This document shows positions 1 through 64,000 of a stretch of 64,000 nt of DNA, one piece after another. The notes beneath the pieces are model-generated. The model was given only the letters and a program-made list of their open reading frames with translations. It searched no databases and was not told the origin of the DNA. Source of the DNA: Aliarcobacter cibarius (GTDB taxonomy: Bacteria; Campylobacterota; Campylobacteria; Campylobacterales; Arcobacteraceae); the NCBI RefSeq assembly GCF_013372265.1, contig NZ_CP054051.1, positions 248,001-312,000 on the forward strand, read 5' to 3'. Within the stretch, counting starts at the first letter, position 1, and each line of letters begins with the position of its first letter. The position numbers and the translations under genes are program-made.

Positions 1-118
1 TAAAACCATATAAAATAATTTATAGAAACTATTATTAAATCAATTTCTTTGCTAAATTTAGTTCAAATATGTAAATACAGACATATGTATACAATTTCCT
101 ATAATTTAAAGGTTCTTC

Positions 119-3100
119 ATGCCACTTATTAAGATTTTAACATCTATCCAAAAAAAAGAGTTTGAAGAACCACCAATTCTAAATCAAGAGCTAAAAAATG
201 AAATTTTTAAACTGCCAATTGAATTAGAACAACAAGTTTATTCATTCAACAACAGTAGTAATCAAATTCATTTTATATTGATGTTTGGATATTTTAAAAT
301 AACACATAGATTTTTTAATCCAACTTCATATTATGATGAAGATATAAAATACATAGCTTCTAAATTTAAATTTGATGATAATTCATATTCCACTGATATT
401 GGACATAGTTCATTAGCTACATATAAAAATACAATAAAAAAACATTTTTCTTGTGTTAAATTTACTTCACATATATATGATATTCTTCAAAAAGAATCAG
501 ATTTATTAGTAAAAAAGCTATTAAAAACACAAGATATTTTTTATTTGTTAGTAGAAAAATCAATGGAATTAAGAATAGAAGTTCCTAGCTATACTCAAAT
601 AACAACTATCATTTCATCATCAATAAATGCACAAAACACCTTAGATTATAAAAAAATCAAAAAATATGAAAATCATGAAGCCTTAAAAAATCTTGATTAT
701 CTTTTAAAAGAAGATGTTTCAAACCCTACTAAATATGTTCTTGGTAAATATAAAAGAGTTTTACACTCTGTAAATGCTACTAAAGTTAGACAATCTAATA
801 TTGATTTTAGATATTTAAATGATTTATCAAAACAACTTGAACCTATTTTAAAAGAGCTTTCATTAGATGATAACACTATTATTCACTATGCAAAATGGGT
901 TGAAAAATCTGATATGCATCAAATTAGTAGAAAAGTAAAACATAAACAATATTTTGATTTGATATGTTTTGTGCTACATCAAGTAAAAATAAGAAGTGAC
1001 TATTTAATTGATATTTTCGTACAAGTGATGCAATCAATAAAACAAACCACATTAAGAGAACACCAAACAATTTATTATGATCAAAAACATAGCAGAACAA
1101 AGAATTTTAAAGACTTAACACAATTCTTACAAACAGAAATTATTCCAAATATATTAAATTTAGAATCAATTATTAAAAATGATTTCTCAAGTGAAGATAA
1201 AATATCTTTTATAGAGAATATAATTACAGAATTAACAAAAAATGAAGAGTTTCAAAAAATAAAATCAATAGATTTTAATTCATTAAATGAAGAGACTTCT
1301 TTTTATGATATGCTAGAGAATAACTCTTCTAAATTACAAATAAGAATAGCTAAGATTATCCAAAATGTTGATTTTGATACAAACAATTCACAAAAATCTT
1401 TTATAAAAGCAATAGAACATTATAAAAACAATAATGGGAAATTGAATTCATCAACTCCAAAAGATTTTTTAGAGAAAAATATTCAAAGTTTACTATTTCA
1501 AAAAGATGAAAATAATACTAAACATTTTAGAATTTCATTATATAAAATACTATTTTTTATTGAAATATCACAAGCTATTAAATCAGGAAAATTAAACCTT
1601 CTAAACTCTTATAGATATAGAGCATTTGAATCATATTTATTGGATATTAATAAATTCAAAAAAGAAAAGATGGATTTATTGGAACAATACAATCTTTTAC
1701 ATTTTGCTAATTGCAAAAAAACTACAACCTATTTAAAAGAGCAACTAAACTCATCTTTTAAAGATGTTAATGAAAAAATTTCAAAGGAATTAAATCTATA
1801 TTTTCATCTAAAAGGTGAAAATAGTTTTACAATAACTACTCCAAAAGTTGAAAAAGATATATCATTAGATCCATTAACAAAATGGCTTCCAAAAGACAAA
1901 TTTATTCCATTAATATCAATTTTGGAAGAGATTAATAGCTATATTAGTTTTACAAAAGTATTTACACATTACTCTTTAGGAAGGAATAGAAGTAACATAA
2001 AGATAGAAGCATTATTTGCATCTATTATTGGATATGGTTGTAATATCAACATTTCAAGAATGGCTAAAATTTCAAAAGGTATTTTTGAACATGATATAGA
2101 ACATGCAAGTAATTGGTATTTATCAAATGAAAATTTAATTGAAGCAAATGATAAAATCATAGCTTTTACAGAACAGTTAGACATAGTAAAACTTTTTAAA
2201 AATGATAAAGACAAAAATCATACAGCAAGTGATGGTCAAAAGTTTAATATTTCAGTTGATTCTTTAAATGCTGGATATTCATTTAAATATTTTGGATTAG
2301 GAAGAGGTGTTAGTAGATATATGTTTATTGATGAATCACATAGACTATTTTATTCAACTGTAATCAATGCAAATGAAAGAGAAGCTGCTTATGTAATTGA
2401 TGGTTTAATGCATAATGACACAATTCAGAGTGATATTCATTCGACAGACACTTTTGGCTATAGTGAAGTTGTATTTGCTCTAACACATCTATTAGGTTTT
2501 TCATTTGCACCAAGAATTAAAAATTTTAAAGAACAGCAACTATATGCATTTGAAGCAAAAAAAGAGTATCACAAATTAGGATATAAAGTTTTACCAATAA
2601 AACAAATCAATATAGAACTAATAGAAGAACAATGGGAAAATATTTTAAGATTTGTTCTTACAATAAAAGAGAGAGAAACTACAGCATCACAACTTCTTAA
2701 AAGACTTACTTCCTATCCAAAACAACATAAAACATATTTAGCATTAAGAGAGTTTGGAAGAATAATAAAAACAAAATTTCTCCTTGAATATATTGATGAT
2801 GTTACGCTTCGTCAACAAATTGAAAAGCAATTAAATAAAATAGAAAATGCAAATAAATTTTCTAAAGCAATATTTTTTGGAAATAATGGAGAATACATGT
2901 ATGCTACAAAAGAAGAACAAGATATAGCAAGTAATTCCCTAAGATTAATTCAAAATGCTATTATTTGTTGGAATTATTTATATTTCTCTGATAAATTAGC
3001 AAAAGAAACTGATGAAAATGAAAAATCATTAATAATTCAATCAATTCAAAATGGTTCTATTGTTCATTGGCAACATATTAATTTTTATGGTGAATATGAT

Positions 3101-3181
3101 TTTACTGGAATAGAAACAAATAAAAAAGAATTTGAATTTAATTTAGAGAAAATAATAAATCTAAAAGTAGAAGATAAGTAA
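119..3181 (+). CDS. tnpA: Tn3-family transposase (TnpA)
   Basis: A 1020-residue protein, the usual length for Tn3-family transposases, which cut and join transposon ends during replicative transposition. The N-terminal third resembles the DUF4158-type DNA-binding region. The C-terminal half holds the DDE catalytic region: an Asp in TASDGQKF (about residue 702), the family motif STDTFGYSE (about 780) and an acidic segment around IKERETTAS. The closing motif VHWQHINFYGEYDF is typical of the family. No resolvase, res site or convincing 38-bp terminal inverted repeats are visible, and the left end may lie outside the window, so mobility cannot be judged. The reading frame is intact. Confidence 0.93.
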   Translation: MPLIKILTSIQKKEFEEPPILNQELKNEIFKLPIELEQQVYSFNNSSNQIHFILMFGYFKITHRFFNPTSYYDEDIKYIASKFKFDDNSYSTDIGHSSLATYKNTIKKHFSCVKFTSHIYDILQKESDLLVKKLLKTQDIFYLLVEKSMELRIEVPSYTQITTIISSSINAQNTLDYKKIKKYENHEALKNLDYLLKEDVSNPTKYVLGKYKRVLHSVNATKVRQSNIDFRYLNDLSKQLEPILKELSLDDNTIIHYAKWVEKSDMHQISRKVKHKQYFDLICFVLHQVKIRSDYLIDIFVQVMQSIKQTTLREHQTIYYDQKHSRTKNFKDLTQFLQTEIIPNILNLESIIKNDFSSEDKISFIENIITELTKNEEFQKIKSIDFNSLNEETSFYDMLENNSSKLQIRIAKIIQNVDFDTNNSQKSFIKAIEHYKNNNGKLNSSTPKDFLEKNIQSLLFQKDENNTKHFRISLYKILFFIEISQAIKSGKLNLLNSYRYRAFESYLLDINKFKKEKMDLLEQYNLLHFANCKKTTTYLKEQLNSSFKDVNEKISKELNLYFHLKGENSFTITTPKVEKDISLDPLTKWLPKDKFIPLISILEEINSYISFTKVFTHYSLGRNRSNIKIEALFASIIGYGCNINISRMAKISKGIFEHDIEHASNWYLSNENLIEANDKIIAFTEQLDIVKLFKNDKDKNHTASDGQKFNISVDSLNAGYSFKYFGLGRGVSRYMFIDESHRLFYSTVINANEREAAYVIDGLMHNDTIQSDIHSTDTFGYSEVVFALTHLLGFSFAPRIKNFKEQQLYAFEAKKEYHKLGYKVLPIKQINIELIEEQWENILRFVLTIKERETTASQLLKRLTSYPKQHKTYLALREFGRIIKTKFLLEYIDDVTLRQQIEKQLNKIENANKFSKAIFFGNNGEYMYATKEEQDIASNSLRLIQNAIICWNYLYFSDKLAKETDENEKSLIIQSIQNGSIVHWQHINFYGEYDFTGIETNKKEFEFNLEKIINLKVEDK

Positions 3182-3289
3182 AAAAGATAGAAAAGCCATT
3201 ATATAGGGATTTCCTTATCATTTTAAGTTTAGTTTAAATATTGTTGGAAAAAAAATCCCTTTGTAGGTCTATACCCATAAAACTAAAAC

Positions 3290-3383
3290 TTTAAAACTTG
3301 GTAACTATAACTCTATTAAATACACTTATGTTTCAACTACAACTACACATAAAACACTTGGAAGAGTAAAAATTGTATTTATT
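3290..3383 (+). pseudogene. Fragment of IS4-family transposase
   Basis: Positions 3301-3383 match the reverse complement of 47209-47294 inside the IS4-like transposase with a single mismatch that I can see; similarity fades leftwards to about 3290. The fragment corresponds to the part of the protein reading NSIKYTYVSTTTTHKTLG. It has no start, no catalytic residues and is cut off on the right where an IS630 fragment begins. It is a relic of an earlier insertion of the same element. A stem (3205-3212 with 3253-3260) lies between tnpA and this relic. Confidence 0.85.
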
Positions 3384-3408
3384 ACTCCCCTAACTAAATA
3401 CCCAAAAA

Positions 3409-3750
3409 TCAACCAGCATACTGAACCTTTGGATGTTTAAAAAAGTTAGCTACTTTTTGTGGATTATTTTGAATTGACAGCATATATTTTTCAGTATTAT
3501 TTCTTAGTTCTTTTTGTGTTGTTGGCAATTCATATTTATTAGCACTTTGTTTATAATCTTGATTTAGATATTCATCTGGATTATAATCAGGTGAATAAGC
3601 TGGAAGATAAAATAGTTTTATTTTATCTTTATTCTCTTCTTCCCAAGCTTTTACTATCTTTGCATGATGAACTCTTAGGTTATCTACAATTAAAAATACT
3701 TTTTTACCACTATTTGAATCGATAACTTTTTTACAAAATTTTTAGCTATA
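3409..3750 (-). pseudogene. C-terminal remnant of IS630-family transposase
   Basis: Translating the minus strand gives about 113 codons ending in a TGA at 3409-3411 that match the end of an IS630/DDE_3 transposase: KKVFLIVDNLRVHHAK, then LFYLPAYSPDYNPDEYLN with the final catalytic Glu. The N-terminal half of the enzyme, including the first catalytic Asp, is missing; a stop codon interrupts the frame just upstream, near 3760. It cannot be functional. It abuts an IS4 fragment and a YnfA-like gene. Confidence 0.85.
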
Positions 3751-3780
3751 ATAATAAAAATATACTAATACTTCGATTAT

Positions 3781-4110
3781 TCAAACTTTTTGATTTCCAA
3801 ATAAAATAACAAAAGCTCCGAAAATACAAAGACTAGAACCAATTAAGTCCCATCTATTAAAATCTTGTTTTTCAACAAAATATAACCAAGATAAAGAAGA
3901 GATTACATAAATTCCTCCGTAAACTGCGTATCCCCTTCCAGCAAATTGCATATTTACTTTAGTAAGTAAATATGCAAACAATATTAAAGATATTAAACCT
4001 AAAGCTAAAAACCAATAACTTTTATCAAGTCTAAAATAGACCCAAAAGCTATAGCAACCGAGTATTTCAAAAAATGCTGCTAAAAAATATAAACTAAATT
4101 CTTTAATCAA
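3781..4110 (-). CDS. YnfA/UPF0060 family small membrane protein
   Basis: A 109-residue protein with four hydrophobic segments (about residues 6-24, 33-50, 62-80 and 88-105), the length and topology of the YnfA (UPF0060) family. The family signature AGRGYAVYGGIYV lies in the middle, and EILGCYSFW is in the first helix. The family is related to small multidrug-resistance exporters, but its substrate is not firmly established. It is monocistronic and flanked by transposase debris, so it may have travelled with those elements. Confidence 0.85.
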   Translation of the reverse strand: MIKEFSLYFLAAFFEILGCYSFWVYFRLDKSYWFLALGLISLILFAYLLTKVNMQFAGRGYAVYGGIYVISSLSWLYFVEKQDFNRWDLIGSSLCIFGAFVILFGNQKV

Positions 4111-4331
4111 AAGATATCCTAAATATAAATTTTTAAAATAAATATAAATTCTAAGCTTTAATTATATTAGAATCACCTTTTTTTAAAAATTAATTTTTTC
4201 TACTATTTCACAAAGTATATTGAATAATTACTCTTCATCATAAATTATTAAATTAGACTCTTTAAAAGCTATTTTTAATCAAATTAATATTTTTATTTGG
4301 ATAGTTTTATGAAAAAATTTATAGGTATATA

Positions 4332-5705
4332 ATGTTAAAAAAATTTGTACTAAGTACAACAATATTAGTTAATTTTACTTTTGCACAAACATATGAAGAA
4401 GGTATATTAGCTTACAATAATTTTGATTTTGAGAAAGCTTTTAAAATATTAGAAGATTTATCAATGAATGATAATGTTCAAGCACAGTTCTTCCTAGCAG
4501 AAAAATATAAAATAGGTGAAATAGTAAAAGAAGATATACAAAAAGCTTTTACTTTATATGAAAAAGCAGCTAATCAAGGTTTCGCACCTGCTCAATTTAA
4601 TCTAGGAGCAATATACTACAATGGTAGTTTAGGTAAAAAAAATTATTTAAAAGCATTTGAATGGTTTGAAAAAGCTGCAAATAACAATGATGCTATGGCT
4701 CAATTTATCCTTGGAGATATATATCTTAATGGAATAAGAGTAGAAAGAAATTTAAAAAAAGCTAAAGAATATTTTGAGAAAGCTGCCTTACAGGGACATA
4801 CAATATCAGAATTTATATTGGGTAATATTTATTATAATGGATATGAAACTGAACAGAACTTTGAAAAAGCTGTGTTTTGGTATGAAAAAGCTGCTCTTAA
4901 AGGTGATCCAAAGGCACAATTTAATCTTGGACTTATGTATGATGAAGGCGAAGGAGTAATTCAAAATTATGAAAAAGCATTTAAATGGTTTGAAGAAGCT
5001 GCAAAACAAGGTTTACCTGAAGCTCAATACAATTTAGGATGCATGTATGAAGATGGAGAAGGCGTACAACAAAATTATGAAAAAGCATTTGAATGGTTTA
5101 CTAAAGCTGCTAATCAAGGATATTCTATAGCTTTTAATAGTCTTGGTTATTTATACTATTATGGAAAAGGTGTAGAACAAGATTTTGAAAAGGCAAATTT
5201 ATTTAAAAATAAAGCTTTAGAATATGATTCTATGATGGAAAAGAATTTACAATACGCAAGAAAAATCGAATCTATTTTTTTAGAAGATACTCTTCTTCTA
5301 ATTAATAAAAATACTCAAGATAAAATTTTTGAGATAACAGATAAACTAAAAGAAAAGTTAGATATTAATTTATATATCGTCGCTTCTTTAGATAATGGAA
5401 TATCAAATGATTTATCTGAATCCCAAAAATTAGAAGCTTTAAACAAATATTACAATTATATAAAATCAAGTATTAATTCTTCAGAAAAATATATTCTATT
5501 ATCTTTAGCTAAAGAACAAAATTATTTAAATATATTTTATACAGAGGATTTAATTTCAAATAGTGAAAAAAATGAAATATTAATGAATATTATTTATACA
5601 ATTAACAATGAAGATAAAAATGATATTAATCTTAATACACCCATACTAAATGGAGTAATTAAAATTGAGGAGATATTAAGTAAAAAGAATAATATTGAAA
5701 TATAA
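4332..5705 (+). CDS. Secreted Sel1-repeat protein with a possible TPM-like C-terminal domain
   Basis: 457 residues. A short signal peptide ends near NFTFAQ (about residue 19), so the protein is probably periplasmic. Seven Sel1 repeats of about 36 residues follow (roughly residues 50-300), each with an AQFNLG-like start and a KAF.W.EKAA-like helix; such repeats mediate protein contacts. The last 150 residues have no repeats. The stretch beginning DTLLLINKN, with a predicted beta strand LYIVAS, resembles the start of TPM (YgcG-type) domains; this is a weak inference. A seven-codon frame (MKKFIGI, from 4309) ends in TAATG and overlaps the start codon by one base, so translation may be coupled, or the gene may once have started there. 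Confidence 0.8.
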   Translation: MLKKFVLSTTILVNFTFAQTYEEGILAYNNFDFEKAFKILEDLSMNDNVQAQFFLAEKYKIGEIVKEDIQKAFTLYEKAANQGFAPAQFNLGAIYYNGSLGKKNYLKAFEWFEKAANNNDAMAQFILGDIYLNGIRVERNLKKAKEYFEKAALQGHTISEFILGNIYYNGYETEQNFEKAVFWYEKAALKGDPKAQFNLGLMYDEGEGVIQNYEKAFKWFEEAAKQGLPEAQYNLGCMYEDGEGVQQNYEKAFEWFTKAANQGYSIAFNSLGYLYYYGKGVEQDFEKANLFKNKALEYDSMMEKNLQYARKIESIFLEDTLLLINKNTQDKIFEITDKLKEKLDINLYIVASLDNGISNDLSESQKLEALNKYYNYIKSSINSSEKYILLSLAKEQNYLNIFYTEDLISNSEKNEILMNIIYTINNEDKNDINLNTPILNGVIKIEEILSKKNNIEI

Positions 5706-5721
5706 ACTCATTTTGTCATAA

Positions 5722-5883
5722 ATTCAACAAAATGCGATGATAGCAAGCCAAACACATGATGTTGCAGTTCTAACAGATGATATAGCAAAACTTATTGTGC
5801 AACATGCAGATGAGAAAGAGTTTAGAGGTAAAAAAGAAGTAAAAAGAAGAGATATAAGCCTAAACTCAAAAATACATAATACA
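5722..5883 (+). pseudogene. C-terminal tail of a methyl-accepting chemotaxis protein
   Basis: The frame reads IQQNAMIASQTHDVAVLTDD, then HADEKEFRGKKEVKRRDI, which is the usual end of chemoreceptors of this group (the last helix plus a KEF-GK tail). There is a stop codon just upstream at 5719 and no start or signalling tip, so only the last 50 or so codons survive. Confidence 0.6.
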
Positions 5884-5887
5884 CAAA

Positions 5888-5959
5888 ACAATCAATGATT
5901 TAGGTATTGACTTTTCACAAGGTTACTATTTTAGTTCACCTAAAAAAGATTTATTCTAA
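5888..5959 (+). pseudogene. C-terminal end of an EAL-domain protein
   Basis: In the frame starting at 5888 the sequence reads NDLGIDFSQGYYFSSP and ends in TAA at 5957-5959. This is the characteristic end of EAL cyclic-di-GMP phosphodiesterase domains (GIDFAQGYYFG-type). The rest of the gene is absent. Together with the chemoreceptor tail just before it, it marks deletion debris between the Sel1 gene and the CetB-like gene. Confidence 0.6.
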
Positions 5960-6004
5960 AATAAAATTTAAAATTTATTTAAACAAATTCCTAAAGGTTA
6001 AACA

Positions 6005-6388
6005 TTAGTCCAATGTTTTATAAAGTTCTATAACTCTCTCTATCTCTTTTATTGTAGCCTTTCTTCTACAAGATAGATATCCTTTTGTTCCCTCAGTTGT
6101 GATTGTTGGATAAACTGTTGCATAAACCCAATAATAGTCTCCATTTTTCGTAGCATTTTTTACATGTCCAGTCCAAACTTTTCCACTTTTTACAGTATCC
6201 CACAAACTTTTAAATGCTGCTTTTGGCATATCAGGATGTCTTACTATATTGTGAGGTTGTCCTATTAATTCATTCACATGATAACCAGCAATTTTACAAA
6301 AATGATCACTTGCAAATGTAATTATTCCTTTTTCATCTGTTTCACTTACTAAAAAAGCAAATTCATCTAAAATTATCTCTTTTGACAT
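6005..6388 (-). CDS. Single-PAS redox sensor protein, CetB/Aer-like
   Basis: A 127-residue cytoplasmic protein made of one PAS domain. It contains the Aer-type flavin-pocket sequence GQPHNIVRHPDMPKAAF (about residues 42-58), then WTGHVKNATKNGDYYWV and the closing GYLSCRRKAT. It lies 13 bp downstream of a chemoreceptor gene on the same strand. In Campylobacter, CetB (PAS) and CetA (membrane receptor) are separate proteins that together do the job of E. coli Aer in energy taxis, and the same division of labour is inferred here. The ribosome site GAGAGG precedes the ATG. Confidence 0.85.
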   Translation of the reverse strand: MSKEIILDEFAFLVSETDEKGIITFASDHFCKIAGYHVNELIGQPHNIVRHPDMPKAAFKSLWDTVKSGKVWTGHVKNATKNGDYYWVYATVYPTITTEGTKGYLSCRRKATIKEIERVIELYKTLD

Positions 6389-6401
6389 ATTTAATCCTCT
6401 C

Positions 6402-7802
6402 TTAGCTTACTTTTTTTGTTTTAGCGTCTTGAACTAAAATTTGAGCCATTTTTAAAGTTTGTTCTGAAATTAAAGACACATTACTTGCTTCAGCAGCATT
6501 TTCTTGAGTAGCTTTATCAAGTGTACTTATTGCTCTATTTATTTGTTCGATTCCTTTTAATTGTTCATTTGAAGCTACACTTACATTTTGAATAATTTCT
6601 AAAGTTTCAATTATTTGAGAATTTAAATTTTTGTAGCCTTTTATCATCTCATCTGATATCTTTTTACCTTCATCCGTTTTATGAGAAGCTTTTTCAACTA
6701 AATCTTTTATTTCTTTAGCAGCTTGTGCACTTCTACTTGCTAAATTTCTTACTTCGCCAGCAACGACTGCAAATCCTTTTCCAGCTTCACCTGCAGTCGC
6801 TGCCTCAACTGCTGCGTTAAGTGAAAGAATATTTGTCTGAAAAGCTATATTATCAATTACACTTATTGCTTCATTTATAGCTTTAACTTCAGAATTAATT
6901 TCATCCATAGACGAAGCCGTCTTATTTGCTAAATCTTCACCTAAAGTAACTGAATCCCTTACATCTTTGCTTAAGCTTGCCATTTTTAATGCATTTTCTG
7001 TATTATTCTTTGTAATACTAGTAATCTCTTCTAATGCTGCTGCTGTTTCTTCTAAAGAAGCAGCTTGCTCATTTGCCCTATGTGCTAGATTATCTACACT
7101 TTTACTCATTTGGATCGAAGTACTTTCAAGTAAATTACCATTTTCTAGATTTTGTTTTGCATTAGAATTTAATTCAGTACCAAGTTGATTGATTCTTTCC
7201 ATTGTAAAAAGCATTCTACCTTTTATAATTGGATCTATTTGTATTTGTTTAGTATAATCTTGTTCAGTATAAAGACCAACTATTTGTCCTAAATCTTCTA
7301 TATTTTTATTAGTTCTTTCTAACATATTATTTACAATAGTTTTTAAAGTGTGAATCATTGGATTTGTAGTTGTTGCACTTATTCTAGCTGTATAGATACC
7401 TTGAGATACTTTATCAAGAGCAATTACAATTTCACCCATAATATGCATATCATCTTTTCTAGTTTTATCAAATTGCTGTACATATTGATTTAATTCTTTT
7501 AAAATATACCCTATTTCATCATTTTTAATATATTCAGCAACTCTTATGTAATTAGTTTTAAAAAATACAAATTCCATTAAATTCTGCAAATATTCTTCAA
7601 GTCTTGCTATTCCTCCAACAACTCTTTGTATTGATTTATAACTAAGATAAGCAACAAGTATTGCAAAAAATACATTCAATGCAATAATTCCCCAAGTTTT
7701 TTTATCACTAAATAAAGCAAAAGCACTAATTGTAATAAAACCAATTTGGCTAATAACCATTATTAAAGTGATTCTATATTTCGTTGAAATATTTATAACC
7801 AT
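6402..7802 (-). CDS. Methyl-accepting chemotaxis protein, CetA-like
   Basis: 466 residues. Two hydrophobic segments lie close together at the N-terminus (about 10-30 and 36-56), with almost no periplasmic domain between them, so this receptor does not bind external ligands directly. A HAMP-like linker region and a long coiled-coil signalling domain follow; the tip includes [17 protein letters not shown] and [19 protein letters not shown]. The PAS gene immediately downstream is its likely sensory partner, signalling redox state to CheA. The gene appears intact, unlike the second copy at 30.7-31.5 kb. Confidence 0.88.
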
Positions 7803-8048
7803 CCTTTTTCCCTTTTTTTAATAATCTTTAAAATATTCTCCTACAAATTTTTAAAGATTAAAGTAGATAAATAACTTTTCATAGTTTATAATACACATTA
7901 TTTATTTCATAATGATTTCAAAAAAATAATCCTTTTATTTTTTATTAGATTTAAATATTGAGTTGAGAATTTTAATCTTAAAAAATAGCATCAAAATAGC
8001 TATATATCGTAATTAAAAACGTTTTAGTTAGTATAAATAAATTTAAAA

Positions 8049-8083
8049 TTTTTCTCTATGATTTTTATTTCATAGAGAAAATT
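8049..8083 (-). terminator. Stem-loop terminator after cysK
   Basis: The arms TTTTCTCTATG and CATAGAGAAAA pair around a 10-base AT-rich loop, just beyond the cysK stop codon on the minus strand; several T residues follow in that direction. The stretch 7803-8048 between this and the chemoreceptor start is AT-rich and shows nothing else that I can name. Confidence 0.75.
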
Positions 8084-8093
8084 TATATTTGAT

Positions 8094-9023
8094 TTATTCC
8101 TCATCATATTCATATAAAACCGTACTAAGATATCTTTCTCCTGTATCACATAAAATTGTTACTATTGTTTTATCTTTATTTTCAGGACGTTTAGCTATTT
8201 GAGAAGCTACATGAACATTTGCACCAGCTGAAATTCCAACTAGTAGTCCTTCTTCTTTTGCTAAATTTCTTGCTGTTTCGATTGCATCTTCATTTGAAAC
8301 TGTAACGATTTCATCGTATATTTTTGTATTCAATACATCAGGAATAAACCCTGCTCCTATTCCTTGAATTTTATGTGCTCCAGGATTTCCACCACTTAAC
8401 ACTGGTGAGGCTATAGGTTCAACAGCAATAACTTTTATATTTGAGTTATATTGTTTTAGTACTTCTCCAATCCCAGTAATTGAACCTCCTGTTCCAATTG
8501 CAGCAACAAGAAAATCAATATTTCCACCAGTATCATTTAATATTTCTTGAGCTGTTGTAACTCTATGAACTGCTGGATTAGCTTTATTTTGAAATTGCTG
8601 AGGAATAAATGAGTTATCTATTGTTTTACTCAATTCTAAAGCTTTTTCTACAGCTCCTTTCATACCTTTTTCAGGCTCAGTTAACACAAGCTTAGCACCT
8701 AAAGCTTTTAAAAGTCTTCTTCTTTCTAAACTCATTGAACTAGGCATTGTAAGAATTAGTTTTATACCTTTTGCTGCACAAACTGATGCTAGTGCTATTC
8801 CAGTATTTCCACTTGTTGGTTCAATAATTGTTGTATTTTTATTTATTAATCCATCGATTAAAGCCTCATTAATCATATTAAAACCAATTCTATCTTTAAC
8901 AGAATGAGTTGGATTTAAAAATTCACATTTACCCAAAACAGTTGCTCCACTTGAACTTGCATCTTTAAGTTTTACAAGAGGTGTATTTCCTATTAATTCT
9001 GTTACATCATTTGCATATTTCAT
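8094..9023 (-). CDS. cysK: Cysteine synthase A (O-acetylserine sulfhydrylase)
   Basis: 309 residues, normal for CysK, which joins O-acetylserine and sulfide to make cysteine using pyridoxal phosphate in the cytoplasm. The PLP lysine is K43 in NPTHSVKDRIG. The substrate loop EPTSGNTGIALA and the phosphate-binding loop GTGGSITG are intact. It is the last gene of the cysE-small protein-cysK set and is followed by a terminator. Because cysE is only two genes upstream, the two enzymes are probably made together and may form the usual cysteine synthase complex. Confidence 0.95.
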   Translation of the reverse strand: MKYANDVTELIGNTPLVKLKDASSSGATVLGKCEFLNPTHSVKDRIGFNMINEALIDGLINKNTTIIEPTSGNTGIALASVCAAKGIKLILTMPSSMSLERRRLLKALGAKLVLTEPEKGMKGAVEKALELSKTIDNSFIPQQFQNKANPAVHRVTTAQEILNDTGGNIDFLVAAIGTGGSITGIGEVLKQYNSNIKVIAVEPIASPVLSGGNPGAHKIQGIGAGFIPDVLNTKIYDEIVTVSNEDAIETARNLAKEEGLLVGISAGANVHVASQIAKRPENKDKTIVTILCDTGERYLSTVLYEYDEE

Positions 9024-9067
9024 ATTTTTTCCTTATTTTAAATTTTAAATCTATTCTAAAGCATTGT

Positions 9068-9271
9068 TTATGCTTTAAACTTTTTATGAATGGTGAATAT
9101 ATATTTCTTAGTAAAATCAATAAAAATTCTAAATAACAATCCTAAAATAAGAGCTAATCCAAGAATTATATTTAATTCATTCAAATCTATATTTTTAGTT
9201 GTTTCAACAAATATCAAAGTAATTAATGAAAATAAAATCAAAAATATTTTATTTAAAATAGTTAAAATCAT
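9068..9271 (-). CDS. Small two-helix membrane protein between cysE and cysK
   Basis: 67 residues with two predicted membrane helices (about 5-22 and 35-52) and a basic C-terminal tail (KKYIFTIHKKFKA). The start is supported by an AGGTGA ribosome site that overlaps the cysE stop codon, and the gene fits exactly between cysE and cysK, so it is likely real. I do not recognise a family. Its position suggests a role connected with cysteine or sulfide, but that rests on context only. The open frame on the opposite strand is its shadow. Confidence 0.6.
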   Translation of the reverse strand: MILTILNKIFLILFSLITLIFVETTKNIDLNELNIILGLALILGLLFRIFIDFTKKYIFTIHKKFKA

Positions 9272-9281
9272 TATTTATCAC

Positions 9282-10037
9282 CTATATTCCAGCACCATCA
9301 ATAAAATAGTCATCTAATAGGTCAAAATTAATTTCTTTTTTATTTCGCTTTTTATGAATCTCATCTAAGTTTTCACTACTAACAAGATGTTTTTCTTCAA
9401 GTAATTTTTCTAATAATTCAATTCTTTTATTTAAATACTTGAATGCCTCTTTTTCAATATCAGGTAAATCACTATGAATAAATTTTCCTGATTTGTCATA
9501 CCTTTTAATAACTTTTGCAGGAATTCCAACTGCTGTTGTATAGTCTGGAACATCAGAAATAACAACTGAATTAGCTCCAATTTTAGAACTTCTACCAATT
9601 GTAATATTTCCTAAAACTTTTGCTCCACTTCCAATTACACTATTAGCTTTAACTGTTGGATGCCTTTTACCCTTGTTAAGACTAACTCCACCTAATGTTA
9701 CACCTTGGTAAATTAGTACATCATCTTCAACTATTGTAGTTTCTCCAATTACAACTCCTATTCCGTGGTCAATAAAAACTCTTCTTCCAATAGTTGCTCC
9801 TGGATGAATATCAACATTTGTTAAAAATTGACTAATTCCACTATATATTCTTGATAATTTTTTTAAACCTTTTAAATACAATCTATTTGCTATTCGATAA
9901 TGTATTATCGCCCAAACACCTGGATAATTAAATATAATCTCTAAATTTGATTCAAGTGCTGGATCGTTATATTTTGGAACATTAAAATCTTCTTTTATTT
10001 GAGTAAAAAGTCCCAATCTTGAATGTCTACTTTGCAT
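9282..10037 (-). CDS. cysE: Serine O-acetyltransferase
   Basis: CysE acetylates serine with acetyl-CoA, the first step of cysteine synthesis. I place the start at the ATG at 10037 (MQSRHSRLGL) because AAGGAT precedes it; an upstream ATG at 10076 would add 13 basic residues without a good ribosome site. The left-handed beta-helix is obvious from hexapeptide repeats (IHPGATIGRRVFIDHGIGV, then GVTLGGVSLNKGKRHPTV), including the catalytic His of DHGIGVVIGE. It contains all parts of the short CysE/SAT type. Spacing to the next gene is 10 bp. Confidence 0.93.
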   Translation of the reverse strand: MQSRHSRLGLFTQIKEDFNVPKYNDPALESNLEIIFNYPGVWAIIHYRIANRLYLKGLKKLSRIYSGISQFLTNVDIHPGATIGRRVFIDHGIGVVIGETTIVEDDVLIYQGVTLGGVSLNKGKRHPTVKANSVIGSGAKVLGNITIGRSSKIGANSVVISDVPDYTTAVGIPAKVIKRYDKSGKFIHSDLPDIEKEAFKYLNKRIELLEKLLEEKHLVSSENLDEIHKKRNKKEINFDLLDDYFIDGAGI

Positions 10038-10151
10038 TAAACAAATCCTTTTAATCCTTATTTTAGTACCCAACAATCTACTTTCAAATTTGAGATTAAA
10101 TTATCTTTATATTTCATCTATTTTAATGGTGAAATATAAAAGTTAAAAAAA

Positions 10152-10190
10152 TAAAATGAGTAGAATCTTTTTAAAATTCTTCTCATTTTA
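10152..10190 (-). terminator. Stem-loop after the cysteine desulfurase gene
   Basis: TAAAATGAG at 10152-10160 pairs with CTCATTTTA at 10182-10190, with further pairing inside (AGAAT with ATTCT). It lies 6 bp past the stop codon of the desulfurase on the minus strand. It probably separates the encapsulin unit from cysE-cysK, although read-through cannot be excluded. Confidence 0.7.
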
Positions 10191-10195
10191 TAAAA

Positions 10196-11704
10196 TTATC
10201 TAAAATGACTATTTTTAAATTCTTTTATTTTTTCAACCAAGAAATCTATCTCTTCTTTTGTATTATAAAAAGCGATTGATGGTCTAACTGTTGCTTCCAC
10301 ACCAAATCTTCTTAAAATTGGTTGTGCACAATGATGCCCAAATCTTAGAGCAATTCCTTTACTTGTAAGATATTCCCCTACTTTTTGAGTATCAAACCCA
10401 TCTAAAACAAAAGATAAAACACTTGTTTTTTCTTTTGCTGTTCCTATTAATCGTAATCCTGAAATTTGAGTCATTTTAGAAATTGCATACTCTAACAATT
10501 CATGCTCATATCTATAAATATTATCAATTCCAATTTTACTTACATAATCAATTGCAGCACCTAATCCTACTGCATCTGCTATATTTCCTGTTCCAGCTTC
10601 AAATTTATTTGGAGCTTCTTGGTAAACAGTTTTTTCAAACGTAACATCAGCTATCATGTTTCCACCACCTTGATATGGATACATTGTTGCTAAAACTTCT
10701 TTTTTTCCATAAATTGCACCAATTCCTGTTGGTCCAAAAACTTTATGTCCAGAAAAAACATAAAAATCACAATCAATATCTTGAACATCAACTTTTATAT
10801 GCGATATTGCTTGGGCTCCATCAATTAAAACTTTAACACCATATCTATGAGCAATTTTTGTAACTTCTTTTATAGGAACTATTGTTCCTAAAGCATTTGA
10901 AACATGTGCAACAGAAACAATTTTTGTTCTAGGAGTTATAAGTCTTTCAAACTCACTTAATAAAATTTGACCACTATCATCAACTGGTATAACTTTAATT
11001 TTTGCTCCTACTTCAGATGCTAAAAGTTGCCATGGAACAATATTTGCATGATGTTCTAAATTTGAAACTATAATTTCATCATCTTTTTGAATATTAAATT
11101 TTCCAAAACTTTGAGATATTAAATTTATAGCTTCTGTAGCACCTCTTACAAAAATAATATCATTTAAAGATGGTGCATTTAAAAACCTTGCAACTTTATC
11201 TCTTGCACTTTCATATGCATCTGTTGCACGTGCAGCCAAAGCATGTGCACCTCTATGAACATTTGAATTTTCATGTTCATAAAAATAATTAAGTCTATCA
11301 ATAACACTCTTTGGTTTTTGAGTAGTTGCTGCATTATCAAGCCAAATTAAAAAATTTTTTCCGTCAACTTTTTCACTCAATATTGGAAAATCTTTTCTTA
11401 TTGATTCCACATTAAAAATCTCTATAGATCTATTCGATTGTGGAACAATTTGAAAATTAGAGATACTATTTTGATTTTCTAGTAAACTACTATTTACAAA
11501 ATTATTTTCTACATTATCAAACTCTTTTGTATCAAGTCTATCTTTATAAAATTTTGTTTGTAAAACCTTTTCATAATCAAAGCTATTTTCAATTTTTCCT
11601 CTAGTTGGCTGATCAAACTCTGGAAAATAACCATTTGAAAGTATTTCAATTTGATTTTTATAAAACTCTGAATCAAAGTTTGATGAATTATTGTGCGTAA
11701 TCAT
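10196..11704 (-). CDS. SufS-type cysteine desulfurase, encapsulin cargo
   Basis: 502 residues, about 95 more than a normal SufS. The catalytic part starts near residue 100 (ESIRKDFPILSE, LDNAATTQKPKSV). It has the PLP lysine in FSGHKVFGPTGIG and the active-site Cys at about 459 in RFGHHCAQP, and it removes sulfur from cysteine as an enzyme-bound persulfide. The first 95 residues are Asn/Ser-rich, lack hydrophobic segments and look disordered. In family 2A encapsulin systems such an N-terminal extension directs the desulfurase into the protein shell. The start codon lies inside the end of the shell gene (17-bp overlap), so the two are translationally linked. Confidence 0.92.
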   Translation of the reverse strand: MITHNNSSNFDSEFYKNQIEILSNGYFPEFDQPTRGKIENSFDYEKVLQTKFYKDRLDTKEFDNVENNFVNSSLLENQNSISNFQIVPQSNRSIEIFNVESIRKDFPILSEKVDGKNFLIWLDNAATTQKPKSVIDRLNYFYEHENSNVHRGAHALAARATDAYESARDKVARFLNAPSLNDIIFVRGATEAINLISQSFGKFNIQKDDEIIVSNLEHHANIVPWQLLASEVGAKIKVIPVDDSGQILLSEFERLITPRTKIVSVAHVSNALGTIVPIKEVTKIAHRYGVKVLIDGAQAISHIKVDVQDIDCDFYVFSGHKVFGPTGIGAIYGKKEVLATMYPYQGGGNMIADVTFEKTVYQEAPNKFEAGTGNIADAVGLGAAIDYVSKIGIDNIYRYEHELLEYAISKMTQISGLRLIGTAKEKTSVLSFVLDGFDTQKVGEYLTSKGIALRFGHHCAQPILRRFGVEATVRPSIAFYNTKEEIDFLVEKIKEFKNSHFR

Positions 11705-12632
11705 AGTAGTTTCCTACATCTACGTCTTCTAATACTGCTATTGCATCTTTTGATAATATAACTGCTGAACAATATAGTGATAATAAATATGAACCAACTC
11801 CATTATTATCAATTCCTCTAAATCTTACAGATAAACCTTTTGATTGCTCACCTGGAAGATTATTTTGGAAAAGTCCAACAACACCTTGCTTTTCAAATCC
11901 TGTTCTTACTAGTAAAATATTTGTTTTTCCAGATTTTGATTTTGGTTCTTTTAATCCATCTACAAAAAGTTTATTTGTAGGAATTATTGGAATTCCTCTC
12001 CAACTTAAAAATGAACTTCCAAATAAATTTATAGTTGCAGGTGGAACTCCTCTTCTAGTACACTCTCTTCCAAACGCTGCAATTGCTTTTGGATGTGCTA
12101 AGAAAAATGATGGTTCTTTCCAAACTTTTGAGATTAATTCATCTAAATCATCTGGAGTTGGACTTCCTGTTCTACTTTGAACTCTTTGAGAATCATCAAT
12201 ATTATTTAATAATCCATAATCGTCATTATTAAATAATTCACTCTCTTGTCTCTCTTTTAAACTTTCAATTGCAAGTCTTAATTGCTCTTGAATTTGCTCT
12301 GTTGGAGAACTATATAAATCAGATACTTTTGTATTTACATTTATAATTGTTGAAATTGAGTTTAAATTATACTCTCTTGGATTTTGTTCATAATCAACAA
12401 AACCTTCTGGAATTTTTGTATGTATTTTTTGAGAACATAAAGTATCAAGAGGAGTATCACCTTCTTTTACCTTATTTAATCTAAAAATACCTGTATCTAG
12501 ACCTTTCCAATCTAATAATCTTGTAACCCATCTAGGAGTTAGTGAATCGAATACTGGAGATGTTTTTGTAACATCTGCTAAATTATAAGCTGCTTTAGCA
12601 CTTAAACTTACTACTTTATTTCCTTCTGCCAT
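11688..12632 (-). CDS. Family 2A encapsulin shell protein (SrpI-like)
   Basis: 314 residues matching the SrpI-type, HK97-fold family 2A encapsulins, which self-assemble into protein nanocompartments. Recognisable parts include the N-terminal arm RWVTRLLDWKGLDTGIFRLN, the segment WKEPSFFLAHPKAIAAFGRE and the core FLSWRGIPIIPTNKLFV, followed by SVRFRGIDNNGVGSYL. The gene directly overlaps a cysteine desulfurase with a disordered N-terminal extension, the known cargo of this family. The compartment is thought to store or handle sulfur released from cysteine. It appears intact. Confidence 0.9.
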   Translation of the reverse strand: MAEGNKVVSLSAKAAYNLADVTKTSPVFDSLTPRWVTRLLDWKGLDTGIFRLNKVKEGDTPLDTLCSQKIHTKIPEGFVDYEQNPREYNLNSISTIINVNTKVSDLYSSPTEQIQEQLRLAIESLKERQESELFNNDDYGLLNNIDDSQRVQSRTGSPTPDDLDELISKVWKEPSFFLAHPKAIAAFGRECTRRGVPPATINLFGSSFLSWRGIPIIPTNKLFVDGLKEPKSKSGKTNILLVRTGFEKQGVVGLFQNNLPGEQSKGLSVRFRGIDNNGVGSYLLSLYCSAVILSKDAIAVLEDVDVGNYYDYAQ

Positions 12633-12653
12633 TTTGTTTCCTTTTTTTTAAAT

Positions 12654-13823
12654 TTAATATCGAGCCATTGTGTAATCTATATCATTTGCCCAAGATGTAA
12701 TCCCACCTTTTAAGCTGTAAATTTCGCCTGTATAACCTGCATCTTTTAGTTGTCTTATAACTTCAGCACTTAAAAGTCCAATTTTACAAACAACTACAAC
12801 TTTTCTTGAAGAATCCAATTCATCTTTTCTTCTAACTAATTGTCCAAATGGTATAGCTTTGCTACCATCTATTTTTCCAATTTGTAATTCATGAGGTTGT
12901 CTAATATCAACTACTTGAATAGGTCTTTTTTCATTAATTATATTTTTTAAATCAATAGCACTAATCTCTTCAACAACTGTCTTTTCATCTGGTCTTTTTA
13001 ACCCACAAAACTCTTCATAATCAATAAGTTCAGTAACAGTTGGATGATCACCACAAACGGGACACTCTTTATCTTTTCTTATATTTAACTCTTTAAACTT
13101 CATCCTTAAAGCATCAAAAGTTAATAACCTTCCACTTAAAATCTCACCAATTCCAAGAATTAATTTTATTGTTTCATTTGCTTGTATTGTTCCTATAATC
13201 CCAGGTAGTACCCCTATAACTCCTCCTTCTGCGCAAGATGGAACCAATCCAACTGGTGGTGGCTCTGGATATAAACATCTGTAACATGGTCCATCGTAGG
13301 CATTAAACACACTAACTTGACCTTCAAATCTAAATATTGATCCATAAACAAAAGGTTTATTTAAAAGAACACAAGAATCATTTATTAGATATCTTGTTTG
13401 AAAATTATCTGTTCCATCCACAACAATATCAAACTCTTTAATTATTTCAATAGAATTTTTACTTGTTAATTTATCGTTATATGAGACTACTTTTACATGA
13501 GGATTAATACCTTTAATTCTATCTGTTGCAGAAGAAATCTTAGGACGTCCTATATCTCTTGTTGTATGAATAATTTGTCTTTGTAAATTTGATTCATCAA
13601 CAATATCAAAATCAATCAATCCAATTGTTCCAACACCTGCAGCTGCTAAATATAAAATAACAGGTGCACCTAACCCCCCAGTTCCTACAACTAAAACTTT
13701 TGAATTTTTTATTTTAAGTTGTCCCTCTAGTCCAACCTCAGGTAAAATTAAATGCCTACTATATCTACTTATCTCTTCTTGAGAAAGCTTGTCTACATTT
13801 TCTTGCTTGCCATCTTTTCCCAT
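12654..13823 (-). CDS. MoeB/ThiF-type E1-like adenylyltransferase with C-terminal rhodanese domain
   Basis: 389 residues. The N-terminal 250 form an E1-like domain: ATP loop VVGTGGLGAPVILYLA, zinc pairs CYRC and CPVC, and the Asp/Arg residues of DFDIVDESNLQRQ. It adenylates the C-terminal glycine of a small sulfur carrier. Residues 285-389 are a rhodanese domain with the active loop VVCKIGLLSAEV, suited to pass persulfide sulfur to the carrier. Its start codon overlaps the stop of the sulfur-carrier gene (TAATG). Candidate sulfur donors are the encapsulated desulfurase and free sulfide. It could serve molybdopterin, thiamine or cysteine synthesis; context favours cysteine or a related sulfur transfer. 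Confidence 0.88.
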   Translation of the reverse strand: MGKDGKQENVDKLSQEEISRYSRHLILPEVGLEGQLKIKNSKVLVVGTGGLGAPVILYLAAAGVGTIGLIDFDIVDESNLQRQIIHTTRDIGRPKISSATDRIKGINPHVKVVSYNDKLTSKNSIEIIKEFDIVVDGTDNFQTRYLINDSCVLLNKPFVYGSIFRFEGQVSVFNAYDGPCYRCLYPEPPPVGLVPSCAEGGVIGVLPGIIGTIQANETIKLILGIGEILSGRLLTFDALRMKFKELNIRKDKECPVCGDHPTVTELIDYEEFCGLKRPDEKTVVEEISAIDLKNIINEKRPIQVVDIRQPHELQIGKIDGSKAIPFGQLVRRKDELDSSRKVVVVCKIGLLSAEVIRQLKDAGYTGEIYSLKGGITSWANDIDYTMARY

Positions 13824-14098
13824 TAAATACCTCCTGCAATTGATGGTACTAATAAGATTTTGTCATTTTCACTTGTTTTTGTATTTAAATTATCAAGATG
13901 TCTAATGTCTTCTTCATTTAAATATATATTTACAAAACTTCTTAATTTTCCATCATTTGTAAATAAATGTGTTTTTAAATCACTATAAGTATCAACTAAT
14001 GAAGTAATAACTTCTGCTACACTTTCACCTTTTAAATTTATTTCTGATGTTCCATCTGTAAATAATCTTAATGCTGTTGGAATATAAACTATTGCCAT
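13823..14098 (-). CDS. MoaD/ThiS-like sulfur carrier protein
   Basis: About 91 residues from the ATG at 14098 (MAIVYIPTALRLFTDG), which has AAGGAT just upstream; the ATG at 14131 would add 11 residues and has no clear ribosome site. It has the beta-grasp pattern of CysO/MoaD proteins and ends PSIAGGI. The diglycine is therefore followed by one extra Ile, which would have to be clipped before thiocarboxylate formation. The Gly-Gly codons (GGAGGT) double as the ribosome site AGGAGG of the E1 gene, 6 nt before its ATG. It heads the encapsulin unit, and an IS110-type element is inserted about 50 bp upstream. Confidence 0.85.
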   Translation of the reverse strand: MAIVYIPTALRLFTDGTSEINLKGESVAEVITSLVDTYSDLKTHLFTNDGKLRSFVNIYLNEEDIRHLDNLNTKTSENDKILLVPSIAGGI

Positions 14099-14149
14099 TT
14101 TTATCCTTCGTATAATACATTTATCAATCAAAGTTTAAAATATTGATTG

Positions 14150-15613
14150 AAGTTCTATGAAACTCATAGCTCTCACAAAGGCTAATAATAAACAAGTTTT
14201 TTTCCTTTTAGGATTTAAATACCTACATATAAAACGTCTTGTGTTAGCTTTATTAAATCATCTATAGGATGCTCGGGAGAAAAATATTTTCTACCTGTTA
14301 TAACACGAAGCTATGAGATTTTAAACTATCACATTATGGAGGATTATTATGTATTATGTTGGAGTTGATATTGCTAAAGACAAACACTATGTTTGTATTT
14401 TAGATGATGCAAAAGAGTTAGCTTGCAAACCTTTTTGGATTTATAGTGATATATTAGGATTAAGAGAACTACTCAAACGATTAGCTGAACTATCATTAGA
14501 TATGAATGACTTTATTATTGGTATAGAATCAACTGGAGCATTTAGTGAAAATTTCTATAGTTATATTACTGATGCAGATTATAAAGTAATACTTTTAAAT
14601 TCTTATCAAACTTCTAAGTATAGAGATTTCTCTACTCTTAAAAAGATTAAAAATGATTCAATAGATGCTTATGTTATTGCTGAATTACTTGCTAGTGGTA
14701 AATACAAAGCTAGTTATATTAGCAATGAAGATTATCACAATTTAAAAGTTTTAAATCGATTAAAAAAATCATTAGATGATAAAATAAAAACTATTAAAAG
14801 AGAGATAACAACTGTTGTTGCTACTGTTAATCCAGAGATTGAAAAAGTATTTCCAAATATCTTTACCAAAACTGCAATAGCGATCATTAAATCTTACCCA
14901 ACCGCAATGGATATTTCAAAAGCTACGCCAGAAAAGCTAACTAAGATTTTTCGACATATCAAAGGTAATAGCTTTAATCTTGAAAAAGCAAAATATCTTA
15001 TAGAACTTGCTAAATCTTCTATTTATACAGGTCGTGCAAATGAATCTAGAGCTTTAATGATCAAGACTAATATTAAGATATTAGAGCTTTATATTCAAGA
15101 AAGAGATGAAGTTGAAGAACAAATTCAAATTCTTATAGACAATCAACTTGATGATGATTCAAGTAATATTGAAAATCTTAAATCAATTCCTGGAGTATCT
15201 AATAAAACTGTTACAGCAATATTAGGAGAATGTGGAGACCTTAGAAGATTTGAATCAGCTAAAGCTTTCATAGGTTTTTTAGGTCTATATCCAACTTTAT
15301 ATCAATCAGGTAAATCTTTATCAACTGGAACTTTAGCTAAAAGAGGAATACCCATAGCTAAACATGCTCTTTATATGGCAGCAGTATCAGCTGTTAGACA
15401 TAATAACGAACTTCATAAACTTTTTAGAGACAAAGTATCATCTGGTAAATCCAAAAAAGAAGCATTGATAATTATTGCTAAAAAATTAGCATCTATTATC
15501 TATTCTCTTTTTAAATATAACCAAGCATATAATCCATATAGAGTACTAATCCAACATAAAAAGTAAACTTGTTAGTTTAACACTTGTGAGAACAATGAGT
15601 TTTCATAGAACTT
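14150..15613 (+). mobile_element. IS110/IS1111-type insertion sequence
   Basis: Both ends carry the same imperfect sequence in opposite orientation: AAGTTCTATGAAA at 14150-14162 and its complement at 15601-15613. The similarity continues inwards for about 45 bp (CTCAT, then TCTCACAA, ending near 14196 and 15568). About 1.46 kb long. The 150-base non-coding stretch between the left end and the transposase, and the shorter one on the right, are where the guide ('bridge') RNA of this family is expected; terminal inverted repeats favour the IS1111 branch. The element separates the encapsulin unit from the sulfonate genes. Confidence 0.75.
14349..15566 (+). CDS. IS110-family transposase
   Basis: 405 residues with both domains of the family. 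The N-terminal RuvC-like DEDD domain begins VGVDIAKDKHYV and has Glu in GIESTGAFSENF and Asp in NDSIDAYVIAEL. The C-terminal Transposase_20 domain has LKSIPGVSNKTVTAILGE, then YQSGKSLSTGTLAKRG and HALYMAAVSAVRHN, which hold the conserved Ser region. These enzymes recombine DNA with help from a structured RNA encoded in the element's non-coding end. GGAGG stands close to the ATG. The frame is intact, so the element may be active. Confidence 0.93.
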   Translation: MYYVGVDIAKDKHYVCILDDAKELACKPFWIYSDILGLRELLKRLAELSLDMNDFIIGIESTGAFSENFYSYITDADYKVILLNSYQTSKYRDFSTLKKIKNDSIDAYVIAELLASGKYKASYISNEDYHNLKVLNRLKKSLDDKIKTIKREITTVVATVNPEIEKVFPNIFTKTAIAIIKSYPTAMDISKATPEKLTKIFRHIKGNSFNLEKAKYLIELAKSSIYTGRANESRALMIKTNIKILELYIQERDEVEEQIQILIDNQLDDDSSNIENLKSIPGVSNKTVTAILGECGDLRRFESAKAFIGFLGLYPTLYQSGKSLSTGTLAKRGIPIAKHALYMAAVSAVRHNNELHKLFRDKVSSGKSKKEALIIIAKKLASIIYSLFKYNQAYNPYRVLIQHKK

Positions 15614-15700
15614 TGACCAAAATGTATTATTATTTTTAAATTTGATCATTTGAACATTTCAAAAAATGCTCAAAAAATCAAACCATAAAGCACGCCTTAA

Positions 15701-15728
15701 AAAATAGCCTAGTCGTTTAAGCTATTCT
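15701..15728 (-). terminator. Stem-loop at the end of the sulfonate ABC operon
   Basis: On the minus strand GAATAGC pairs with GCTATTTT around a 12-base loop and is followed by a run of T. It overlaps the stop codon of the ATP-binding gene and fits a rho-independent terminator. Confidence 0.55.
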
Positions 15729-16405
15729 TTATAGGATGGTTCGTATATTAAAGACTCTTTAGCTACAGATTCTAAATGTGTTTCTCCCAAATGAGTACTT
15801 TTAAATCTATAAATATCATTAGCTAGAATCTTTGCCTCTTCATAATTGTGAGTTACTATTAATAAAGTTACTTTATTTTTTTCACAATATACGTTTATAT
15901 CATCACACAGTATTCTCGTAGTTTCAGGATCTAAACTAGAGAATGGTTCATCTAGTAATAATACTTCTGGAGAAATTGCCAATGTTCTAGCAAGAGATAC
16001 TCTTTGTCTTTGACCGCCTGATAACTCAATAATTTTTTTATTTATATGATCTTTTAAACCTAACCAATCAAGTAATTTAATTATTTCTTCTTTTATAATT
16101 GGTTTTTTTAATATTTTAAGACCAATAGTTACATTTTGATAGACATTCAACCAAGGATAAAGATAAGCATCTTGAAACATATATCCCATTGTTTTTGAAT
16201 TATTAAAAATTTCACCAGATTTTGGTTGAATAAGAGGAGCTAATAATTTTAACAATGTAGATTTTCCACAACCACTCTTACCTATTATTGCACTTTTACT
16301 GCCTGCATATAATTCAAAATTCAGATTATGAATAATAGGTTCTTTAGAATTTTTATATTGATAATACAGTTCTTTTGAACCTAAAATAACTTGTTTTTCT
16401 AACAT
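15722..16405 (-). CDS. ABC transporter ATP-binding protein, SsuB/TauB type
   Basis: 227 residues. Walker A is GKSGCGKST (about residues 42-50), the signature is LSGGQRQRVSLARTLA, Walker B is VLLLDEPFSSLD and the switch His is in IVTHNYEEA. It resembles the ATPases of nitrate/sulfonate/taurine importers. It is the last gene of a three-gene unit with a permease and a Tat-exported binding protein, reading leftwards towards the IS110-type element. The actual substrate cannot be read from this subunit. Confidence 0.88.
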   Translation of the reverse strand: MLEKQVILGSKELYYQYKNSKEPIIHNLNFELYAGSKSAIIGKSGCGKSTLLKLLAPLIQPKSGEIFNNSKTMGYMFQDAYLYPWLNVYQNVTIGLKILKKPIIKEEIIKLLDWLGLKDHINKKIIELSGGQRQRVSLARTLAISPEVLLLDEPFSSLDPETTRILCDDINVYCEKNKVTLLIVTHNYEEAKILANDIYRFKSTHLGETHLESVAKESLIYEPSYKE

Positions 16406-16430
16406 TTATTTATTCCTATTTAAATTTATA

Positions 16431-17183
16431 TTAGTTCCATTTGAATTTACTGTTTAAACTTTGTAATAAAGAATCTATAGTAAAACCAATTATTCCAATA
16501 GCAAGTATTAATGCTGCCAATTTTGAATAATCTAATGTATCTCTTGCATCATTTATTGCATAACCTAAACCTGAAGTTACTCCCAAATATTCTGCTGGAA
16601 CAATAATAATCCAAGATACACCTAACGCTAATCTTAATCCTGTTATTACATCTTGTGCAATAGCTGGAATAATTGCATATCTTAATTGATCAATTACATT
16701 AGCTTTAAAACTTTTAGCAACATATATCCATCCTATATCAATTTTTGTCATACCTTGTGTCAAGTTGAATATAATTGGCCATATTGCTGCCATAACTATT
16801 AAAAAAATTATTGCTCCATCCCAACTATCATATATTAATACTGCTATAGGCATCCATGATAATGGAGATATCATTCTTAATATTTGAAATGGTAAATAAA
16901 ACACATTTTTTATTTTTTCATTAGTAGAATAAATTAATCCTATAGGTATACCAATTAATAAAGCTAAAAACAGAGCACAAAAAATTCTATAAAAACTTGC
17001 AAAAATATGATTATAAAATTTTTCCTCAAAAAACAAGTGCCATAATGCTTCTAGTGAATTTATTGGTGCAATTTGCGTATATACATAATTATCATTTAAT
17101 GTAATACCTATTACTACTAATAATTGCCAAAAAACCAATAAAGTAATAATTCCAAATATGCTATACTTTATATTTGCTCTCAT
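16431..17183 (-). CDS. ABC transporter permease, SsuC/TauC type
   Basis: About 251 residues with six predicted membrane helices and the BPD-transporter motif region VAKSFKANVIDQLRYAIIP, where the ATPase docks. I prefer the ATG at 17183 (MRANIKYS); a TTG at 17195 is also possible. Either start overlaps or touches the stop codon of the binding-protein gene at 17185. It forms the membrane channel of the importer together with its two neighbours. Confidence 0.85.
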   Translation of the reverse strand: MRANIKYSIFGIITLLVFWQLLVVIGITLNDNYVYTQIAPINSLEALWHLFFEEKFYNHIFASFYRIFCALFLALLIGIPIGLIYSTNEKIKNVFYLPFQILRMISPLSWMPIAVLIYDSWDGAIIFLIVMAAIWPIIFNLTQGMTKIDIGWIYVAKSFKANVIDQLRYAIIPAIAQDVITGLRLALGVSWIIIVPAEYLGVTSGLGYAINDARDTLDYSKLAALILAIGIIGFTIDSLLQSLNSKFKWN

Positions 17184-17184
17184 A

Positions 17185-18348
17185 TTAAAAATCAAACTTC
17201 TCTTCTCTTGAAAATGTTGAAGGTGTTTTATAAAATTTATTTACAGCATTTGTTACATATCTGTAGTCTATAATCTCATTAACTGCTTTTTTCGGATCTA
17301 TGTTATCTAAGAATTTTAAATTGCCTTCTACTAATGTATCCTTCATTGCTTCTATTATAAATTCTGTTGCCGTAGGATATGGATATGGATCAAAATCTAT
17401 TCTATTATTTTTCCATATATCTTTATTTCTATTAGCACCAATTTGTGCATAAACTGGATTATCATAAAAATTCATTGCTCTATCAACAACTTTAAAATCA
17501 AATGGTAATAAACCTGATTTTTCATTAGATAATATTTTAGCTGTCTCTACTCTATTTTCAGAAATAAATAGTCCTGCCTTTACAATTGCATTAATAACTT
17601 TTTGACTCCATTCTTGCTGCTGATTTAATACATCTTCATGCATAGTTACAACACAACAAGGATGATTTTTCCATATATCACCTGTAAATCTAAGGACTGT
17701 TGCATTCGCTTTTAATTCCCCAAATGAATTAAAAGGTTCTGCAACAATATAACCATCAATTTTTTTAGCAACAAGAGCTAAAGGCATTTCAGGTGGTGGT
17801 AATATTTGAAGATTTACTTCATTTGGCTTAAGTGGAATTTCTTTATCTTGAATAACTGAAGTTAGACCATTTTCTTTTAACAATTTTTGCAAAATAATAT
17901 TATGCATAGAATACCAATATGGAACAGCTAAATTTGAACCACCTAAATCTTTTACACTAGTAACATTTTTATGATTTCCAACTACTAAAGCCGAACCATT
18001 TGTATGTGCACAAGCAGGAATTTTTACAGGTATATTATTTGCAAATTTCATCCAAATTGGTATTGGTTTAAGTAAGTGTACTACATTAAATTTCTTTGCT
18101 GTAAACGCTTCTACTAAAGGAGACCATCCTCTCATTAAAGTTGGTTTATCAGATTTTAAACCTTCTTCTTTAAATAAACCTATTTGATGAGCTATTAGTA
18201 ATGCATTTGCATCTGTAATAGGTAAATAACCAATTTTTACAGTTTCATCAAAATATTTCTCAGTATCTGCCCTTAAATTCAAACCAGAATGTAAAGCTGC
18301 TGTAAGTGATAATAAGGAAGTATTTTTTATAAAACTTCTTCTATCCAT
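17185..18348 (-). CDS. Tat-exported substrate-binding protein of a nitrate/sulfonate-type importer
   Basis: About 387 residues starting at the ATG at 18348 (AAGGAAAG precedes it). The start MDRRSFIKNTSLLSLTAAL is a twin-arginine signal, unlike the ordinary Sec signals of the other binding proteins here, so it is likely folded before export. The rest resembles NrtA/SsuA-like proteins: KIGYLPITDANALLIAHQIG, then AEPFNSFGE and CCVVTMHEDVL. It is longer than SsuA and closer to the NrtA/CmpA group; substrates such as sulfonates or nitrate are possible. A candidate operator lies 18 bp upstream. Confidence 0.85.
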   Translation of the reverse strand: MDRRSFIKNTSLLSLTAALHSGLNLRADTEKYFDETVKIGYLPITDANALLIAHQIGLFKEEGLKSDKPTLMRGWSPLVEAFTAKKFNVVHLLKPIPIWMKFANNIPVKIPACAHTNGSALVVGNHKNVTSVKDLGGSNLAVPYWYSMHNIILQKLLKENGLTSVIQDKEIPLKPNEVNLQILPPPEMPLALVAKKIDGYIVAEPFNSFGELKANATVLRFTGDIWKNHPCCVVTMHEDVLNQQQEWSQKVINAIVKAGLFISENRVETAKILSNEKSGLLPFDFKVVDRAMNFYDNPVYAQIGANRNKDIWKNNRIDFDPYPYPTATEFIIEAMKDTLVEGNLKFLDNIDPKKAVNEIIDYRYVTNAVNKFYKTPSTFSREEKFDF

Positions 18349-18366
18349 TTTTCTTTCCTTTATAAT

Positions 18367-18381
18367 ATACACTAAATATAT
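18367..18381 (-). promoter_or_regulatory. Palindromic operator candidate, copy 1
   Basis: ATACACTAAATATAT on the plus strand, an imperfect copy of the 15-bp palindrome found before three other sulfonate units. It is 18 bp from the start codon of the Tat-exported binding protein and adjoins AT-rich sequence that could supply the -10 element. Repressor binding here would block transcription. Confidence 0.5.
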
Positions 18382-18390
18382 AATATTTAA

Positions 18391-18403
18391 AGATTTAAAA
18401 TCT
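18391..18403. repeat. Second inverted repeat AGATTT-A-AAATCT
   Basis: A 13-bp perfect palindrome upstream of operator copy 1. Similar inverted repeats stand in the same position at 24511-24524 (AGATT-N4-AATCT) and 29181-29197 (AGATTTT-N3-AAAATCT), about 10 bp beyond the operator each time. Function unknown: a second regulator site is possible. Confidence 0.4.
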
Positions 18404-18453
18404 CACCAAAATTTTCAAAACATTTTTTTAAATATCATTCACATTATTTTCAT

Positions 18454-19653
18454 TTATATCTCCTCATCAATTTTTAAAATTGGTGGATTCGATATAACTG
18501 TATCTGGATATTTTAAGCCACTTCCAGTATTTAACAACAATACTTTTTCATTATCTTTTATCCAACCATTTTTATATAATTCATCAGCTGCAGCTAACGT
18601 TGCAGCACCTTCAGGGCATATAAATAACCCCTCATGTTTTGCAATTAACTCTTGATATTTCAAAATATCTTTATCATCAATAGCTATCGCAGAACCATTT
18701 GTCTCATAAATTGCTTCAAGGACTAAAAAATCCCCTATCGCTTTTGGCACGGTAATACCAAATGCAATTGTTTGTGCGTCTTCCCAAAACTCTGACTCTT
18801 TTTTATTTTCTTTAAATGCTTTTACTATTGGAGCACAATTCGTTGCTTGAACAGCAACCAATCTTGGTAATTTTCCTTCAATAAAACCTATCTCTTTTAA
18901 CTCTAATAGTGCTTTATAAATTCCAATTAAACCTACTCCACCACCTGTTGGATACAAAATCACATCAGGGACTTTCCAACCAAACTGTTCAGCAATTTCA
19001 AATCCCATAGTTTTTTTGCCTTCAATTCTATAAGGCTCTTTTAGAGTTGATGCATCCATAAATCGATATTTTTTTACTGCTTTTGCTACAATTTTTCCAG
19101 CATCACTTATAAGGCCATCAACTAAAAATAATTTTGCACCTGAAATTTGACACTCATTTCTTGTAATTGTTGGAGCATCTTTTGGCATTACAATAAAAGC
19201 TTTTATATCAGCTTTAGCTGCATATGTTGCCCAAGCAGCACCTGCATTTCCATTTGTTGGCATTGCAAATGCTTTTACACCTAACTCTTTTGCTCTAGAA
19301 ATACCTATAGCAGCACCTCTAGATTTAAAACTTCCACCTGGATTAAATCCTTCATCTTTTAAATATAAGTTTTTTAAACCTATACTATTACCTACTTTGT
19401 CAATTTTTAATATAGGTGTCATAACTTCACCTAAAGATACGACATTTGAATGTTTTTCTATTGGTAATAGCTCTCTGTATCTCCATAAATTACAACATCT
19501 AGTTTTTAAATACTCTTTTTTAAAATCCTCTTTTATAGTATTTAAATCATATCTAACCAACAAAGGGGCTTGGCATGAAGTACACAATTGATTTAATTCT
19601 CTATGATTAAATTTTGTTTTACATTTTGGACATTCTAAATGTGTTACATACAT
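18454..19653 (-). CDS. Threonine-synthase-like PLP enzyme in a sulfonate operon
   Basis: 399 residues. An N-terminal zinc ribbon (C8, C11, C24, C27) precedes a fold II PLP domain. The PLP lysine lies in FNPGGSFKSRGA (about residue 110), and other motifs are PTNGNAGAAWATYA and PTGGGVGLIG. By sequence it is a zinc-ribbon threonine synthase, the enzyme that converts phosphohomoserine to threonine. However, its neighbours are a sulfonate-type permease 14 bp upstream and another importer downstream. Archaeal cysteate synthase is a paralogue of the same family, so a role with a sulfonated amino acid is possible. The start is supported by AGGGG. Confidence 0.8.
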   Translation of the reverse strand: MYVTHLECPKCKTKFNHRELNQLCTSCQAPLLVRYDLNTIKEDFKKEYLKTRCCNLWRYRELLPIEKHSNVVSLGEVMTPILKIDKVGNSIGLKNLYLKDEGFNPGGSFKSRGAAIGISRAKELGVKAFAMPTNGNAGAAWATYAAKADIKAFIVMPKDAPTITRNECQISGAKLFLVDGLISDAGKIVAKAVKKYRFMDASTLKEPYRIEGKKTMGFEIAEQFGWKVPDVILYPTGGGVGLIGIYKALLELKEIGFIEGKLPRLVAVQATNCAPIVKAFKENKKESEFWEDAQTIAFGITVPKAIGDFLVLEAIYETNGSAIAIDDKDILKYQELIAKHEGLFICPEGAATLAAADELYKNGWIKDNEKVLLLNTGSGLKYPDTVISNPPILKIDEEI

Positions 19654-19666
19654 ACTTTTCCCCTTT

Positions 19667-20473
19667 TCATTTTGTTTTCATTCCCCATTTAACAACAGTT
19701 CTTTTTTCAATATAAGAAAATAATAAATCAGTTAAAATACCTATTAATATTATTGTTAATAATCCAGCAAAAACTAAATTAATATCTAACTGATTCTTTT
19801 TTTCATAAATAAACCATCCTATTCCACCATTTCCTGAGCTTACTCCAAAAACTAACTCTGAAGCAATTAGTGTTCTCCATGAAAATGCCCATCCAACTTT
19901 TAATCCTGTTAAAATGCTAGGAAAAGCAGCTGGTATAGCAATTTTAAATATATAAGACCAAACAGATAATTCATAGTTTTTAGATAACATTCTTAAAGTA
20001 TTGCTAACTCCTGTAAATCCACTATAAATATTTATAGATATTGGCCAAACAACAGCATGAACAATTACAAAAATAATGCTTCCATATCCTAATCCAAACC
20101 ACAATAAAGCCAATGGTAATAAAGCAATAGGTGGCAATGAATTAAAAATAGCTGTTAATAACTCTAAAAAGTAAGTTCCAAATCTTGTTGAAATAGCTAG
20201 TATTGTTAAAATGGAAGCTATAAATATTCCTATAAAATATCCTGTCATTTGTACTTTTAATGAAGCTAGTATTCTTTCAGGTAATTCATTACTTTTTAAG
20301 ACTTCTAGAAAACCACTAATTGTTTCACTAAATGTTGGAAACATTAGACTATTATCAAGTTTTACAGCATAAAATTCCCAAGAAATAATCAAAAGAATTA
20401 ATATGATAGTTTTAACTATAAATGACTCATATTTTTTTACATCAAATTTATTAAATATTTCAGATATTTTCAT
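19667..20473 (-). CDS. ABC transporter permease, SsuC/TauC type
   Basis: 268 residues with about six membrane helices and the docking motif near TLRMLSKNYELSVWSYIFKI. It shares the operon with the ATPase (8 bp upstream) and binding protein, completing an importer of the sulfonate/taurine type. The threonine-synthase-like gene follows 14 bp after it. Confidence 0.87.
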   Translation of the reverse strand: MKISEIFNKFDVKKYESFIVKTIILILLIISWEFYAVKLDNSLMFPTFSETISGFLEVLKSNELPERILASLKVQMTGYFIGIFIASILTILAISTRFGTYFLELLTAIFNSLPPIALLPLALLWFGLGYGSIIFVIVHAVVWPISINIYSGFTGVSNTLRMLSKNYELSVWSYIFKIAIPAAFPSILTGLKVGWAFSWRTLIASELVFGVSSGNGGIGWFIYEKKNQLDINLVFAGLLTIILIGILTDLLFSYIEKRTVVKWGMKTK

Positions 20474-20481
20474 TTTATCTC

Positions 20482-21243
20482 CTAAATAAAATATTCTGGA
20501 ATATTTTTATACATAATGCTAGAGATTTCTTCTTTTGTCGTAAAAGAATTCACAGTTATCTCTTTTTTAATTTGTCCACCATTTGAAGACAAAATAATTA
20601 TTTTAGTACCTAGTTTAATTGCTTCATCAATAGAATGTGTTACAAAAAGCATTGTAAACTTTGAATCTTCCCAAAGTGACAATAAATCATCTTGCATTTT
20701 TTTTCTTGTTATTGCATCTAGTGAAGCAAAAGGTTCATCCATTAATATCATTTTTGATCCTAATGCTAAGCATCTAGCTATTGCTACTCTCATTTTCATT
20801 CCACCAGAAAGTTGATGTGGATAACTATTTTCAAATGCACTTAAATTAACTTTTTTTAAAAATACTCTTGCAAGATCTTCTGCATCATTTTTTTTAAATT
20901 TTTTTGTAACAGTTATTGCAAAAACAACATTTTGTAGAACTGTTTTCCAAGCCAATAATTGATCAAATTCTTGGAAAACAAATGCTCTATCAATTGATGG
21001 TTTTGTAATCTCTTCACCTTCTAAAACTATCTTCCCATTAGCTGGTTTTATAAAACCACCAACTGCTTTCAATATAGTTGATTTCCCACAACCTGAAGGC
21101 CCTAACAAAACTAATCTTTCATACTCTTTTGCTCTAAAACTAATATTTTTAACAGGTGTAAATTTATTTTTATTTACAATATATTCTAAAGACAAATTTT
21201 TTATATCTAGAAATGAATTTTTATTTTCATTTAATTGAATCAA
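20482..21243 (-). CDS. ABC transporter ATP-binding protein, SsuB/TauB type
   Basis: About 253 residues with Walker A LGPSGCGKST, signature LSGGMKMRVAIARCLA, Walker B MILMDEPFASLD and switch FVTHSIDEA. I choose a TTG start at 21243 (LIQLNENKNSFLDIKN): GGAGGAG stands exactly 7 nt upstream, whereas the ATG at 21285 would add 14 residues with no ribosome site. With this start the gene overlaps the end of the binding-protein gene by 17 bp. It energises the importer of this unit. Confidence 0.87.
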   Translation of the reverse strand: MIQLNENKNSFLDIKNLSLEYIVNKNKFTPVKNISFRAKEYERLVLLGPSGCGKSTILKAVGGFIKPANGKIVLEGEEITKPSIDRAFVFQEFDQLLAWKTVLQNVVFAITVTKKFKKNDAEDLARVFLKKVNLSAFENSYPHQLSGGMKMRVAIARCLALGSKMILMDEPFASLDAITRKKMQDDLLSLWEDSKFTMLFVTHSIDEAIKLGTKIIILSSNGGQIKKEITVNSFTTKEEISSIMYKNIPEYFI

Positions 21244-22207
21244 AAAATAACTCCTCCCAACTTGTTGGCTTTTTCTTAATTGCACCTACATCATAGAGAA
21301 AATCAGAAAATTGAGTTATATTCTCTTTTGGTTTTGTGTTAAAAGTTATTGAGTTTTTTAATACCTTTGATATTAATTCTGGTGATTCATCAGATTTATA
21401 AGAAGCTAAATAAAGTTTTACAGCTTCATCATGATTATTAACTATCCAATTATTTGCTTCATCTAAGGCTTTTACAACAGCTTTAGATAACTTTGGATTT
21501 TCTTTATAAAAATTTTCTGTTGCCCAAATTAGATTTGTCGTATGAGCACTACCCAAAAGTGTGAAAGAATCAAAAACTTTATGAATGTTTGGTTTTTCTA
21601 ATTCTAATGTAGGATATGGGTCTAAACTAATGTGTCCTGTAACTGGTGAATTACCACTAGTGATTGCAGCATAAGCATCTGGATTTTTTAATGAAACAGT
21701 CAAATTATCAAATTTATCATAAGATTTAATTCCGAACTCTTTTGCTGCTGCTATTTGCAGTAAAAGTGACTGAACAGATACTTTTACAGATGGAACTGCA
21801 ATTTTATCTTTTTCAGTTAAATCTTTTAGACTTTTAACATTTGGATTATTTGACACAAAAACAATTGGAGATTCATTTAATGCTGCTAATGCTTTTACTT
21901 TTCCTTCTGTTTTATCCCAAAGTCTAATAAATGGTCCATTTCCACCACCAACTATATGAGCATTTCCTGATAATAAAGCATCATTTGCTATTGAACCTCC
22001 ACCAAATGTTGCCCAATTTACTTTAATATCGCCTAAACCATGTTCCTTAGCATACTTCTCTATTAATTTTTGTTCTTCCAAAACAATTAATGATAAATAT
22101 GATATACCATATTGCTTACTTACTACAATTTCTTTAACTTCTGCCAACAAAGTTGAAGTAATTAGTAATGAACTTAAAACTATTATTTTTTTTAAATTTT
22201 TTATCAT
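21227..22207 (-). CDS. Sulfonate-type ABC substrate-binding protein
   Basis: 326 residues with a Sec signal peptide (MIKNLKKIIVLSSLLITSTLLA). The mature part resembles NMT1/SsuA-like periplasmic proteins: GGGNGPFIRLWDKTEG, then VFVSNNPNVKSLKDLTEKDK. It is the first gene of a unit with ATPase, permease and threonine-synthase-like gene. A perfect copy of the 15-bp palindrome lies 110 bp upstream, at 22318-22332. Its ligand might be taurine, a sulfonate or a sulfonated amino acid. Confidence 0.87.
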   Translation of the reverse strand: MIKNLKKIIVLSSLLITSTLLAEVKEIVVSKQYGISYLSLIVLEEQKLIEKYAKEHGLGDIKVNWATFGGGSIANDALLSGNAHIVGGGNGPFIRLWDKTEGKVKALAALNESPIVFVSNNPNVKSLKDLTEKDKIAVPSVKVSVQSLLLQIAAAKEFGIKSYDKFDNLTVSLKNPDAYAAITSGNSPVTGHISLDPYPTLELEKPNIHKVFDSFTLLGSAHTTNLIWATENFYKENPKLSKAVVKALDEANNWIVNNHDEAVKLYLASYKSDESPELISKVLKNSITFNTKPKENITQFSDFLYDVGAIKKKPTSWEELFFDSIK

Positions 22208-22317
22208 TTTTTTATCCTTTATTTTTATTTCTTATCAGCTTTTTTAGTATCAAACTTTCCTTTAACTAAAACTGCTAACTCCTCTAGTTTCAATAAATAT
22301 CTACTCTATAAATTAAT

Positions 22318-22332
22318 ATACATTAAATGTAT
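22318..22332 (-). promoter_or_regulatory. Palindromic operator candidate, copy 2
   Basis: ATACATTAAATGTAT, a perfect 7+1+7 palindrome identical to the copy at 24487. It sits in the gap between the end of ssuD and the next binding-protein gene, 110 bp from that gene's start, and thus marks a separate promoter. Confidence 0.6.
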
Positions 22333-22337
22333 AATAT

Positions 22338-23480
22338 TTAATGTGTCCCTTTACCAAGAACTCCACCAAATGGACCAGATTGAATTAAATTTTCTTTTAC
22401 TTTTCCTGGTAATAATGGAAATACCAATTCTGCAAACCTATATGCTTCTTCTAAATGTGGATAACCTGAAAATACAAATGTATCAACTCCCATATCTGCA
22501 TACTCTTTTATTCTCTCAACTACAATTTTTGGATCACCAACTAAAGCTGTTGCACAACCTTCTCTTGCAAGACCAATTCCAGCCCAAAGATTTGGACTTA
22601 TTTCTAACTCTTCTCTTCTTCTTGCTTTTCCACCATTTGTTAAAGCTGTCATTCGTTTTTGACCAACAGATTCTCTATTATTTAAAACTTTATGAGCTTG
22701 TTCAATTGTCTCATCGTCTAACTTACTTATTAACTCTTCAGCAGCTTCCCAAGCTTTTTCTTCAGTTTCTCTCACAATTACGTGAAGCCTTACTCCAAAT
22801 TTTAATTCTCTTCCATAATTCGCTGCTCTTTTTCTTAAATCTTCAATTTTTTCTTTTACATCAGCTGGTTTTTCTCCCCAAGTTATATATAAATCAACTT
22901 TCTGAGCAGCTAAATCTCTTGCTTCCTCAGATGAACCACCAAAAAACAATGGTGGATGTGGATTTTGAACTGAAGGAAAAAGTAATTTTGAATCAGTTAC
23001 TTTATAGTGCTTACCTTCAAAATTCACAAAATTTTTTTTAAATCCTGTATTTAATATATCTTTCCACAAATCAACAAATTCACCAGCTGCTTCATATCTC
23101 TCTTCTGATGTATGATAGATACCATCTCCTTTTAATTCTGTTGAATCTCCACCTACTACAAGATTTATTGCTAATCTTCCATTTGATAATCTATCAAATG
23201 ACGATGTCATTCTTGCAGCCAAAGAAGGTTGTAATAAACCAGGTCTTAAAGCTACTAAAAATTTAAGTTTTTGAGTAATTGACAATAAGCTAGTTGCTAC
23301 AATCCAAGGATCCTCGCATAATCTTCCTGTTGGAATTAATACTCCATCATATCCTAAAGTATCAGTTGCAACTCCAAGCTGTTTTATATAATCCAAATCA
23401 GTAACCCTAGAACCTTCTCTACTACCAATGTATCTACTATCTCCAAAAGTTGGAATAAACCAATATATGTTAAGTGACAT
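22338..23480 (-). CDS. ssuD: FMNH2-dependent alkanesulfonate monooxygenase
   Basis: 380 residues, the length of SsuD, which uses reduced FMN and oxygen to split alkanesulfonates into aldehyde and sulfite. It belongs to the bacterial luciferase-like fold. The start [15 protein letters not shown], the Cys55 motif TGRLCEDP (Cys54 in E. coli), [13 protein letters not shown] and [17 protein letters not shown] are all typical. It follows an ssuA gene by 14 bp. The copy at 26995 is clearly homologous but diverged, so the two may favour different sulfonates. No FMN reductase (SsuE) is in the window. Confidence 0.93.
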
Positions 23481-23494
23481 CTATTTTTATCTCC

Positions 23495-24466
23495 CTATTT
23501 ATTTTTTTGTTCAGGAATCCAAACTACACTTTTTATATCAAGTTTTTTTGGAATAAGTTTTAAATCTGAAAATGTATCTGCAATTTTTTGTTGATCAGCA
23601 ATAACTTTACTATTTAAATAATCTGTATCAAAAACAGCTCTTTGTAGTGCTATTTCGAGTGCATTAATATCTAATCCATTAACTGATGATAAAACTTTTG
23701 CTGCTTCTTTTGGATTTTCAACTACCCATTTATCTACATTTTTTAACTCTTTAAAAATTTCATCTATAACTTTTGGATTTTTAGCTGCATAATTTTCTTC
23801 TGCTAAATAAAATTGATAATTATTTACTATATTCTCACCATTTTTTATTACTTTTGCTTTAATAGTAGTTTCCGCTGCTGATAAAAAAGGATCCCAAATT
23901 ACCCATGCATCAACACTTCCTTGTTGAAATGCAGCTCTTGCATCTGATGGTGCTAGAAATACTGGTTGAATATCACTATATTTTAATCCTGCATCTTCTA
24001 AAGCTTTAACTAATAAATAATGTACATTTGAACCTTTATTTAAAGCCACTTTTTTACCTTTTAAATCTGAAACTGATTTAATTGAAGAGTTTTCTTGAAC
24101 TACAATAGCTTCAGCTTTTGGTGATGCTGGTTTATATCCAATATATTTTATTTTAGCATTTGCAGCTTGTGCAAATATTGGAGGCGTTTCACCAACTGTT
24201 CCAAAATCAATACTACCAACATTTAATCCTTCTAACATTTGTGGTCCTGCAGGAAATTCATACCATGAAACTTTAATTCCTAAAGATTCTAATTTTTTCT
24301 CTAAAGTTCCATTTTGTTTTATAATTATAAAAACTGGATCTGATTTTTGATAACCTATTCTTAACTCATTATCTGATTTTTTTGAACCTTCATTTGAAAA
24401 TCCAATAATTGGTGCAAGTAACGATATTGCAACAATATTTCTTATTTTATTAAATATTTTTTTCAT
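23495..24466 (-). CDS. ssuA: Aliphatic sulfonate-binding protein
   Basis: 323 residues with a Sec signal (ending near APIIGFSNE). The SsuA motifs RIGYQKSDPVFIIIKQNG, SIDFGTVGETPPIFAQA and VDAWVIWDPFLSAAE are present. It heads a two-gene unit with ssuD. There is no permease or ATPase in this unit, so it probably shares those of the unit at 25.5-27.0 kb. An operator copy is 20 bp upstream. Confidence 0.92.
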   Translation of the reverse strand: MKKIFNKIRNIVAISLLAPIIGFSNEGSKKSDNELRIGYQKSDPVFIIIKQNGTLEKKLESLGIKVSWYEFPAGPQMLEGLNVGSIDFGTVGETPPIFAQAANAKIKYIGYKPASPKAEAIVVQENSSIKSVSDLKGKKVALNKGSNVHYLLVKALEDAGLKYSDIQPVFLAPSDARAAFQQGSVDAWVIWDPFLSAAETTIKAKVIKNGENIVNNYQFYLAEENYAAKNPKVIDEIFKELKNVDKWVVENPKEAAKVLSSVNGLDINALEIALQRAVFDTDYLNSKVIADQQKIADTFSDLKLIPKKLDIKSVVWIPEQKNK

Positions 24467-24486
24467 TAAAATTATTCCTATATAAT

Positions 24487-24501
24487 ATACATTAAATGTA
24501 T
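24487..24501 (-). promoter_or_regulatory. Palindromic operator candidate, copy 3
   Basis: ATACATTAAATGTAT, identical to copy 2, 20 bp before the start codon of ssuA. On the minus strand it runs into TATATTATA, so it probably overlaps the promoter. A second inverted repeat (24511-24524) lies just upstream. Confidence 0.6.
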
Positions 24502-24587
24502 GATAATTAAAGATTAAAAAATCTCAACTAAACTGTTTAAACTAATATTTTTTATAAATCTACACATATTACACATTATTTTCCCCT

Positions 24588-25445
24588 TTAACTTAATTTT
24601 AAAACTCTTTTAGCATTTCTATGAAATAAATTATCTAAAATTTCTTCTTTAAACCCTAAATTAAAAAAATCATCAATTGTTTGCTTCATTGGTCTAAATG
24701 GATATGATGTTGCAAATAAAAGTTGTTCATTTAAAAAACTATTTGCAGCTTCTACAAAAAGTTTACTTCCAGGTTGAAACAAATACATATCTGGTACAAT
24801 ATTTACATTTTCATATCTAAAAGCAACACCAATAATTTCATTTACAAATGGATAACTTCCATGATAAACCACTATTTTTAAATTTGGAAAATCTCTTGCA
24901 ATTCTGCCAATAGCTGCTGGATTTGTATGTTCTAAATTTGGAGTTGTTGGACCTGACATGATAAATATTGGTAAACCTAACTTTTCACAAGCATCATAAA
25001 CCTCTAAAAAATCTCTATCATCAGCATGAACTGGTGGATTTCCAAATCCTGGTTCTACATTAACTCCTATTAATCCTAATTGTTTTGTTGATCTTTCAAT
25101 CTCATCTAAAGTAGTTTTAAATCCATTTGTTTGTGGATCAACCGATGCAATTCCTACTAACTCTTTATGATTCTTTACAACATCATAAATAACATCATTT
25201 GAAACAGTAAGTGATGGAGTATCACGTCCTACTACCACAGCTTTTGTAATTCCACTTTCTTTAATATCATCAACAAAACCATCTAATGTAAATGAACGTG
25301 TAAAGTGTTCATCATTTTTTGATCCAACTCTTCTATTAAGCCATTTTGCTGCTTCATATCCAGCAGTTCCAGGAGTTGAACCATAAAATTCTCCTAAAAA
25401 TGCAGGTCTACTTCTTAAATCAATAATCTCTTTTTTGTAACTCAT
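24588..25445 (-). CDS. Amidohydrolase-like TIM-barrel protein in the ssu operon
   Basis: 285 residues resembling the amidohydrolase_2 family (metal-dependent hydrolases and decarboxylases). The usual N-terminal HxH metal motif is replaced by IDLRSRPAFLGEF, as in a subgroup whose members start with D-R-R-P. Later motifs such as GVNVEPGFGNPP and VVYHGSYPFVNE are present, as is the C-terminal FHRNAKRVL. It is the last gene of the unit, 9 bp after the ATPase gene. It could act on the carbon product of desulfonation or on a specific sulfonate; this is inference from position. Confidence 0.75.
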   Translation of the reverse strand: MSYKKEIIDLRSRPAFLGEFYGSTPGTAGYEAAKWLNRRVGSKNDEHFTRSFTLDGFVDDIKESGITKAVVVGRDTPSLTVSNDVIYDVVKNHKELVGIASVDPQTNGFKTTLDEIERSTKQLGLIGVNVEPGFGNPPVHADDRDFLEVYDACEKLGLPIFIMSGPTTPNLEHTNPAAIGRIARDFPNLKIVVYHGSYPFVNEIIGVAFRYENVNIVPDMYLFQPGSKLFVEAANSFLNEQLLFATSYPFRPMKQTIDDFFNLGFKEEILDNLFHRNAKRVLKLS

Positions 25446-25454
25446 TTTTATCCC

Positions 25455-26210
25455 TTAAATATAATACATTGTTCCCATAACTCTAGAAAGAATATTTGCT
25501 TCAAGTTGTGCAAATTCTGCACTTCCTCTTTCTCTTTGTCTAGAAAGATTAATCTCTAAATCTAAAGTGATTTTTCCTTCTTCAATTAATACCACTCTAT
25601 CTCCTAAAATTACTGCTTCTGAAACATCATGAGTCACAAGCAAAACAGTAAACTTATGTTCTTGCCAAATTCTTTCTATTAAAGTTTGCATCTCTATTCT
25701 AGTTAATGCATCCAAAGCTCCCAAAGGCTCATCTAATAAAAGTAATCTTGGCTTATGAACTAATGCACGAGCAAGTGCTACTCTTTGTTTTTGTCCACCA
25801 GAAAGATTTGCGGGCCACTCATTTGCTTTATTTTCTAAACCTACTTCTTTTAATGCATCAATTGCTAAATCATAAGACTCTTTTGGTAAACCTAATGCAA
25901 CATTTTCTATAACTGTACGCCATGGTAATAATCTAGAATCTTGAAACATAATTCTAATATCTGGGTGAACACCATTTATTTTTACTCCATCTAAAGTAAT
26001 CTCACCTTGACTTACTTTTTCTAATCCTGCAAGTAATCTTAAAAATGTACTTTTTCCGCAACCACTACGTCCAACAACGCAGACAAATTCTCCTGAATTA
26101 ATAGTTAAATTTAACTCTTTTAAAACTTGTGTATTTTCAAATTTTTTAATAACATTTTTGCTTTCAATAAAAATTCCATTAGAGTTATTAGCAAATAAAT
26201 TCTTACTCAT
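25455..26210 (-). CDS. ssuB: Aliphatic sulfonate ABC transporter ATP-binding protein
   Basis: 251 residues with Walker [10 protein letters not shown], signature [16 protein letters not shown], Walker [13 protein letters not shown] and switch LVTHDVSEA. The pattern [14 protein letters not shown] is typical of SsuB. It overlaps the permease gene by 4 bp. Together with ssuC it probably serves both SsuA proteins in this island. Confidence 0.92.
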
Positions 26211-26998
26211 TTTTGATATCCTTTATGCCATTTTAAAGTATATCTTTCTAAAAATCCTGCTAAAACATCTGAACTTTTTCCTAAAAATGCGTAAAGTAAA
26301 ATACCTAAAACCATAATATCTGTTTGTAAAAACTCTCTTGCATTCATTGTCATATAACCAATTCCCACATTTGCGGCAATTGTTTCAGCAACAACTAAAA
26401 ATAACCACATATATCCCAAAGACATTCTAAGTCCTACTAATATTGAAGGCATAGCTCCTGGTAAAATAACTTCCTTAAATAATCCAAATCTACTAAGCCC
26501 ATAAACTTTCCCCATCTCAATTAAGTCTTTATCAACAGATCTTAATCCATGAAAAGTATTTAAATATATTGGAAAAAATACAGCCATAGACAATATAAAT
26601 ATTTTACTAACTTCTCCGATTCCAAACCACAAAACAACTAAAGGAACAAGAGCTAATAATGGAATGTTTCTAATCATTTGAATAGTTGAATCAAGTAAAC
26701 TTTGTGCAACTTTTGATAATCCTGTAATAAATCCAAGAAAAAATCCTATACTTCCACCAATTAATAATCCTAAAACAGCTCTTTCTAAACTGGCTAAAAA
26801 ATGATGAGTTAATTCACCACTTTTGGCTAAATCTATGCCTGCATTTACAACATCTAAAGGTGCTGGCATAATTCTAGTTGAAAGCCATCCACTTTGAACT
26901 GCCAGTTGCCAAAGTAAAATTATTAATACTGGTATAAGCCAAGTAATTGCTACTTCCTTACTAAAATTTTTAGCTTTATAAAAATTTTTAATCATCAA
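26207..26998 (-). CDS. ssuC: Aliphatic sulfonate ABC transporter permease
   Basis: 263 residues with about six membrane helices and the docking region [22 protein letters not shown]. It begins ATGATG immediately at the end of ssuD (4-bp overlap) and ends overlapping ssuB, a tight operon. It forms the inner-membrane channel for sulfonates. Confidence 0.92.
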
Positions 26999-28149
26999 TT
27001 CTCACCATTTTCAGTTTCAACACTTCCAAATGGACCTGATTGTACATGCCCTAGTAACTTATCTTTTGCTTTTCCTGGTAATAATGGGAATAACAATTCA
27101 GCAACTCTAAATGACTCTTCTAAATGAGGATATCCTGAAAATACAAATGTATCTATTCCTAAATCTGCGTATTCATTTATTCTTTTTAAAATTGTTTGTG
27201 GATCACCAACTAAAGCAGTTGCGCACCCTCCTCTTACAAGACCAATACCTGCCCATAAATTTGGACTAATTTCTAATTCTTCTCTAGTTCTAGCTTTTCC
27301 ATTATTTGTCAATGCACTCATTAATCTTTGACCTTCAGAATCAAGTTTTGTTAATGCTTTTTGTGAAGCATTTATCTTTTCATCATCTAATTTGCTGATT
27401 AATTTTTCTGCAGCTTCCCAAGCTTCTGCTTCAGTTTCTCTAACAATAATATGTAACCTAATACCAAATCTTACAGTTCTTCCATATTTAGCAGCTTTTG
27501 CTTTTACATCTTCAATTTTTGCTTTTACAGCGTTTGGTGTTTCTCCCCAAGTAATATATAAATCAACCTTTTGCGCTGCTAACTCATGTGCTTTTTGTGA
27601 ACTTCCTCCAAAAAATAATGGAGGGTGTGGTCTTTGAACTGGTGGATATAAAAGTTTTGAATTAACTGTTTTATAATGTTTACCTTCAAAATTTACAACA
27701 TTTTTTTCATAACTTGCTTTTAAAATATCTTTCCACAAATCAATAAATTCAGCTGCAGCTTCATATCTATCTTCAGAATCTTGAAATAATCCATCACCCT
27801 CTAACTCTTCTTTATCACCACCAGCAACTAAATTAAAAGCAACTCTTCCATTTGAAAATCTATCTAATGTTGAAGAAATTCTCGCAGCTAATGCAGGTTG
27901 TAATAATCCTGGTCTAAGCGCAACTAAAAATTTAAGCCTTTGAGTAACTCCTATTAAACTTGATGCAACAACGAATGGATCTTCACAAGATCTTCCAGTT
28001 GGAACTAACACTCCATCAAAACCTAATGTATCAGCAGCTATTGCAACTTGTTTTACATAATCGAAATCTGATACCCTAGATTCAATTTTTGAACCTAAGT
28101 ATCTACTATCTCCAAAAGTTGGGATAAACCAAAATATATTTAGCGACAT
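26995..28149 (-). CDS. ssuD: FMNH2-dependent alkanesulfonate monooxygenase, second copy
   Basis: 384 residues, sharing most motifs with the copy at 22338 ([54 protein letters not shown]). Many surface positions differ, so the duplication is not recent. It sits in the complete unit ssuA-ssuD-ssuC-ssuB-amidohydrolase. It needs reduced FMN from a reductase that is not encoded nearby. Confidence 0.93.
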
Positions 28150-28164
28150 TTTTGTTTCCTTAAA

Positions 28165-29130
28165 TTATTTTTTTTGTTCAGGTAGCCAAACTACACTTTT
28201 AATATCAAGTCTTTTTGGAATAAGTTTTAAATCATAAAATGTATCAGCTATTTTTTGTTGTTCAGCTATTACTTTTTCATTTAAATAGTTAATTCCATAT
28301 CCTCCTCTTGATAATGCTTTTTCAAGAGTTATTGAGTCAAGTCCAGTCAATGGTGCTAAAGCATTTGCAATTTCTTTTGGTTTTGTTACAGCCCAATCAT
28401 TTACTTTTTTTAATTCATCAAAAATAACTGCTACTACATCAGGTCTTTTTGCTGCATAATTCTCTTCTGCTAAATAGAATTGATGATTATTAACAGTATT
28501 TGTTCCATCTTGAATTACTTTTGCACCTATTGATGTTTCAGCAGCTGCTAAAAATGGATCCCAAATTACCCAAGCATCTACACTACCTCTTTCAAATGCT
28601 GCTCTTGCATCTGCAGGTGCCAAAAATACTGTTTCAACATCACTATATTTTAACCCTGCGTTCTCTAATGCTTTTACAAGTAAATAATGTACATTAGAAC
28701 CTTTATTTAGTACAACCTTTTTACCCTTTAAATCAGCAACACTTTTTATGTTTGAATTAGCAGGTACAACAATTGCTTCACCTCTTGGAGCTGGTGGCTC
28801 ATATCCAATATATTTTATTTTTGCATTTGCAGCTTGTGCAAATATAGGAGGTGTCTCACCAGTTGTTCCAAAATCAACTCCACCTACATTTAAGCCTTCT
28901 AATAGTTGAGGGCCAGCTGGAAACTCACTCCAAGTTACTTTAACACCAAGAGGAGCTAACTTTTTTTCTAACTCTCCACTAGCTTTTAACAATATCAAAG
29001 TTCCATATTTTTGATAACCTATTCGTACTTCATCTTCTACTTTTTTATTTACATCTTTTCCAAAACTAATTGCTGGTATTAATAAAGATATTAAAGCTAC
29101 ATTTCTTATTTTTTTTATTATATTTTTCAT
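28165..29130 (-). CDS. ssuA: Aliphatic sulfonate-binding protein, second copy
   Basis: 321 residues with a Sec signal and the same motifs as the 23495 copy (RIGYQKYGTLILLKASG, VDFGTTGETPPIFAQA, VDAWVIWDPFLAAAE). The segments around the ligand loop differ (YGTLILLKASG against SDPVFIIIKQNG), which may mean different substrates. It heads the complete ssu unit. The operator copy with the best symmetry lies 25 bp upstream. Confidence 0.92.
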   Translation of the reverse strand: MKNIIKKIRNVALISLLIPAISFGKDVNKKVEDEVRIGYQKYGTLILLKASGELEKKLAPLGVKVTWSEFPAGPQLLEGLNVGGVDFGTTGETPPIFAQAANAKIKYIGYEPPAPRGEAIVVPANSNIKSVADLKGKKVVLNKGSNVHYLLVKALENAGLKYSDVETVFLAPADARAAFERGSVDAWVIWDPFLAAAETSIGAKVIQDGTNTVNNHQFYLAEENYAAKRPDVVAVIFDELKKVNDWAVTKPKEIANALAPLTGLDSITLEKALSRGGYGINYLNEKVIAEQQKIADTFYDLKLIPKRLDIKSVVWLPEQKK

Positions 29131-29155
29131 CTGTTTTTCTCTTTCTTAAAATAAT

Positions 29156-29170
29156 ATACACTAAGTGTAT
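29156..29170 (-). promoter_or_regulatory. Palindromic operator candidate, copy 4
   Basis: ATACACTAAGTGTAT, a perfect 7+1+7 palindrome, 25 bp before the second ssuA. Its half sites ATACACT differ from ATACATT of copies 2 and 3 by a compensated C/G change in both arms, as expected of a real protein site. Confidence 0.62.
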
Positions 29171-29287
29171 GAACTATAAAAGATTTTAAAAAAATCTCAC
29201 CATTGTTTATTACATAAATTATTTTATCTCTCTACACATGTCGCACATCATTTTAAATCCTTTATTCCTAATGTATAACTTTATATT

Positions 29288-29752
29288 TTAAATTCCAAGC
29301 CCACCAATAAACTCTTCTTTGAAAATATCATCTTTTGATATTGGTTGAAAAGAAAAACATGAAGCAATTGTTGTTTTATCAAGAATTTGTACAGTTAAAT
29401 TTCTAATATTTAAAAAAACTCTTCTAAAATAACACTTGCCCTCTTGACTACATGGTTCATAGTTATAAACTGAAACACATGAAATCATGGCAACCATACC
29501 TTCAAAATGTCTAATGACTTCACCTAAAGTAATACTATTAGCATTCCTTGCTAACTCATACCCGCCATTTCTACCTGTAATACTTTTAACCCACCCCGCT
29601 TTATTCATTTCTAGCATAATATTTTCTAAAAATCTTCTTGGAATATCTACATTTTCAGATAATTCTCGAATAGAGATAGTTCCTTTTCTAGAAGGTTCAG
29701 CTATTGCAAACAAAGCCCTAAGTGCATAATCTGTTTTTTTTGATATCTTCAT
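29288..29752 (-). CDS. Rrf2-family transcriptional regulator
   Basis: About 154 residues from the ATG at 29752 (AGGTG stands 6 nt upstream; a GTG at 29761 is the alternative). A winged helix comes first (MKISKKTDYALRALFAIAE, then IPRRFLENIMLEMNKAGWVKS and GRNGGYELAR). Three Cys follow in MISCVSVYNYEPC and SQEGKC, spaced much as in the Fe-S-binding IscR/NsrR regulators. It lies at the edge of the sulfonate island and is the best candidate for the protein that binds the four palindromes. An imperfect TCACC/GGTGA repeat before its own start may allow autoregulation. Confidence 0.9.
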   Translation of the reverse strand: MKISKKTDYALRALFAIAEPSRKGTISIRELSENVDIPRRFLENIMLEMNKAGWVKSITGRNGGYELARNANSITLGEVIRHFEGMVAMISCVSVYNYEPCSQEGKCYFRRVFLNIRNLTVQILDKTTIASCFSFQPISKDDIFKEEFIGGLGI

Positions 29753-29983
29753 ATTTATCACCTACTAAATTGGTGAAATAATAATATATTATTTTTATTT
29801 TGTCAAGTATTGAGAAAATAGATTATTAATTTTTTGATTTAAATATCAATTAAACATTTAATTTGATACCACAAAATCGATATTTAACATTTTAAATATT
29901 TTATAAATAATCAATAATTTAACTCGTGAAAAAATAAGTATATTCACAGATTTAAATATTTTTTTCTGTAAATTTAATTAAAT

Positions 29984-30202
29984 CTAAAGTACTTTTACTT
30001 CAGATATAAACCTATCCATTCCATATGGATCTGGAACTATAAACAGTATTTGACCATTATTGATTAAAGCTTTTGCTTTAGTTTTTTCAATTGTCTCTTC
30101 ACCATTAAAATAGTCTTTATTTTTATACTCTATTAAATATTCATTTCCATCTATAATATTAATTAGTTGTAGTTCTTCTTGTGTATTAGGAATAAAGTTC
30201 AT
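29984..30202 (-). CDS. Small hypothetical protein, 72 residues
   Basis: Acidic, soluble, without membrane helices or Cys motifs. I do not recognise the family. The start is supported by AAGGAT 6-7 nt before the ATG. The sequence alternates short strands (EYLIEYKNKDYF, GQILFIVPDP), suggesting a small beta-rich domain. It is monocistronic, between the Rrf2 gene and a PAS gene. The 230-bp gap to its left is very AT-rich and shows nothing more. Confidence 0.5.
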   Translation of the reverse strand: MNFIPNTQEELQLINIIDGNEYLIEYKNKDYFNGEETIEKTKAKALINNGQILFIVPDPYGMDRFISEVKVL

Positions 30203-30298
30203 TCAAATATCCTTGAAAATGGGTTCCAGGTAATTATCCCAAAAGCTCTATTAAGAAATACTTTTATTTAAAGTTTAATTAAGATAAATTATTTAATG

Positions 30299-30691
30299 TT
30301 ATTCAATTTTTTTTAATTCTTCATACAATTTTTCAGCCTTAATTATTTCATCATGAAATGCTTTTTTTCTACAAGATAAATAACCTTTTGAACCATCACA
30401 ACTCTCAAATGGATATACTGTTGCAAATACCCAATAATATCCTCCATCTTTTGTTGCATTTTTTACATAACCTGTCCAAATATCACCTCTTTGTACAGTT
30501 TCCCATAATGATTTAAATGCAGCTTTAGGCATATCTTTATGTCTTACCATATTATGTGGTTTTCCTAGTAATTCAGATAAAGAATAACCTGCTATCTTAC
30601 AAAAGTCTTCATTTGCAAATCTTATTATTCCTTTTTCATCCGTTTCACTTACTAAAAATGCATTTTTATCTAGTACTGTTTCTTTTGACAT
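30299..30691 (-). CDS. Single-PAS redox sensor protein, CetB/Aer-like, second copy
   Basis: 130 residues with the same layout as the 6005 copy: GKPHNMVRHKDMPKAAF, WTGYVKNATKDGGYYWV and GYLSCRKKA. The intact PAS gene lies just downstream of a broken chemoreceptor gene, so it has lost its natural partner and may signal through the intact receptor at 6402 or elsewhere. Confidence 0.83.
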   Translation of the reverse strand: MSKETVLDKNAFLVSETDEKGIIRFANEDFCKIAGYSLSELLGKPHNMVRHKDMPKAAFKSLWETVQRGDIWTGYVKNATKDGGYYWVFATVYPFESCDGSKGYLSCRKKAFHDEIIKAEKLYEELKKIE

Positions 30692-30703
30692 TTTTAATTC
30701 CTT

Positions 30704-31504
30704 TTAATTAAACTTTTTACTTTGTGCATCTATTAGTAGTTGATGAGCCAATTTTGATACATTTTGAGCAATAGCTTTTACTTGATTAGATTCAGCTACA
30801 TTTTATTGAGTAAATCTATCTAGCATATCAACAGCTTGATTTATCTGTTCTATTCGTGTAATTTGTTCTTTAGAGGCATTTGAAACATCTTCAATAATTT
30901 GTATAGTTTGAGTAATATTATTATTTAATTCTTCATATCCATTAATCATATCCGAAGATACTTTTTTCCCATCATTAGCTTTTAGTGTCGCTTCTTCTAC
31001 AAGATTTTTAATTTCATGTGCTGCTTCTGCACTTCTACTTGCAAGATTTCGCACTTCTTGAGCAACTACTGCAAATCCTTTTCCAGCTTCTCCTGCAGTT
31101 GCTGCCTCAACGGCAGCATTTAGTGAAAGAATATTTGTTTGAAAAGCAATTTGGTCAATAATTGATATTGATTCATTAATAGCTTTTACTTTGTCGTTTA
31201 TTTCATCCATAGATTTTGCAGTTTTACTTGCTAAATTTTCACCTTCTAGTACAGATTTTTTAACTATATGCCCAAGGCTAGCCATTTTAGTTGCATTTTG
31301 AGTATTATTTCTAGTAATATTTGTGATCTCTTCTATAGCCGCTGATGTTTGTTCTAGTGATGCTGCTTGTTCGTTTGTTTTTGAGGCAAGATTATTCATT
31401 GATGAAGTCATAACAAAAGAGTTTTTTTCTAGTACTTCTCCATTATTATAGTTATTTCTAGCATTATCGTTTAATACTTTTCCAAGAACATTAATACTTT
31501 CCAT
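30704..31504 (-). pseudogene. Broken CetA-like chemoreceptor gene
   Basis: The signalling domain is clear ([36 protein letters not shown]), but the gene is damaged at both ends. An in-frame TAA replaces what should be Gln after RFTQ (stop at 30803-30805), and the frame then runs on as NVAESNQVKAIAQNVS to a natural stop at 30704. At the N-terminus it starts at MESINVLGK with no membrane helices or HAMP; a stop lies 15 codons upstream. The order receptor then PAS gene matches the intact pair at 6.0-7.8 kb. Confidence 0.85.
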
Positions 31505-31669
31505 TAAAGATTCATAATAACTATTGTAGGTTATTTTTTTGACTCTTCATACAACTCTTGACAGTTATTTATAACAAGAAAGTTATAGTAATGCAATAAT
31601 TTTACATCTAGATATTAGACTTAAATCTTTACTATAAACTATAATTCTCATGTTATTTCTTTATTAATT

Positions 31670-31689
31670 AAAAAAGATAAATCTTTTTT
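31670..31689 (-). terminator. Stem-loop after the TolC-like gene
   Basis: AAAAAAGAT and ATCTTTTTT pair with a two-base loop, directly beyond the TAG stop of the TolC-like gene. It is AT-only apart from two pairs, so it is a modest terminator. Confidence 0.5.
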
Positions 31690-33507
31690 CTAATTATAAT
31701 TTTTAAATGAACTTCGTAATTTCTCTACGCTTTCTATATAAGGTTTATTCTCCTTAACTACTACAGACATTTTTGATAAAGCTTCATAAGCACTTTTTTT
31801 ACTTTCATAAAAATTTGATACAACTTTATATAGTTGCCTTTTATGCTCTTGTGTTACATAATCTAAAACTTTTGAATTTTGAGATAAATCTGCATCTTTT
31901 ATGAATTTATCAACCTCTTCTTTTGAAGAAAAAGTTGCTAAATTTATTACAAATCCACTTTTTTTATTTATATCAGAATCTACACTAGTACTATTTTGAG
32001 GATTATTAATTGAGTTCGTTACAGGTACAGGTACAGTTTCAGTAATTTGTTCTTTTTGTTCTCTTTCACAACCAAACATATCAACTTTAATTCCTAATGA
32101 AGTATTATCACACAAATCTTGTTGATCTTTTACTCCATCTTTATCTAAATCTGTTCTATCTATTACTTTACCATCTGTTACATTTTCATAATTTGCAAAA
32201 ACTGGTTTATAGTAATTTAGGCTACTATCTTTATAAATACTATTTACTAATTCTCCCATTGCATCTAAAACTCTATATTTAGCAAACAACAAATCATAAT
32301 TTGCAGTAATCAATTTATTTCTAGCTGAGATATAATCATCTTCTGCAGTTAAAAGGTCAATAAGACTTCTTGTTCCTGTTTCAAACTCTTCTTTATATAG
32401 TTCTAAAGTTATTCTACTTTGTTCTTGGTATGAAGTTAGGAATACGATTTGTTTTTGAAGCATAGTATATGCACTCCAAGAGAGTTCTAAACCTTCAATA
32501 ATTTGTCTTTTAATATCACCTTGAATTTCATATTCTTGATTAATAGCAACTTTACTTTTTTTAACTGAATTATAATCTGCTTGACCGTTATATAAGTTTT
32601 GTCTATAAACGATTAAGGCACTATAATTTCTTTCATGACCTTCATCTCCACCAGTATTTTTATCTAGGTTATAAGCCAATTCAAAATCTATTGTTGGTGC
32701 AAATTTACCTTTATTTTGAGCCAATTGAGCTTTTGCAGTTTCAATATTATGATTTGCTACAATTATTGAAGGGTTAAATTTAATTGCGTGACTAACAGCT
32801 TCATCTTTTGTTTTTGGAAGATCAAATGTAAATTTAGGAAGAATTAATTCATCTTTATCTATTCTTTTACCTGTTAATCTAGCCAAATTAAATTGAGAAT
32901 CCATTAGATTATTCTCTTGAGTTAACAGATTAAACTCTGCTAATTGTAAACTAGCGCCAACTTTTTCTACATCAGAAATAGAACCAGAACCAGCATCAGA
33001 CAAACTTTGTGTTTTTTCTAGTATTGCTCTTGTCAAACCAACATTTTCTTTTTCTAAGTTATACAAATCTTTAAATTTCAAAACATTAATATATTGTCTA
33101 ATAACATTAAATGCAACATCATTTGTTTGTTCAACATAGTTATATGCAGCTGCCATTACTCTAGCTTCTTCATAATTAACTCTATTAACAGTTTTTAAAC
33201 CATTAAATAGATTTTGAGTTAATACTAAAGAGTTTCTATAAGTATTGAAACCTCTATCATCATTTGCTCCACCAACTTGTTCTAAAGTTTTTTCATAACC
33301 TAATCTACCAATATAATCTAACTTAGGTAGATATTCAGATTTAGCAATTTTTAAATCATAAACTGTTTGTTCATAATTACTCATTTTTTGTTTTATTAAT
33401 GGATTTGTAGTTAATACATCATCTAAAACTCTATCTAACTCAGCAGATAAAGATGATGTAACCAAAATAAAACATGAAGTTAAAAGTGATAAATATACTT
33501 TTTTCAT
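31690..33507 (-). CDS. TolC-family outer-membrane protein with calcium-binding-like repeat and SPOR domain
   Basis: 605 residues with a Sec signal (MKKVYLSLLTSCFILVTSS). Residues 25-440 are a TolC-like outer-membrane channel; LDDVLTTNPLIKQKM, then FETGTRSLIDLLTAEDDY are typical of the AggA/LapE group used by type I secretion of large adhesins. A short Asp-rich repeat (DLDKDGVKDQQDLCDNT) and a CxxE turn follow at about 455-485. The last 90 residues (GFVINLATFSSKEEVDKF) are a SPOR domain, which binds peptidoglycan. The secretion ATPase and membrane-fusion partners are not in the window. Confidence 0.87.
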   Translation of the reverse strand: MKKVYLSLLTSCFILVTSSLSAELDRVLDDVLTTNPLIKQKMSNYEQTVYDLKIAKSEYLPKLDYIGRLGYEKTLEQVGGANDDRGFNTYRNSLVLTQNLFNGLKTVNRVNYEEARVMAAAYNYVEQTNDVAFNVIRQYINVLKFKDLYNLEKENVGLTRAILEKTQSLSDAGSGSISDVEKVGASLQLAEFNLLTQENNLMDSQFNLARLTGKRIDKDELILPKFTFDLPKTKDEAVSHAIKFNPSIIVANHNIETAKAQLAQNKGKFAPTIDFELAYNLDKNTGGDEGHERNYSALIVYRQNLYNGQADYNSVKKSKVAINQEYEIQGDIKRQIIEGLELSWSAYTMLQKQIVFLTSYQEQSRITLELYKEEFETGTRSLIDLLTAEDDYISARNKLITANYDLLFAKYRVLDAMGELVNSIYKDSSLNYYKPVFANYENVTDGKVIDRTDLDKDGVKDQQDLCDNTSLGIKVDMFGCEREQKEQITETVPVPVTNSINNPQNSTSVDSDINKKSGFVINLATFSSKEEVDKFIKDADLSQNSKVLDYVTQEHKRQLYKVVSNFYESKKSAYEALSKMSVVVKENKPYIESVEKLRSSFKNYN

Positions 33508-34170
33508 AATTGTGCTCTCCTTACAATTTTATACAACCAATTTATTCATCACTGATGATAAATTCAACATAAGTCTACTTAACCATATTTGACAAATCTT
33601 TTAATTTTCATCTTTAAAAATTTTAAATTAAATAAAAATCTTTAAAGATAAAAACTTAAACAAAATCATATAAGTATAGAGCCCGTTAACATAATCTTTT
33701 TGTTAACTATCTTATCCCAATTTTATCTAAATTTCAAAGAAATTATCTATAAATTAAACAATAAATTACAACATTTTAATATAAAAATATAAAATTTTTG
33801 TAATATTTAAAATTAGAAAATTAGTAGATTATTTAAATTGAAAAGCTATAAAAATTATTTAATTATTGATAATCAAAAAATAAGGACTTAGAATAATTAT
33901 TTTATTTTAAATAGTCTAATAATAAAAATTAATATTTTTATTTAATATAATGTAATTTTTAAGGACTAAAATTTAATGATTAAGAAATATTTGTATACTA
34001 ATTCAATTTTATAGTCATTATAGAGAACAATTAAAAAATACATATAAAGCACCTAATTCTATTTATCAAAGTACATTTACATTTTATCAAATAATTGAAA
34101 AAAGCGATTTTCTTAAGATTATTTTGTTGTATAATCAAGTCTAGAATATGTAAAAGGAGCTAATTTAAAT
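33508..34170 (+). other. Gene-poor AT-rich stretch upstream of the prephenate dehydratase gene
   Basis: 660 bases without a recognisable gene. It holds a GTTAACA/TGTTAAC inverted repeat (33685-33707) and the pheA-like promoter region near TTGTTGTATAATC at the right end. A stretch of about 43 open codons at 34010-34142 (SHYREQLKNTYKAP..) could be a gene remnant, but I cannot identify it. Confidence 0.4.
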
Positions 34171-35154
34171 ATGATTAAAGATATTATTACCCAAGTTAAA
34201 GAGATTGATAAAAATATATTAGAACTTTTCAAAGAAAGAAAAATATTATTAAATAACTCTAAAAATGTAGAATTTTATTCATACAACAAAGAGTTTATAA
34301 AATCTATAGAAGAAGAGATATTTTCAATTGTAAAAATAGAGTATGACAATGAAAAAATCGTCTACTTAGGACCTGAAGGTAGCTATACTCAAGAGGCAGC
34401 TATAAATAATTTTGGTATAGATAATCTTTACTATTCAGTAAATTCAATAAAAAATATTTTTTATGAAATAGATGAAAATAGAGCAACTTATGGAGTTGTT
34501 CCAATTGAAAATAGCTCTAATGGAATAGTTGGAGATACTATTAATTGTTTTAATTCTTATGATTTAAATATTATTGGTGAGACTATTTTAGATATTCATC
34601 ATACACTTGTTAGTAACTGCAATAAAATTGAAGATATAAAGATTATATATTCAAAAGATATAGCATTTGATCAATGTTCAATCTTTCTAGAAAATTATCA
34701 TTTAAATGAAATAAAATATGAATATGTTGACTCTACAACAAAAGCTGCAAAATTAGCTTCTCTAACACCAAATAGCGCTGCTATTTGTTCTGAACTTGCA
34801 GCTAAAACAAGTAATATTCCAATTTTATTTAATAATATAGAAGACAATAAAGATAATAAAACTAGATTTTTTATAATTAGTAAAAAAACTACAAAAAAAA
34901 CAAAAAATGATAAAACATCAATAATAGTTCAACTACCAAATAAATATGGGTGTTTAATAGATTTTTTAAATGATTTTAAAGAAAATAAAATAAATCTGAA
35001 TAAAATTAAATCACATATAGTTAAAGGAATTTCAACATTTTTTATCGAATTTGATGGACATAAAGATGATTCTAATGTTAAAAAGATTTTAACAAAACAC
35101 AACAATAATATAAAAGTTTTAGGCTCATATAAAAAAGAAATTGAAGATATTTAG
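34171..35154 (+). CDS. pheA: Prephenate dehydratase with ACT domain (P-protein-like)
   Basis: 327 residues. The first 65 look like a degenerate chorismate-mutase helix region. The dehydratase domain begins YLGPEGSYTQEAA, has VVPIENSSNGIVGDT and ends with the catalytic TRF sequence in NKTRFFIIS. An ACT domain follows (LPNKYGCLIDFLNDFKENKIN). The enzyme makes phenylpyruvate on the way to phenylalanine. The phenylalanine-binding ESRP motif of the ACT domain is replaced by KSHI, so feedback inhibition may be weak or absent. AAAAGGAG precedes the ATG. Confidence 0.87.
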   Translation: MIKDIITQVKEIDKNILELFKERKILLNNSKNVEFYSYNKEFIKSIEEEIFSIVKIEYDNEKIVYLGPEGSYTQEAAINNFGIDNLYYSVNSIKNIFYEIDENRATYGVVPIENSSNGIVGDTINCFNSYDLNIIGETILDIHHTLVSNCNKIEDIKIIYSKDIAFDQCSIFLENYHLNEIKYEYVDSTTKAAKLASLTPNSAAICSELAAKTSNIPILFNNIEDNKDNKTRFFIISKKTTKKTKNDKTSIIVQLPNKYGCLIDFLNDFKENKINLNKIKSHIVKGISTFFIEFDGHKDDSNVKKILTKHNNNIKVLGSYKKEIEDI

Positions 35155-35186
35155 TAAAAAATCAAATATCTTCAATAATACAAAAC

Positions 35187-35202
35187 TGCGATAATTATGC
35201 GA
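35187..35202 (+). promoter_or_regulatory. Tandem TGCGA repeat, copy 1, before the porin gene
   Basis: TGCGA-TAATTA-TGCGA, the two halves starting exactly 11 bp apart, 78 bp before the porin start. Same orientation and spacing as the copies before the aromatic-degradation operons. Candidate binding site of the response regulator encoded at 61076. Confidence 0.6.
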
Positions 35203-35280
35203 TTGAATTTCTATAAGCTACTCCTTCATAGTTTTAAACTTATCTATTAAGATTAAAATATATTAACAAAAAGGATTTAT

Positions 35281-36489
35281 ATGAAAAGAATTACAAGAAC
35301 AAGCCTTATTACTGCGCTATCACTAACATCTTTAGTTACAAGTATGTCTGCTGATAATTTATCTGATGCTTTTACAAATGGTAAAATAAAAGGAGAAATT
35401 AAGTCAATTTATTCAAGTTCAAATTTTTTAGGTAAATCTAACACAGATAATATATCAACTGTAGGTGGTAGCCTAGGTTATATAACAAGTGATTTTTATG
35501 GTTTTTCTGCAGGAGCAACTTTTCAAGCTTCACATGTAATTGATGATAGAAATAAAAATAACGTTTTTAAAAATGATTTAGATGCTTCAGGAGCAGTTTT
35601 GTCTGAAGCATATTTAAATTATAAATTATCAAATACAAGCGTGAAAGCTGGAAGACAATTCATCTATACACCTCTTGTAAGTAGTGCAATTAATGGTAGA
35701 TCATCTGAAAGCTTAGTAAAAGACTCTTTTGAAGCTTATTTAATAACTAATACTGATATACCAAATACTACAATTACTGCTGGGTATGTAGATAAATATC
35801 AAGATAAAACAGATGGAAAGACAAATATTGGTAAATTTGAAGATTTTGAAGATGGTGCTTACACGTTATATGTAAAAAATAATTCTATTGAAAATTTAGA
35901 ATTACAAGCTCAGTATTTAAATGTAGATGCAAAAAAAGCAAATAGTGACAGAGATAATGTTTATTTACAAGCTGACTATAAAATTGCTGCTCACACTCTT
36001 TCTGCTCAATATTTATTATCAAAAGATGAATCAAAAGGTTCAGCTAAAGAAGATGGTCAATTATTTGGAGTTAAAGCAAAGGGACCTCTTGGTATTGATA
36101 AACTTGGATATGTTGTTGCATTTAGTTCTAGTACAAAAGATGGTGATGTAAATTCAGGAATTGGTTCAGGAACAGATGATATAGTATTTGAGTCAATGCC
36201 AGTAAATGGTTCTGCTGTACATAGAAGAGGGAATACAGATACACTAATTGGAGGAATTATTCTACCTATTTTTGATATTACAACAGTGGCTTATGGGGGA
36301 TATTCATGGTCTAATGGCGGATTAGGAGATGTTTCAGCAGCTGGAGCAATGGCAATATATCCATTCTATAAAAACTTTTTGTTAAAAGCAAATTATGAAC
36401 ATGTTGAAACTGAAAATACTATTGCAGCTGCTGGTATTGTTGAGGGGAATACAGATGTAATAAGAGTTTATTTATCGTATAACTTTTAG
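35281..36489 (+). CDS. Outer-membrane porin, OprD-like
   Basis: 402 residues with a Sec signal cleaved near SMSADNL. Short alternating strands through the whole length and the ending IRVYLSYNF (terminal Phe) fit a beta-barrel of the OprD family of Campylobacterota. Motifs near residues 110-135 (LNYKLSNTSVKAGRQFIYTP) are typical. Such porins take up small organic molecules. The tandem TGCGA site upstream links it to the aromatic operons, so uptake of an aromatic substrate is plausible. A strong terminator follows. Confidence 0.87.
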   Translation: MKRITRTSLITALSLTSLVTSMSADNLSDAFTNGKIKGEIKSIYSSSNFLGKSNTDNISTVGGSLGYITSDFYGFSAGATFQASHVIDDRNKNNVFKNDLDASGAVLSEAYLNYKLSNTSVKAGRQFIYTPLVSSAINGRSSESLVKDSFEAYLITNTDIPNTTITAGYVDKYQDKTDGKTNIGKFEDFEDGAYTLYVKNNSIENLELQAQYLNVDAKKANSDRDNVYLQADYKIAAHTLSAQYLLSKDESKGSAKEDGQLFGVKAKGPLGIDKLGYVVAFSSSTKDGDVNSGIGSGTDDIVFESMPVNGSAVHRRGNTDTLIGGIILPIFDITTVAYGGYSWSNGGLGDVSAAGAMAIYPFYKNFLLKANYEHVETENTIAAAGIVEGNTDVIRVYLSYNF

Positions 36490-36494
36490 TATTT

Positions 36495-36523
36495 AAATCT
36501 CTCTTTAAAAAAGAGAGATTTTT
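36495..36523. terminator. Bidirectional terminator between the porin and EamA genes
   Basis: AAATCTCTCTTT and AAAGAGAGATTT pair with a three-base loop and are followed by T residues in one direction and preceded by A residues in the other. It serves the porin gene (plus) and the leftward EamA gene, whose stop codon touches it. Confidence 0.85.
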
Positions 36524-37409
36524 AGCTTTTTAACTTCTTAAACAAAACTGATATATAAATTCCTAAAATTATTAATGAAAATCCAATAAGATGATATGTT
36601 TCTAATCTTTCACCTAGTAAAAAATAAGCAAAAATTGCACCAAATATTGGCATAAAGTGAGTAAATTGTCCTGTTATGTTTGCTGTTAATTTTAAAGTTG
36701 AGATATTCCAAAAATAAAATGACAATATTGATGGAAAAATTACAATATACAATAAAGAATAAAGTACTTCACTTTTTTCTATAAATGATAAAGAGAAATC
36801 TGAAGAGAATATAAAAAATGGAATAGATAAAATAGTAGTTCCTATAAAAGTTGTTAATGTGAAAAATTCAAAAGGTCTTAAATCATCTGTTTTAAATTTC
36901 AATAATACTGTATACAATGCCCATACAAAACCAGCTAAAATTATCCATAAATCTCCACTTGTAGTCTTAAATTCTAAAATATTTACAAAATCGCCTTTTA
37001 AAACCAAAAACAAAACTCCTATAGTTGATAAAATAATTCCTAGTAGCTGAGTTTTAGAAATTGATGTATTTAAAATAAGAAAAGAGATAAGTACGATTAT
37101 CATAGGAGTACTTGAGTTTATAAGTAGAGCATTTGTTGCGGTTGTTGTTTGTACTCCATAATATAGAAAAGTATTAAATGCTGTAATACCTAATACTGAT
37201 TGAGAAATTAACATTTTAGGGCTATTTTTAAATGCTAAATACAGTTTTTTATATTTTAAAATTAATATAGGAGATAAAATCAAACAAACGATAATCCATC
37301 TATAAAATGCTAATTGTAAAGGTTCTATATCTGAAGATATAAATCTTCCTAAAACATAATTACCAGACCAAAAAGCTACTCCTAGAAGAAGTAAAATATA
37401 ATATTTCAT
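36522..37409 (-). CDS. EamA-family (DMT) transporter
   Basis: 295 residues with ten predicted membrane helices and two EamA repeats; the segments LLGVAFWSGNYVLGRFI near the start and FTHFMPIFGAIFAYFLLGE near the end are typical. It exports or exchanges small metabolites; no substrate can be read. It is the last gene of the series that starts with the meta-cleavage operon, 7 bp after the AEC-type gene. Confidence 0.85.
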   Translation of the reverse strand: MKYYILLLLGVAFWSGNYVLGRFISSDIEPLQLAFYRWIIVCLILSPILILKYKKLYLAFKNSPKMLISQSVLGITAFNTFLYYGVQTTTATNALLINSSTPMIIVLISFLILNTSISKTQLLGIILSTIGVLFLVLKGDFVNILEFKTTSGDLWIILAGFVWALYTVLLKFKTDDLRPFEFFTLTTFIGTTILSIPFFIFSSDFSLSFIEKSEVLYSLLYIVIFPSILSFYFWNISTLKLTANITGQFTHFMPIFGAIFAYFLLGERLETYHLIGFSLIILGIYISVLFKKLKS

Positions 37410-37416
37410 AAAAAAC

Positions 37417-38289
37417 CTAAAGTAAAAAATATAAAGCTAATGGCATATAAATAATTGTAAACAGATTTCCAATAGCAACTATTGAAGCTACCATACTAGA
37501 ATCTTTGTTATATTTTTCTGCCAAAATTGCATTTAAAACAGCAGTTGGAAGTAATCCAAACAAAATTAAAAGTTTTTGTTGAAGTTCACTATATTCAAAA
37601 AGATATATAGCTAAAAATGCCATAATTAATCCAGAAAGAGGACATAAAATAGCACCTATAATTCCTATTTTTATATTTTCGAGTTTTACTGTTGATAGTC
37701 TAACTCCAAGAGCAAATAAAATTAAAGGAATAGCAACTTGTGATAATAGTTCAAAAGTTACATTAATTGTTGAAGGAAAAGATATATTAAAATAATTAAA
37801 AATTAATCCAAAACATGTTGCAATTATTACTGGATTTTTGAACATAGCTTTTATATCTATTTTCCCTCCATACATCATTTCAGCAACTGTAAATTGACCA
37901 ATAACTTGAACTAAAGATAAAGCAATAAACAAAGCCATAGCTTCTTGTCCAAAAGATAGTAGAGCAAGAGGTAGCCCTAAATTTATTGAGTTATTAAACA
38001 TCATAGCTGGTAAAAAACTATTAATATCTATTTTCATTAATTTAATAAATGGATACAAAATTAAACCTGAACCGAAAACTATAATAACTGCTCCCAAAGA
38101 AAAATATCCTAACACAGAGATATTGGGAAGTTTTGAAGAAATTGAGTAGAAAATTAAAAAAGGGATAAAAATATCTAAATTGATTTTATTTATTGAATCT
38201 ATGTCAATTTTTACTCTCTTTGCATAAAATATTCCTATTAAAACTATAATAAAAACTGGAAAAAGTATTTCAATTATTTTGTATATCAA
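37417..38289 (-). CDS. AEC-family transporter (auxin efflux carrier type)
   Basis: 290 residues with about ten membrane helices in two halves. The segment NINLGLPL-like NSINLGLPLALLSFG, in the broken helix, and GLLPTAVLNAILA near the C-terminus mark the family. These proteins move organic acids and similar compounds. Its start overlaps the end of the truncated reductase gene (ATGA). In this place it could export or import an acid of the meta pathway. Confidence 0.83.
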   Translation of the reverse strand: MIYKIIEILFPVFIIVLIGIFYAKRVKIDIDSINKINLDIFIPFLIFYSISSKLPNISVLGYFSLGAVIIVFGSGLILYPFIKLMKIDINSFLPAMMFNNSINLGLPLALLSFGQEAMALFIALSLVQVIGQFTVAEMMYGGKIDIKAMFKNPVIIATCFGLIFNYFNISFPSTINVTFELLSQVAIPLILFALGVRLSTVKLENIKIGIIGAILCPLSGLIMAFLAIYLFEYSELQQKLLILFGLLPTAVLNAILAEKYNKDSSMVASIVAIGNLFTIIYMPLALYFLL

Positions 38290-38771
38290 AATATAGCCTT
38301 AAATTTATTAAAAATTATTTTGAGATTAAATTTTAGCTTAAAAAAAGCAAGACTTATAATATTATTGCTGATTTTTATTATAAGCCTTACCAAAAAGGGG
38401 TTTTCGTCTAATTCGCTAGAAAGGTTTTTTTTACTATCAACTTCATTTTGAAAAGAGATAATATAAATATGGTTTTTTACTTTAGTAAAAAGGTCGTTGA
38501 AGTTATTTACTAAAGATTTAGTTGAAGTTGATTTAGTGGTCAATGAAACAGCATTAAAGAATAGTGTGTTAAATCTTTTGATTTCGTCATTTGAATAGGA
38601 GAAAATTTTTTCTTCAAAAAAGAAATCAGGGTGCTGCAACTTCAACTTGTTTTGCTGTAAAGACTCTAAGTACTTTCCTCTTGCTACAAAATTTAAATCA
38701 GGACCTAAACTGATCAACTTTATGCCAAAATAAGAGTTTACACCACCAGCACCCAAAATAAAAAATCTCAT
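38286..38771 (-). pseudogene. Truncated ketopantoate-reductase-like (PanE/ApbA) gene
   Basis: 161 residues, about half the family length. The N-terminal NADP-binding domain is recognisable (FFILGAGGVNSYFGIKLI, VARGKYLESL, then ISFQNEVDSKKNL). After about residue 120 the sequence decays into a Lys/Phe-rich tail and stops, so the catalytic C-terminal domain is missing. It might still be translated, because the next gene overlaps its stop. A relic is more likely than an active enzyme. Confidence 0.7.
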
Positions 38772-38783
38772 ATTCTGCCTTTA

Positions 38784-39605
38784 TTATTTCTCCGAAAAGA
38801 AATTTAACAATAGATTATTAAATCTATCTTTATGCTCTATTTGTGTCCAATGTCCACATTGTCCAAATATATGCAATTGTGATTTTAAAATAAGTTGATT
38901 TAATCTTATAGAATTTTGTACAGGTATTACTTTATCTTCTCTTCCATGAATAATTAAAACATCTTTATCTATCTTTTTAATATCTTGTTCACAGCTAGTC
39001 ATCATATCTATTCCATTTTGTCTTGGAGCTGGAAACATTGAAGAAAATGATTCATGAAAACCAGGTCTAATACTTGCTTCATATCTTAGTTTTGCCAAAT
39101 CATCTGTTACAATACTTCTATCATAAGCAAAAATATCAAGCAACTCTTTCATATTTTCAATACTTGGATTATATCCCCATGCTTTATCAAGTCCGTATGT
39201 TAAATCAAAATATACTCCAACAGCACCCATTAAAACAACTTTATTAAATCTTTGCGGATATTTTATAGTTAAAGCAATTGCTAAACCACCTCCAAAAGAG
39301 TTTCCAACTAGGTTTGTTTTTTCAATTCCTAAAGCATCCATTAAATCAATAATTTGTTGTACCCAAACATCCATATTATAAGTAATACCTTCTGGTCTAT
39401 CTGTATAACCAAATCCTACCATATCTGGAGCTATTACTCTAAATTTCTCTGCTAAAACTGGCATTGATCCTCTCCAGTTTGCATAAGCTGATACTCCAGG
39501 TCCTGAACCATGAATAAACATTACAGGTTCACCTTGTCCTAATTCATGATAATTTGTATTAAACTTACCTGTTCTTATATTCTTCGCTATCTCTGGATTT
39601 GACAT
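38784..39605 (-). CDS. dmpD: 2-hydroxymuconic semialdehyde hydrolase
   Basis: 273 residues of the alpha/beta-hydrolase fold. The oxyanion motif is HGSGPGVSAYANWR, the nucleophile Ser is in GNSFGGGLA (about 108), the Asp in HGREDKVIP and the His in GHWTQIEH. This is the pattern of DmpD/XylF, which splits ring-cleavage products of methylcatechols (ketones) or 2-hydroxymuconic semialdehyde. It gives the hydrolytic branch next to the dehydrogenase branch (dmpC, 4-oxalocrotonate tautomerase, dmpH). Confidence 0.92.
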   Translation of the reverse strand: MSNPEIAKNIRTGKFNTNYHELGQGEPVMFIHGSGPGVSAYANWRGSMPVLAEKFRVIAPDMVGFGYTDRPEGITYNMDVWVQQIIDLMDALGIEKTNLVGNSFGGGLAIALTIKYPQRFNKVVLMGAVGVYFDLTYGLDKAWGYNPSIENMKELLDIFAYDRSIVTDDLAKLRYEASIRPGFHESFSSMFPAPRQNGIDMMTSCEQDIKKIDKDVLIIHGREDKVIPVQNSIRLNQLILKSQLHIFGQCGHWTQIEHKDRFNNLLLNFFSEK

Positions 39606-39633
39606 CTTTTTTTCCTTTATTTTTAATAAATTC

Positions 39634-39825
39634 TTATTTTCCTAACTTTTTAGCGCTTTTTCCACCTATACCAAAATGCTGTTTTGGCATTTCATTTATT
39701 ATAACTCTTACAGTTTCAAGTGGTGCATCTAAAGATTCCGCAATTGCTAAAGATACTTTTTCTATAAGTTTCTCTTTTTTCTCATCACTTCTTCCCTCAA
39801 CAATATTTATTGTAGCTATTGGCAT
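39634..39825 (-). CDS. dmpI: 4-oxalocrotonate tautomerase
   Basis: 63 residues. After removal of Met, the catalytic Pro1 is exposed. Arg11, Arg39 and the aromatic residue Phe50 are exactly at the positions of known 4-OT enzymes. It interconverts enol and keto 4-oxalocrotonate for the decarboxylase DmpH, and works as a hexamer in the cytoplasm. AAGGAG precedes the start, but part of it is caught in a hairpin (39835-39856). A palindromic insertion lies between it and dmpH. Confidence 0.93.
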
Positions 39826-39834
39826 GAATTCTCC

Positions 39835-39960
39835 TTAAAAATTATCCAATTTTTAAGGGACCTATTTCATATCTAACTTCTTTTAACAAGATGGCAAAGC
39901 CATCTTTAAAGAAGCAAACTCTAAAGAGAACAACGAGTTGTTCTTAAAATAGTCCCTATT
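39835..39960 (-). repeat. Palindromic, multi-hairpin intergenic element
   Basis: An outer inverted repeat (GGGACCTATTT at 39857-39867 with AAATAGTCCC near 39947-39956) encloses two strong hairpins: AAGATGGC-AAA-GCCATCTT (39888-39906), extended by CTTCTTT/AAAGAAG, and AGAACAAC-GA-GTTGTTCT (39927-39944). A third, TTAAAAATT/AATTTTTAA (39835-39856), touches the ribosome site of the tautomerase gene. It looks like an ERIC- or MITE-like palindromic unit inserted inside the operon. Confidence 0.65.
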
Positions 39961-39961
39961 T

Positions 39962-40750
39962 TTATATAAATTTAAATGATAAAGTTCCTAAATCTTGAAA
40001 CTTAACTGTTACATTATCACCTTTTTTTACACTAACAGCAGCTGTAATTGCACCTGAAAGAATAAATGTTCCTGCTTTTAAAACCTCTCCCCTCTCAGCT
40101 AACATATTAGCAAGCATAGCTATTGCAGTTGCAGGATGCCCAAGAACAGCAGCTCCAGCCCCTACTTCTACTACTTCACCATTTATTTCCATTACAACAC
40201 CAAGAGTTTTTAAATCTAAATCTTTAACATCTCTCATTCTTCCACCAGTTACATATCTTGAACTTGATGAATTATCAGCAATAACAGATTTTAAGTCAAA
40301 TTTGAAATCTTTATATCTTGAGTCAATAATTTCAACAGCAGGCATTACAAAATCTGTTGCAGCTAAAACATCACCAATATGACAACCAGGTCCACTTAAA
40401 TCACTTTTTAAAACAAAAGCAATTTCTGCTTCAACTTTTGGATGAATTAACTCATCAATTTTTATACAAGATCCATCACCAAAACTAAAATAATCAGCTA
40501 AATATCCATAACAAGGATCAGAAACACCCATTTGTTTCATTTTAGCTTGAGATGTAAGTCCCATTTTCATACCTACAATTTTGTGCCCTCTTGCCTCTTT
40601 CGCAGCTCTTGCAGTCCATTGAATATCATAGGCATCTTTATATGTCATTTCTGGATAATCTTCAGTTATTTTAGTGATTTCATAAGCTTCTAACTCAGCA
40701 TCCTCACAATGCTTTGCTAATTTTTCAATTGTTGCTCTATCTAAACTCAT
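39962..40750 (-). CDS. dmpH: 4-oxalocrotonate decarboxylase
   Basis: 262 residues of the hydratase/decarboxylase family. The sequence IADNSSSSRYVTGGRM marks the decarboxylase branch (DmpH/XylI), as opposed to TVADNASCGYIVFGG of the hydratase DmpE in the same operon. Metal-binding residues lie in HPKVEAEIAFVLK. It turns 4-oxalocrotonate into 2-hydroxypenta-2,4-dienoate and normally works in complex with DmpE. Its ATG overlaps the aldolase stop (TAATG). Confidence 0.92.
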   Translation of the reverse strand: MSLDRATIEKLAKHCEDAELEAYEITKITEDYPEMTYKDAYDIQWTARAAKEARGHKIVGMKMGLTSQAKMKQMGVSDPCYGYLADYFSFGDGSCIKIDELIHPKVEAEIAFVLKSDLSGPGCHIGDVLAATDFVMPAVEIIDSRYKDFKFDLKSVIADNSSSSRYVTGGRMRDVKDLDLKTLGVVMEINGEVVEVGAGAAVLGHPATAIAMLANMLAERGEVLKAGTFILSGAITAAVSVKKGDNVTVKFQDLGTLSFKFI

Positions 40751-41778
40751 TATATTAATCCTTTCGCTTTTGCCATATCAAGTGCTAAGTCTTCAATCAT
40801 ATCTTCTTGACCACCTACCATTCCTCTTCGCCCTAGTTCTAGTAAAAGTGTTCTTGCATCAATTCCATATTTTTCTTCTGCACGTCTTGCAAATAAAAGA
40901 AAAGATGAATAAACCCCAGCATATCCCAAAGTAATAGAATCTCTTGAAATTCTTGTAGGTTTTCCCATAATAGGAAGTGCTATATCTTCTGCTGCATCTT
41001 CAATTTTATGTAAATCAATTCCTGTTTCTACACCCATTCTATTTAAAACAGCAACTAAAACTTCAGTTGCAGTATTTCCAGAACCTGCTCCAAATCCAGC
41101 AAGACTTGCATCAATTCTTGTAGCTCCAGCTTCAATAGCAGCTAAAGAGTTTGCAACTCCCATTGACATATTGTTATGTCCATGGAATCCTAACTCTATA
41201 TCATTTCCAAACTCTTTTTTAAGAATTGCAATTCTTGCACTTACATCATCTGGTAGCATATATCCAGCTGAATCAGTTGCATAGATAGTTTTTGCTCCAT
41301 AAGAGACCATTTTTGCTGCCTCTTCTAGTAATTTTTCAGGAGTCACCATATGAGCCATCATTAAAAAACCAACTGTATCAAGTCCCATAGAAACAGCTGC
41401 TTTTATATGTTGAGCTGAACAGTCGGCTTCTGTACAATGAGTTGCAACTCTAACAGTTGAGATACCTTTTTTTACAGCTCTTTCTAAATCTTTTACAATC
41501 CCAATTCCAGGAAGTAAAAGAGCAGAGATTTTTGCATTTTTTACATTTGAAACTGCGCACTCAATCCACTCTTCATCAGTATGTAATCCATATCCATAGT
41601 TAAGTGAACTTCCACCTAAACCATCACCATGAGTTACCTCAATCATAGGAACACCAGCTTCATCCATAGCTTTTGACATAGCAGCCATTTGATCTAATGT
41701 AAATTGATGTCTAATAGAGTGCATTCCATCTCTTAAAGACATATCATGAATTGTTACTTTTTTACCTTTTAAATTCAT
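40750..41778 (-). CDS. dmpG: 4-hydroxy-2-oxovalerate aldolase
   Basis: About 342 residues from the ATG at 41778 ([18 protein letters not shown]), one base after the dmpF stop; AAAGGAG precedes it, so the upstream start at 41817 is unlikely. Metal ligands are in [10 protein letters not shown] and in GFHGHNN (about residue 200). It splits 4-hydroxy-2-oxovalerate into pyruvate and acetaldehyde and channels the aldehyde to DmpF, its complex partner, encoded just before. Confidence 0.95.
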
Positions 41779-41779
41779 G

Positions 41780-42664
41780 TTATTCTCCTTTAATTTTTTC
41801 AGCCATTTTTTCTGCAATGTTTGTTGCAGCTGCTGTAATAATGTCTAAGTTACCTGCATATTTTGGTAGGTAATCTCCTAATCCTTCAACTTCAAGGAAA
41901 ATAGAAACTTTTTTACCATCAAAAACTGGTCCATTTTTCAGTTTATATCCTGGTACAAATTGTTGTACTTTTTTTACCATTTCATGAACTGATTTAGTAA
42001 TTGCTTCTTTATTTGGCTCGGCAACTGTTTGACAATGAACAGTATCTCTCATCATAAGTGGTGGCTCTGCTGGATTTAAAATAATAATAGCTTTACCTTT
42101 TTTTACATTTCCAACTCTTTCAATCCCAAGTTTTGTTGTCTCTGTAAACTCATCTATATTTGCTCTAGTTCCAGGACCTGCTGATTTTGAAGCAACTGTT
42201 GCAATAATTTCTGCATAATCAACCGCTTGAACACTTGAAACAGCTGCAACCATAGGAATAGTTGCTTGTCCACCACAAGTTACCATGTTCACATTTTGTG
42301 TATTTTGTGCTAATAACTCATCAATATTTACAGATGGTACACAAAATGGTCCAATAGCAGCAGGTGTTAAATCAATAACCATAACTCCAAGTTCTGCTAA
42401 TTTTCTATTGTTTTCACCATGAACATAAGCTGAAGTTGCATCAAATGCAATTTTTACACCATCTTCTTTTATAAAAGGAAGTAAACCATCAACTCCCTCG
42501 TGAGTTGTTTTCATACCAGCTTCTCTTGCTTTTGCAAGTCCATCTGAATCAGGATCAATTCCAACCATCCATAAAGGATTTAATATTTCACTTCTTTGAA
42601 GTTTATACATTAGATCTGTTCCAATATTTCCAGATCCAATTAATGCACAATTAATTTTACTCAT
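41780..42664 (-). CDS. dmpF: Acetaldehyde dehydrogenase (acylating)
   Basis: 294 residues. NAD-binding [12 protein letters not shown] is at the start and the catalytic Cys is in [13 protein letters not shown] (about 130). It oxidises acetaldehyde to acetyl-CoA. It forms a channelling complex with the aldolase DmpG, and the genes are separated by a single base. Confidence 0.95.
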
Positions 42665-42674
42665 CTATTTTCCT

Positions 42675-43463
42675 TTATATAAATCTACAAGAAGCAGAAC
42701 CAATTCCACCAATATTTATAGTCATGTTATCGCCTGATTTAATAGTAACCATTGCACAAAGTGCTCCTGAAAGAATTACTTCACCAGCTTTTAAACCAAC
42801 TCCAAATGAGCCAAGTGTATTTGCAAGCCAAGCAACTGCATTAACAGGACTTCCTAAAGCTGCAGCTCCAGCTCCTGTATGCAATAACTCACCATTACAC
42901 TCTAAAGTAATTCCACAAGTTGTTAAATCAACATCTCTTGGATCCACTCCTTTGCCTCCAAATACTATGTATCCACAAGAAGCATTATCTGCTACAGTAT
43001 CTTGAATTTTTATTTTCCAATCTTTTATTCTTGAATCAACTATTTCAAAACAAGGCATTACAAATTTTGTAGCTCTTAACACATCTGCTGTTGTAACACC
43101 AGGTCCCATTAAATCTTCTTTTAAAACAAAAGCAATTTCACCTTCTGCTTTTGGTTGAATCATTTTATTAGTTACATCAATAACATCACCATCGTTATAA
43201 ATCATATCTGATAAAAGATATCCAAAATCAGGTTGATGAACTCCTAACATATTCATAACTACTTTTGAAGTTACTCCAATTTTCTTACCAATGATTCTTG
43301 TTTTATCATCACTTAGTCTTCTTGCTAAGAAGTGGTGTTGAATAGCATATGCATCTTCAATCGTACAATCAGCCTCTCTTGATGAGATAGGCTCAATTGT
43401 TTGTTGATTTTTTAGTGCTTCATATAGCTCATTTCCATATTTTTCTATTTTTGCTTTTTCCAT
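42675..43463 (-). CDS. dmpE: 2-hydroxypenta-2,4-dienoate hydratase
   Basis: 262 residues. TVADNASCGYIVFGG identifies the hydratase branch, and metal ligands lie in QPKAEGEIAFVLKEDL. It adds water to 2-hydroxypentadienoate to give 4-hydroxy-2-oxovalerate for DmpG. It is paralogous to dmpH at 39962, with which it normally forms a complex. Confidence 0.93.
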   Translation of the reverse strand: MEKAKIEKYGNELYEALKNQQTIEPISSREADCTIEDAYAIQHHFLARRLSDDKTRIIGKKIGVTSKVVMNMLGVHQPDFGYLLSDMIYNDGDVIDVTNKMIQPKAEGEIAFVLKEDLMGPGVTTADVLRATKFVMPCFEIVDSRIKDWKIKIQDTVADNASCGYIVFGGKGVDPRDVDLTTCGITLECNGELLHTGAGAAALGSPVNAVAWLANTLGSFGVGLKAGEVILSGALCAMVTIKSGDNMTINIGGIGSASCRFI

Positions 43464-43472
43464 AAATAAACC

Positions 43473-44930
43473 TTACATTTTGATACAAATATTTTTTAAT
43501 TCTGTATAGAATTCAAGTGAATGATGTCCACCTTCTCTTCCAATTCCTGAAGCTTTCATCCCACCAAATGCAGTTCTTAAATCTCTTAAGAACCATGAGT
43601 TTACCCAAACTATACCTGAATCAATTTTAGATGCAACTCTGTGAGCTTTGTCTAAATCTTGAGTGAAAATAGTTGAAGCAAGCCCATATTTTGTGTCATT
43701 TGCCATTTTTATAGCCTCTTCTTCTGTGTCAAATGGTGCAATATGACAACAAGGTCCAAATACTTCTTGTTTTACAACCGTTGCAGTTTCAGGAAGTCCT
43801 GTCCAAATTGTAGGTTCAATCCAAAATCCATTTGCTAGATTTCCTTCCATTTTAGGAACTCCTCCTCCTAAAACAATATTTGCACCCTCTTTTTTAGCTA
43901 GTTCATAATACTCTAAAACTTTTTCTTGATGTGATTTACTAACAAGAGGCCCCATATCAACACTCTCATCATGTTGAACTCCAAGTTTTAATTTAGAAGC
44001 AGACTCTTTTAATTTTGCAACAAATTCATCAAAAATAGGTCTTTGAACATAAACTCTCTCTGTTCCTAAACATACCTGTCCTGAATTTGCAAAACAAGAT
44101 CTAGTTGTTTCAAATACTGCTTTTTGCATGTCACAATCAGCAAAAATAATTGCAGGATTTTTTCCTCCAAGTTCTAGTGATACATCTCTTACTCCAACAG
44201 AGCAAGCATTCATTATCATTTCACCTGTTTTTGTCTCTCCTGTAAATGTAATAGCATCAATATCAGGATGAGCAGTTAAAAGATTTCCAGTAATACTTCC
44301 TTTTCCTTGAACAACATTATATGCACCTGCTGGAACTCCAACTTTACTCATAACTTCTCCTAAAAGTGAAGTTGTTGTTGGAGTTACTTGAGATGGTTTT
44401 ACAACAACAGAGTTTCCACAAGCCATTGCAGGTCCTACTTTCCAAGTCATAAGTAAAAGCGGTAAATTCCAAGGTGAAATTACTGCAATTACTCCTTTTG
44501 GTTTTCTCATAGAGTAATTAAGCATAGTTTTTCCATCAGGTGTATCCGATCTATATGCCTCATCTGCATAAGATTTCATAGTATCTGCAAAAACTTTAAA
44601 GTTTGCTCCACCTCTTGGAATATCAATATGTCTAGCAATAGAGTAAGGTTTTCCTGTATCTAAACTTTCAGCTTCTAAAAAATCATCAAATCTTCTATTT
44701 ATTTCATTTGCAACTTCATACATTAATGCAACTCTATCGTTTAGTTTCATTTGTCCCCATTCACCAGTAAGTGCGGCTTTAGCTGCTGCTACTGCTGCAT
44801 TTACTTCAGGTTCTCTTCCAAGAGCTACTTTTGAAATAATTTCAGCTGTTGCTGGGTTAAAGTTATCAAAAAATTCACCACATTGTGAATCCATAAATTT
44901 TCCGTTAATATAGTGTTGTACTTTTTTCAT
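43473..44930 (-). CDS. dmpC: 2-hydroxymuconic semialdehyde dehydrogenase
   Basis: 485 residues of the aldehyde dehydrogenase superfamily. The catalytic Glu is in LELGGKNPAI, the Cys in FANSGQVCLGTERV (about 285), and the NAD-binding region is ITFTGETKTGE. It oxidises 2-hydroxymuconic semialdehyde to 4-oxalocrotonate's enol form and so opens the dehydrogenase branch. Its start overlaps the end of the HbpS-like gene. Confidence 0.94.
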   Translation of the reverse strand: MKKVQHYINGKFMDSQCGEFFDNFNPATAEIISKVALGREPEVNAAVAAAKAALTGEWGQMKLNDRVALMYEVANEINRRFDDFLEAESLDTGKPYSIARHIDIPRGGANFKVFADTMKSYADEAYRSDTPDGKTMLNYSMRKPKGVIAVISPWNLPLLLMTWKVGPAMACGNSVVVKPSQVTPTTTSLLGEVMSKVGVPAGAYNVVQGKGSITGNLLTAHPDIDAITFTGETKTGEMIMNACSVGVRDVSLELGGKNPAIIFADCDMQKAVFETTRSCFANSGQVCLGTERVYVQRPIFDEFVAKLKESASKLKLGVQHDESVDMGPLVSKSHQEKVLEYYELAKKEGANIVLGGGVPKMEGNLANGFWIEPTIWTGLPETATVVKQEVFGPCCHIAPFDTEEEAIKMANDTKYGLASTIFTQDLDKAHRVASKIDSGIVWVNSWFLRDLRTAFGGMKASGIGREGGHHSLEFYTELKNICIKM

Positions 44931-45355
44931 TATTTTAATCCTATTTTTTCAATTGCATATTTTGCACAAATAATATCTTCTTCTTCTGTTCCACCCGAAA
45001 CTCCAATTGCTCCAACTTTTACTCCATCTTCAAAAATAGGTAAACCCCCACCAAAGGGGATTAATCTATTTCTATTTGAAAATCCTTGCTCAAGATGAGG
45101 CATATTTTTAAAAATTGTTGTCCATTGTTCTGTAGGAAATCCAAAACTAGCACTTGTATAAGCTTTGTCTTTTGCAATATCAATAGAATGAATAAAAGAG
45201 TTATTCATTCTAATAAATGCCATTTCTAAACCTTTGTTATCTACTACAGAAACATTAATAGATATATTTAACTCTTCGGCTTTTTCAATAGCACAAATGC
45301 AAGCTTTAACCGATGCTTGTCTTGATATAGTTTTTTCAATCAAAGTGTTATTCAT
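44930..45355 (-). CDS. GlcG/HbpS-family protein
   Basis: 141 residues of the GlcG/HbpS (DUF336) family: INVSVVDNKGLEMAFIRM, then KDKAYTSASF, IPFGGGLPI and GAIGVSGGTEEEDI. Members bind haem or corrinoids or have unknown roles, and they turn up in aromatic meta-cleavage operons, which fits its place between dmpB and dmpC. The ribosome site is weak, so translation may depend on dmpB. Its function in the pathway is unknown. Confidence 0.82.
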   Translation of the reverse strand: MNNTLIEKTISRQASVKACICAIEKAEELNISINVSVVDNKGLEMAFIRMNNSFIHSIDIAKDKAYTSASFGFPTEQWTTIFKNMPHLEQGFSNRNRLIPFGGGLPIFEDGVKVGAIGVSGGTEEEDIICAKYAIEKIGLK

Positions 45356-45364
45356 AACTTGCTA

Positions 45365-46312
45365 CTATTTATATGCTGAAAGAGTATAAGCTGTTGTAAA
45401 TGCACCATTTTCTTGTCCTGTGTGGTAGAAAATTCCTCTCCATAGCTCATCTTCTGTCCAAGTAACTGTTGGCATATCAGGTTGCATTAAATATCCTAAT
45501 CCTGCAAAAGTTTCAAGTCTATGTCCTGATGGATCAAAGAAATAAATTGTTTCACCTCTAGTAATACCATGTCTTTGAGGAGTAACATCTATTTTAACAT
45601 TATGCATTCCCATAACATCTGCTGCTCTTAATATATCATTCCATCCATCTAGGAAAAATGCAAAGTGATGCATACCAGTTTCAGGACCTGCAACAAATGC
45701 TAAATCATGAGGTGTTGAAGTTCTAGCTAACCAAGTAGCAGCTTGAAGTGAACCATTTGGTCCAACACATACTTGTTCTGCTAGATTAAACTCTAAAACT
45801 TCTTGGAAGAATTTAGTTGCAGCCATAACTTTTTCTGGACCTTGACACATTAATAAAACATGGTCAATCCAGTGAACTTTTATACCTCTTCCTTCAAATG
45901 GCCAAGGTCTTGGATTTGTTGAACCTACATCTTTTCCAACAAAAGTTTTTTTAGCATAAAGATTAAATTCATGTCCACTAGGAGCATCAAATTTAAGAAC
46001 TCTTCCACACTCAGGAACAGATCCTTCAGGTAAAATTTCTGTAGAAATTCCATAGGCTTCTATTTTTGCTTTTAAATCATCAATATCACTATCTTTTTCA
46101 ACTTTATAAGCAACTCTGTTAAATGTAGCTTCATCACTAGGTCTTAAGATTAAACTATATTTATCCCACTCATCCCAACATTTAAGATAAAGTGTTCCAT
46201 CAGAATCTTCTTTTGTAACTTCCATTCCCATAATATTTACATAAAAATTTCTTGATATATTAATGTCTAAAACATTTAAATCAAGATGTCCAATTCTCAT
46301 AACTCCGCTCAT
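45365..46312 (-). CDS. dmpB: Catechol 2,3-dioxygenase
   Basis: 315 residues, the length of XylE/DmpB-type extradiol enzymes. Iron ligands are His in KVHWIDHVLL (about 150), His in GMHHFAFFLD (about 215) and Glu in GHRLETFAG (about 267). It opens catechol next to the hydroxyls to form yellow 2-hydroxymuconic semialdehyde. AAGGAG stands before the ATG, 18 bp after the ferredoxin gene. Confidence 0.95.
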   Translation of the reverse strand: MSGVMRIGHLDLNVLDINISRNFYVNIMGMEVTKEDSDGTLYLKCWDEWDKYSLILRPSDEATFNRVAYKVEKDSDIDDLKAKIEAYGISTEILPEGSVPECGRVLKFDAPSGHEFNLYAKKTFVGKDVGSTNPRPWPFEGRGIKVHWIDHVLLMCQGPEKVMAATKFFQEVLEFNLAEQVCVGPNGSLQAATWLARTSTPHDLAFVAGPETGMHHFAFFLDGWNDILRAADVMGMHNVKIDVTPQRHGITRGETIYFFDPSGHRLETFAGLGYLMQPDMPTVTWTEDELWRGIFYHTGQENGAFTTAYTLSAYK

Positions 46313-46330
46313 TTTATCTCCTTAGTTTAT

Positions 46331-46648
46331 TTAAGATCCAAATCTATATTGTTGTTTAGATTCATTTTTTTCTCTAGCTATAAATTCAATTTTCATATCA
46401 GCTTTTGGGAAAACCTTACAAGCTAAAAGAATATTGTTATTCTCTTCCTCTTGTGATACATGTTTTCTGTTCATTTTATCTTTGTGAAATTCGCCATCAT
46501 GGACTTTGATTTTACATACGCCACAAGCTCCATTATGACAACCCTTTGGAACTAAGTCCGTATATACATACAAACTATCCATTAAATTTTTATCTTCAAG
46601 GCATTTTTGACTTCTGTCTTTGTCTTTAACAAGTACATCATATTTCAA
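46331..46648 (-). CDS. dmpQ: Plant-type [2Fe-2S] ferredoxin, XylT/DmpQ-like
   Basis: 105 residues. The cluster ligands are in GCHNGACGVCKI plus a later Cys in LLACKVF. XylT-type ferredoxins reduce and reactivate the iron of catechol 2,3-dioxygenase, whose gene follows. The start is a TTG at 46648 (AAGGAT 6 nt upstream); no in-frame ATG fits. It is the first gene of the meta operon, 72 bp from a tandem TGCGA site and about 120 bp from an IS4-like insertion. Confidence 0.9.
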   Translation of the reverse strand: MKYDVLVKDKDRSQKCLEDKNLMDSLYVYTDLVPKGCHNGACGVCKIKVHDGEFHKDKMNRKHVSQEEENNNILLACKVFPKADMKIEFIAREKNESKQQYRFGS

Positions 46649-46720
46649 AATTCTATCCTTAGTTATAAATTTAAAAAGTTTTTTAAGCTTTTTAACTATG
46701 TGAACTTTACTTTAAATAAT

Positions 46721-46736
46721 TCGCATAAAATTCGCT
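46721..46736 (-). promoter_or_regulatory. Tandem TGCGA repeat, copy 2, before the meta-cleavage operon
   Basis: Read in the gene direction it is AGCGA-ATTTTA-TGCGA with 11-bp spacing, 72 bp before the ferredoxin start. The IS4-like element begins only 35 bp further upstream and has left the site intact. Confidence 0.58.
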
Positions 46737-46770
46737 TTTTCTTTTTTATAAAGATTTTATATTTTTAAAT

Positions 46771-48278
46771 AACTCAACTTTCGCACATAAAACCTAATTG
46801 TTTTTTAGTGTAAACTCTGAGCATATGAATGATTTGTTCTAAATCTTTATTTCTCTTGACAATTTCTTGAGATTCTATTATTTGTTCTAGGATTTTTACA
46901 AATAATTCCATAGATATTGCTAGAGTTTCAAGCTGGCATTCTAAATCTCTAAAAAGATTACCTAATGTTTGGGGTTCATTATTTATGCGATTTATATAAC
47001 TTGTGAGATTATAAGCTAAAAATGATAGAGTTATTCTAGCAATAATTGCTTCATAGATTCTATTTTCTTCTTTTCCAAATTGAAAATACTCTCTTAAATC
47101 TTTATATCCTTGTTCTATGTTCCATCTTTTTTTATAAGTATTGATAATTTCAATATCAGATAAATTTGTATTTGTTGATATTATTGGAATAAGATTATCT
47201 TTGGTTTTAATAAATACAATTTTTATTCTTCCAAGTGTTTTATGTGTAGTTGTAGTTGAAACATAAGTGTATTTAATAGAGTTATAGTTACTAAGTTTAG
47301 ATGTTTTTTGATTATTTACTTGATTATAAATAGACTCAAGTGTTTTAAATTTACCTGTAAATTGCCAAATTCTATTTGATTTTGATAATCTTGCAATTAC
47401 ATCAATACCATTTTCTTTTACTTCATTTATAAAATTTGGTTTAGCATACCAACTATCAACTAGTAAATAATCTACATATATTCCAGATTTTAAAACTCTT
47501 TGAATCATATGTAGAGCTAAAATATTTTTACCATCATTACCTTCAACTCTTCTTTTATAAGCATTACTTTTATGATGAAAATAGTTTTCATTAACATTTA
47601 CAATTTGATTTTTGTTGTAGTTAATAGAAAAATCTAACATCATATCAGTATAACAATCACTATAATTAAGTGATACAATATTCAAACCTTTTACTACTCT
47701 TTTTTCTTTATTACTCCAAAGATTTTTACAACTACCTTCTATAAATTTACCTCTTTTAATTTCAACAGTATCATCTATAATCAATACTTTTGTATCAGTT
47801 GTTTTTTGAAGTTTATGTAATTTACAAATTAGTTTTACAGATGTCAGTAATAGTAATTTTCTCCAGTTATATCGATTATCTTTTAAAAGTCTGTAATATA
47901 CATCTTTTTTCTTGTGCTTGCACTCTCTTTGAGATAACTATCATTACTATATTTCATAAAACTAGAAATTTTTCTATTTATTACAAACATATACAAAAAA
48001 TGTAAAATAACTAGATATGGAGATTTACCAATATCTCTTTTTATAAAATTACTCTGTTTTAAAATAGAACTAAAATTTATATCTATTAAAACTAATAATA
48101 TTGGATTCTTTAACACACTATTCATAGCAGTTTGGATAAAATTGTCAAGTCCCATAGATTTACCTTTAATATAGTTGATTGTGGTAATGAAATTATATCC
48201 AAAAGTGTCTATTTATGGGATTTAGCAAAGCTTTTATATATAAGAAATTGATGATTTTTTATGTGCGAAAGTTGAGTT
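46771..48278 (-). mobile_element. IS4-family insertion sequence with 22-bp inverted ends
   Basis: Terminal inverted repeats begin AACTCAACTTTCGCACAT at both ends (46771-46792 and complement at 48257-48278), a perfect 22-bp match. The flanking AAAT on both sides may be a target duplication. About 1.5 kb with one transposase gene in two frames. It lies between the meta-cleavage promoter region and the monooxygenase block. A fragment of the same element lies at 3290-3383. Confidence 0.85.
46774..48155 (-). CDS. IS4-family transposase, probably made by -1 frameshift
   Basis: The protein is split between frames. The first frame starts at 48155 (MGLDNFIQTAMNSVL) and reaches RKK at 47904; the second continues from DVYYRLLKDNRYNW to the stop at 46774. 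The junction is A-AAA-AAG (47910-47904), in the right phase for a -1 slip, and a slip there joins the frames into exactly 460 codons. The second part has the DDE residues in LIIDDTVEIKRG and LLVDSWYAKP and a Y-R-E signature in YKKRWNIEQGYKD. An ordinary one-base deletion is the alternative explanation. Confidence 0.8.
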
Positions 48279-48315
48279 AAATAATATATAAATAAAGTAA
48301 TTAAGATTTAAATTG

Positions 48316-48353
48316 TAGGATTAAATAAATATTTTATATTTGATTTAATCCTA
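48316..48353. terminator. Stem-loop right of the IS4-like element
   Basis: TAGGATTAAAT and ATTTAATCCTA pair around a 16-base AT loop. A second stem (AATCTTAAA 48449-48457 with TTTAAGATT 48469-48477) overlaps the stop of the flavoprotein gene. Either may end leftward transcription of the tmo unit before the IS. Confidence 0.5.
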
Positions 48354-48469
48354 ATAAATTATTAGAATGTAAATAAATAGCTGGTTGGACTTTATTTCTC
48401 TAAATTTTATATTTTGTTATTTTTTTAAATACTAACTTTGAGTATATTAATCTTAAATGAATCCTTTGT

Positions 48470-49423
48470 TTAAGATTTTGTTATAAACTTTGCAATTTTG
48501 TAACCTTGATTAAAGGCTAATGAAATGCTTCCGCCATTTTTAAACACTATATCACCTGTTACAAATAATCCTTTTATAACGGTTTCATTATTTTCATTAT
48601 AGATTGGTTGAGAAAATTCATCAATAGTTATACCGCAGTTCATAATAAAATCAATTGGAGTCGTTCCTCCCAATGCAAATATCATTCTTTCATAAATATC
48701 GCTACTATCGTCAGAATACAATATTTTTATAAGACCATTTTCATCTATAATTTCTTTTATATCTACACCTAATTTGTATTTTAATGTTCCATTTTCAAAA
48801 TAATCTTGAAGTTTTTTTTGATTTAAGGGATTTGGTCTTGTAAATTTTTCTTTTCTATATGTAATTGTTACATCATTATTTTTACTCAGAGAACATGCAT
48901 ATTCTGAAGCACTATCTCCCCCTCCAACTACTAAAATTTTTTCTCCAGTTGAAGCTGATGATAAATCAAAATTAATCCTTTTTGCCAACTTTCTAGGTAA
49001 CTTATAATCTGGTTTTTGTGGTTTTGCCATTCTTCCAATTGCAATTACCACATTTTTTGAATAATATTTACCTGATGTTGCTTGAATAGTAAATAATTCA
49101 TCCCTTTTTTCAACCAAATATGCTTCACTATTAAAAACTGTTTTAATAATTTCTGATTTACTCAAAATTGAATCAAAAATATCTATCTTTTTCTCTTTTA
49201 TATATTGGAAATCAATATTTCCGAGAAGTTCAACAACATGCCCTCCCCAGTCTCGATCAATTGGTTTACCTTCTTCATAAAAGTTCTTTATAGTTGAAGA
49301 ATGTGAAGTTGTTTTTTCCAAAATAAGTATTTTTTTAAGACCTAAAATTTCAGCCTCATATGCAGTTGCAATTCCTGCAGGACCAGCACCTAGTATTACT
49401 ATATCATATATCTCATCAATCAT
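48470..49423 (-). CDS. FAD/NAD(P)-dependent oxidoreductase of the thioredoxin-reductase-like fold
   Basis: 317 residues with two dinucleotide motifs: GAGPAGIATAYEAE at the start and VVGGGDSASEYACSL in the middle, plus the FAD motif LFVTGDI near the end. There is no CxxC pair, so it is not a thioredoxin reductase; it resembles ferredoxin-NAD(P) reductase-like or bacillithiol-reductase-like flavoproteins. It is the last gene of the unit tmoABCDE-adh. Because tmoF is missing, this flavoprotein is a candidate electron donor for the Rieske ferredoxin TmoC; that is inference. Confidence 0.8.
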   Translation of the reverse strand: MIDEIYDIVILGAGPAGIATAYEAEILGLKKILILEKTTSHSSTIKNFYEEGKPIDRDWGGHVVELLGNIDFQYIKEKKIDIFDSILSKSEIIKTVFNSEAYLVEKRDELFTIQATSGKYYSKNVVIAIGRMAKPQKPDYKLPRKLAKRINFDLSSASTGEKILVVGGGDSASEYACSLSKNNDVTITYRKEKFTRPNPLNQKKLQDYFENGTLKYKLGVDIKEIIDENGLIKILYSDDSSDIYERMIFALGGTTPIDFIMNCGITIDEFSQPIYNENNETVIKGLFVTGDIVFKNGGSISLAFNQGYKIAKFITKS

Positions 49424-49435
49424 ATTCTGTCCTTT

Positions 49436-50500
49436 TTAGGGTTTTATTAATATTTTCATAACATTATCTTCTTTATTATTAAATAATTTAAATGCTTGAT
49501 CAATATCATCTAAGTTAAACTCATGAGAAAAATACTCATCAGGATTAACAATTCCATCTTGAATATATTTAAGTGCAAGTTTCATATATGGTTGAACGTT
49601 TGCAAAACCATTCATATGTAAACTAATATCTCTTAAAAATACATCATTCAAAATTAAATTAAATTCTTGATCTGTAAACACTCCAAGAGCAGATATTGTT
49701 CCACCTGCTCTTATTAAATCAAATGCCATTTGTAAAGTTTCTTTATGTCCAACCATTTCAATTATTTTATCAAAACCTCTAATTCCTGAAATTTTCAATG
49801 CATCCTCTTTAAAATTATCAGAATTTGGATCTATAGTATTTACACCTTTTTTAAGTGCAAATTCTCTCCTATATTTAATTGGTTCAACGACAAGTATATT
49901 TTTTGCTGCAGTTTTAGTAAGTGCTATATCTAATGACATTAACCCAGTAGGTCCAGCACCAATTATTGCAACTTTTTCCCCAACTTTAATATTTGCTAAT
50001 TCATTTGCGATAATTGCGCTTGGCATATTACATGATAATGTTAATGCCGCAACATCAGATATTTCTTCTGGAATAATTATTGAATGAGCTTCTGCATGAG
50101 AAATAATCATTTCTTCAGTATGTGTACCATTTAAATTACCAAAAGGAATTCCAAATCCATAAACAGATTTGTTTGTTGTTTCACAATGAGCTGTCTGTCC
50201 ACATTCACACATATAGCAATGACCACAAGAACATGAATATGCCATCGAGATTCTATCACCTACTTTAAATTTTGATACGTTAGTACCAATTTCTAAAACC
50301 TCTCCACAAAGTTCATGACCAGTTTGAGAAACTCCTCTTTCCATAATTAAGTCCAATGAACCTCTATATAAATGGAGATCTGAACCACAAATAGAAGTAG
50401 CTAAAACTTTTACTTTGATATCAAATTTATTAGAAATTATTGGCGTTTCTTTTTCTCCACATCTTATATCTTTTGGTCCATAATATATTGCTGTTTTCAT
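49436..50500 (-). CDS. Zinc-dependent medium-chain alcohol dehydrogenase
   Basis: 354 residues. Catalytic zinc ligands are in TSICGSDLHLYRG and TGHELCGEV, structural zinc Cys in CGHCYMCECGQTAHC, and the NAD loop is IGAGPTGLMSLD. It belongs to the MDR family near formaldehyde- and threonine-dehydrogenase-like enzymes. It follows tmoE after a stem-loop and precedes a flavoprotein. It could oxidise an aromatic or short alcohol arising from the monooxygenase substrates. Confidence 0.87.
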   Translation of the reverse strand: MKTAIYYGPKDIRCGEKETPIISNKFDIKVKVLATSICGSDLHLYRGSLDLIMERGVSQTGHELCGEVLEIGTNVSKFKVGDRISMAYSCSCGHCYMCECGQTAHCETTNKSVYGFGIPFGNLNGTHTEEMIISHAEAHSIIIPEEISDVAALTLSCNMPSAIIANELANIKVGEKVAIIGAGPTGLMSLDIALTKTAAKNILVVEPIKYRREFALKKGVNTIDPNSDNFKEDALKISGIRGFDKIIEMVGHKETLQMAFDLIRAGGTISALGVFTDQEFNLILNDVFLRDISLHMNGFANVQPYMKLALKYIQDGIVNPDEYFSHEFNLDDIDQAFKLFNNKEDNVMKILIKP

Positions 50501-50560
50501 AGTTAACCTTTATATGGATTAATTTATCAAATCTTCTAATGAAAACTAATTTAGAAGATA

Positions 50561-50592
50561 TTGAGAAGACGACATAAATATCATCTTCTCAA
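50561..50592 (-). terminator. Stem-loop between tmoE and the alcohol dehydrogenase gene
   Basis: On the minus strand TTGAGAAGATGA pairs with TCGTCTTCTCAA (one G-U) around an eight-base loop. No strong T run follows, so it may protect or partly end the tmoABCDE message rather than stop it fully. Confidence 0.55.
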
Positions 50593-50607
50593 ATAATTTT
50601 GTTGAAA

Positions 50608-51609
50608 TTATACAGATAGATCAAGTGTCTTTAAAAAGTCTTTTAAAGAATTTTTAGCGTCTTGAGCAGCATCTTGCACATCTGGAATTTCATTGCAATA
50701 AGCTTCAATTGCTTTATACGTTAAAGGTAGCCATTTTGCTACAATTGATTGAATATATTCTTTATTTCCCTCAACTTCTAGAGCCATTTTAACTAATGCA
50801 GTTGCCCATTTTCTATGTCTCAAACTATCGTTAAATTGGGATTGACTAAGTAGTCCTAATAAAGTATCATTATTATCTTTCGCATAATTTCCAAATTGAA
50901 CTTGAATTGATTCTTCAATCGCTGGTTTTGCAAGTAAATTTAAAACAATAAATGTTTCTGCCCAATCCCAGGCAACTAGAGCATTTTCCATTAATTCTCT
51001 AATACCTTGCCATGCAATATCATTTTCCCAAATTTCTCTTTCATTTTCAGCAAAACCTATACTTTTAAATGTATTAGAAAGTTCTTTTGTTCTGTATGCA
51101 GTATGCGTTAAAGCTCTTAATTCATCTGCCGTTTGATATGTTGCACAATTTGTAATAGTACTTGAAGGTGCCATTTGTTGTAAATATGCTGAGCCTAACT
51201 GTAAAGTATGATATACATATCTCGCAGGTGTATATAATCTAGCTAAAACTTTTGCATAACTTTCTTGAAGCATTTCATCATGACCTCTTTCATTCATTTG
51301 ATCAAAAAGACCTTTAATATATATCTCTTGACCATCTTGTAAAATATTATAGGTTCTATACACTAATTTATCAGGATCATTAAATGCATCCCAATCACTA
51401 TGTTTTAATGGACTATTATTTCTATTTTTTATATACCATTTGCTCATTTCAACATCTGGAAAATGGAATGGTTGTGCTTGATTATTCATATGAAAATGTA
51501 AATTTTTTGAAACTATTTCATATTCACTAGGTTTTTTTCTTCCACCAGAAAGATGCGACCACGTTTTTAGTGGATGCGCAAAATTTTGTGTTTTAACTTT
51601 TTCACTCAT
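50608..51609 (-). CDS. tmoE: Toluene monooxygenase hydroxylase, beta subunit (TmoE-like)
   Basis: 333 residues resembling TmoE/TouE: KTWSHLSGGRKKPSEYE at the start, then LARLYTPARYVYHTLQ and WENDIAWQGIRELMEN. The beta subunit has the ferritin-like fold without a metal site and supports the alpha subunit in the (alpha-beta-gamma)2 hydroxylase. It closes the tmoABCDE set, 12 bp after tmoD. Confidence 0.92.
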   Translation of the reverse strand: MSEKVKTQNFAHPLKTWSHLSGGRKKPSEYEIVSKNLHFHMNNQAQPFHFPDVEMSKWYIKNRNNSPLKHSDWDAFNDPDKLVYRTYNILQDGQEIYIKGLFDQMNERGHDEMLQESYAKVLARLYTPARYVYHTLQLGSAYLQQMAPSSTITNCATYQTADELRALTHTAYRTKELSNTFKSIGFAENEREIWENDIAWQGIRELMENALVAWDWAETFIVLNLLAKPAIEESIQVQFGNYAKDNNDTLLGLLSQSQFNDSLRHRKWATALVKMALEVEGNKEYIQSIVAKWLPLTYKAIEAYCNEIPDVQDAAQDAKNSLKDFLKTLDLSV

Positions 51610-51621
51610 AATATTTCCTTT

Positions 51622-51930
51622 TTATTGTTGTTTATCAAAGTAAAATCTTACCGAATCAGTTGTTGATTGAATTTGACCAGCAAAAGATGCCATATTTATT
51701 TCAAGTTCTCTCATTTCAAAATGTTTACCTAAACACTCTTCTATCGTATCTCTTCTGATTATCATTTCTTGTTCACAAGAAATTCTAAGATAAGCAGTTT
51801 GATCAGAAACTTTAATATCTTTATCTGGATTATCTATTTCAGCTGCTTCAGCTACAGCTAATGCAACATCACCAGCTCTCATGATTGGTCCTACATTATT
51901 ATTATTAACTATATCTTTATTATATGACAT
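51622..51930 (-). CDS. tmoD: Toluene monooxygenase effector protein (TmoD-like)
   Basis: 102 residues without cofactor. It resembles TmoD/TouD, the regulatory component that binds the hydroxylase and speeds and couples the reaction: [19 protein letters not shown] is the family start. AGGAAGG precedes the ATG. Confidence 0.9.
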
Positions 51931-51951
51931 ATTATTACCTTCCTAATTTTA

Positions 51952-52296
51952 TTAACTATGTGATTTTTCAGGAGTAATTCCCTCTGTATCAACATAAATA
52001 TCATCACCCTCTACTTTAGATGGATAAACAGCAAGTTTACAATCAGTAGGATTCAAACCTTTTCCTGTACAAGAATCAAACTCCCACAAATGAGCTGTAC
52101 ATACTAGTACCCCATTCTCATTTAATATACCTTTTTGACCTAATGTTATTTCTTGATGAGGGCACATATTTTGAAAAATAACTATCTTGTCATCTTCATG
52201 TGCTACAACTAAAACTTCTGTACCATCTTTAGTTGTAAATGCCTTCATTTCACCTTCCCAAACGTCATCTAATGTACATATTTTTTCAAAAGCCAT
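51952..52296 (-). CDS. tmoC: Rieske-type ferredoxin (TmoC-like)
   Basis: 114 residues. Rieske ligands are C45 and H47 in MCPHQEI and C66 and H69 in VCTAHLWEFD. It carries electrons from a reductase to the diiron hydroxylase. The N-terminal ligands sit at the same numbers as in Pseudomonas TmoC. AGGGAG precedes the start and overlaps the end of tmoB. Confidence 0.93.
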   Translation of the reverse strand: MAFEKICTLDDVWEGEMKAFTTKDGTEVLVVAHEDDKIVIFQNMCPHQEITLGQKGILNENGVLVCTAHLWEFDSCTGKGLNPTDCKLAVYPSKVEGDDIYVDTEGITPEKSHS

Positions 52297-52310
52297 TTTA
52301 AACTCTCCCT

Positions 52311-52571
52311 TCAGTCATTGCTATAGAAAACTTCTATAGTTTCTGTTGGTAAAAGATTTGCATCTTGTACCTTCATATTTCTTGGAAACACTTCACCATT
52401 GCTATGTCTTTTTACTCTCATAACTTTACCTTCAACAGGAAGTACTCTTCTATTTACAGAATGATAAGCACATTTTTGTGCTACTTCATCCATATTATCC
52501 TCAGTATCAACTGGTACTAACTGTGCTACAAAATCATCTTCAAATAATGAAGATAGTGGAAATAATGCCAT
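52311..52571 (-). CDS. tmoB: Toluene monooxygenase hydroxylase, gamma subunit (TmoB-like)
   Basis: 86 residues, the ubiquitin-like small subunit of the hydroxylase: FPLSSLFEDDFVAQLVPVDTEDNMD, ending with PTETIEVFYSND. Its order between alpha and ferredoxin genes is that of tmoABCDE. Confidence 0.92.
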   Translation of the reverse strand: MALFPLSSLFEDDFVAQLVPVDTEDNMDEVAQKCAYHSVNRRVLPVEGKVMRVKRHSNGEVFPRNMKVQDANLLPTETIEVFYSND

Positions 52572-52592
52572 TAATTATCCTTTCTATATTAT

Positions 52593-54083
52593 TTATTTTC
52601 TAAAATCTTCTACCCATGCAAAATCATGTGCATCTTTACCAAGTTCACCAGGGCTTAAATCCATCCAAGCTAAAGCTCCAGCTAAATCTGGTGGATTAAT
52701 ATGCCCAGCCAAGAAATGATCAACAGCTGTCATAACACCTTTATATCTCTCAGGATCAGTTTCAAATACCCATTTATCAACAACTGAATTAAAATGATAT
52801 AACCTACCTTCATGTTCAAGTTGATAATCTACCAATTGTCCTTCTGATCTTTTTGTATGAGGTGGTGTAACTAATGGAATAAAACCTGTATGACAAATAA
52901 TAGGAAGTGTTTCAGGTGATACTAAATTTTCTCTACCTTCAAGTAAATTATTCGTTATAACATCCCAAGTTTTTCCATATGTATCAGTCCATCCTGGATA
53001 TTTCTCTTCTAGCCATGCCCTTTCATCTTTTCCAACACCTGCTGCTGGATTCCACCAAGCAGTTGCTCTCCAATACCAAACACCTAAATGCATACTATGA
53101 TGTCTATCTGAAATATCAGCAATAAATTCATTCCAGTACCATGGTAGGTCTAATCCAATATCGAGTAATTGTCTTTCAAATTGTGCAACAATCCACTCTT
53201 CCATAAATTCTTTAAATGATTGCTTTCTATGTGATATAGGAGTATAATAATCCATAATTGGTCCTGTTAAAACAGAAAATAATCTCCATGCTTTCCAAAT
53301 TGACAAATCAACCATTTTTTGTGCTTCTTCTTTTTTACCATTTTCAACAAGAATTTTTAAAGATGGTCCTCCTTGTTGTGCATGTCTTGACTCATCTGTT
53401 TGAATACTTGAAATTAAACTCGCAAAAGTATGATCTCCTGTTTCTGCAGCATCTGCAGCTAGACCTAAAAATTGCATATTTGTAAATCCTGTCTCAAAAG
53501 AGAAAGTAAGCATAATAGAAGTTGCAACTGCATCTCTAGTTAACATAATATCATCAAAGAAGTTTCTACCGGCAACCGCAGCCCACTCATTTGTATGATT
53601 TGCTTTCCAAGCCCAATCCCATTGTCTACTTCTTTCTGTGTAAGTATGTGGAAAATATAATTGATGTTGACCGTGTCTATTTTCATCAAGCATACCAAAA
53701 GTTGCCATGTTTCTATTACCTGGAGCTTTTGCAAATCTAGCCATTCTTGTTTCAGCAATACTAGCAGCATATTCAGCGGTTGCAACTGCTCCATAGTGTA
53801 ACTGCATTGTAGCTTCCCAACCTGGATCTACATTATCCATAAATTTAGATCTAGATAAAGCAGCTTTTATAGAGTAAATCCCTGCATCTTTTTCTCTTTG
53901 TGTTTCAACATACTCTGGAAATGTAACTTTATACGGTTCATCATAATTTTCCCATTTCTCAAGTGAAATTCCTCTAGCTCCACTCATTTCTTCAGGAAAG
54001 AGTTCATCCTCTGTAACATATTTGGGTGTCCAATTTGTTGTTCGAGTTAAATCATACCATTCTTCTCTTTTCATTAAAGACAT
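52593..54083 (-). CDS. tmoA: Toluene-4-monooxygenase-type hydroxylase, alpha subunit (TmoA-like)
   Basis: 496 residues, closely similar to TmoA throughout (YDLTRTTNWTPKYVTEDEL; AARFAK-like MARFAKAPGNRNMATFGM). All six diiron ligands are at the T4MO numbers: E104, E134, H137, E197, E231 and H234 (DENRHG, DESRHA), and the gating Thr201 is in ETGFTN. It oxidises benzene or toluene rings to phenols using O2. It is the first gene of its unit; a tandem TGCGA site lies 46 bp upstream and a degraded IS3 fragment just beyond. Confidence 0.95.
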   Translation of the reverse strand: MSLMKREEWYDLTRTTNWTPKYVTEDELFPEEMSGARGISLEKWENYDEPYKVTFPEYVETQREKDAGIYSIKAALSRSKFMDNVDPGWEATMQLHYGAVATAEYAASIAETRMARFAKAPGNRNMATFGMLDENRHGQHQLYFPHTYTERSRQWDWAWKANHTNEWAAVAGRNFFDDIMLTRDAVATSIMLTFSFETGFTNMQFLGLAADAAETGDHTFASLISSIQTDESRHAQQGGPSLKILVENGKKEEAQKMVDLSIWKAWRLFSVLTGPIMDYYTPISHRKQSFKEFMEEWIVAQFERQLLDIGLDLPWYWNEFIADISDRHHSMHLGVWYWRATAWWNPAAGVGKDERAWLEEKYPGWTDTYGKTWDVITNNLLEGRENLVSPETLPIICHTGFIPLVTPPHTKRSEGQLVDYQLEHEGRLYHFNSVVDKWVFETDPERYKGVMTAVDHFLAGHINPPDLAGALAWMDLSPGELGKDAHDFAWVEDFRK

Positions 54084-54129
54084 ATTCTACTCCTTATTAT
54101 ATTTGTAAACGCATTCTAATAAATAGTTA

Positions 54130-54145
54130 TCGCAATTTAATCGCA
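54130..54145 (-). promoter_or_regulatory. Tandem TGCGA repeat, copy 3, before tmoA
   Basis: In the gene direction TGCGA-TTAAAT-TGCGA, perfect halves with 11-bp spacing, 46 bp before tmoA. The IS3 remnant begins within a few bases upstream. Confidence 0.65.
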
Positions 54146-54147
54146 TT

Positions 54148-54259
54148 ATCTATTGAACTGTTTTATAATAGAATTAGATCTCATAGTTATTTAAATGGAT
54201 TATCTCCTGTTGAATTTGAAGAAAAGATAGAAAGGTTACACTCAGTAACAGCAGTATAG
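54148..54259 (+). pseudogene. C-terminal remnant of IS3-family transposase
   Basis: About 36 codons ending in TAG at 54257-54259: IELFYNRIRSHSYLNGLSP, then VEFEEKIERL. This is the usual end of IS3-type OrfB integrase domains. Nothing else of the element remains. The longer open frame beginning at 54026 overlaps tmoA and is not a gene. Confidence 0.8.
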
Positions 54260-54283
54260 AAAATGAAATAAATATGTCTTAAT

Positions 54284-55090
54284 TTAAGTTACCACTCCAA
54301 TCATCTTTAAACTAAGAATTAAAGGAATTAATGAAAATAATTTTTTCATCAAATCAACATTTATTTTATGCACTAACATAACACCAATTGGAGCTGTTAA
54401 AAAACTAGCAAATGCTACACAAATAAGTGCAGGAATTGATACAAATCCTAAAGTTAAAGTTTCAATAGAAGTGTGACTCCAACCATTTATGATGTATCCC
54501 AAAGTTCCTGAAATTGCTATTGGTAAACCAATTGCTGAAGATGTTGCAATTGCTTTTTTAATATCTATATTTTGATGCAATAAATAAGGAACACTCATAA
54601 TTCCACCTCCAATAGACACTAAAGATGATAATGCTCCAATAGCACCACCTGAAAGTATATGAGTTTTTGCTGTAAAAATCTTATTCTCAGGTTTTGGTTT
54701 TTTACCTACAAACATTATTACAGCAGAATAAAACATAAACAAAGAAAAAATTATAGATAAATAAAATGAATCAAGCTTAGAAGCTATAAAAGTTGCTAAA
54801 AATGTGCCTATAAATATTCCAGGAACCATCATCTTTACAACATCCCAAACAATAGCTTTTTTCTTTTGTTGAGCTTTAATACTTGAAATTGAAGTAACAA
54901 TTATAATTGCCATAGAAGTTCCTAAAGCCAAATGAACAACATTATTTTCATCAATTGTATTATTTAGTAAAAACATAGATGTTAAAACAGGAACTATAAC
55001 TCCTCCACCACCTATTCCAAAAAGCCCTGAAACAACTCCGACAAAAGAGCCCAAAGCTAAAAAATATAAAATTGTTTGTAAATCTAACAT
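54284..55090 (-). CDS. TauE/SafE-family (TSUP) membrane transporter
   Basis: 268 residues with about eight membrane helices and two internal repeats carrying GLFGIGGGGVIVPVL and SLVSIGGGIMSVPYL. The family exports sulfite, sulfoacetate or other organic anions. It follows the phenol hydroxylase operon after a strong terminator, so it may be expressed only by read-through or by itself. Export of an aromatic or sulfur acid is possible. Confidence 0.88.
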   Translation of the reverse strand: MLDLQTILYFLALGSFVGVVSGLFGIGGGGVIVPVLTSMFLLNNTIDENNVVHLALGTSMAIIIVTSISSIKAQQKKKAIVWDVVKMMVPGIFIGTFLATFIASKLDSFYLSIIFSLFMFYSAVIMFVGKKPKPENKIFTAKTHILSGGAIGALSSLVSIGGGIMSVPYLLHQNIDIKKAIATSSAIGLPIAISGTLGYIINGWSHTSIETLTLGFVSIPALICVAFASFLTAPIGVMLVHKINVDLMKKLFSLIPLILSLKMIGVVT

Positions 55091-55110
55091 TATAAAACCT
55101 TTAAAAAAAG

Positions 55111-55138
55111 AAGATACAACTTAAAAAAGTTGTATCTT
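55111..55138 (-). terminator. Strong terminator after dmpP
   Basis: AAGATACAACTT pairs perfectly with AAGTTGTATCTT around four bases, followed on the minus strand by CTTTTTTT. It touches the dmpP stop codon and ends the phenol hydroxylase operon. Confidence 0.88.
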
Positions 55139-56196
55139 TAAATAGATTTGAAAAGAGGACTTTTAGTATTATTTGAGTGTAAATCTGCTTTTGAAAAGAA
55201 TTTTTCAGTATGAATATCTTTTTCAAACAATCTTCCTTGCATTAAAACTTTAATACAAGCTTCAGTCATCATTGGAGGTCCGCACAAATAAGCTTTATTT
55301 CCCTCGAATTTTCCATCATACATCCTTTTTGCTACATCATTTGTAAAACCTACTTCACCTTTCCATGAAGAATCTTCATTATTTGATAAAACAGGAACAT
55401 ATCTGAAATTTGGATATTTTTTCTCTAAACCCCAAAATAAATCTGCATAATATAGCTCTTCTTGATTTCTTGCTCCGTGAAATAGAGTTATTGGAAGAGT
55501 ACAACCATTTTCCAATTCATCTAATATCATAGATTTTGGACTAGAAAGACCTGAACCACCAGCAAAGAAAATCATCGGTTTATTAGCTGATTTTTTTACA
55601 AAAAATCTTCCAAAAGGACCAGTTATTTTTCTTTTATCTCCAACTTTTACGTTTTTATGTATCCATGGAGTTGCTTCACCATCTGGAATTATTCCTATGT
55701 TTAGTTCTATTACTCTTCCTGTGCTTGGCTGATTTGCTAATGAAAATGCTCTTGGTTCAGGAAATACAGGAATATGATAGTTTATATATTGTCCAGCTTG
55801 AAAATCTAAATCATCATCAAGTTCAATCCATAATCCCAAAATTCTTGGAGTTAACATCTCTCTTTTTATAACTGTTCCCCAAACATCTTTTACAGGAATA
55901 TTTCTAGCATCAACATCAACTTCAATATCAGCTTCAATTACTACGTCTTCTTTTGCAGTTGCAGTACAAGCTAGACAATATCCATCTTCTCTTTCACTTT
56001 CCATTAAAGCAAAATAAGAAGCATTTCCCAAATCTACTTCACCCTCTAAAACTTCAACCTTACAAGTTCCACAAAGTCCATGATTACAAGCATGAGGAAG
56101 ATATATACCTTGTCTTAAAGCTGCATCAAGAAGGGTTTGCCCTTCTTGAACTTCTACAACATTGCCTGTTGGTTCAATTTCTAGTCTACAAGCCAT
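55138..56196 (-). CDS. dmpP: Phenol hydroxylase reductase (DmpP-like)
   Basis: 352 residues. An N-terminal plant-type [2Fe-2S] domain (CNHGLCGTCKVEV plus a later Cys in CLACTATA) is followed by FAD-binding RAFSLANQPS and the NAD domain GGSGLSSPKSMI. It takes electrons from NADH to the hydroxylase. It could also serve the tmo system, which lacks its own tmoF-type reductase. The start lies one base after dmpO. Confidence 0.93.
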   Translation of the reverse strand: MACRLEIEPTGNVVEVQEGQTLLDAALRQGIYLPHACNHGLCGTCKVEVLEGEVDLGNASYFALMESEREDGYCLACTATAKEDVVIEADIEVDVDARNIPVKDVWGTVIKREMLTPRILGLWIELDDDLDFQAGQYINYHIPVFPEPRAFSLANQPSTGRVIELNIGIIPDGEATPWIHKNVKVGDKRKITGPFGRFFVKKSANKPMIFFAGGSGLSSPKSMILDELENGCTLPITLFHGARNQEELYYADLFWGLEKKYPNFRYVPVLSNNEDSSWKGEVGFTNDVAKRMYDGKFEGNKAYLCGPPMMTEACIKVLMQGRLFEKDIHTEKFFSKADLHSNNTKSPLFKSI

Positions 56197-56197
56197 T

Positions 56198-56557
56198 TTA
56201 TGCTCCTATCTTTCCTGTCAATGTAGGTGTTATAAGTTTAATAAACGATTTGTGTCCTACTCCATTTTCTTTTAGTGATTTACTAAAATCAGGAGTAACA
56301 ACTTTTCCATCTATTTCCCAAATAACTTCAGTTTTATCAAAATCTAGTAGTTCAAAATCTGGTTCAATTTTATAAATTGCAGGAATAATATCAGATGCAA
56401 TTGCTCCAAAAGGCATTTCAGGAGGTAATGGAAAACATTTTATAGAACCTTCTAAAAATCTTCCTTGCCAATAAATAAGTACTAACTGATTACCATGAAA
56501 ATTTTCTACAGCATCTTTTATTATTGTTGGATATTCTCCTATTGTTCTCATTGCCAT
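56198..56557 (-). CDS. dmpO: Phenol hydroxylase subunit DmpO-like
   Basis: 119 residues matching the small gamma-type subunit of the three-component phenol hydroxylase: RTIGEYPTIIKDAVENFHGNQ, FPLPPEMPFGA and NGVGHKSFIKLITP. It stands between dmpN and dmpP, as in Pseudomonas dmpKLMNOP. AAAGGAT precedes the ATG. Confidence 0.92.
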   Translation of the reverse strand: MAMRTIGEYPTIIKDAVENFHGNQLVLIYWQGRFLEGSIKCFPLPPEMPFGAIASDIIPAIYKIEPDFELLDFDKTEVIWEIDGKVVTPDFSKSLKENGVGHKSFIKLITPTLTGKIGA

Positions 56558-56560
56558 TGT

Positions 56561-58081
56561 TTATCCTTTAATATTTTTTAATTTATTCCACATAGCTTCA
56601 TCTGGTGAACCTACATAATCCATATTATCAACACCATCTTCTACTCTATACCATTTCAGAATTTCTGGTATAGTTGCCCCACCACAATTTCCTTGAAAAA
56701 TTTGATATACAGGTAGCCAAGATTGAACATATTTTTGAGGTTCTCTTTGAAATATACCTTTACATTCATCTGAACAAAAATGATATTTATCTCCTTCAAA
56801 TTCAGTTACTGCATGAGAATAAATAGTTTCATTTCCATTTTGTACATCTGTAAACAAAATTGGTAGTTGACAAGTTTGACATAAAGCTGGCAATGTTGCA
56901 GAGTAATATCTTTCACCTTTTTGCTCTCTTCTTTTGTACTCTTCAAATACTGGTCTGTAATATTTATCAAATGTATTTGGATATTTTTCACTTAACCAAT
57001 TCATTTTTTCTTCATCTGGCATCCAAGTATGGAAAGCTTCAGCATTACCATGAACATAAAGTGTTTTCCAAACTTGGTGAGAATAGTGCTCTTTCTCAGC
57101 AATTATTTTGTTAAGCATTTTCATTGGTTTTTCAATACCATATCTCTCTAAATCAGAGTATAGTGCCATAGCATTTTGCTCAATATATAAACCTACTGCT
57201 TCACTCCAAGATGTTGGAGAATTTGGTAACATATAATCCATCATAGCAGATACTATTGATAATAATCTATATCCTCTCCATAACCATTTATCCATCCACT
57301 CTTGAACAATTGGCACATTTGCTGGATCTTGTTCTAACATAAATTTAACAGCCTGAAGTCCAAGTGTCATATGTCTTGATTCATCACTTTGAGCAGAGAA
57401 TCCAAATGTTACTGTTGCCATATCACCATTATAAGCAGCTCCACTCATAAATGGAACAAATAGTAAACTTGTTAAAACAAATTCGAAAGAGAATCCAACA
57501 GCAACCATAAACTCAAATGGACCAGCTGTTGCAACATCATCGCTAAATGATTTTGGAACTGATAAATACCACATTCTACTTGCTAATGTTGTATATTCAC
57601 TAAAACCATCAAAATATTTGTTATAGTGACTAATTGTATGAACTTGAGTTTGATAATGTCTTAATTCATCAATAGCTTGCATTTGACAAGCAACTGTTGC
57701 ACCCTCACCTTTAAAGTTTCTAGCAACGTTTGAAAATCCACTTACAACTTTATGTTCAACTGGAGTAACAGCTTGTAAAAATATTTTTAGTGCATTTACA
57801 TATCTTCCATCAGAAATATTTTTTTGCCCATTATTTTGTGCAAAAGCATCTATAATAGAGTAAAGCTTTTTATCTTTTTCGGCTTGTAACTTCCAATAAG
57901 ATTCCATAGTCATTCTAAAAGGGTCATCCCAAGCATTCCAATCGTTGATTTTTATTCCTTCATATTTCATAAATGGATAAACATCTTCTTCTTTTTGGTA
58001 ACTAACATCCCAACCAAGTCTTGTCATATATTCATAACTTTCTTTTTTACCTAATCTTCTTTTTCTTTGATTTGCACTCAT
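56561..58081 (-). CDS. dmpN: Phenol hydroxylase, alpha subunit (DmpN-like)
   Basis: About 506 residues from the ATG at 58081 (MSANQRKRRLGKKESYE), chosen because AAGGAG precedes it; the upstream start at 58108 overlaps dmpM. The carboxylate-bridged diiron motifs are IDELRHYQTQV and SDESRHMTLG, with further Glu in FEFVLTSL. A zinc-like Cys group (CQTCQLP, CSDEC) lies in the C-terminal region. It hydroxylates phenol and methylphenols to catechols. Confidence 0.95.
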   Translation of the reverse strand: MSANQRKRRLGKKESYEYMTRLGWDVSYQKEEDVYPFMKYEGIKINDWNAWDDPFRMTMESYWKLQAEKDKKLYSIIDAFAQNNGQKNISDGRYVNALKIFLQAVTPVEHKVVSGFSNVARNFKGEGATVACQMQAIDELRHYQTQVHTISHYNKYFDGFSEYTTLASRMWYLSVPKSFSDDVATAGPFEFMVAVGFSFEFVLTSLLFVPFMSGAAYNGDMATVTFGFSAQSDESRHMTLGLQAVKFMLEQDPANVPIVQEWMDKWLWRGYRLLSIVSAMMDYMLPNSPTSWSEAVGLYIEQNAMALYSDLERYGIEKPMKMLNKIIAEKEHYSHQVWKTLYVHGNAEAFHTWMPDEEKMNWLSEKYPNTFDKYYRPVFEEYKRREQKGERYYSATLPALCQTCQLPILFTDVQNGNETIYSHAVTEFEGDKYHFCSDECKGIFQREPQKYVQSWLPVYQIFQGNCGGATIPEILKWYRVEDGVDNMDYVGSPDEAMWNKLKNIKG

Positions 58082-58095
58082 AATATTCTCCTTAA

Positions 58096-58371
58096 TTAGT
58101 TGTTCCAATAAACTACAAATTGATCATCATCTTCATCAATTTGACCACCAGTTGATATTAAAACCAACTGCAATTCATCTGTTTCCCAATCTCTACCTAG
58201 TGCTTCTGATACACTTTGAGCTTTTACAACGATACTTCCTTCTCTTTCAAACTGAATCATCGCTGGTTTATTTGATACAATAATTCCTTCATTATCTTTT
58301 TTGATTGCCTCGGCAATTACTCTACCTTCATCTGTTGCTTGAATACATAATAATGCTATACTTTTTGACAT
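58096..58371 (-). CDS. dmpM: Phenol hydroxylase effector protein (DmpM-like)
   Basis: 91 residues, cofactor-free, resembling DmpM (IALLCIQATDEGRVIAEAI). It binds the hydroxylase and is needed for turnover. It stands 9 bp after dmpL, and its stop overlaps the first possible start of dmpN. Confidence 0.92.
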   Translation of the reverse strand: MSKSIALLCIQATDEGRVIAEAIKKDNEGIIVSNKPAMIQFEREGSIVVKAQSVSEALGRDWETDELQLVLISTGGQIDEDDDQFVVYWNN

Positions 58372-58380
58372 CTTATTTCC

Positions 58381-59373
58381 TTATATTTTTAAACCGATTT
58401 TTGACAATCTATTTTTTAGATTGTTTACATTATTTTCTAATATCTCTTTATTATTTGAGTAATTTGTTAAAGGAGTTAATGCCTCAACTGCTTTTTCAAT
58501 ATATTCATTCGCCCAGTTTGACAATATTGTATTATTATCATCAGACTCCTTAGCCATAATATTTAGAATACTATCTAGCCATTTTGTAGTCTCTTCTTGC
58601 CAGTTATATATAAACTCTAGCATCATTTGAAGTGTAAAATCATTATATTTACTTGAAATATTTGCTGAAAAATCTTTTACTAAAGAAGGAATTACTAAAC
58701 CATCTAATACAAGATTTTGTGCAACTAAAATTTGAATAGGATCCCTTATCACTAAAGTCTCTTCTATTAATTTTCTTAATGGTTGCCAATTCTCACAACT
58801 CATCCAAGCATCTTTAGCTTCATCTAATACTTTAGTGTCATTATCTGAAATTGTTAATATAGCTTTAGTAATGTGTTGAGCCATTCCTAAACTATCTGTT
58901 GCATAAAATAGAGCTGCTGCATTTAAAGCTGTTCCATAACCTCTAGCAACAATATTTAAATTATTTAAATTTGCGGCATATTCATAATGTCTTAATGGAG
59001 CTAAGTATTTATAAATTTCCTCTTTCATCTCTGGTGTATATCTGTAAATCAAACCATTATTTTCGATAAAGTCAAAACTTTGTTGATTTGCACTATTCTC
59101 TTTTGATCTAGTTGATACATAAGTCATATAATGAAATTTTCTAGGATCTAATAAATCATACCAGTCATTCATTTTGATTTTTGTTCTATTTTTATCATAG
59201 ATTTCAAACTCTGGTTCGTACATAGGTCTATAGTGAAAATTTTCTGTCTCTTGTGCATCATAGATACCTTCTTCATATCTTGAAGCTGGTCTATCTTCTC
59301 CAAATCTTCTTGCGATGTGTCCAAAAGTATGTCTTTTTGGTTCAATTTCAACACTTGCTATATTTAATTCCAT
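58381..59373 (-). CDS. dmpL: Phenol hydroxylase, beta subunit (DmpL-like)
   Basis: 330 residues: PKRHTFGHIARRFGEDRPAS near the start, then NDWYDLLDPRKFHYMTYV, the DmpL pattern. It is the metal-free partner of the alpha subunit. AAGGAG precedes the ATG. Confidence 0.93.
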   Translation of the reverse strand: MELNIASVEIEPKRHTFGHIARRFGEDRPASRYEEGIYDAQETENFHYRPMYEPEFEIYDKNRTKIKMNDWYDLLDPRKFHYMTYVSTRSKENSANQQSFDFIENNGLIYRYTPEMKEEIYKYLAPLRHYEYAANLNNLNIVARGYGTALNAAALFYATDSLGMAQHITKAILTISDNDTKVLDEAKDAWMSCENWQPLRKLIEETLVIRDPIQILVAQNLVLDGLVIPSLVKDFSANISSKYNDFTLQMMLEFIYNWQEETTKWLDSILNIMAKESDDNNTILSNWANEYIEKAVEALTPLTNYSNNKEILENNVNNLKNRLSKIGLKI

Positions 59374-59387
59374 AATTTCTCCTTAGT

Positions 59388-59621
59388 TTAATTTAACCCA
59401 TATTTCCAATTTTCATTGTCAATTAATAACTCTTTATCTTGATCCTTTGTAAAAAAAGATACTCTGTTGTTTTGACAAAATTCAATAAAAGCTTTGTATG
59501 GCAATAGTAATTCTACATTCATTACTGCTTCACCTACTGCAAAATTAAATTCTACAAATCCATTGTTTTTTATTTCTATGATTTGCACAAATTTTCTTTC
59601 GCTTGGCATAAGTTCATACAT
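59388..59621 (-). CDS. dmpK: Phenol hydroxylase assembly protein (DmpK-like)
   Basis: 77 residues, resembling DmpK/PoxA (KFVQIIEIKNNGFVEFNFAVG). In other bacteria this small protein helps insert iron into the hydroxylase and is not needed for activity of the finished enzyme. It is the first gene of the operon, with AGGAGA before the ATG and a tandem TGCGA site 61 bp upstream. Confidence 0.88.
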   Translation of the reverse strand: MYELMPSERKFVQIIEIKNNGFVEFNFAVGEAVMNVELLLPYKAFIEFCQNNRVSFFTKDQDKELLIDNENWKYGLN

Positions 59622-59682
59622 GTAATCTCCTAATTAAATTACTTATCTGATGTTAGATCAATTGAATACTATGTAAATAAAA

Positions 59683-59698
59683 TCGCAAATTATTCGCA
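59683..59698. promoter_or_regulatory. Tandem TGCGA repeat, copy 4, in the divergent dmpK / sensor-kinase promoter
   Basis: TCGCA-AATTAT-TCGCA on the plus strand (TGCGA-N6-TGCGA towards dmpK), 11-bp spacing. It is 61 bp from dmpK and 55 bp from the kinase gene, so one site could control both and allow autoregulation. Confidence 0.68.
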
Positions 59699-59753
59699 GA
59701 ATAACTATAAAAAATAGGTTTCTGCTAAAATACAAAAAACAAAAGGAGAGAGA

Positions 59754-61076
59754 ATGAGTTCGATGAAAAGACATTACTCAGAAAAATTAATTAAGAAGTA
59801 TTTTTTAAATAATAAATATATAGCAATAAAATTTTCACTTTTTTATTTAATAATTGCACTAGTTGCAACAATATTTATAAATAAGCTATTTTTTGATCCT
59901 GAAAGTGATATTAACAATGGAAACGTTATAAGTTTCAATTTTATCTTTTTGTTTCTATTTTTTACTGTAATTGTTTTATTCTTAATTTTAAACTATCTAC
60001 AAAATGTAATAACAAAAATTGATAAATCTTATAAAGATTTGAAAAATAAAGAAGAAGAGAGATTAATGCCTTATGAATTTGCATTAAACAACTCTTTTGA
60101 TCAAATTTTTTGGTTCACAACTGATGCCAAAATAGTCTATTTAAATGATGCTGCTTGTAATATGTTAGGTTATAAAAAAGAAGAGTTATTAGGAAAATAT
60201 CTTGAAGTAGTAGATCCTAATTTTGATAGACAAAAAGCAATTGATATAATGTACAAGATTAGAAATACTCCAAATTTCATACTTGAGACAACTCAAAAAA
60301 AGAAAAATGGAGAGATCTTTTCTGCAGAAGTTTCTGGTCATGGTTTTATTCATAGAGGGCAAGAATACACCTGTACTTTTAGTAAAGATATTTCTCAAAG
60401 ACAAGAAATAAACAAAAAAATTACAAATATGAATTTAGAGCTTCAAAAATCTTTAGATGAAAAAGAAATATTATTAAAAGAGGTTCATCATAGAGTAAAA
60501 AATAATATGGAAATCATATCATCACTTCTTGCTATGCAACTAAGACGTGCGAAAGATGATGAAATTAAATATATATTAAAACAAAGTATGAGCAGAATCA
60601 ATACAATGGCTTTGGTTCATGAATTTTTATATTTAGGAGAAAATTTAGCTTACATAAACTTACGAGATTATATTATAAGATTAGTTCAAGATATAAAAGA
60701 GCTTTACATATCTCAAAATACTGATTTAACAGTAGATTTACACATAGACAAACTGATTTTTTCAACAAATAGATGTATTCAAATTGGTATGATTTTACAT
60801 GAACTTTGTGTAAATGCCCTTAAATACGCATTTAAAGAAGATAGAGAAAATTTATTATGTATTCATATAAAAGATTTAGAAGAAAATATTCATGTAAAAA
60901 TAAGAGACAATGGAGATGGTATCAAAGATATAAACTCTTTATATAAAAGTGAGTCTATTGGAATGCAACTAATTCACTCAATAGTTGAAGATCAGTTAGA
61001 TGGAACTATTGAATTCATAAACAATAATGGTTTAGAGTGTAATATTATATTTTCAAAAAAAGAGGAGAACTACTAA
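59754..61076 (+). CDS. Membrane sensor histidine kinase, PAS plus HisKA_2 type
   Basis: 440 residues. Two membrane helices (about 25-47 and 60-83) are followed by a PAS domain (about 110-215: FDQIFWFTTDAKIVYLNDAA). The phosphorylated His is in LLKEVHHRVKNNMEIISSLL (about 245), characteristic of the HisKA_2/HWE-like group, and an ATPase domain follows (HELCVNALKYAF, IRDNGDGI). There is no large periplasmic part, so it probably senses in the cytoplasm or membrane. It overlaps the response regulator by one base (TAATG) and is divergent from the phenol hydroxylase operon, which it likely controls. Confidence 0.9.
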   Translation: MSSMKRHYSEKLIKKYFLNNKYIAIKFSLFYLIIALVATIFINKLFFDPESDINNGNVISFNFIFLFLFFTVIVLFLILNYLQNVITKIDKSYKDLKNKEEERLMPYEFALNNSFDQIFWFTTDAKIVYLNDAACNMLGYKKEELLGKYLEVVDPNFDRQKAIDIMYKIRNTPNFILETTQKKKNGEIFSAEVSGHGFIHRGQEYTCTFSKDISQRQEINKKITNMNLELQKSLDEKEILLKEVHHRVKNNMEIISSLLAMQLRRAKDDEIKYILKQSMSRINTMALVHEFLYLGENLAYINLRDYIIRLVQDIKELYISQNTDLTVDLHIDKLIFSTNRCIQIGMILHELCVNALKYAFKEDRENLLCIHIKDLEENIHVKIRDNGDGIKDINSLYKSESIGMQLIHSIVEDQLDGTIEFINNNGLECNIIFSKKEENY

Positions 61077-61837
61077 TGAAAAATAAAACTAAAATACTTA
61101 TAGTTGAAGATGAATCTATAATTGCTTTAAATTTAAAAGAGAATTTAATTGATTTGGGATACGAACCATGTGGTATTGCACCAAATAAATTTAAGGCTAT
61201 GAAAATATTAGAAAATGGTGTTGTCCCTGATTTAATTTTGATGGATATTTATTTAAAAGGACCAACAACAGGAATTGAATTTGCAAAAGAGTTAAAAATA
61301 ACTAAACCCCAAATACCTGTAATATTTCTAACAGCAAATTCAGAAATTTCTACAATTAAAAAAGCTTCAGAAACTTTTGCTTATGGCTATCTCTTAAAGC
61401 CATATAAAAAAGAGAATTTACACGCTGCAATAGAGATAGCTCTACAAAAATCAAATGAAGATAACCAAAGAATAAAAAAATTAGATGCCATAGAAAATGT
61501 AAATAAAACCCTTACTCACCAATTAGAACTAAGTAGTGAACAAAAATCTCGTACAGTAAAACTAAAATATGGTTATTTATATGACAAAGAAAAAGAGATT
61601 TTATATTATGGAGATGAACCTGTTAAACTTACAACAAAAGAGTTAAAAATCATAAAATATCTATGTGAAAGTCCTGGACATAACGTATCACAAGAACAAC
61701 TCGAATATGCAATATGGCAAGATGAACCAGCTGGTTATGCAGCCTTTAGATCTGTTTTATTTAGACTTAGAAATAAAATTCATAAAGATTTAATAACTAA
61801 TCAAAATAACACTGGCTACAAAATCGAACTCTTCTAA
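61076..61837 (+). CDS. Response regulator with OmpR-type DNA-binding domain
   Basis: 253 residues. The receiver domain has the acidic pocket VEDES, the phosphorylation site D57 in LILMDIYLKG and Lys in YLLKPYKK. A helical linker leads to a Trans_reg_C winged helix (VKLTTKELKIIKYLCESPG, then FRSVLFRLRNKIHKDL). OmpR-type domains bind two direct half sites about one helical turn apart, which matches the TGCGA repeats at this and other promoters. Pairing an OmpR-type regulator with a HisKA_2 kinase is common in Campylobacterota. Confidence 0.9.
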   Translation: MKNKTKILIVEDESIIALNLKENLIDLGYEPCGIAPNKFKAMKILENGVVPDLILMDIYLKGPTTGIEFAKELKITKPQIPVIFLTANSEISTIKKASETFAYGYLLKPYKKENLHAAIEIALQKSNEDNQRIKKLDAIENVNKTLTHQLELSSEQKSRTVKLKYGYLYDKEKEILYYGDEPVKLTTKELKIIKYLCESPGHNVSQEQLEYAIWQDEPAGYAAFRSVLFRLRNKIHKDLITNQNNTGYKIELF

Positions 61838-61850
61838 TCATGTAAACTAA

Positions 61851-61866
61851 CGCGATAAAATTACGA
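61851..61866 (+). promoter_or_regulatory. Tandem TGCGA repeat, degenerate copy 5, before the SDR gene
   Basis: CGCGA-TAAAAT-TACGA with 11-bp spacing and the same orientation, 41 bp before the SDR start. Each half deviates by one base, so it is weaker evidence than the others. Confidence 0.42.
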
Positions 61867-61907
61867 TTCTTTTCTTCTAATATAATAAAAATTAGAAGGA
61901 AGATTTT

Positions 61908-62702
61908 ATGGATTTAAAAATTGCAGGTAAAATAGCTTTAATAACAGGTTCAACTCAAGGCATAGGATTTGCAACAGCAAAAAAACTTTGTGAAGAAGGT
62001 GTTAATGTAATAATAAATGGAAGAAATGAACATAAAGTAGATATTGCTGTTAAAAAATTAAAAGCACTTTATAGTAATGTAAATATAGTTGGAATAACAG
62101 CAGATTTAAAAGACAACGATGGCTGTAATGAGCTAATTTCTAAAGTTGGCCATATTGATATTTTGATAAATAATTTAGGTATTTTCGAACCTAAAGAGTT
62201 TAAAGATATTACTGAAAATGAGTGGCTTCATATGTTTAATGTAAATGTTATGAGTGGAGTAAGACTAGCTCAACACTATTTAGACAGAATGATTGACCAA
62301 AATTGGGGAAGAATAATTTTTATAACTAGCGAATCTGCTATTCAAATACCAAAAGAGATGATTCACTATGGTATGACAAAAACTGCTCAAATCTCTGTTT
62401 CAAGAGGAATAGCTGAACTTACTCGTGGAACAAATGTAACTTCAAATGCAATTGTTGTAGGTCCTAGTAAATCTGAAGGTGTTGTACAGTTCATGGAAGA
62501 TTTTGCAAAACAAAATAATCAAAGTTTTAAAGAGGTGGAAAAAGAGTTTTTTAAAAATATACGCCCTACTTCATTAATTCAAAGATTTGCTGAAGTTGAA
62601 GAGGATGCTAATATGATTGTATATACAGCAAGTAGTTTATCAAGCGCAACAAATGGAGCAATATTAAGGGTCGATGGTGGAGTCGTTCAATCTGCATTTT
62701 AG
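61908..62702 (+). CDS. Short-chain dehydrogenase/reductase
   Basis: 264 residues of the classical SDR fold: cofactor loop GSTQGIGFATAKK, NNLGIF, and the catalytic Ser and Tyr-xxx-Lys in ITSESAIQIPKEM and HYGMTKTA. It closes with LRVDGGVVQSAF. Its substrate is unknown; the weak TGCGA site and its place after the two-component system suggest a part in aromatic metabolism. A good ribosome site (GAAGGA) precedes the ATG. Confidence 0.88.
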   Translation: MDLKIAGKIALITGSTQGIGFATAKKLCEEGVNVIINGRNEHKVDIAVKKLKALYSNVNIVGITADLKDNDGCNELISKVGHIDILINNLGIFEPKEFKDITENEWLHMFNVNVMSGVRLAQHYLDRMIDQNWGRIIFITSESAIQIPKEMIHYGMTKTAQISVSRGIAELTRGTNVTSNAIVVGPSKSEGVVQFMEDFAKQNNQSFKEVEKEFFKNIRPTSLIQRFAEVEEDANMIVYTASSLSSATNGAILRVDGGVVQSAF

Positions 62703-62774
62703 ATGTCTGTTCATCTTACTAATAATTTACATGATATCAATTTTATACATTATTAAATAAAGGAGTAAAAACTA

Positions 62775-63851
62775 ATGAAAAACTATAAAATATCAATAAT
62801 AAAAGGTGATGGGATAGGACCAGAGATAGTTGATGAGACTATAAAAGTTCTAAATGCAGTTGCTAAAAAATGTGATTTTACTCTTAGTTATAAAGAGTAC
62901 CTAATGGGTGGTATTGCTATTGATACAACAGGTGTTCCACTTCCAGATGAAACTGTTGATGGTGTTTTAAATTCTGATGCTTGTTTGTTTGGTGCTATTG
63001 GTGGTGCTAAATGGGATTCTTTACCAAGAGATTTAAGACCTGAAACAGGACTTTTAAAATTTAGAGAAAAAATGGGTGTTTATGCTAATTTAAGACCTGC
63101 AATTGTTTATGATGAACTTGTAAATGCATCTACACTAAAACCTGAAGTTATTTCTGGTTGTGATATTATGGTTGTAAGAGAACTTATTGGTGGTATATAC
63201 TTTGGACAACCAAGAGAGAATGATGGATTTAAAGCATTTAATACAATGGTTTATACAAAACCAGAAATAATTAGAATTGGTAAAACAGCATTTGAACTTG
63301 CAAAAAAAAGAGATAAAAGAGTTTGCTCTGTTGATAAAGCTAATGTTCTTGAAGTATCTCAACTTTGGAGAGATACTATGAATGAATTAAGTAAAGATTA
63401 TCCAGATGTTGAATTAACTCATATGTATGTAGATAACGCAGCAATGCAACTTGTAAGAAATCCAAAACAATTTGATGTAATTGTAACTGGAAATATATTT
63501 GGAGATATTTTGTCTGATACAGCTTCAATGGTGGTTGGTTCAATTGGATTACTTCCTTCAGCTTCAACAGGTGATAAAACTGCAATTTATGAACCAATAC
63601 ATGGATCAGCACCAGATATTGCAGGACTAGGAATTACAAATCCAATTGCAACTATTTTAAGTGCTGCTATGATGTTAAAATATACACTAAATGAAGAGAA
63701 AGCATCAGATTTAATAGAACAAGCAATAAAAGATGCATTAAAAGATGGATATAGAACAAAAGATTTAGCAGCATTTGATGCAAAAGAAGTATTAAATTGT
63801 GTTGCTATGGGTGATAAAATAGTTGAGTATATCAATAAATATAAATTCTAA
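62775..63851 (+). CDS. leuB: 3-isopropylmalate dehydrogenase
   Basis: 358 residues, normal LeuB length. [11 protein letters not shown] is at the start, [13 protein letters not shown] and the motif [13 protein letters not shown] in the middle, and [15 protein letters not shown] followed by NIFGDILSD bind metal and substrate. It makes 4-methyl-2-oxopentanoate for leucine synthesis. AAAGGAG precedes the ATG. Other leu genes are not in the window; it is a housekeeping gene at the border of the aromatic island. Confidence 0.96.
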
Positions 63852-63910
63852 ATTTTTGAATAAATCTAAAATTAAAACTTATTAATAATCATAAAATTAT
63901 TTTGAAAATA

Positions 63911-63940
63911 AAAAAGGGAGTAGAAATTTCTACTTCCTTT
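63911..63940. terminator. Terminator between leuB and the next, leftward gene
   Basis: GGGAGTAGAAA pairs with TTTCTACTTCC; A residues precede it and T residues follow, so it can act in both directions. Confidence 0.8.
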
Positions 63941-63944
63941 CGAT

Positions 63945-64000
63945 TTAAGAATTTGTGATTGTAGTTTCAATTGTATTTTGAATAAGCACTTTATACGATG
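63945..64000 (-). CDS. Possible 3' end of a gene cut by the window edge
   Basis: The minus strand reads SYKVLIQNTIETTITNS and then a TAA stop at 63945-63947, right beside the bidirectional terminator. Only 17 codons are visible, so the product cannot be named. Confidence 0.35.
   Translation of the reverse strand, partial: SYKVLIQNTIETTITNS

Follow-up and report, generated by a model that had tools for sequence, protein, structure and literature searches.

The meta-cleavage (dmp) operon in the analysed DNA of Aliarcobacter cibarius (a stretch of 64,000 nucleotides, C1:248001-312000 of its own genome, G000, referred to here as the window) contains 136 bases between the stop codon of dmpH and the start codon of dmpI, read on the minus strand. 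This raises the question of what kind of sequence occupies this position, how it came to lie within an operon, and what it may mean for translation of the gene that follows.

The dmpH/dmpI spacer of the window

The gene identities are based on Pfam and on the annotated homologous operon of the Arcobacter cloacae plasmid pACLO. According to the ORF coordinates, the remaining dmp genes overlap or are separated by 9–18 bp, with the exception of the 28-bp gap between the tautomerase and hydrolase genes (39606-39633); the statement of the first-pass annotation that all other gaps are shorter than 25 bp is thus correct for all but this one. Several further features of the region are worth recording. 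A DDE_Tnp_1 transposase gene (46774-47784) is located just past the promoter-proximal end of the operon. The ketopantoate reductase-like ORF at 38286-38771 (ApbA, 161 aa) is about half as long as the homologous gene of the A. cloacae plasmid operon (939 bp), so that it is probably a broken gene. The same plasmid operon carries a gene for an MsnO8-family LLM oxidoreductase (L047, 8549-9571) between dmpI and the hydrolase gene, which is missing from the window.

The outer inverted repeat, the two strong hairpins and the AT-rich stem over the ribosome-binding site of the tautomerase gene, all described previously, were found in the sequence (39826-39961). On the minus strand the outer repeat reads AGGGAC-TATTT / AAATAGGTCCCT, with a one-base bulge. 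RNA folding, which had been proposed as a check, placed the transcribed strand (-36.8 kcal/mol) far below the mean of shuffled sequences (-24.2; z -3.81), and none of the 200 shuffles folded as well. The span originally assigned, 39835-39960, is close to that of the element, whose proper limits, defined by the match to a covariance model (R1, see below), are given in Table 1 together with its parts. An A-rich spacer separates P2 from P3; the latter is AT-rich and its 3' arm contains the Shine-Dalgarno sequence (SD) AAGGAG. In this copy the loop of P3 reads GGAT where GGGAC is usual, which leaves GGTCCC without its usual partner.

Table 1. Features of the dmpH/dmpI spacer and its flanking genes (window positions)
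Feature	Position	Strand	Basis or remark
dmpH, 2-oxo-3-hexenedioate decarboxylase	39962..40750	-	PF01557; upstream of the element; name from the Arcobacter cloacae plasmid homologue
AAATAGGGACTATTTT, apparently the leftover 3' hairpin of a tandem copy that once lay upstream	39946..39961	-	its GGGAC pairs with GGTCCC, giving the outer inverted repeat
Element proper, with the SD at its end (116 positions of model R1)	39832..39947	-	G000:C1:287832-287947, minus strand; E 1.9e-23, 125 bits
P1 hairpin AGAACAACTCGTTGTTCT	39927..39944	-	double changes in 7/7 pairs (111 copies); 97.8% of cells paired
Conserved unpaired linker CTTTAGAGTTT	39916..39926	-	alignments of copies
P2: outer stem GCTTCTTTA/TTAAAAGAAGT and inner hairpin AAGATGGCTTTGCCATCTT	39876..39915	-	helices 2 and 3: 14/16 pairs double-changed
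Core named in the first-pass annotation (inner hairpin of P2)	39888-39906		
GGTCCC, 5' strand of the predicted alternative (SD-freeing) helix	39857..39862	-	covariation of the alternative helix; sequence
P3, CCTTAAAAATT-GGAT-AATTTTTAAGG, predicted SD-covering hairpin	39833..39858	-	helix 4: 11/11 pairs double-changed, 93.0% of cells paired; fold
AAGGAG, SD of the tautomerase gene, common to the gene and the element end	39831..39836	-	sequence; the right end of the 120 copies reads AAGGA almost invariably
dmpI, 2-hydroxymuconate tautomerase	39634..39825	-	PF01361 and homologue annotation; downstream of the element

The outer inverted repeat, on which emphasis had been placed, proved not to be a feature of the family: it links the 3' module of the element to positions 39946-39961, which appear to be left over from a second copy further upstream. 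The letters of AAATAGGGACTATTTT are those of the 3' hairpin of another copy (L062), tandem arrays occur in G056 and G045, and solo remnants are found at the dmpH/dmpI site of G057 and G053.

A default repeat finder reported nothing within 39700-40100. Within the window the core AAGATGGCAAAGCCATCTT is present a single time; one further match is the same site read on the opposite strand with 3 mismatches (0.03 expected by chance). Comparison with Rfam gave no match up to E 1 for window positions 39500-40300, and for 10 loci 16S rRNA was the only match.

Copies and insertion sites in the Arcobacteraceae

In the own genome (2.34 Mb, one contig) both blastn and model R1 detected a single copy, which gives no sign of movement in this genome. 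The blastn hits that followed were AT-rich, 14-32 nt long and had E values of 0.012 or worse, and AAATAGGGACTATTTT, when up to 2 mismatches were allowed, turned up 16 times, versus 10 times for its reversed control, i.e. no further copies rose above noise. The search for additional copies of the core, suggested earlier, was therefore fruitless in this genome and productive in the relatives. A blastn search with the 136-base query gave matches (E<=0.01) in 68 of 104 Arcobacteraceae genomes, spanning query positions ~16-130, from P1 through the SD. Thirty copies were read and aligned, and 25 of them (leaving out L060, L073, L081, L083 and L088, which are partial, degenerate or carry an insertion) formed alignment A1, from which R1 was built. 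The model identified the element in 81 of the 104 genomes and 16 of the 20 genera, with at least 528 matches (E<=0.001, E values being rough; a lower bound, summed genome by genome with at most 35 candidates scored in each).

When 150 candidates were scored, ten genomes, which were picked for high or instructive copy number and contiguity and are thus a non-random set, were seen to carry 5–27 copies each (136 in total). The 121 matches with E<=3.8e-7 were used, and DNA was available for 120 of them (that of G054:C2:26059-26147 was missing); the 15 weaker ones were left out. In a sample of the order Campylobacterales, divided according to the listed kinship, matches with E<=1e-5 were present in 39 of 47 Arcobacteraceae versus 8 of 351 other genomes. 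A 20-base linker pattern was found in 34 DNA stretches among 84,980 species, and those that also matched R1 were confined to loci titled Arcobacter, Aliarcobacter, Halarcobacter, Poseidonibacter, Arcobacteraceae, Campylobacteraceae or Campylobacterales, plus two from unplaced bacteria, L205 and L223 (the latter a weak match, 33.9 bits). A broad spread beyond the Campylobacterota was rejected, since R1 had no match in the pattern-bearing loci with the titles Microcystis, Vibrio and Caenarcanales; carriage by phages was likewise rejected, as none of the 8 viral contigs with the linker pattern matched R1. Four loci (L088, L341, L319, L353) represent a subfamily with an extra insert, TTTCTCAAAGAGAGTGCAAGCACAAG, between the linker and P2.

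The dmpH/dmpI site was compared in 23 genomes. According to the model it is filled in 9 of them (partially in G053 and G059), while 10 have a short gap (7-14 nt, with a bare SD) and no element; remnants are present in G057 and G090, and in two genomes another gene occupies the site. The filled and empty states are illustrated by TATAA-[element]-AAGGAGAATTCATG in G000 versus TATAAGGAGAATAAATG in G009. A second copy precedes dmpF in G011, where five relatives have only TATAAAGGA or a similar sequence. The ispH site is filled in 8 of 30 genomes (compare TTTATATTAAGGATAAATATG in G099 with TTTATATTAAGAAC...AATTTTTAAGGATGAAAAGATG in G094), and its copies are decayed in G003, G012, G019, G020 and G035. 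In the empty/filled pairs at dmpI, dmpF and ispH the element is inserted immediately 5' of AAGGA. These pairs are compatible with an insertion that took place at (T)AAGGA and has TAAG(G)A on either side, where the letters of element and target are indistinguishable. Copies that are 93.0% alike over 114 nt precede different genes in G045.

Near-identical units (99-100%) are also arranged in tandem arrays with a period of ~112-119 nt (L120 and L121 in G045, L132 in G056).

The dmpH/dmpI element is thus one copy of an Arcobacteraceae-wide family of structured dispersed repeats, the 3' end of which lies on the SD of the next gene. The earlier suggestion that it was probably inserted is supported by the relatives, in which the same gene pair has a gap of 7-14 nt with a bare SD, and by homologous copies before many unrelated genes. 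The finding named as one that would refute this, a unique sequence kept in place in all relatives, is not what the genomes contain, and the patchy occupation of sites points to a dispersed, SD-anchored repeat and not to an operon-specific RNA. A unique spacer or stability element of this operon could draw on the single copy in the own genome; it is refuted by the 528 or more family matches, the diverse downstream genes and the empty site in 10 of 23 relatives, and we regard it as having practically no chance of being correct.

Position on the Shine-Dalgarno sequence, structure and predicted effect on translation

Of the 120 copies from the ten genomes, 110 are followed on the same strand, 2-14 nt past their last base, by a start codon (belonging to an ORF of at least 50 codons), whereas on the opposite side and the other strand a start codon lay within 14 nt in 3 copies. 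A co-directional frame ends within 250 nt upstream of 112 of 120 copies, mostly within 20 nt of the element start, and its stop codon is often the TAA of the element's own TAAG. Seven of the 10 copies without a start codon at the above distance can be accounted for: five belong to tandem arrays, in which they stand upstream of another copy, one lies before an ispH frame that is interrupted by a TAG, and one seemingly reflects overshoot of the model. AAGGA is nearly invariant at the right end of the 120 copies; aAGGa is described as the usual SD of these bacteria (PMC3847290).

The element is a conserved structure of ~115 nt, composed of P1, a conserved linker, P2, an A-rich spacer and a GGTCCC/SD hairpin. 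In A1, a sequence-based alignment, 26 of 34 pairs are changed on both sides and 94.2% of cells pair, compared with 80.1% in shuffled controls and 44-57% in structures slid along the alignment. In an alignment of 111 copies, which was fitted to the model and so leans towards the structure, 32 of 34 pairs are double-changed and 93.3% of cells are paired (67.1% when shuffled; 0/500). The sequences of P1 and of the inner P2 stem vary freely with pairing kept, and the linker CTTTAGRGTTTG is nearly constant across copies.

The 3' module, GGTCCC-TTAAAAATT-GGGAC-AATTTTTAAGGA, can form two covarying, mutually exclusive helices, one of which would hide the SD and the other free it. The SD-hiding hairpin is present in 99 of 120 copies, and in 78 of these 99 GGTCCC and GGGAC can form a helix of at least 5 bp (when loops were swapped between copies in 500 trials, the mean was 48.4 and the maximum 58). 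The alternative helix keeps its pairing through changes to GGTTCC/GGAACC and GGTTACC/GGTAACC. A left extension was counted in 18 of 120 copies with a loose pattern, a figure that includes some false ones. Two other interpretations of the module were considered. A CsrA-type site, to which the GGA often held by the P3 loop might point, was rejected, as GGTTACC/GGTAACC and other copies lose GGA and keep pairing; an H-type pseudoknot in place of two exclusive helices seems unlikely, since it would be left with zero linker nucleotides.

The predicted energies of the two states are similar: the state with the hidden SD has a median advantage of 1.1 kcal/mol (quartiles -3.1 and 0), as calculated for the isolated 36-nt module with a loosely enforced "SD must pair" setting. 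In context, the predicted probability that the SD is unpaired is 0.36 for the element (n 111) versus 0.48 for other SDs of the same loci (n 69; p 0.002). A translational switch in the 3' module is therefore plausible as a model, although that the element commonly acts as a conditional switch seems doubtful. The earlier idea that an SD stem alters the output of tautomerase has become stronger with the covariation. In the window copy, the loop of which lacks GGGAC, the hidden state of the SD is expected to prevail, unless the GGGAC in the upstream remnant captures GGTCCC, and the likeliest consequence would be lower tautomerase synthesis relative to dmpH. These functional statements are derived from sequence and predicted folds.

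The genes downstream of the copies share no common theme. Their 116 proteins fall into 86 clusters, so that the conserved aptamer tied to one gene class that marks a riboswitch was not found, and by reading of the sequences they include ispH, gatC, hisA, hisH, lepA, hypA, rubredoxin, dnaK, rpsB and dmpF. This diversity bears on the possibility that the element is a true cis-regulatory RNA (a riboswitch-, thermometer- or protein-binding leader) kept for regulating the downstream genes, its spread being incidental. The strong covariation, the conserved unpaired linker, the fixed orientation and distance to the start codon, and an SD held within a predicted bistable hairpin would all suit such a leader. 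So would the dnaK copies (L190 in G001, L196 in G003, L182 in G056), which have been kept in the same place in species of two genera, are 89-93% alike, and have a P2 of the GGTTCTTAG...CTAAAGAACA type; they are possibly retained for regulation and, among all copies, are the strongest candidates for retention in a functional role. Against this stand the absence of a shared theme, same-genus neighbours that lack the element at the same gene, a related core located away from genes in other families, and the common decay of ispH copies, which shows that the structure is not kept everywhere and argues against a necessary regulatory role at each site. On balance we consider a leader of this kind unlikely.

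The preferred reading, to which we assign a probability of about 0.7, is that of a tolerated, SD-anchored mobile dispersed repeat, whose ordinary effect would be to weaken coupling and to lower initiation at the next gene through P3. The comparison of sites suggests that the element is or was mobile, and the location of copies fits either targeting of SDs or survival at SDs only. The element would enter at (A)AAGGA, the SD motif, which in many cases shares letters with the stop codon of the preceding gene (TAAGGA). Since both ends are TAAG(G)A-like, neither the stop codon upstream nor the SD downstream would be lost, which would make insertion nearly harmless and allow persistence inside operons. 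In the mRNA the 3' module might then be bistable, with CCTTAAAAATT:AATTTTTAAGG hiding the SD or GGTCCC:GGGAC freeing it, and the next gene might receive its own, mostly lower, translation rate in place of close coupling to the preceding gene. A more far-reaching version, in which the element would be a mobile translation-control cassette that homes to operon SDs, spares stop codon and SD, installs a bistable SD switch and so brings unrelated genes across the genome under one translational signal (the dnaK copies being kept for use), is conceivable as a model, and we give it rather low odds.

Core relatives, mobility and comparison with known systems

Other Campylobacterales have a shorter relative of the element (P1, CTTTAGTGTTTGCTACTTTAG, P2). 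G145 and G158 (L251-L280), two small genomes from a different family within this order, contain many copies of a dispersed core repeat, GGGGTACCCC...CTTTAGTGTTTGCTACTTTAG..., located in long intergenic regions in both orientations and not at SDs. Given such core relatives away from SDs in other families, it is the SD-bearing 3' module that seems to tie the Arcobacteraceae branch to SDs.

In G241, a relative of the P1-linker-P2 core is placed directly 5' of 16S rRNA in three rRNA loci (L292, L304, L264). This location, and the resemblance of TTCTTTA in the linker/P2 region to the boxA consensus, might suggest a boxB-boxA (NusB-S10) antitermination signal copied from an rRNA leader. TTCTTTA is, however, paired in a covarying stem, and the 16S leaders of all six Arcobacteraceae inspected (G000, G003, G013, G029, G033, G056) are without the core and have their own, separate TCTTTGTAAAC/TCTTTGA-like motif instead, for which reason this explanation was rejected as hardly tenable.

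The mode of movement was approached through Y1_Tnp (PF01797), the subject of a genome-wide search. Hairpins near both ends, the absence of terminal inverted repeats and an orientation fixed to a short target motif would be expected of a REP/IS200-IS605-type element moved by a Y1 (HUH) transposase via single-stranded DNA, with the SD complement TCCTT as its target; judging by the sequence and by the general features of this family, CCTT at the foot of the 3' hairpin could also pair with AAGG in a guide-like manner. Y1_Tnp genes, however, were detected in just 7 of 18 genomes, being absent from G000 and from the copy-rich G045, G058, G032 and G043, and no element lay within 1.5 kb of a Y1 gene at any of 10 Y1 loci. 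This makes the Y1 route quite improbable, and the search disclosed no linked transposase or other mobiliser. Recombination after natural DNA uptake would be an alternative mode of movement for the SD-anchored repeat favoured here.

In the open-licence literature we found no description of this Arcobacteraceae repeat. The intergenic regions of Arcobacter sp. L have been analysed, and in that account most of the Arcobacter-confined ones were left unnamed (PMC6429828); its supplement could contain the motif of the element. The structured repeat family of the Arcobacteraceae is thus apparently undescribed so far. If the above reading is true, most Arcobacteraceae harbour an unnamed repeat family that favours the ribosome-binding site, the place where an operon is most sensitive, and yet does not destroy it. 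The family would provide a clear example of how insertion site and RNA fold can meet at translation initiation, and would offer a natural route to the uncoupling of neighbouring genes. Filled and empty sites in sister species would amount to hundreds of natural experiments on SD sequestration, and masking or annotating the element would help gene finding and RNA-seq studies in Arcobacteraceae.

ERIC elements have a palindromic RNA fold and are intergenic, within transcription units, and are not known to be tied to SDs. Judged by these descriptions, the Arcobacteraceae element resembles ERIC in its palindromic fold, its intergenic location inside transcription units and its size, ERIC (IRU) elements being given as 127 bp (PMC2759123). 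The MITE Chunjie of Geobacter uraniireducens is likewise described as short, non-coding, intergenic, present in many copies and able to sit in an operon without breaking it (PMC10969869), all of which applies to the present element. MITEs in that description have terminal inverted and direct repeats and an IS parent (PMC10969869); in contrast, the Arcobacteraceae element has no terminal inverted repeats in its family consensus (copies start with TAAG(A/G) and end with TTTAAGGA, which is a direct and not an inverted arrangement), a parent was not found in the Y1_Tnp search, and the element ends on an SD in one orientation. The label "ERIC- or MITE-like" given to the spacer earlier therefore applies loosely, to a short, non-coding, dispersed, intergenic and palindromic unit, and fails for the termini and, as far as Y1_Tnp was searched, for a linked transposase. 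It is a dispersed repeat, with up to 27 copies per genome (one in the own genome) and occupation of 9/23 and 8/30 sites.

REP sequences, according to the description consulted, are intergenic hairpin repeats of 20-40 bp with a GTAG or CGTC tag, presumed mobile and associated with RAYT transposases (PMC3733652). Intergenic hairpins, presumed mobility, and tandem and dimer arrangements are common to both, whereas the present unit has 115 nt, its copies are not tracked by Y1 genes, and none of the 10 Y1 loci has a copy nearby. The element is thus not a classical MITE or REP, and is probably not a classical ERIC. With the TAACTGA direct repeats of Beggiatoaceae, described as lying mostly just 5' of start codons in forward orientation, also in operons, with a suggested role in translation (PMC4679880), it shares dispersal, a place before start codons, one orientation and occurrence inside operons; these heptamers are unstructured and overlap or replace the SD, in contrast to a structured element of 115 nt that keeps the SD and pairs it. 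Finally, an SD held in a hairpin with a competing helix recalls SD-sequestering RNA thermometers and translational riboswitches, from which the element differs in being outside Rfam, in having no shared gene class, and in its dispersed and patchy occurrence.
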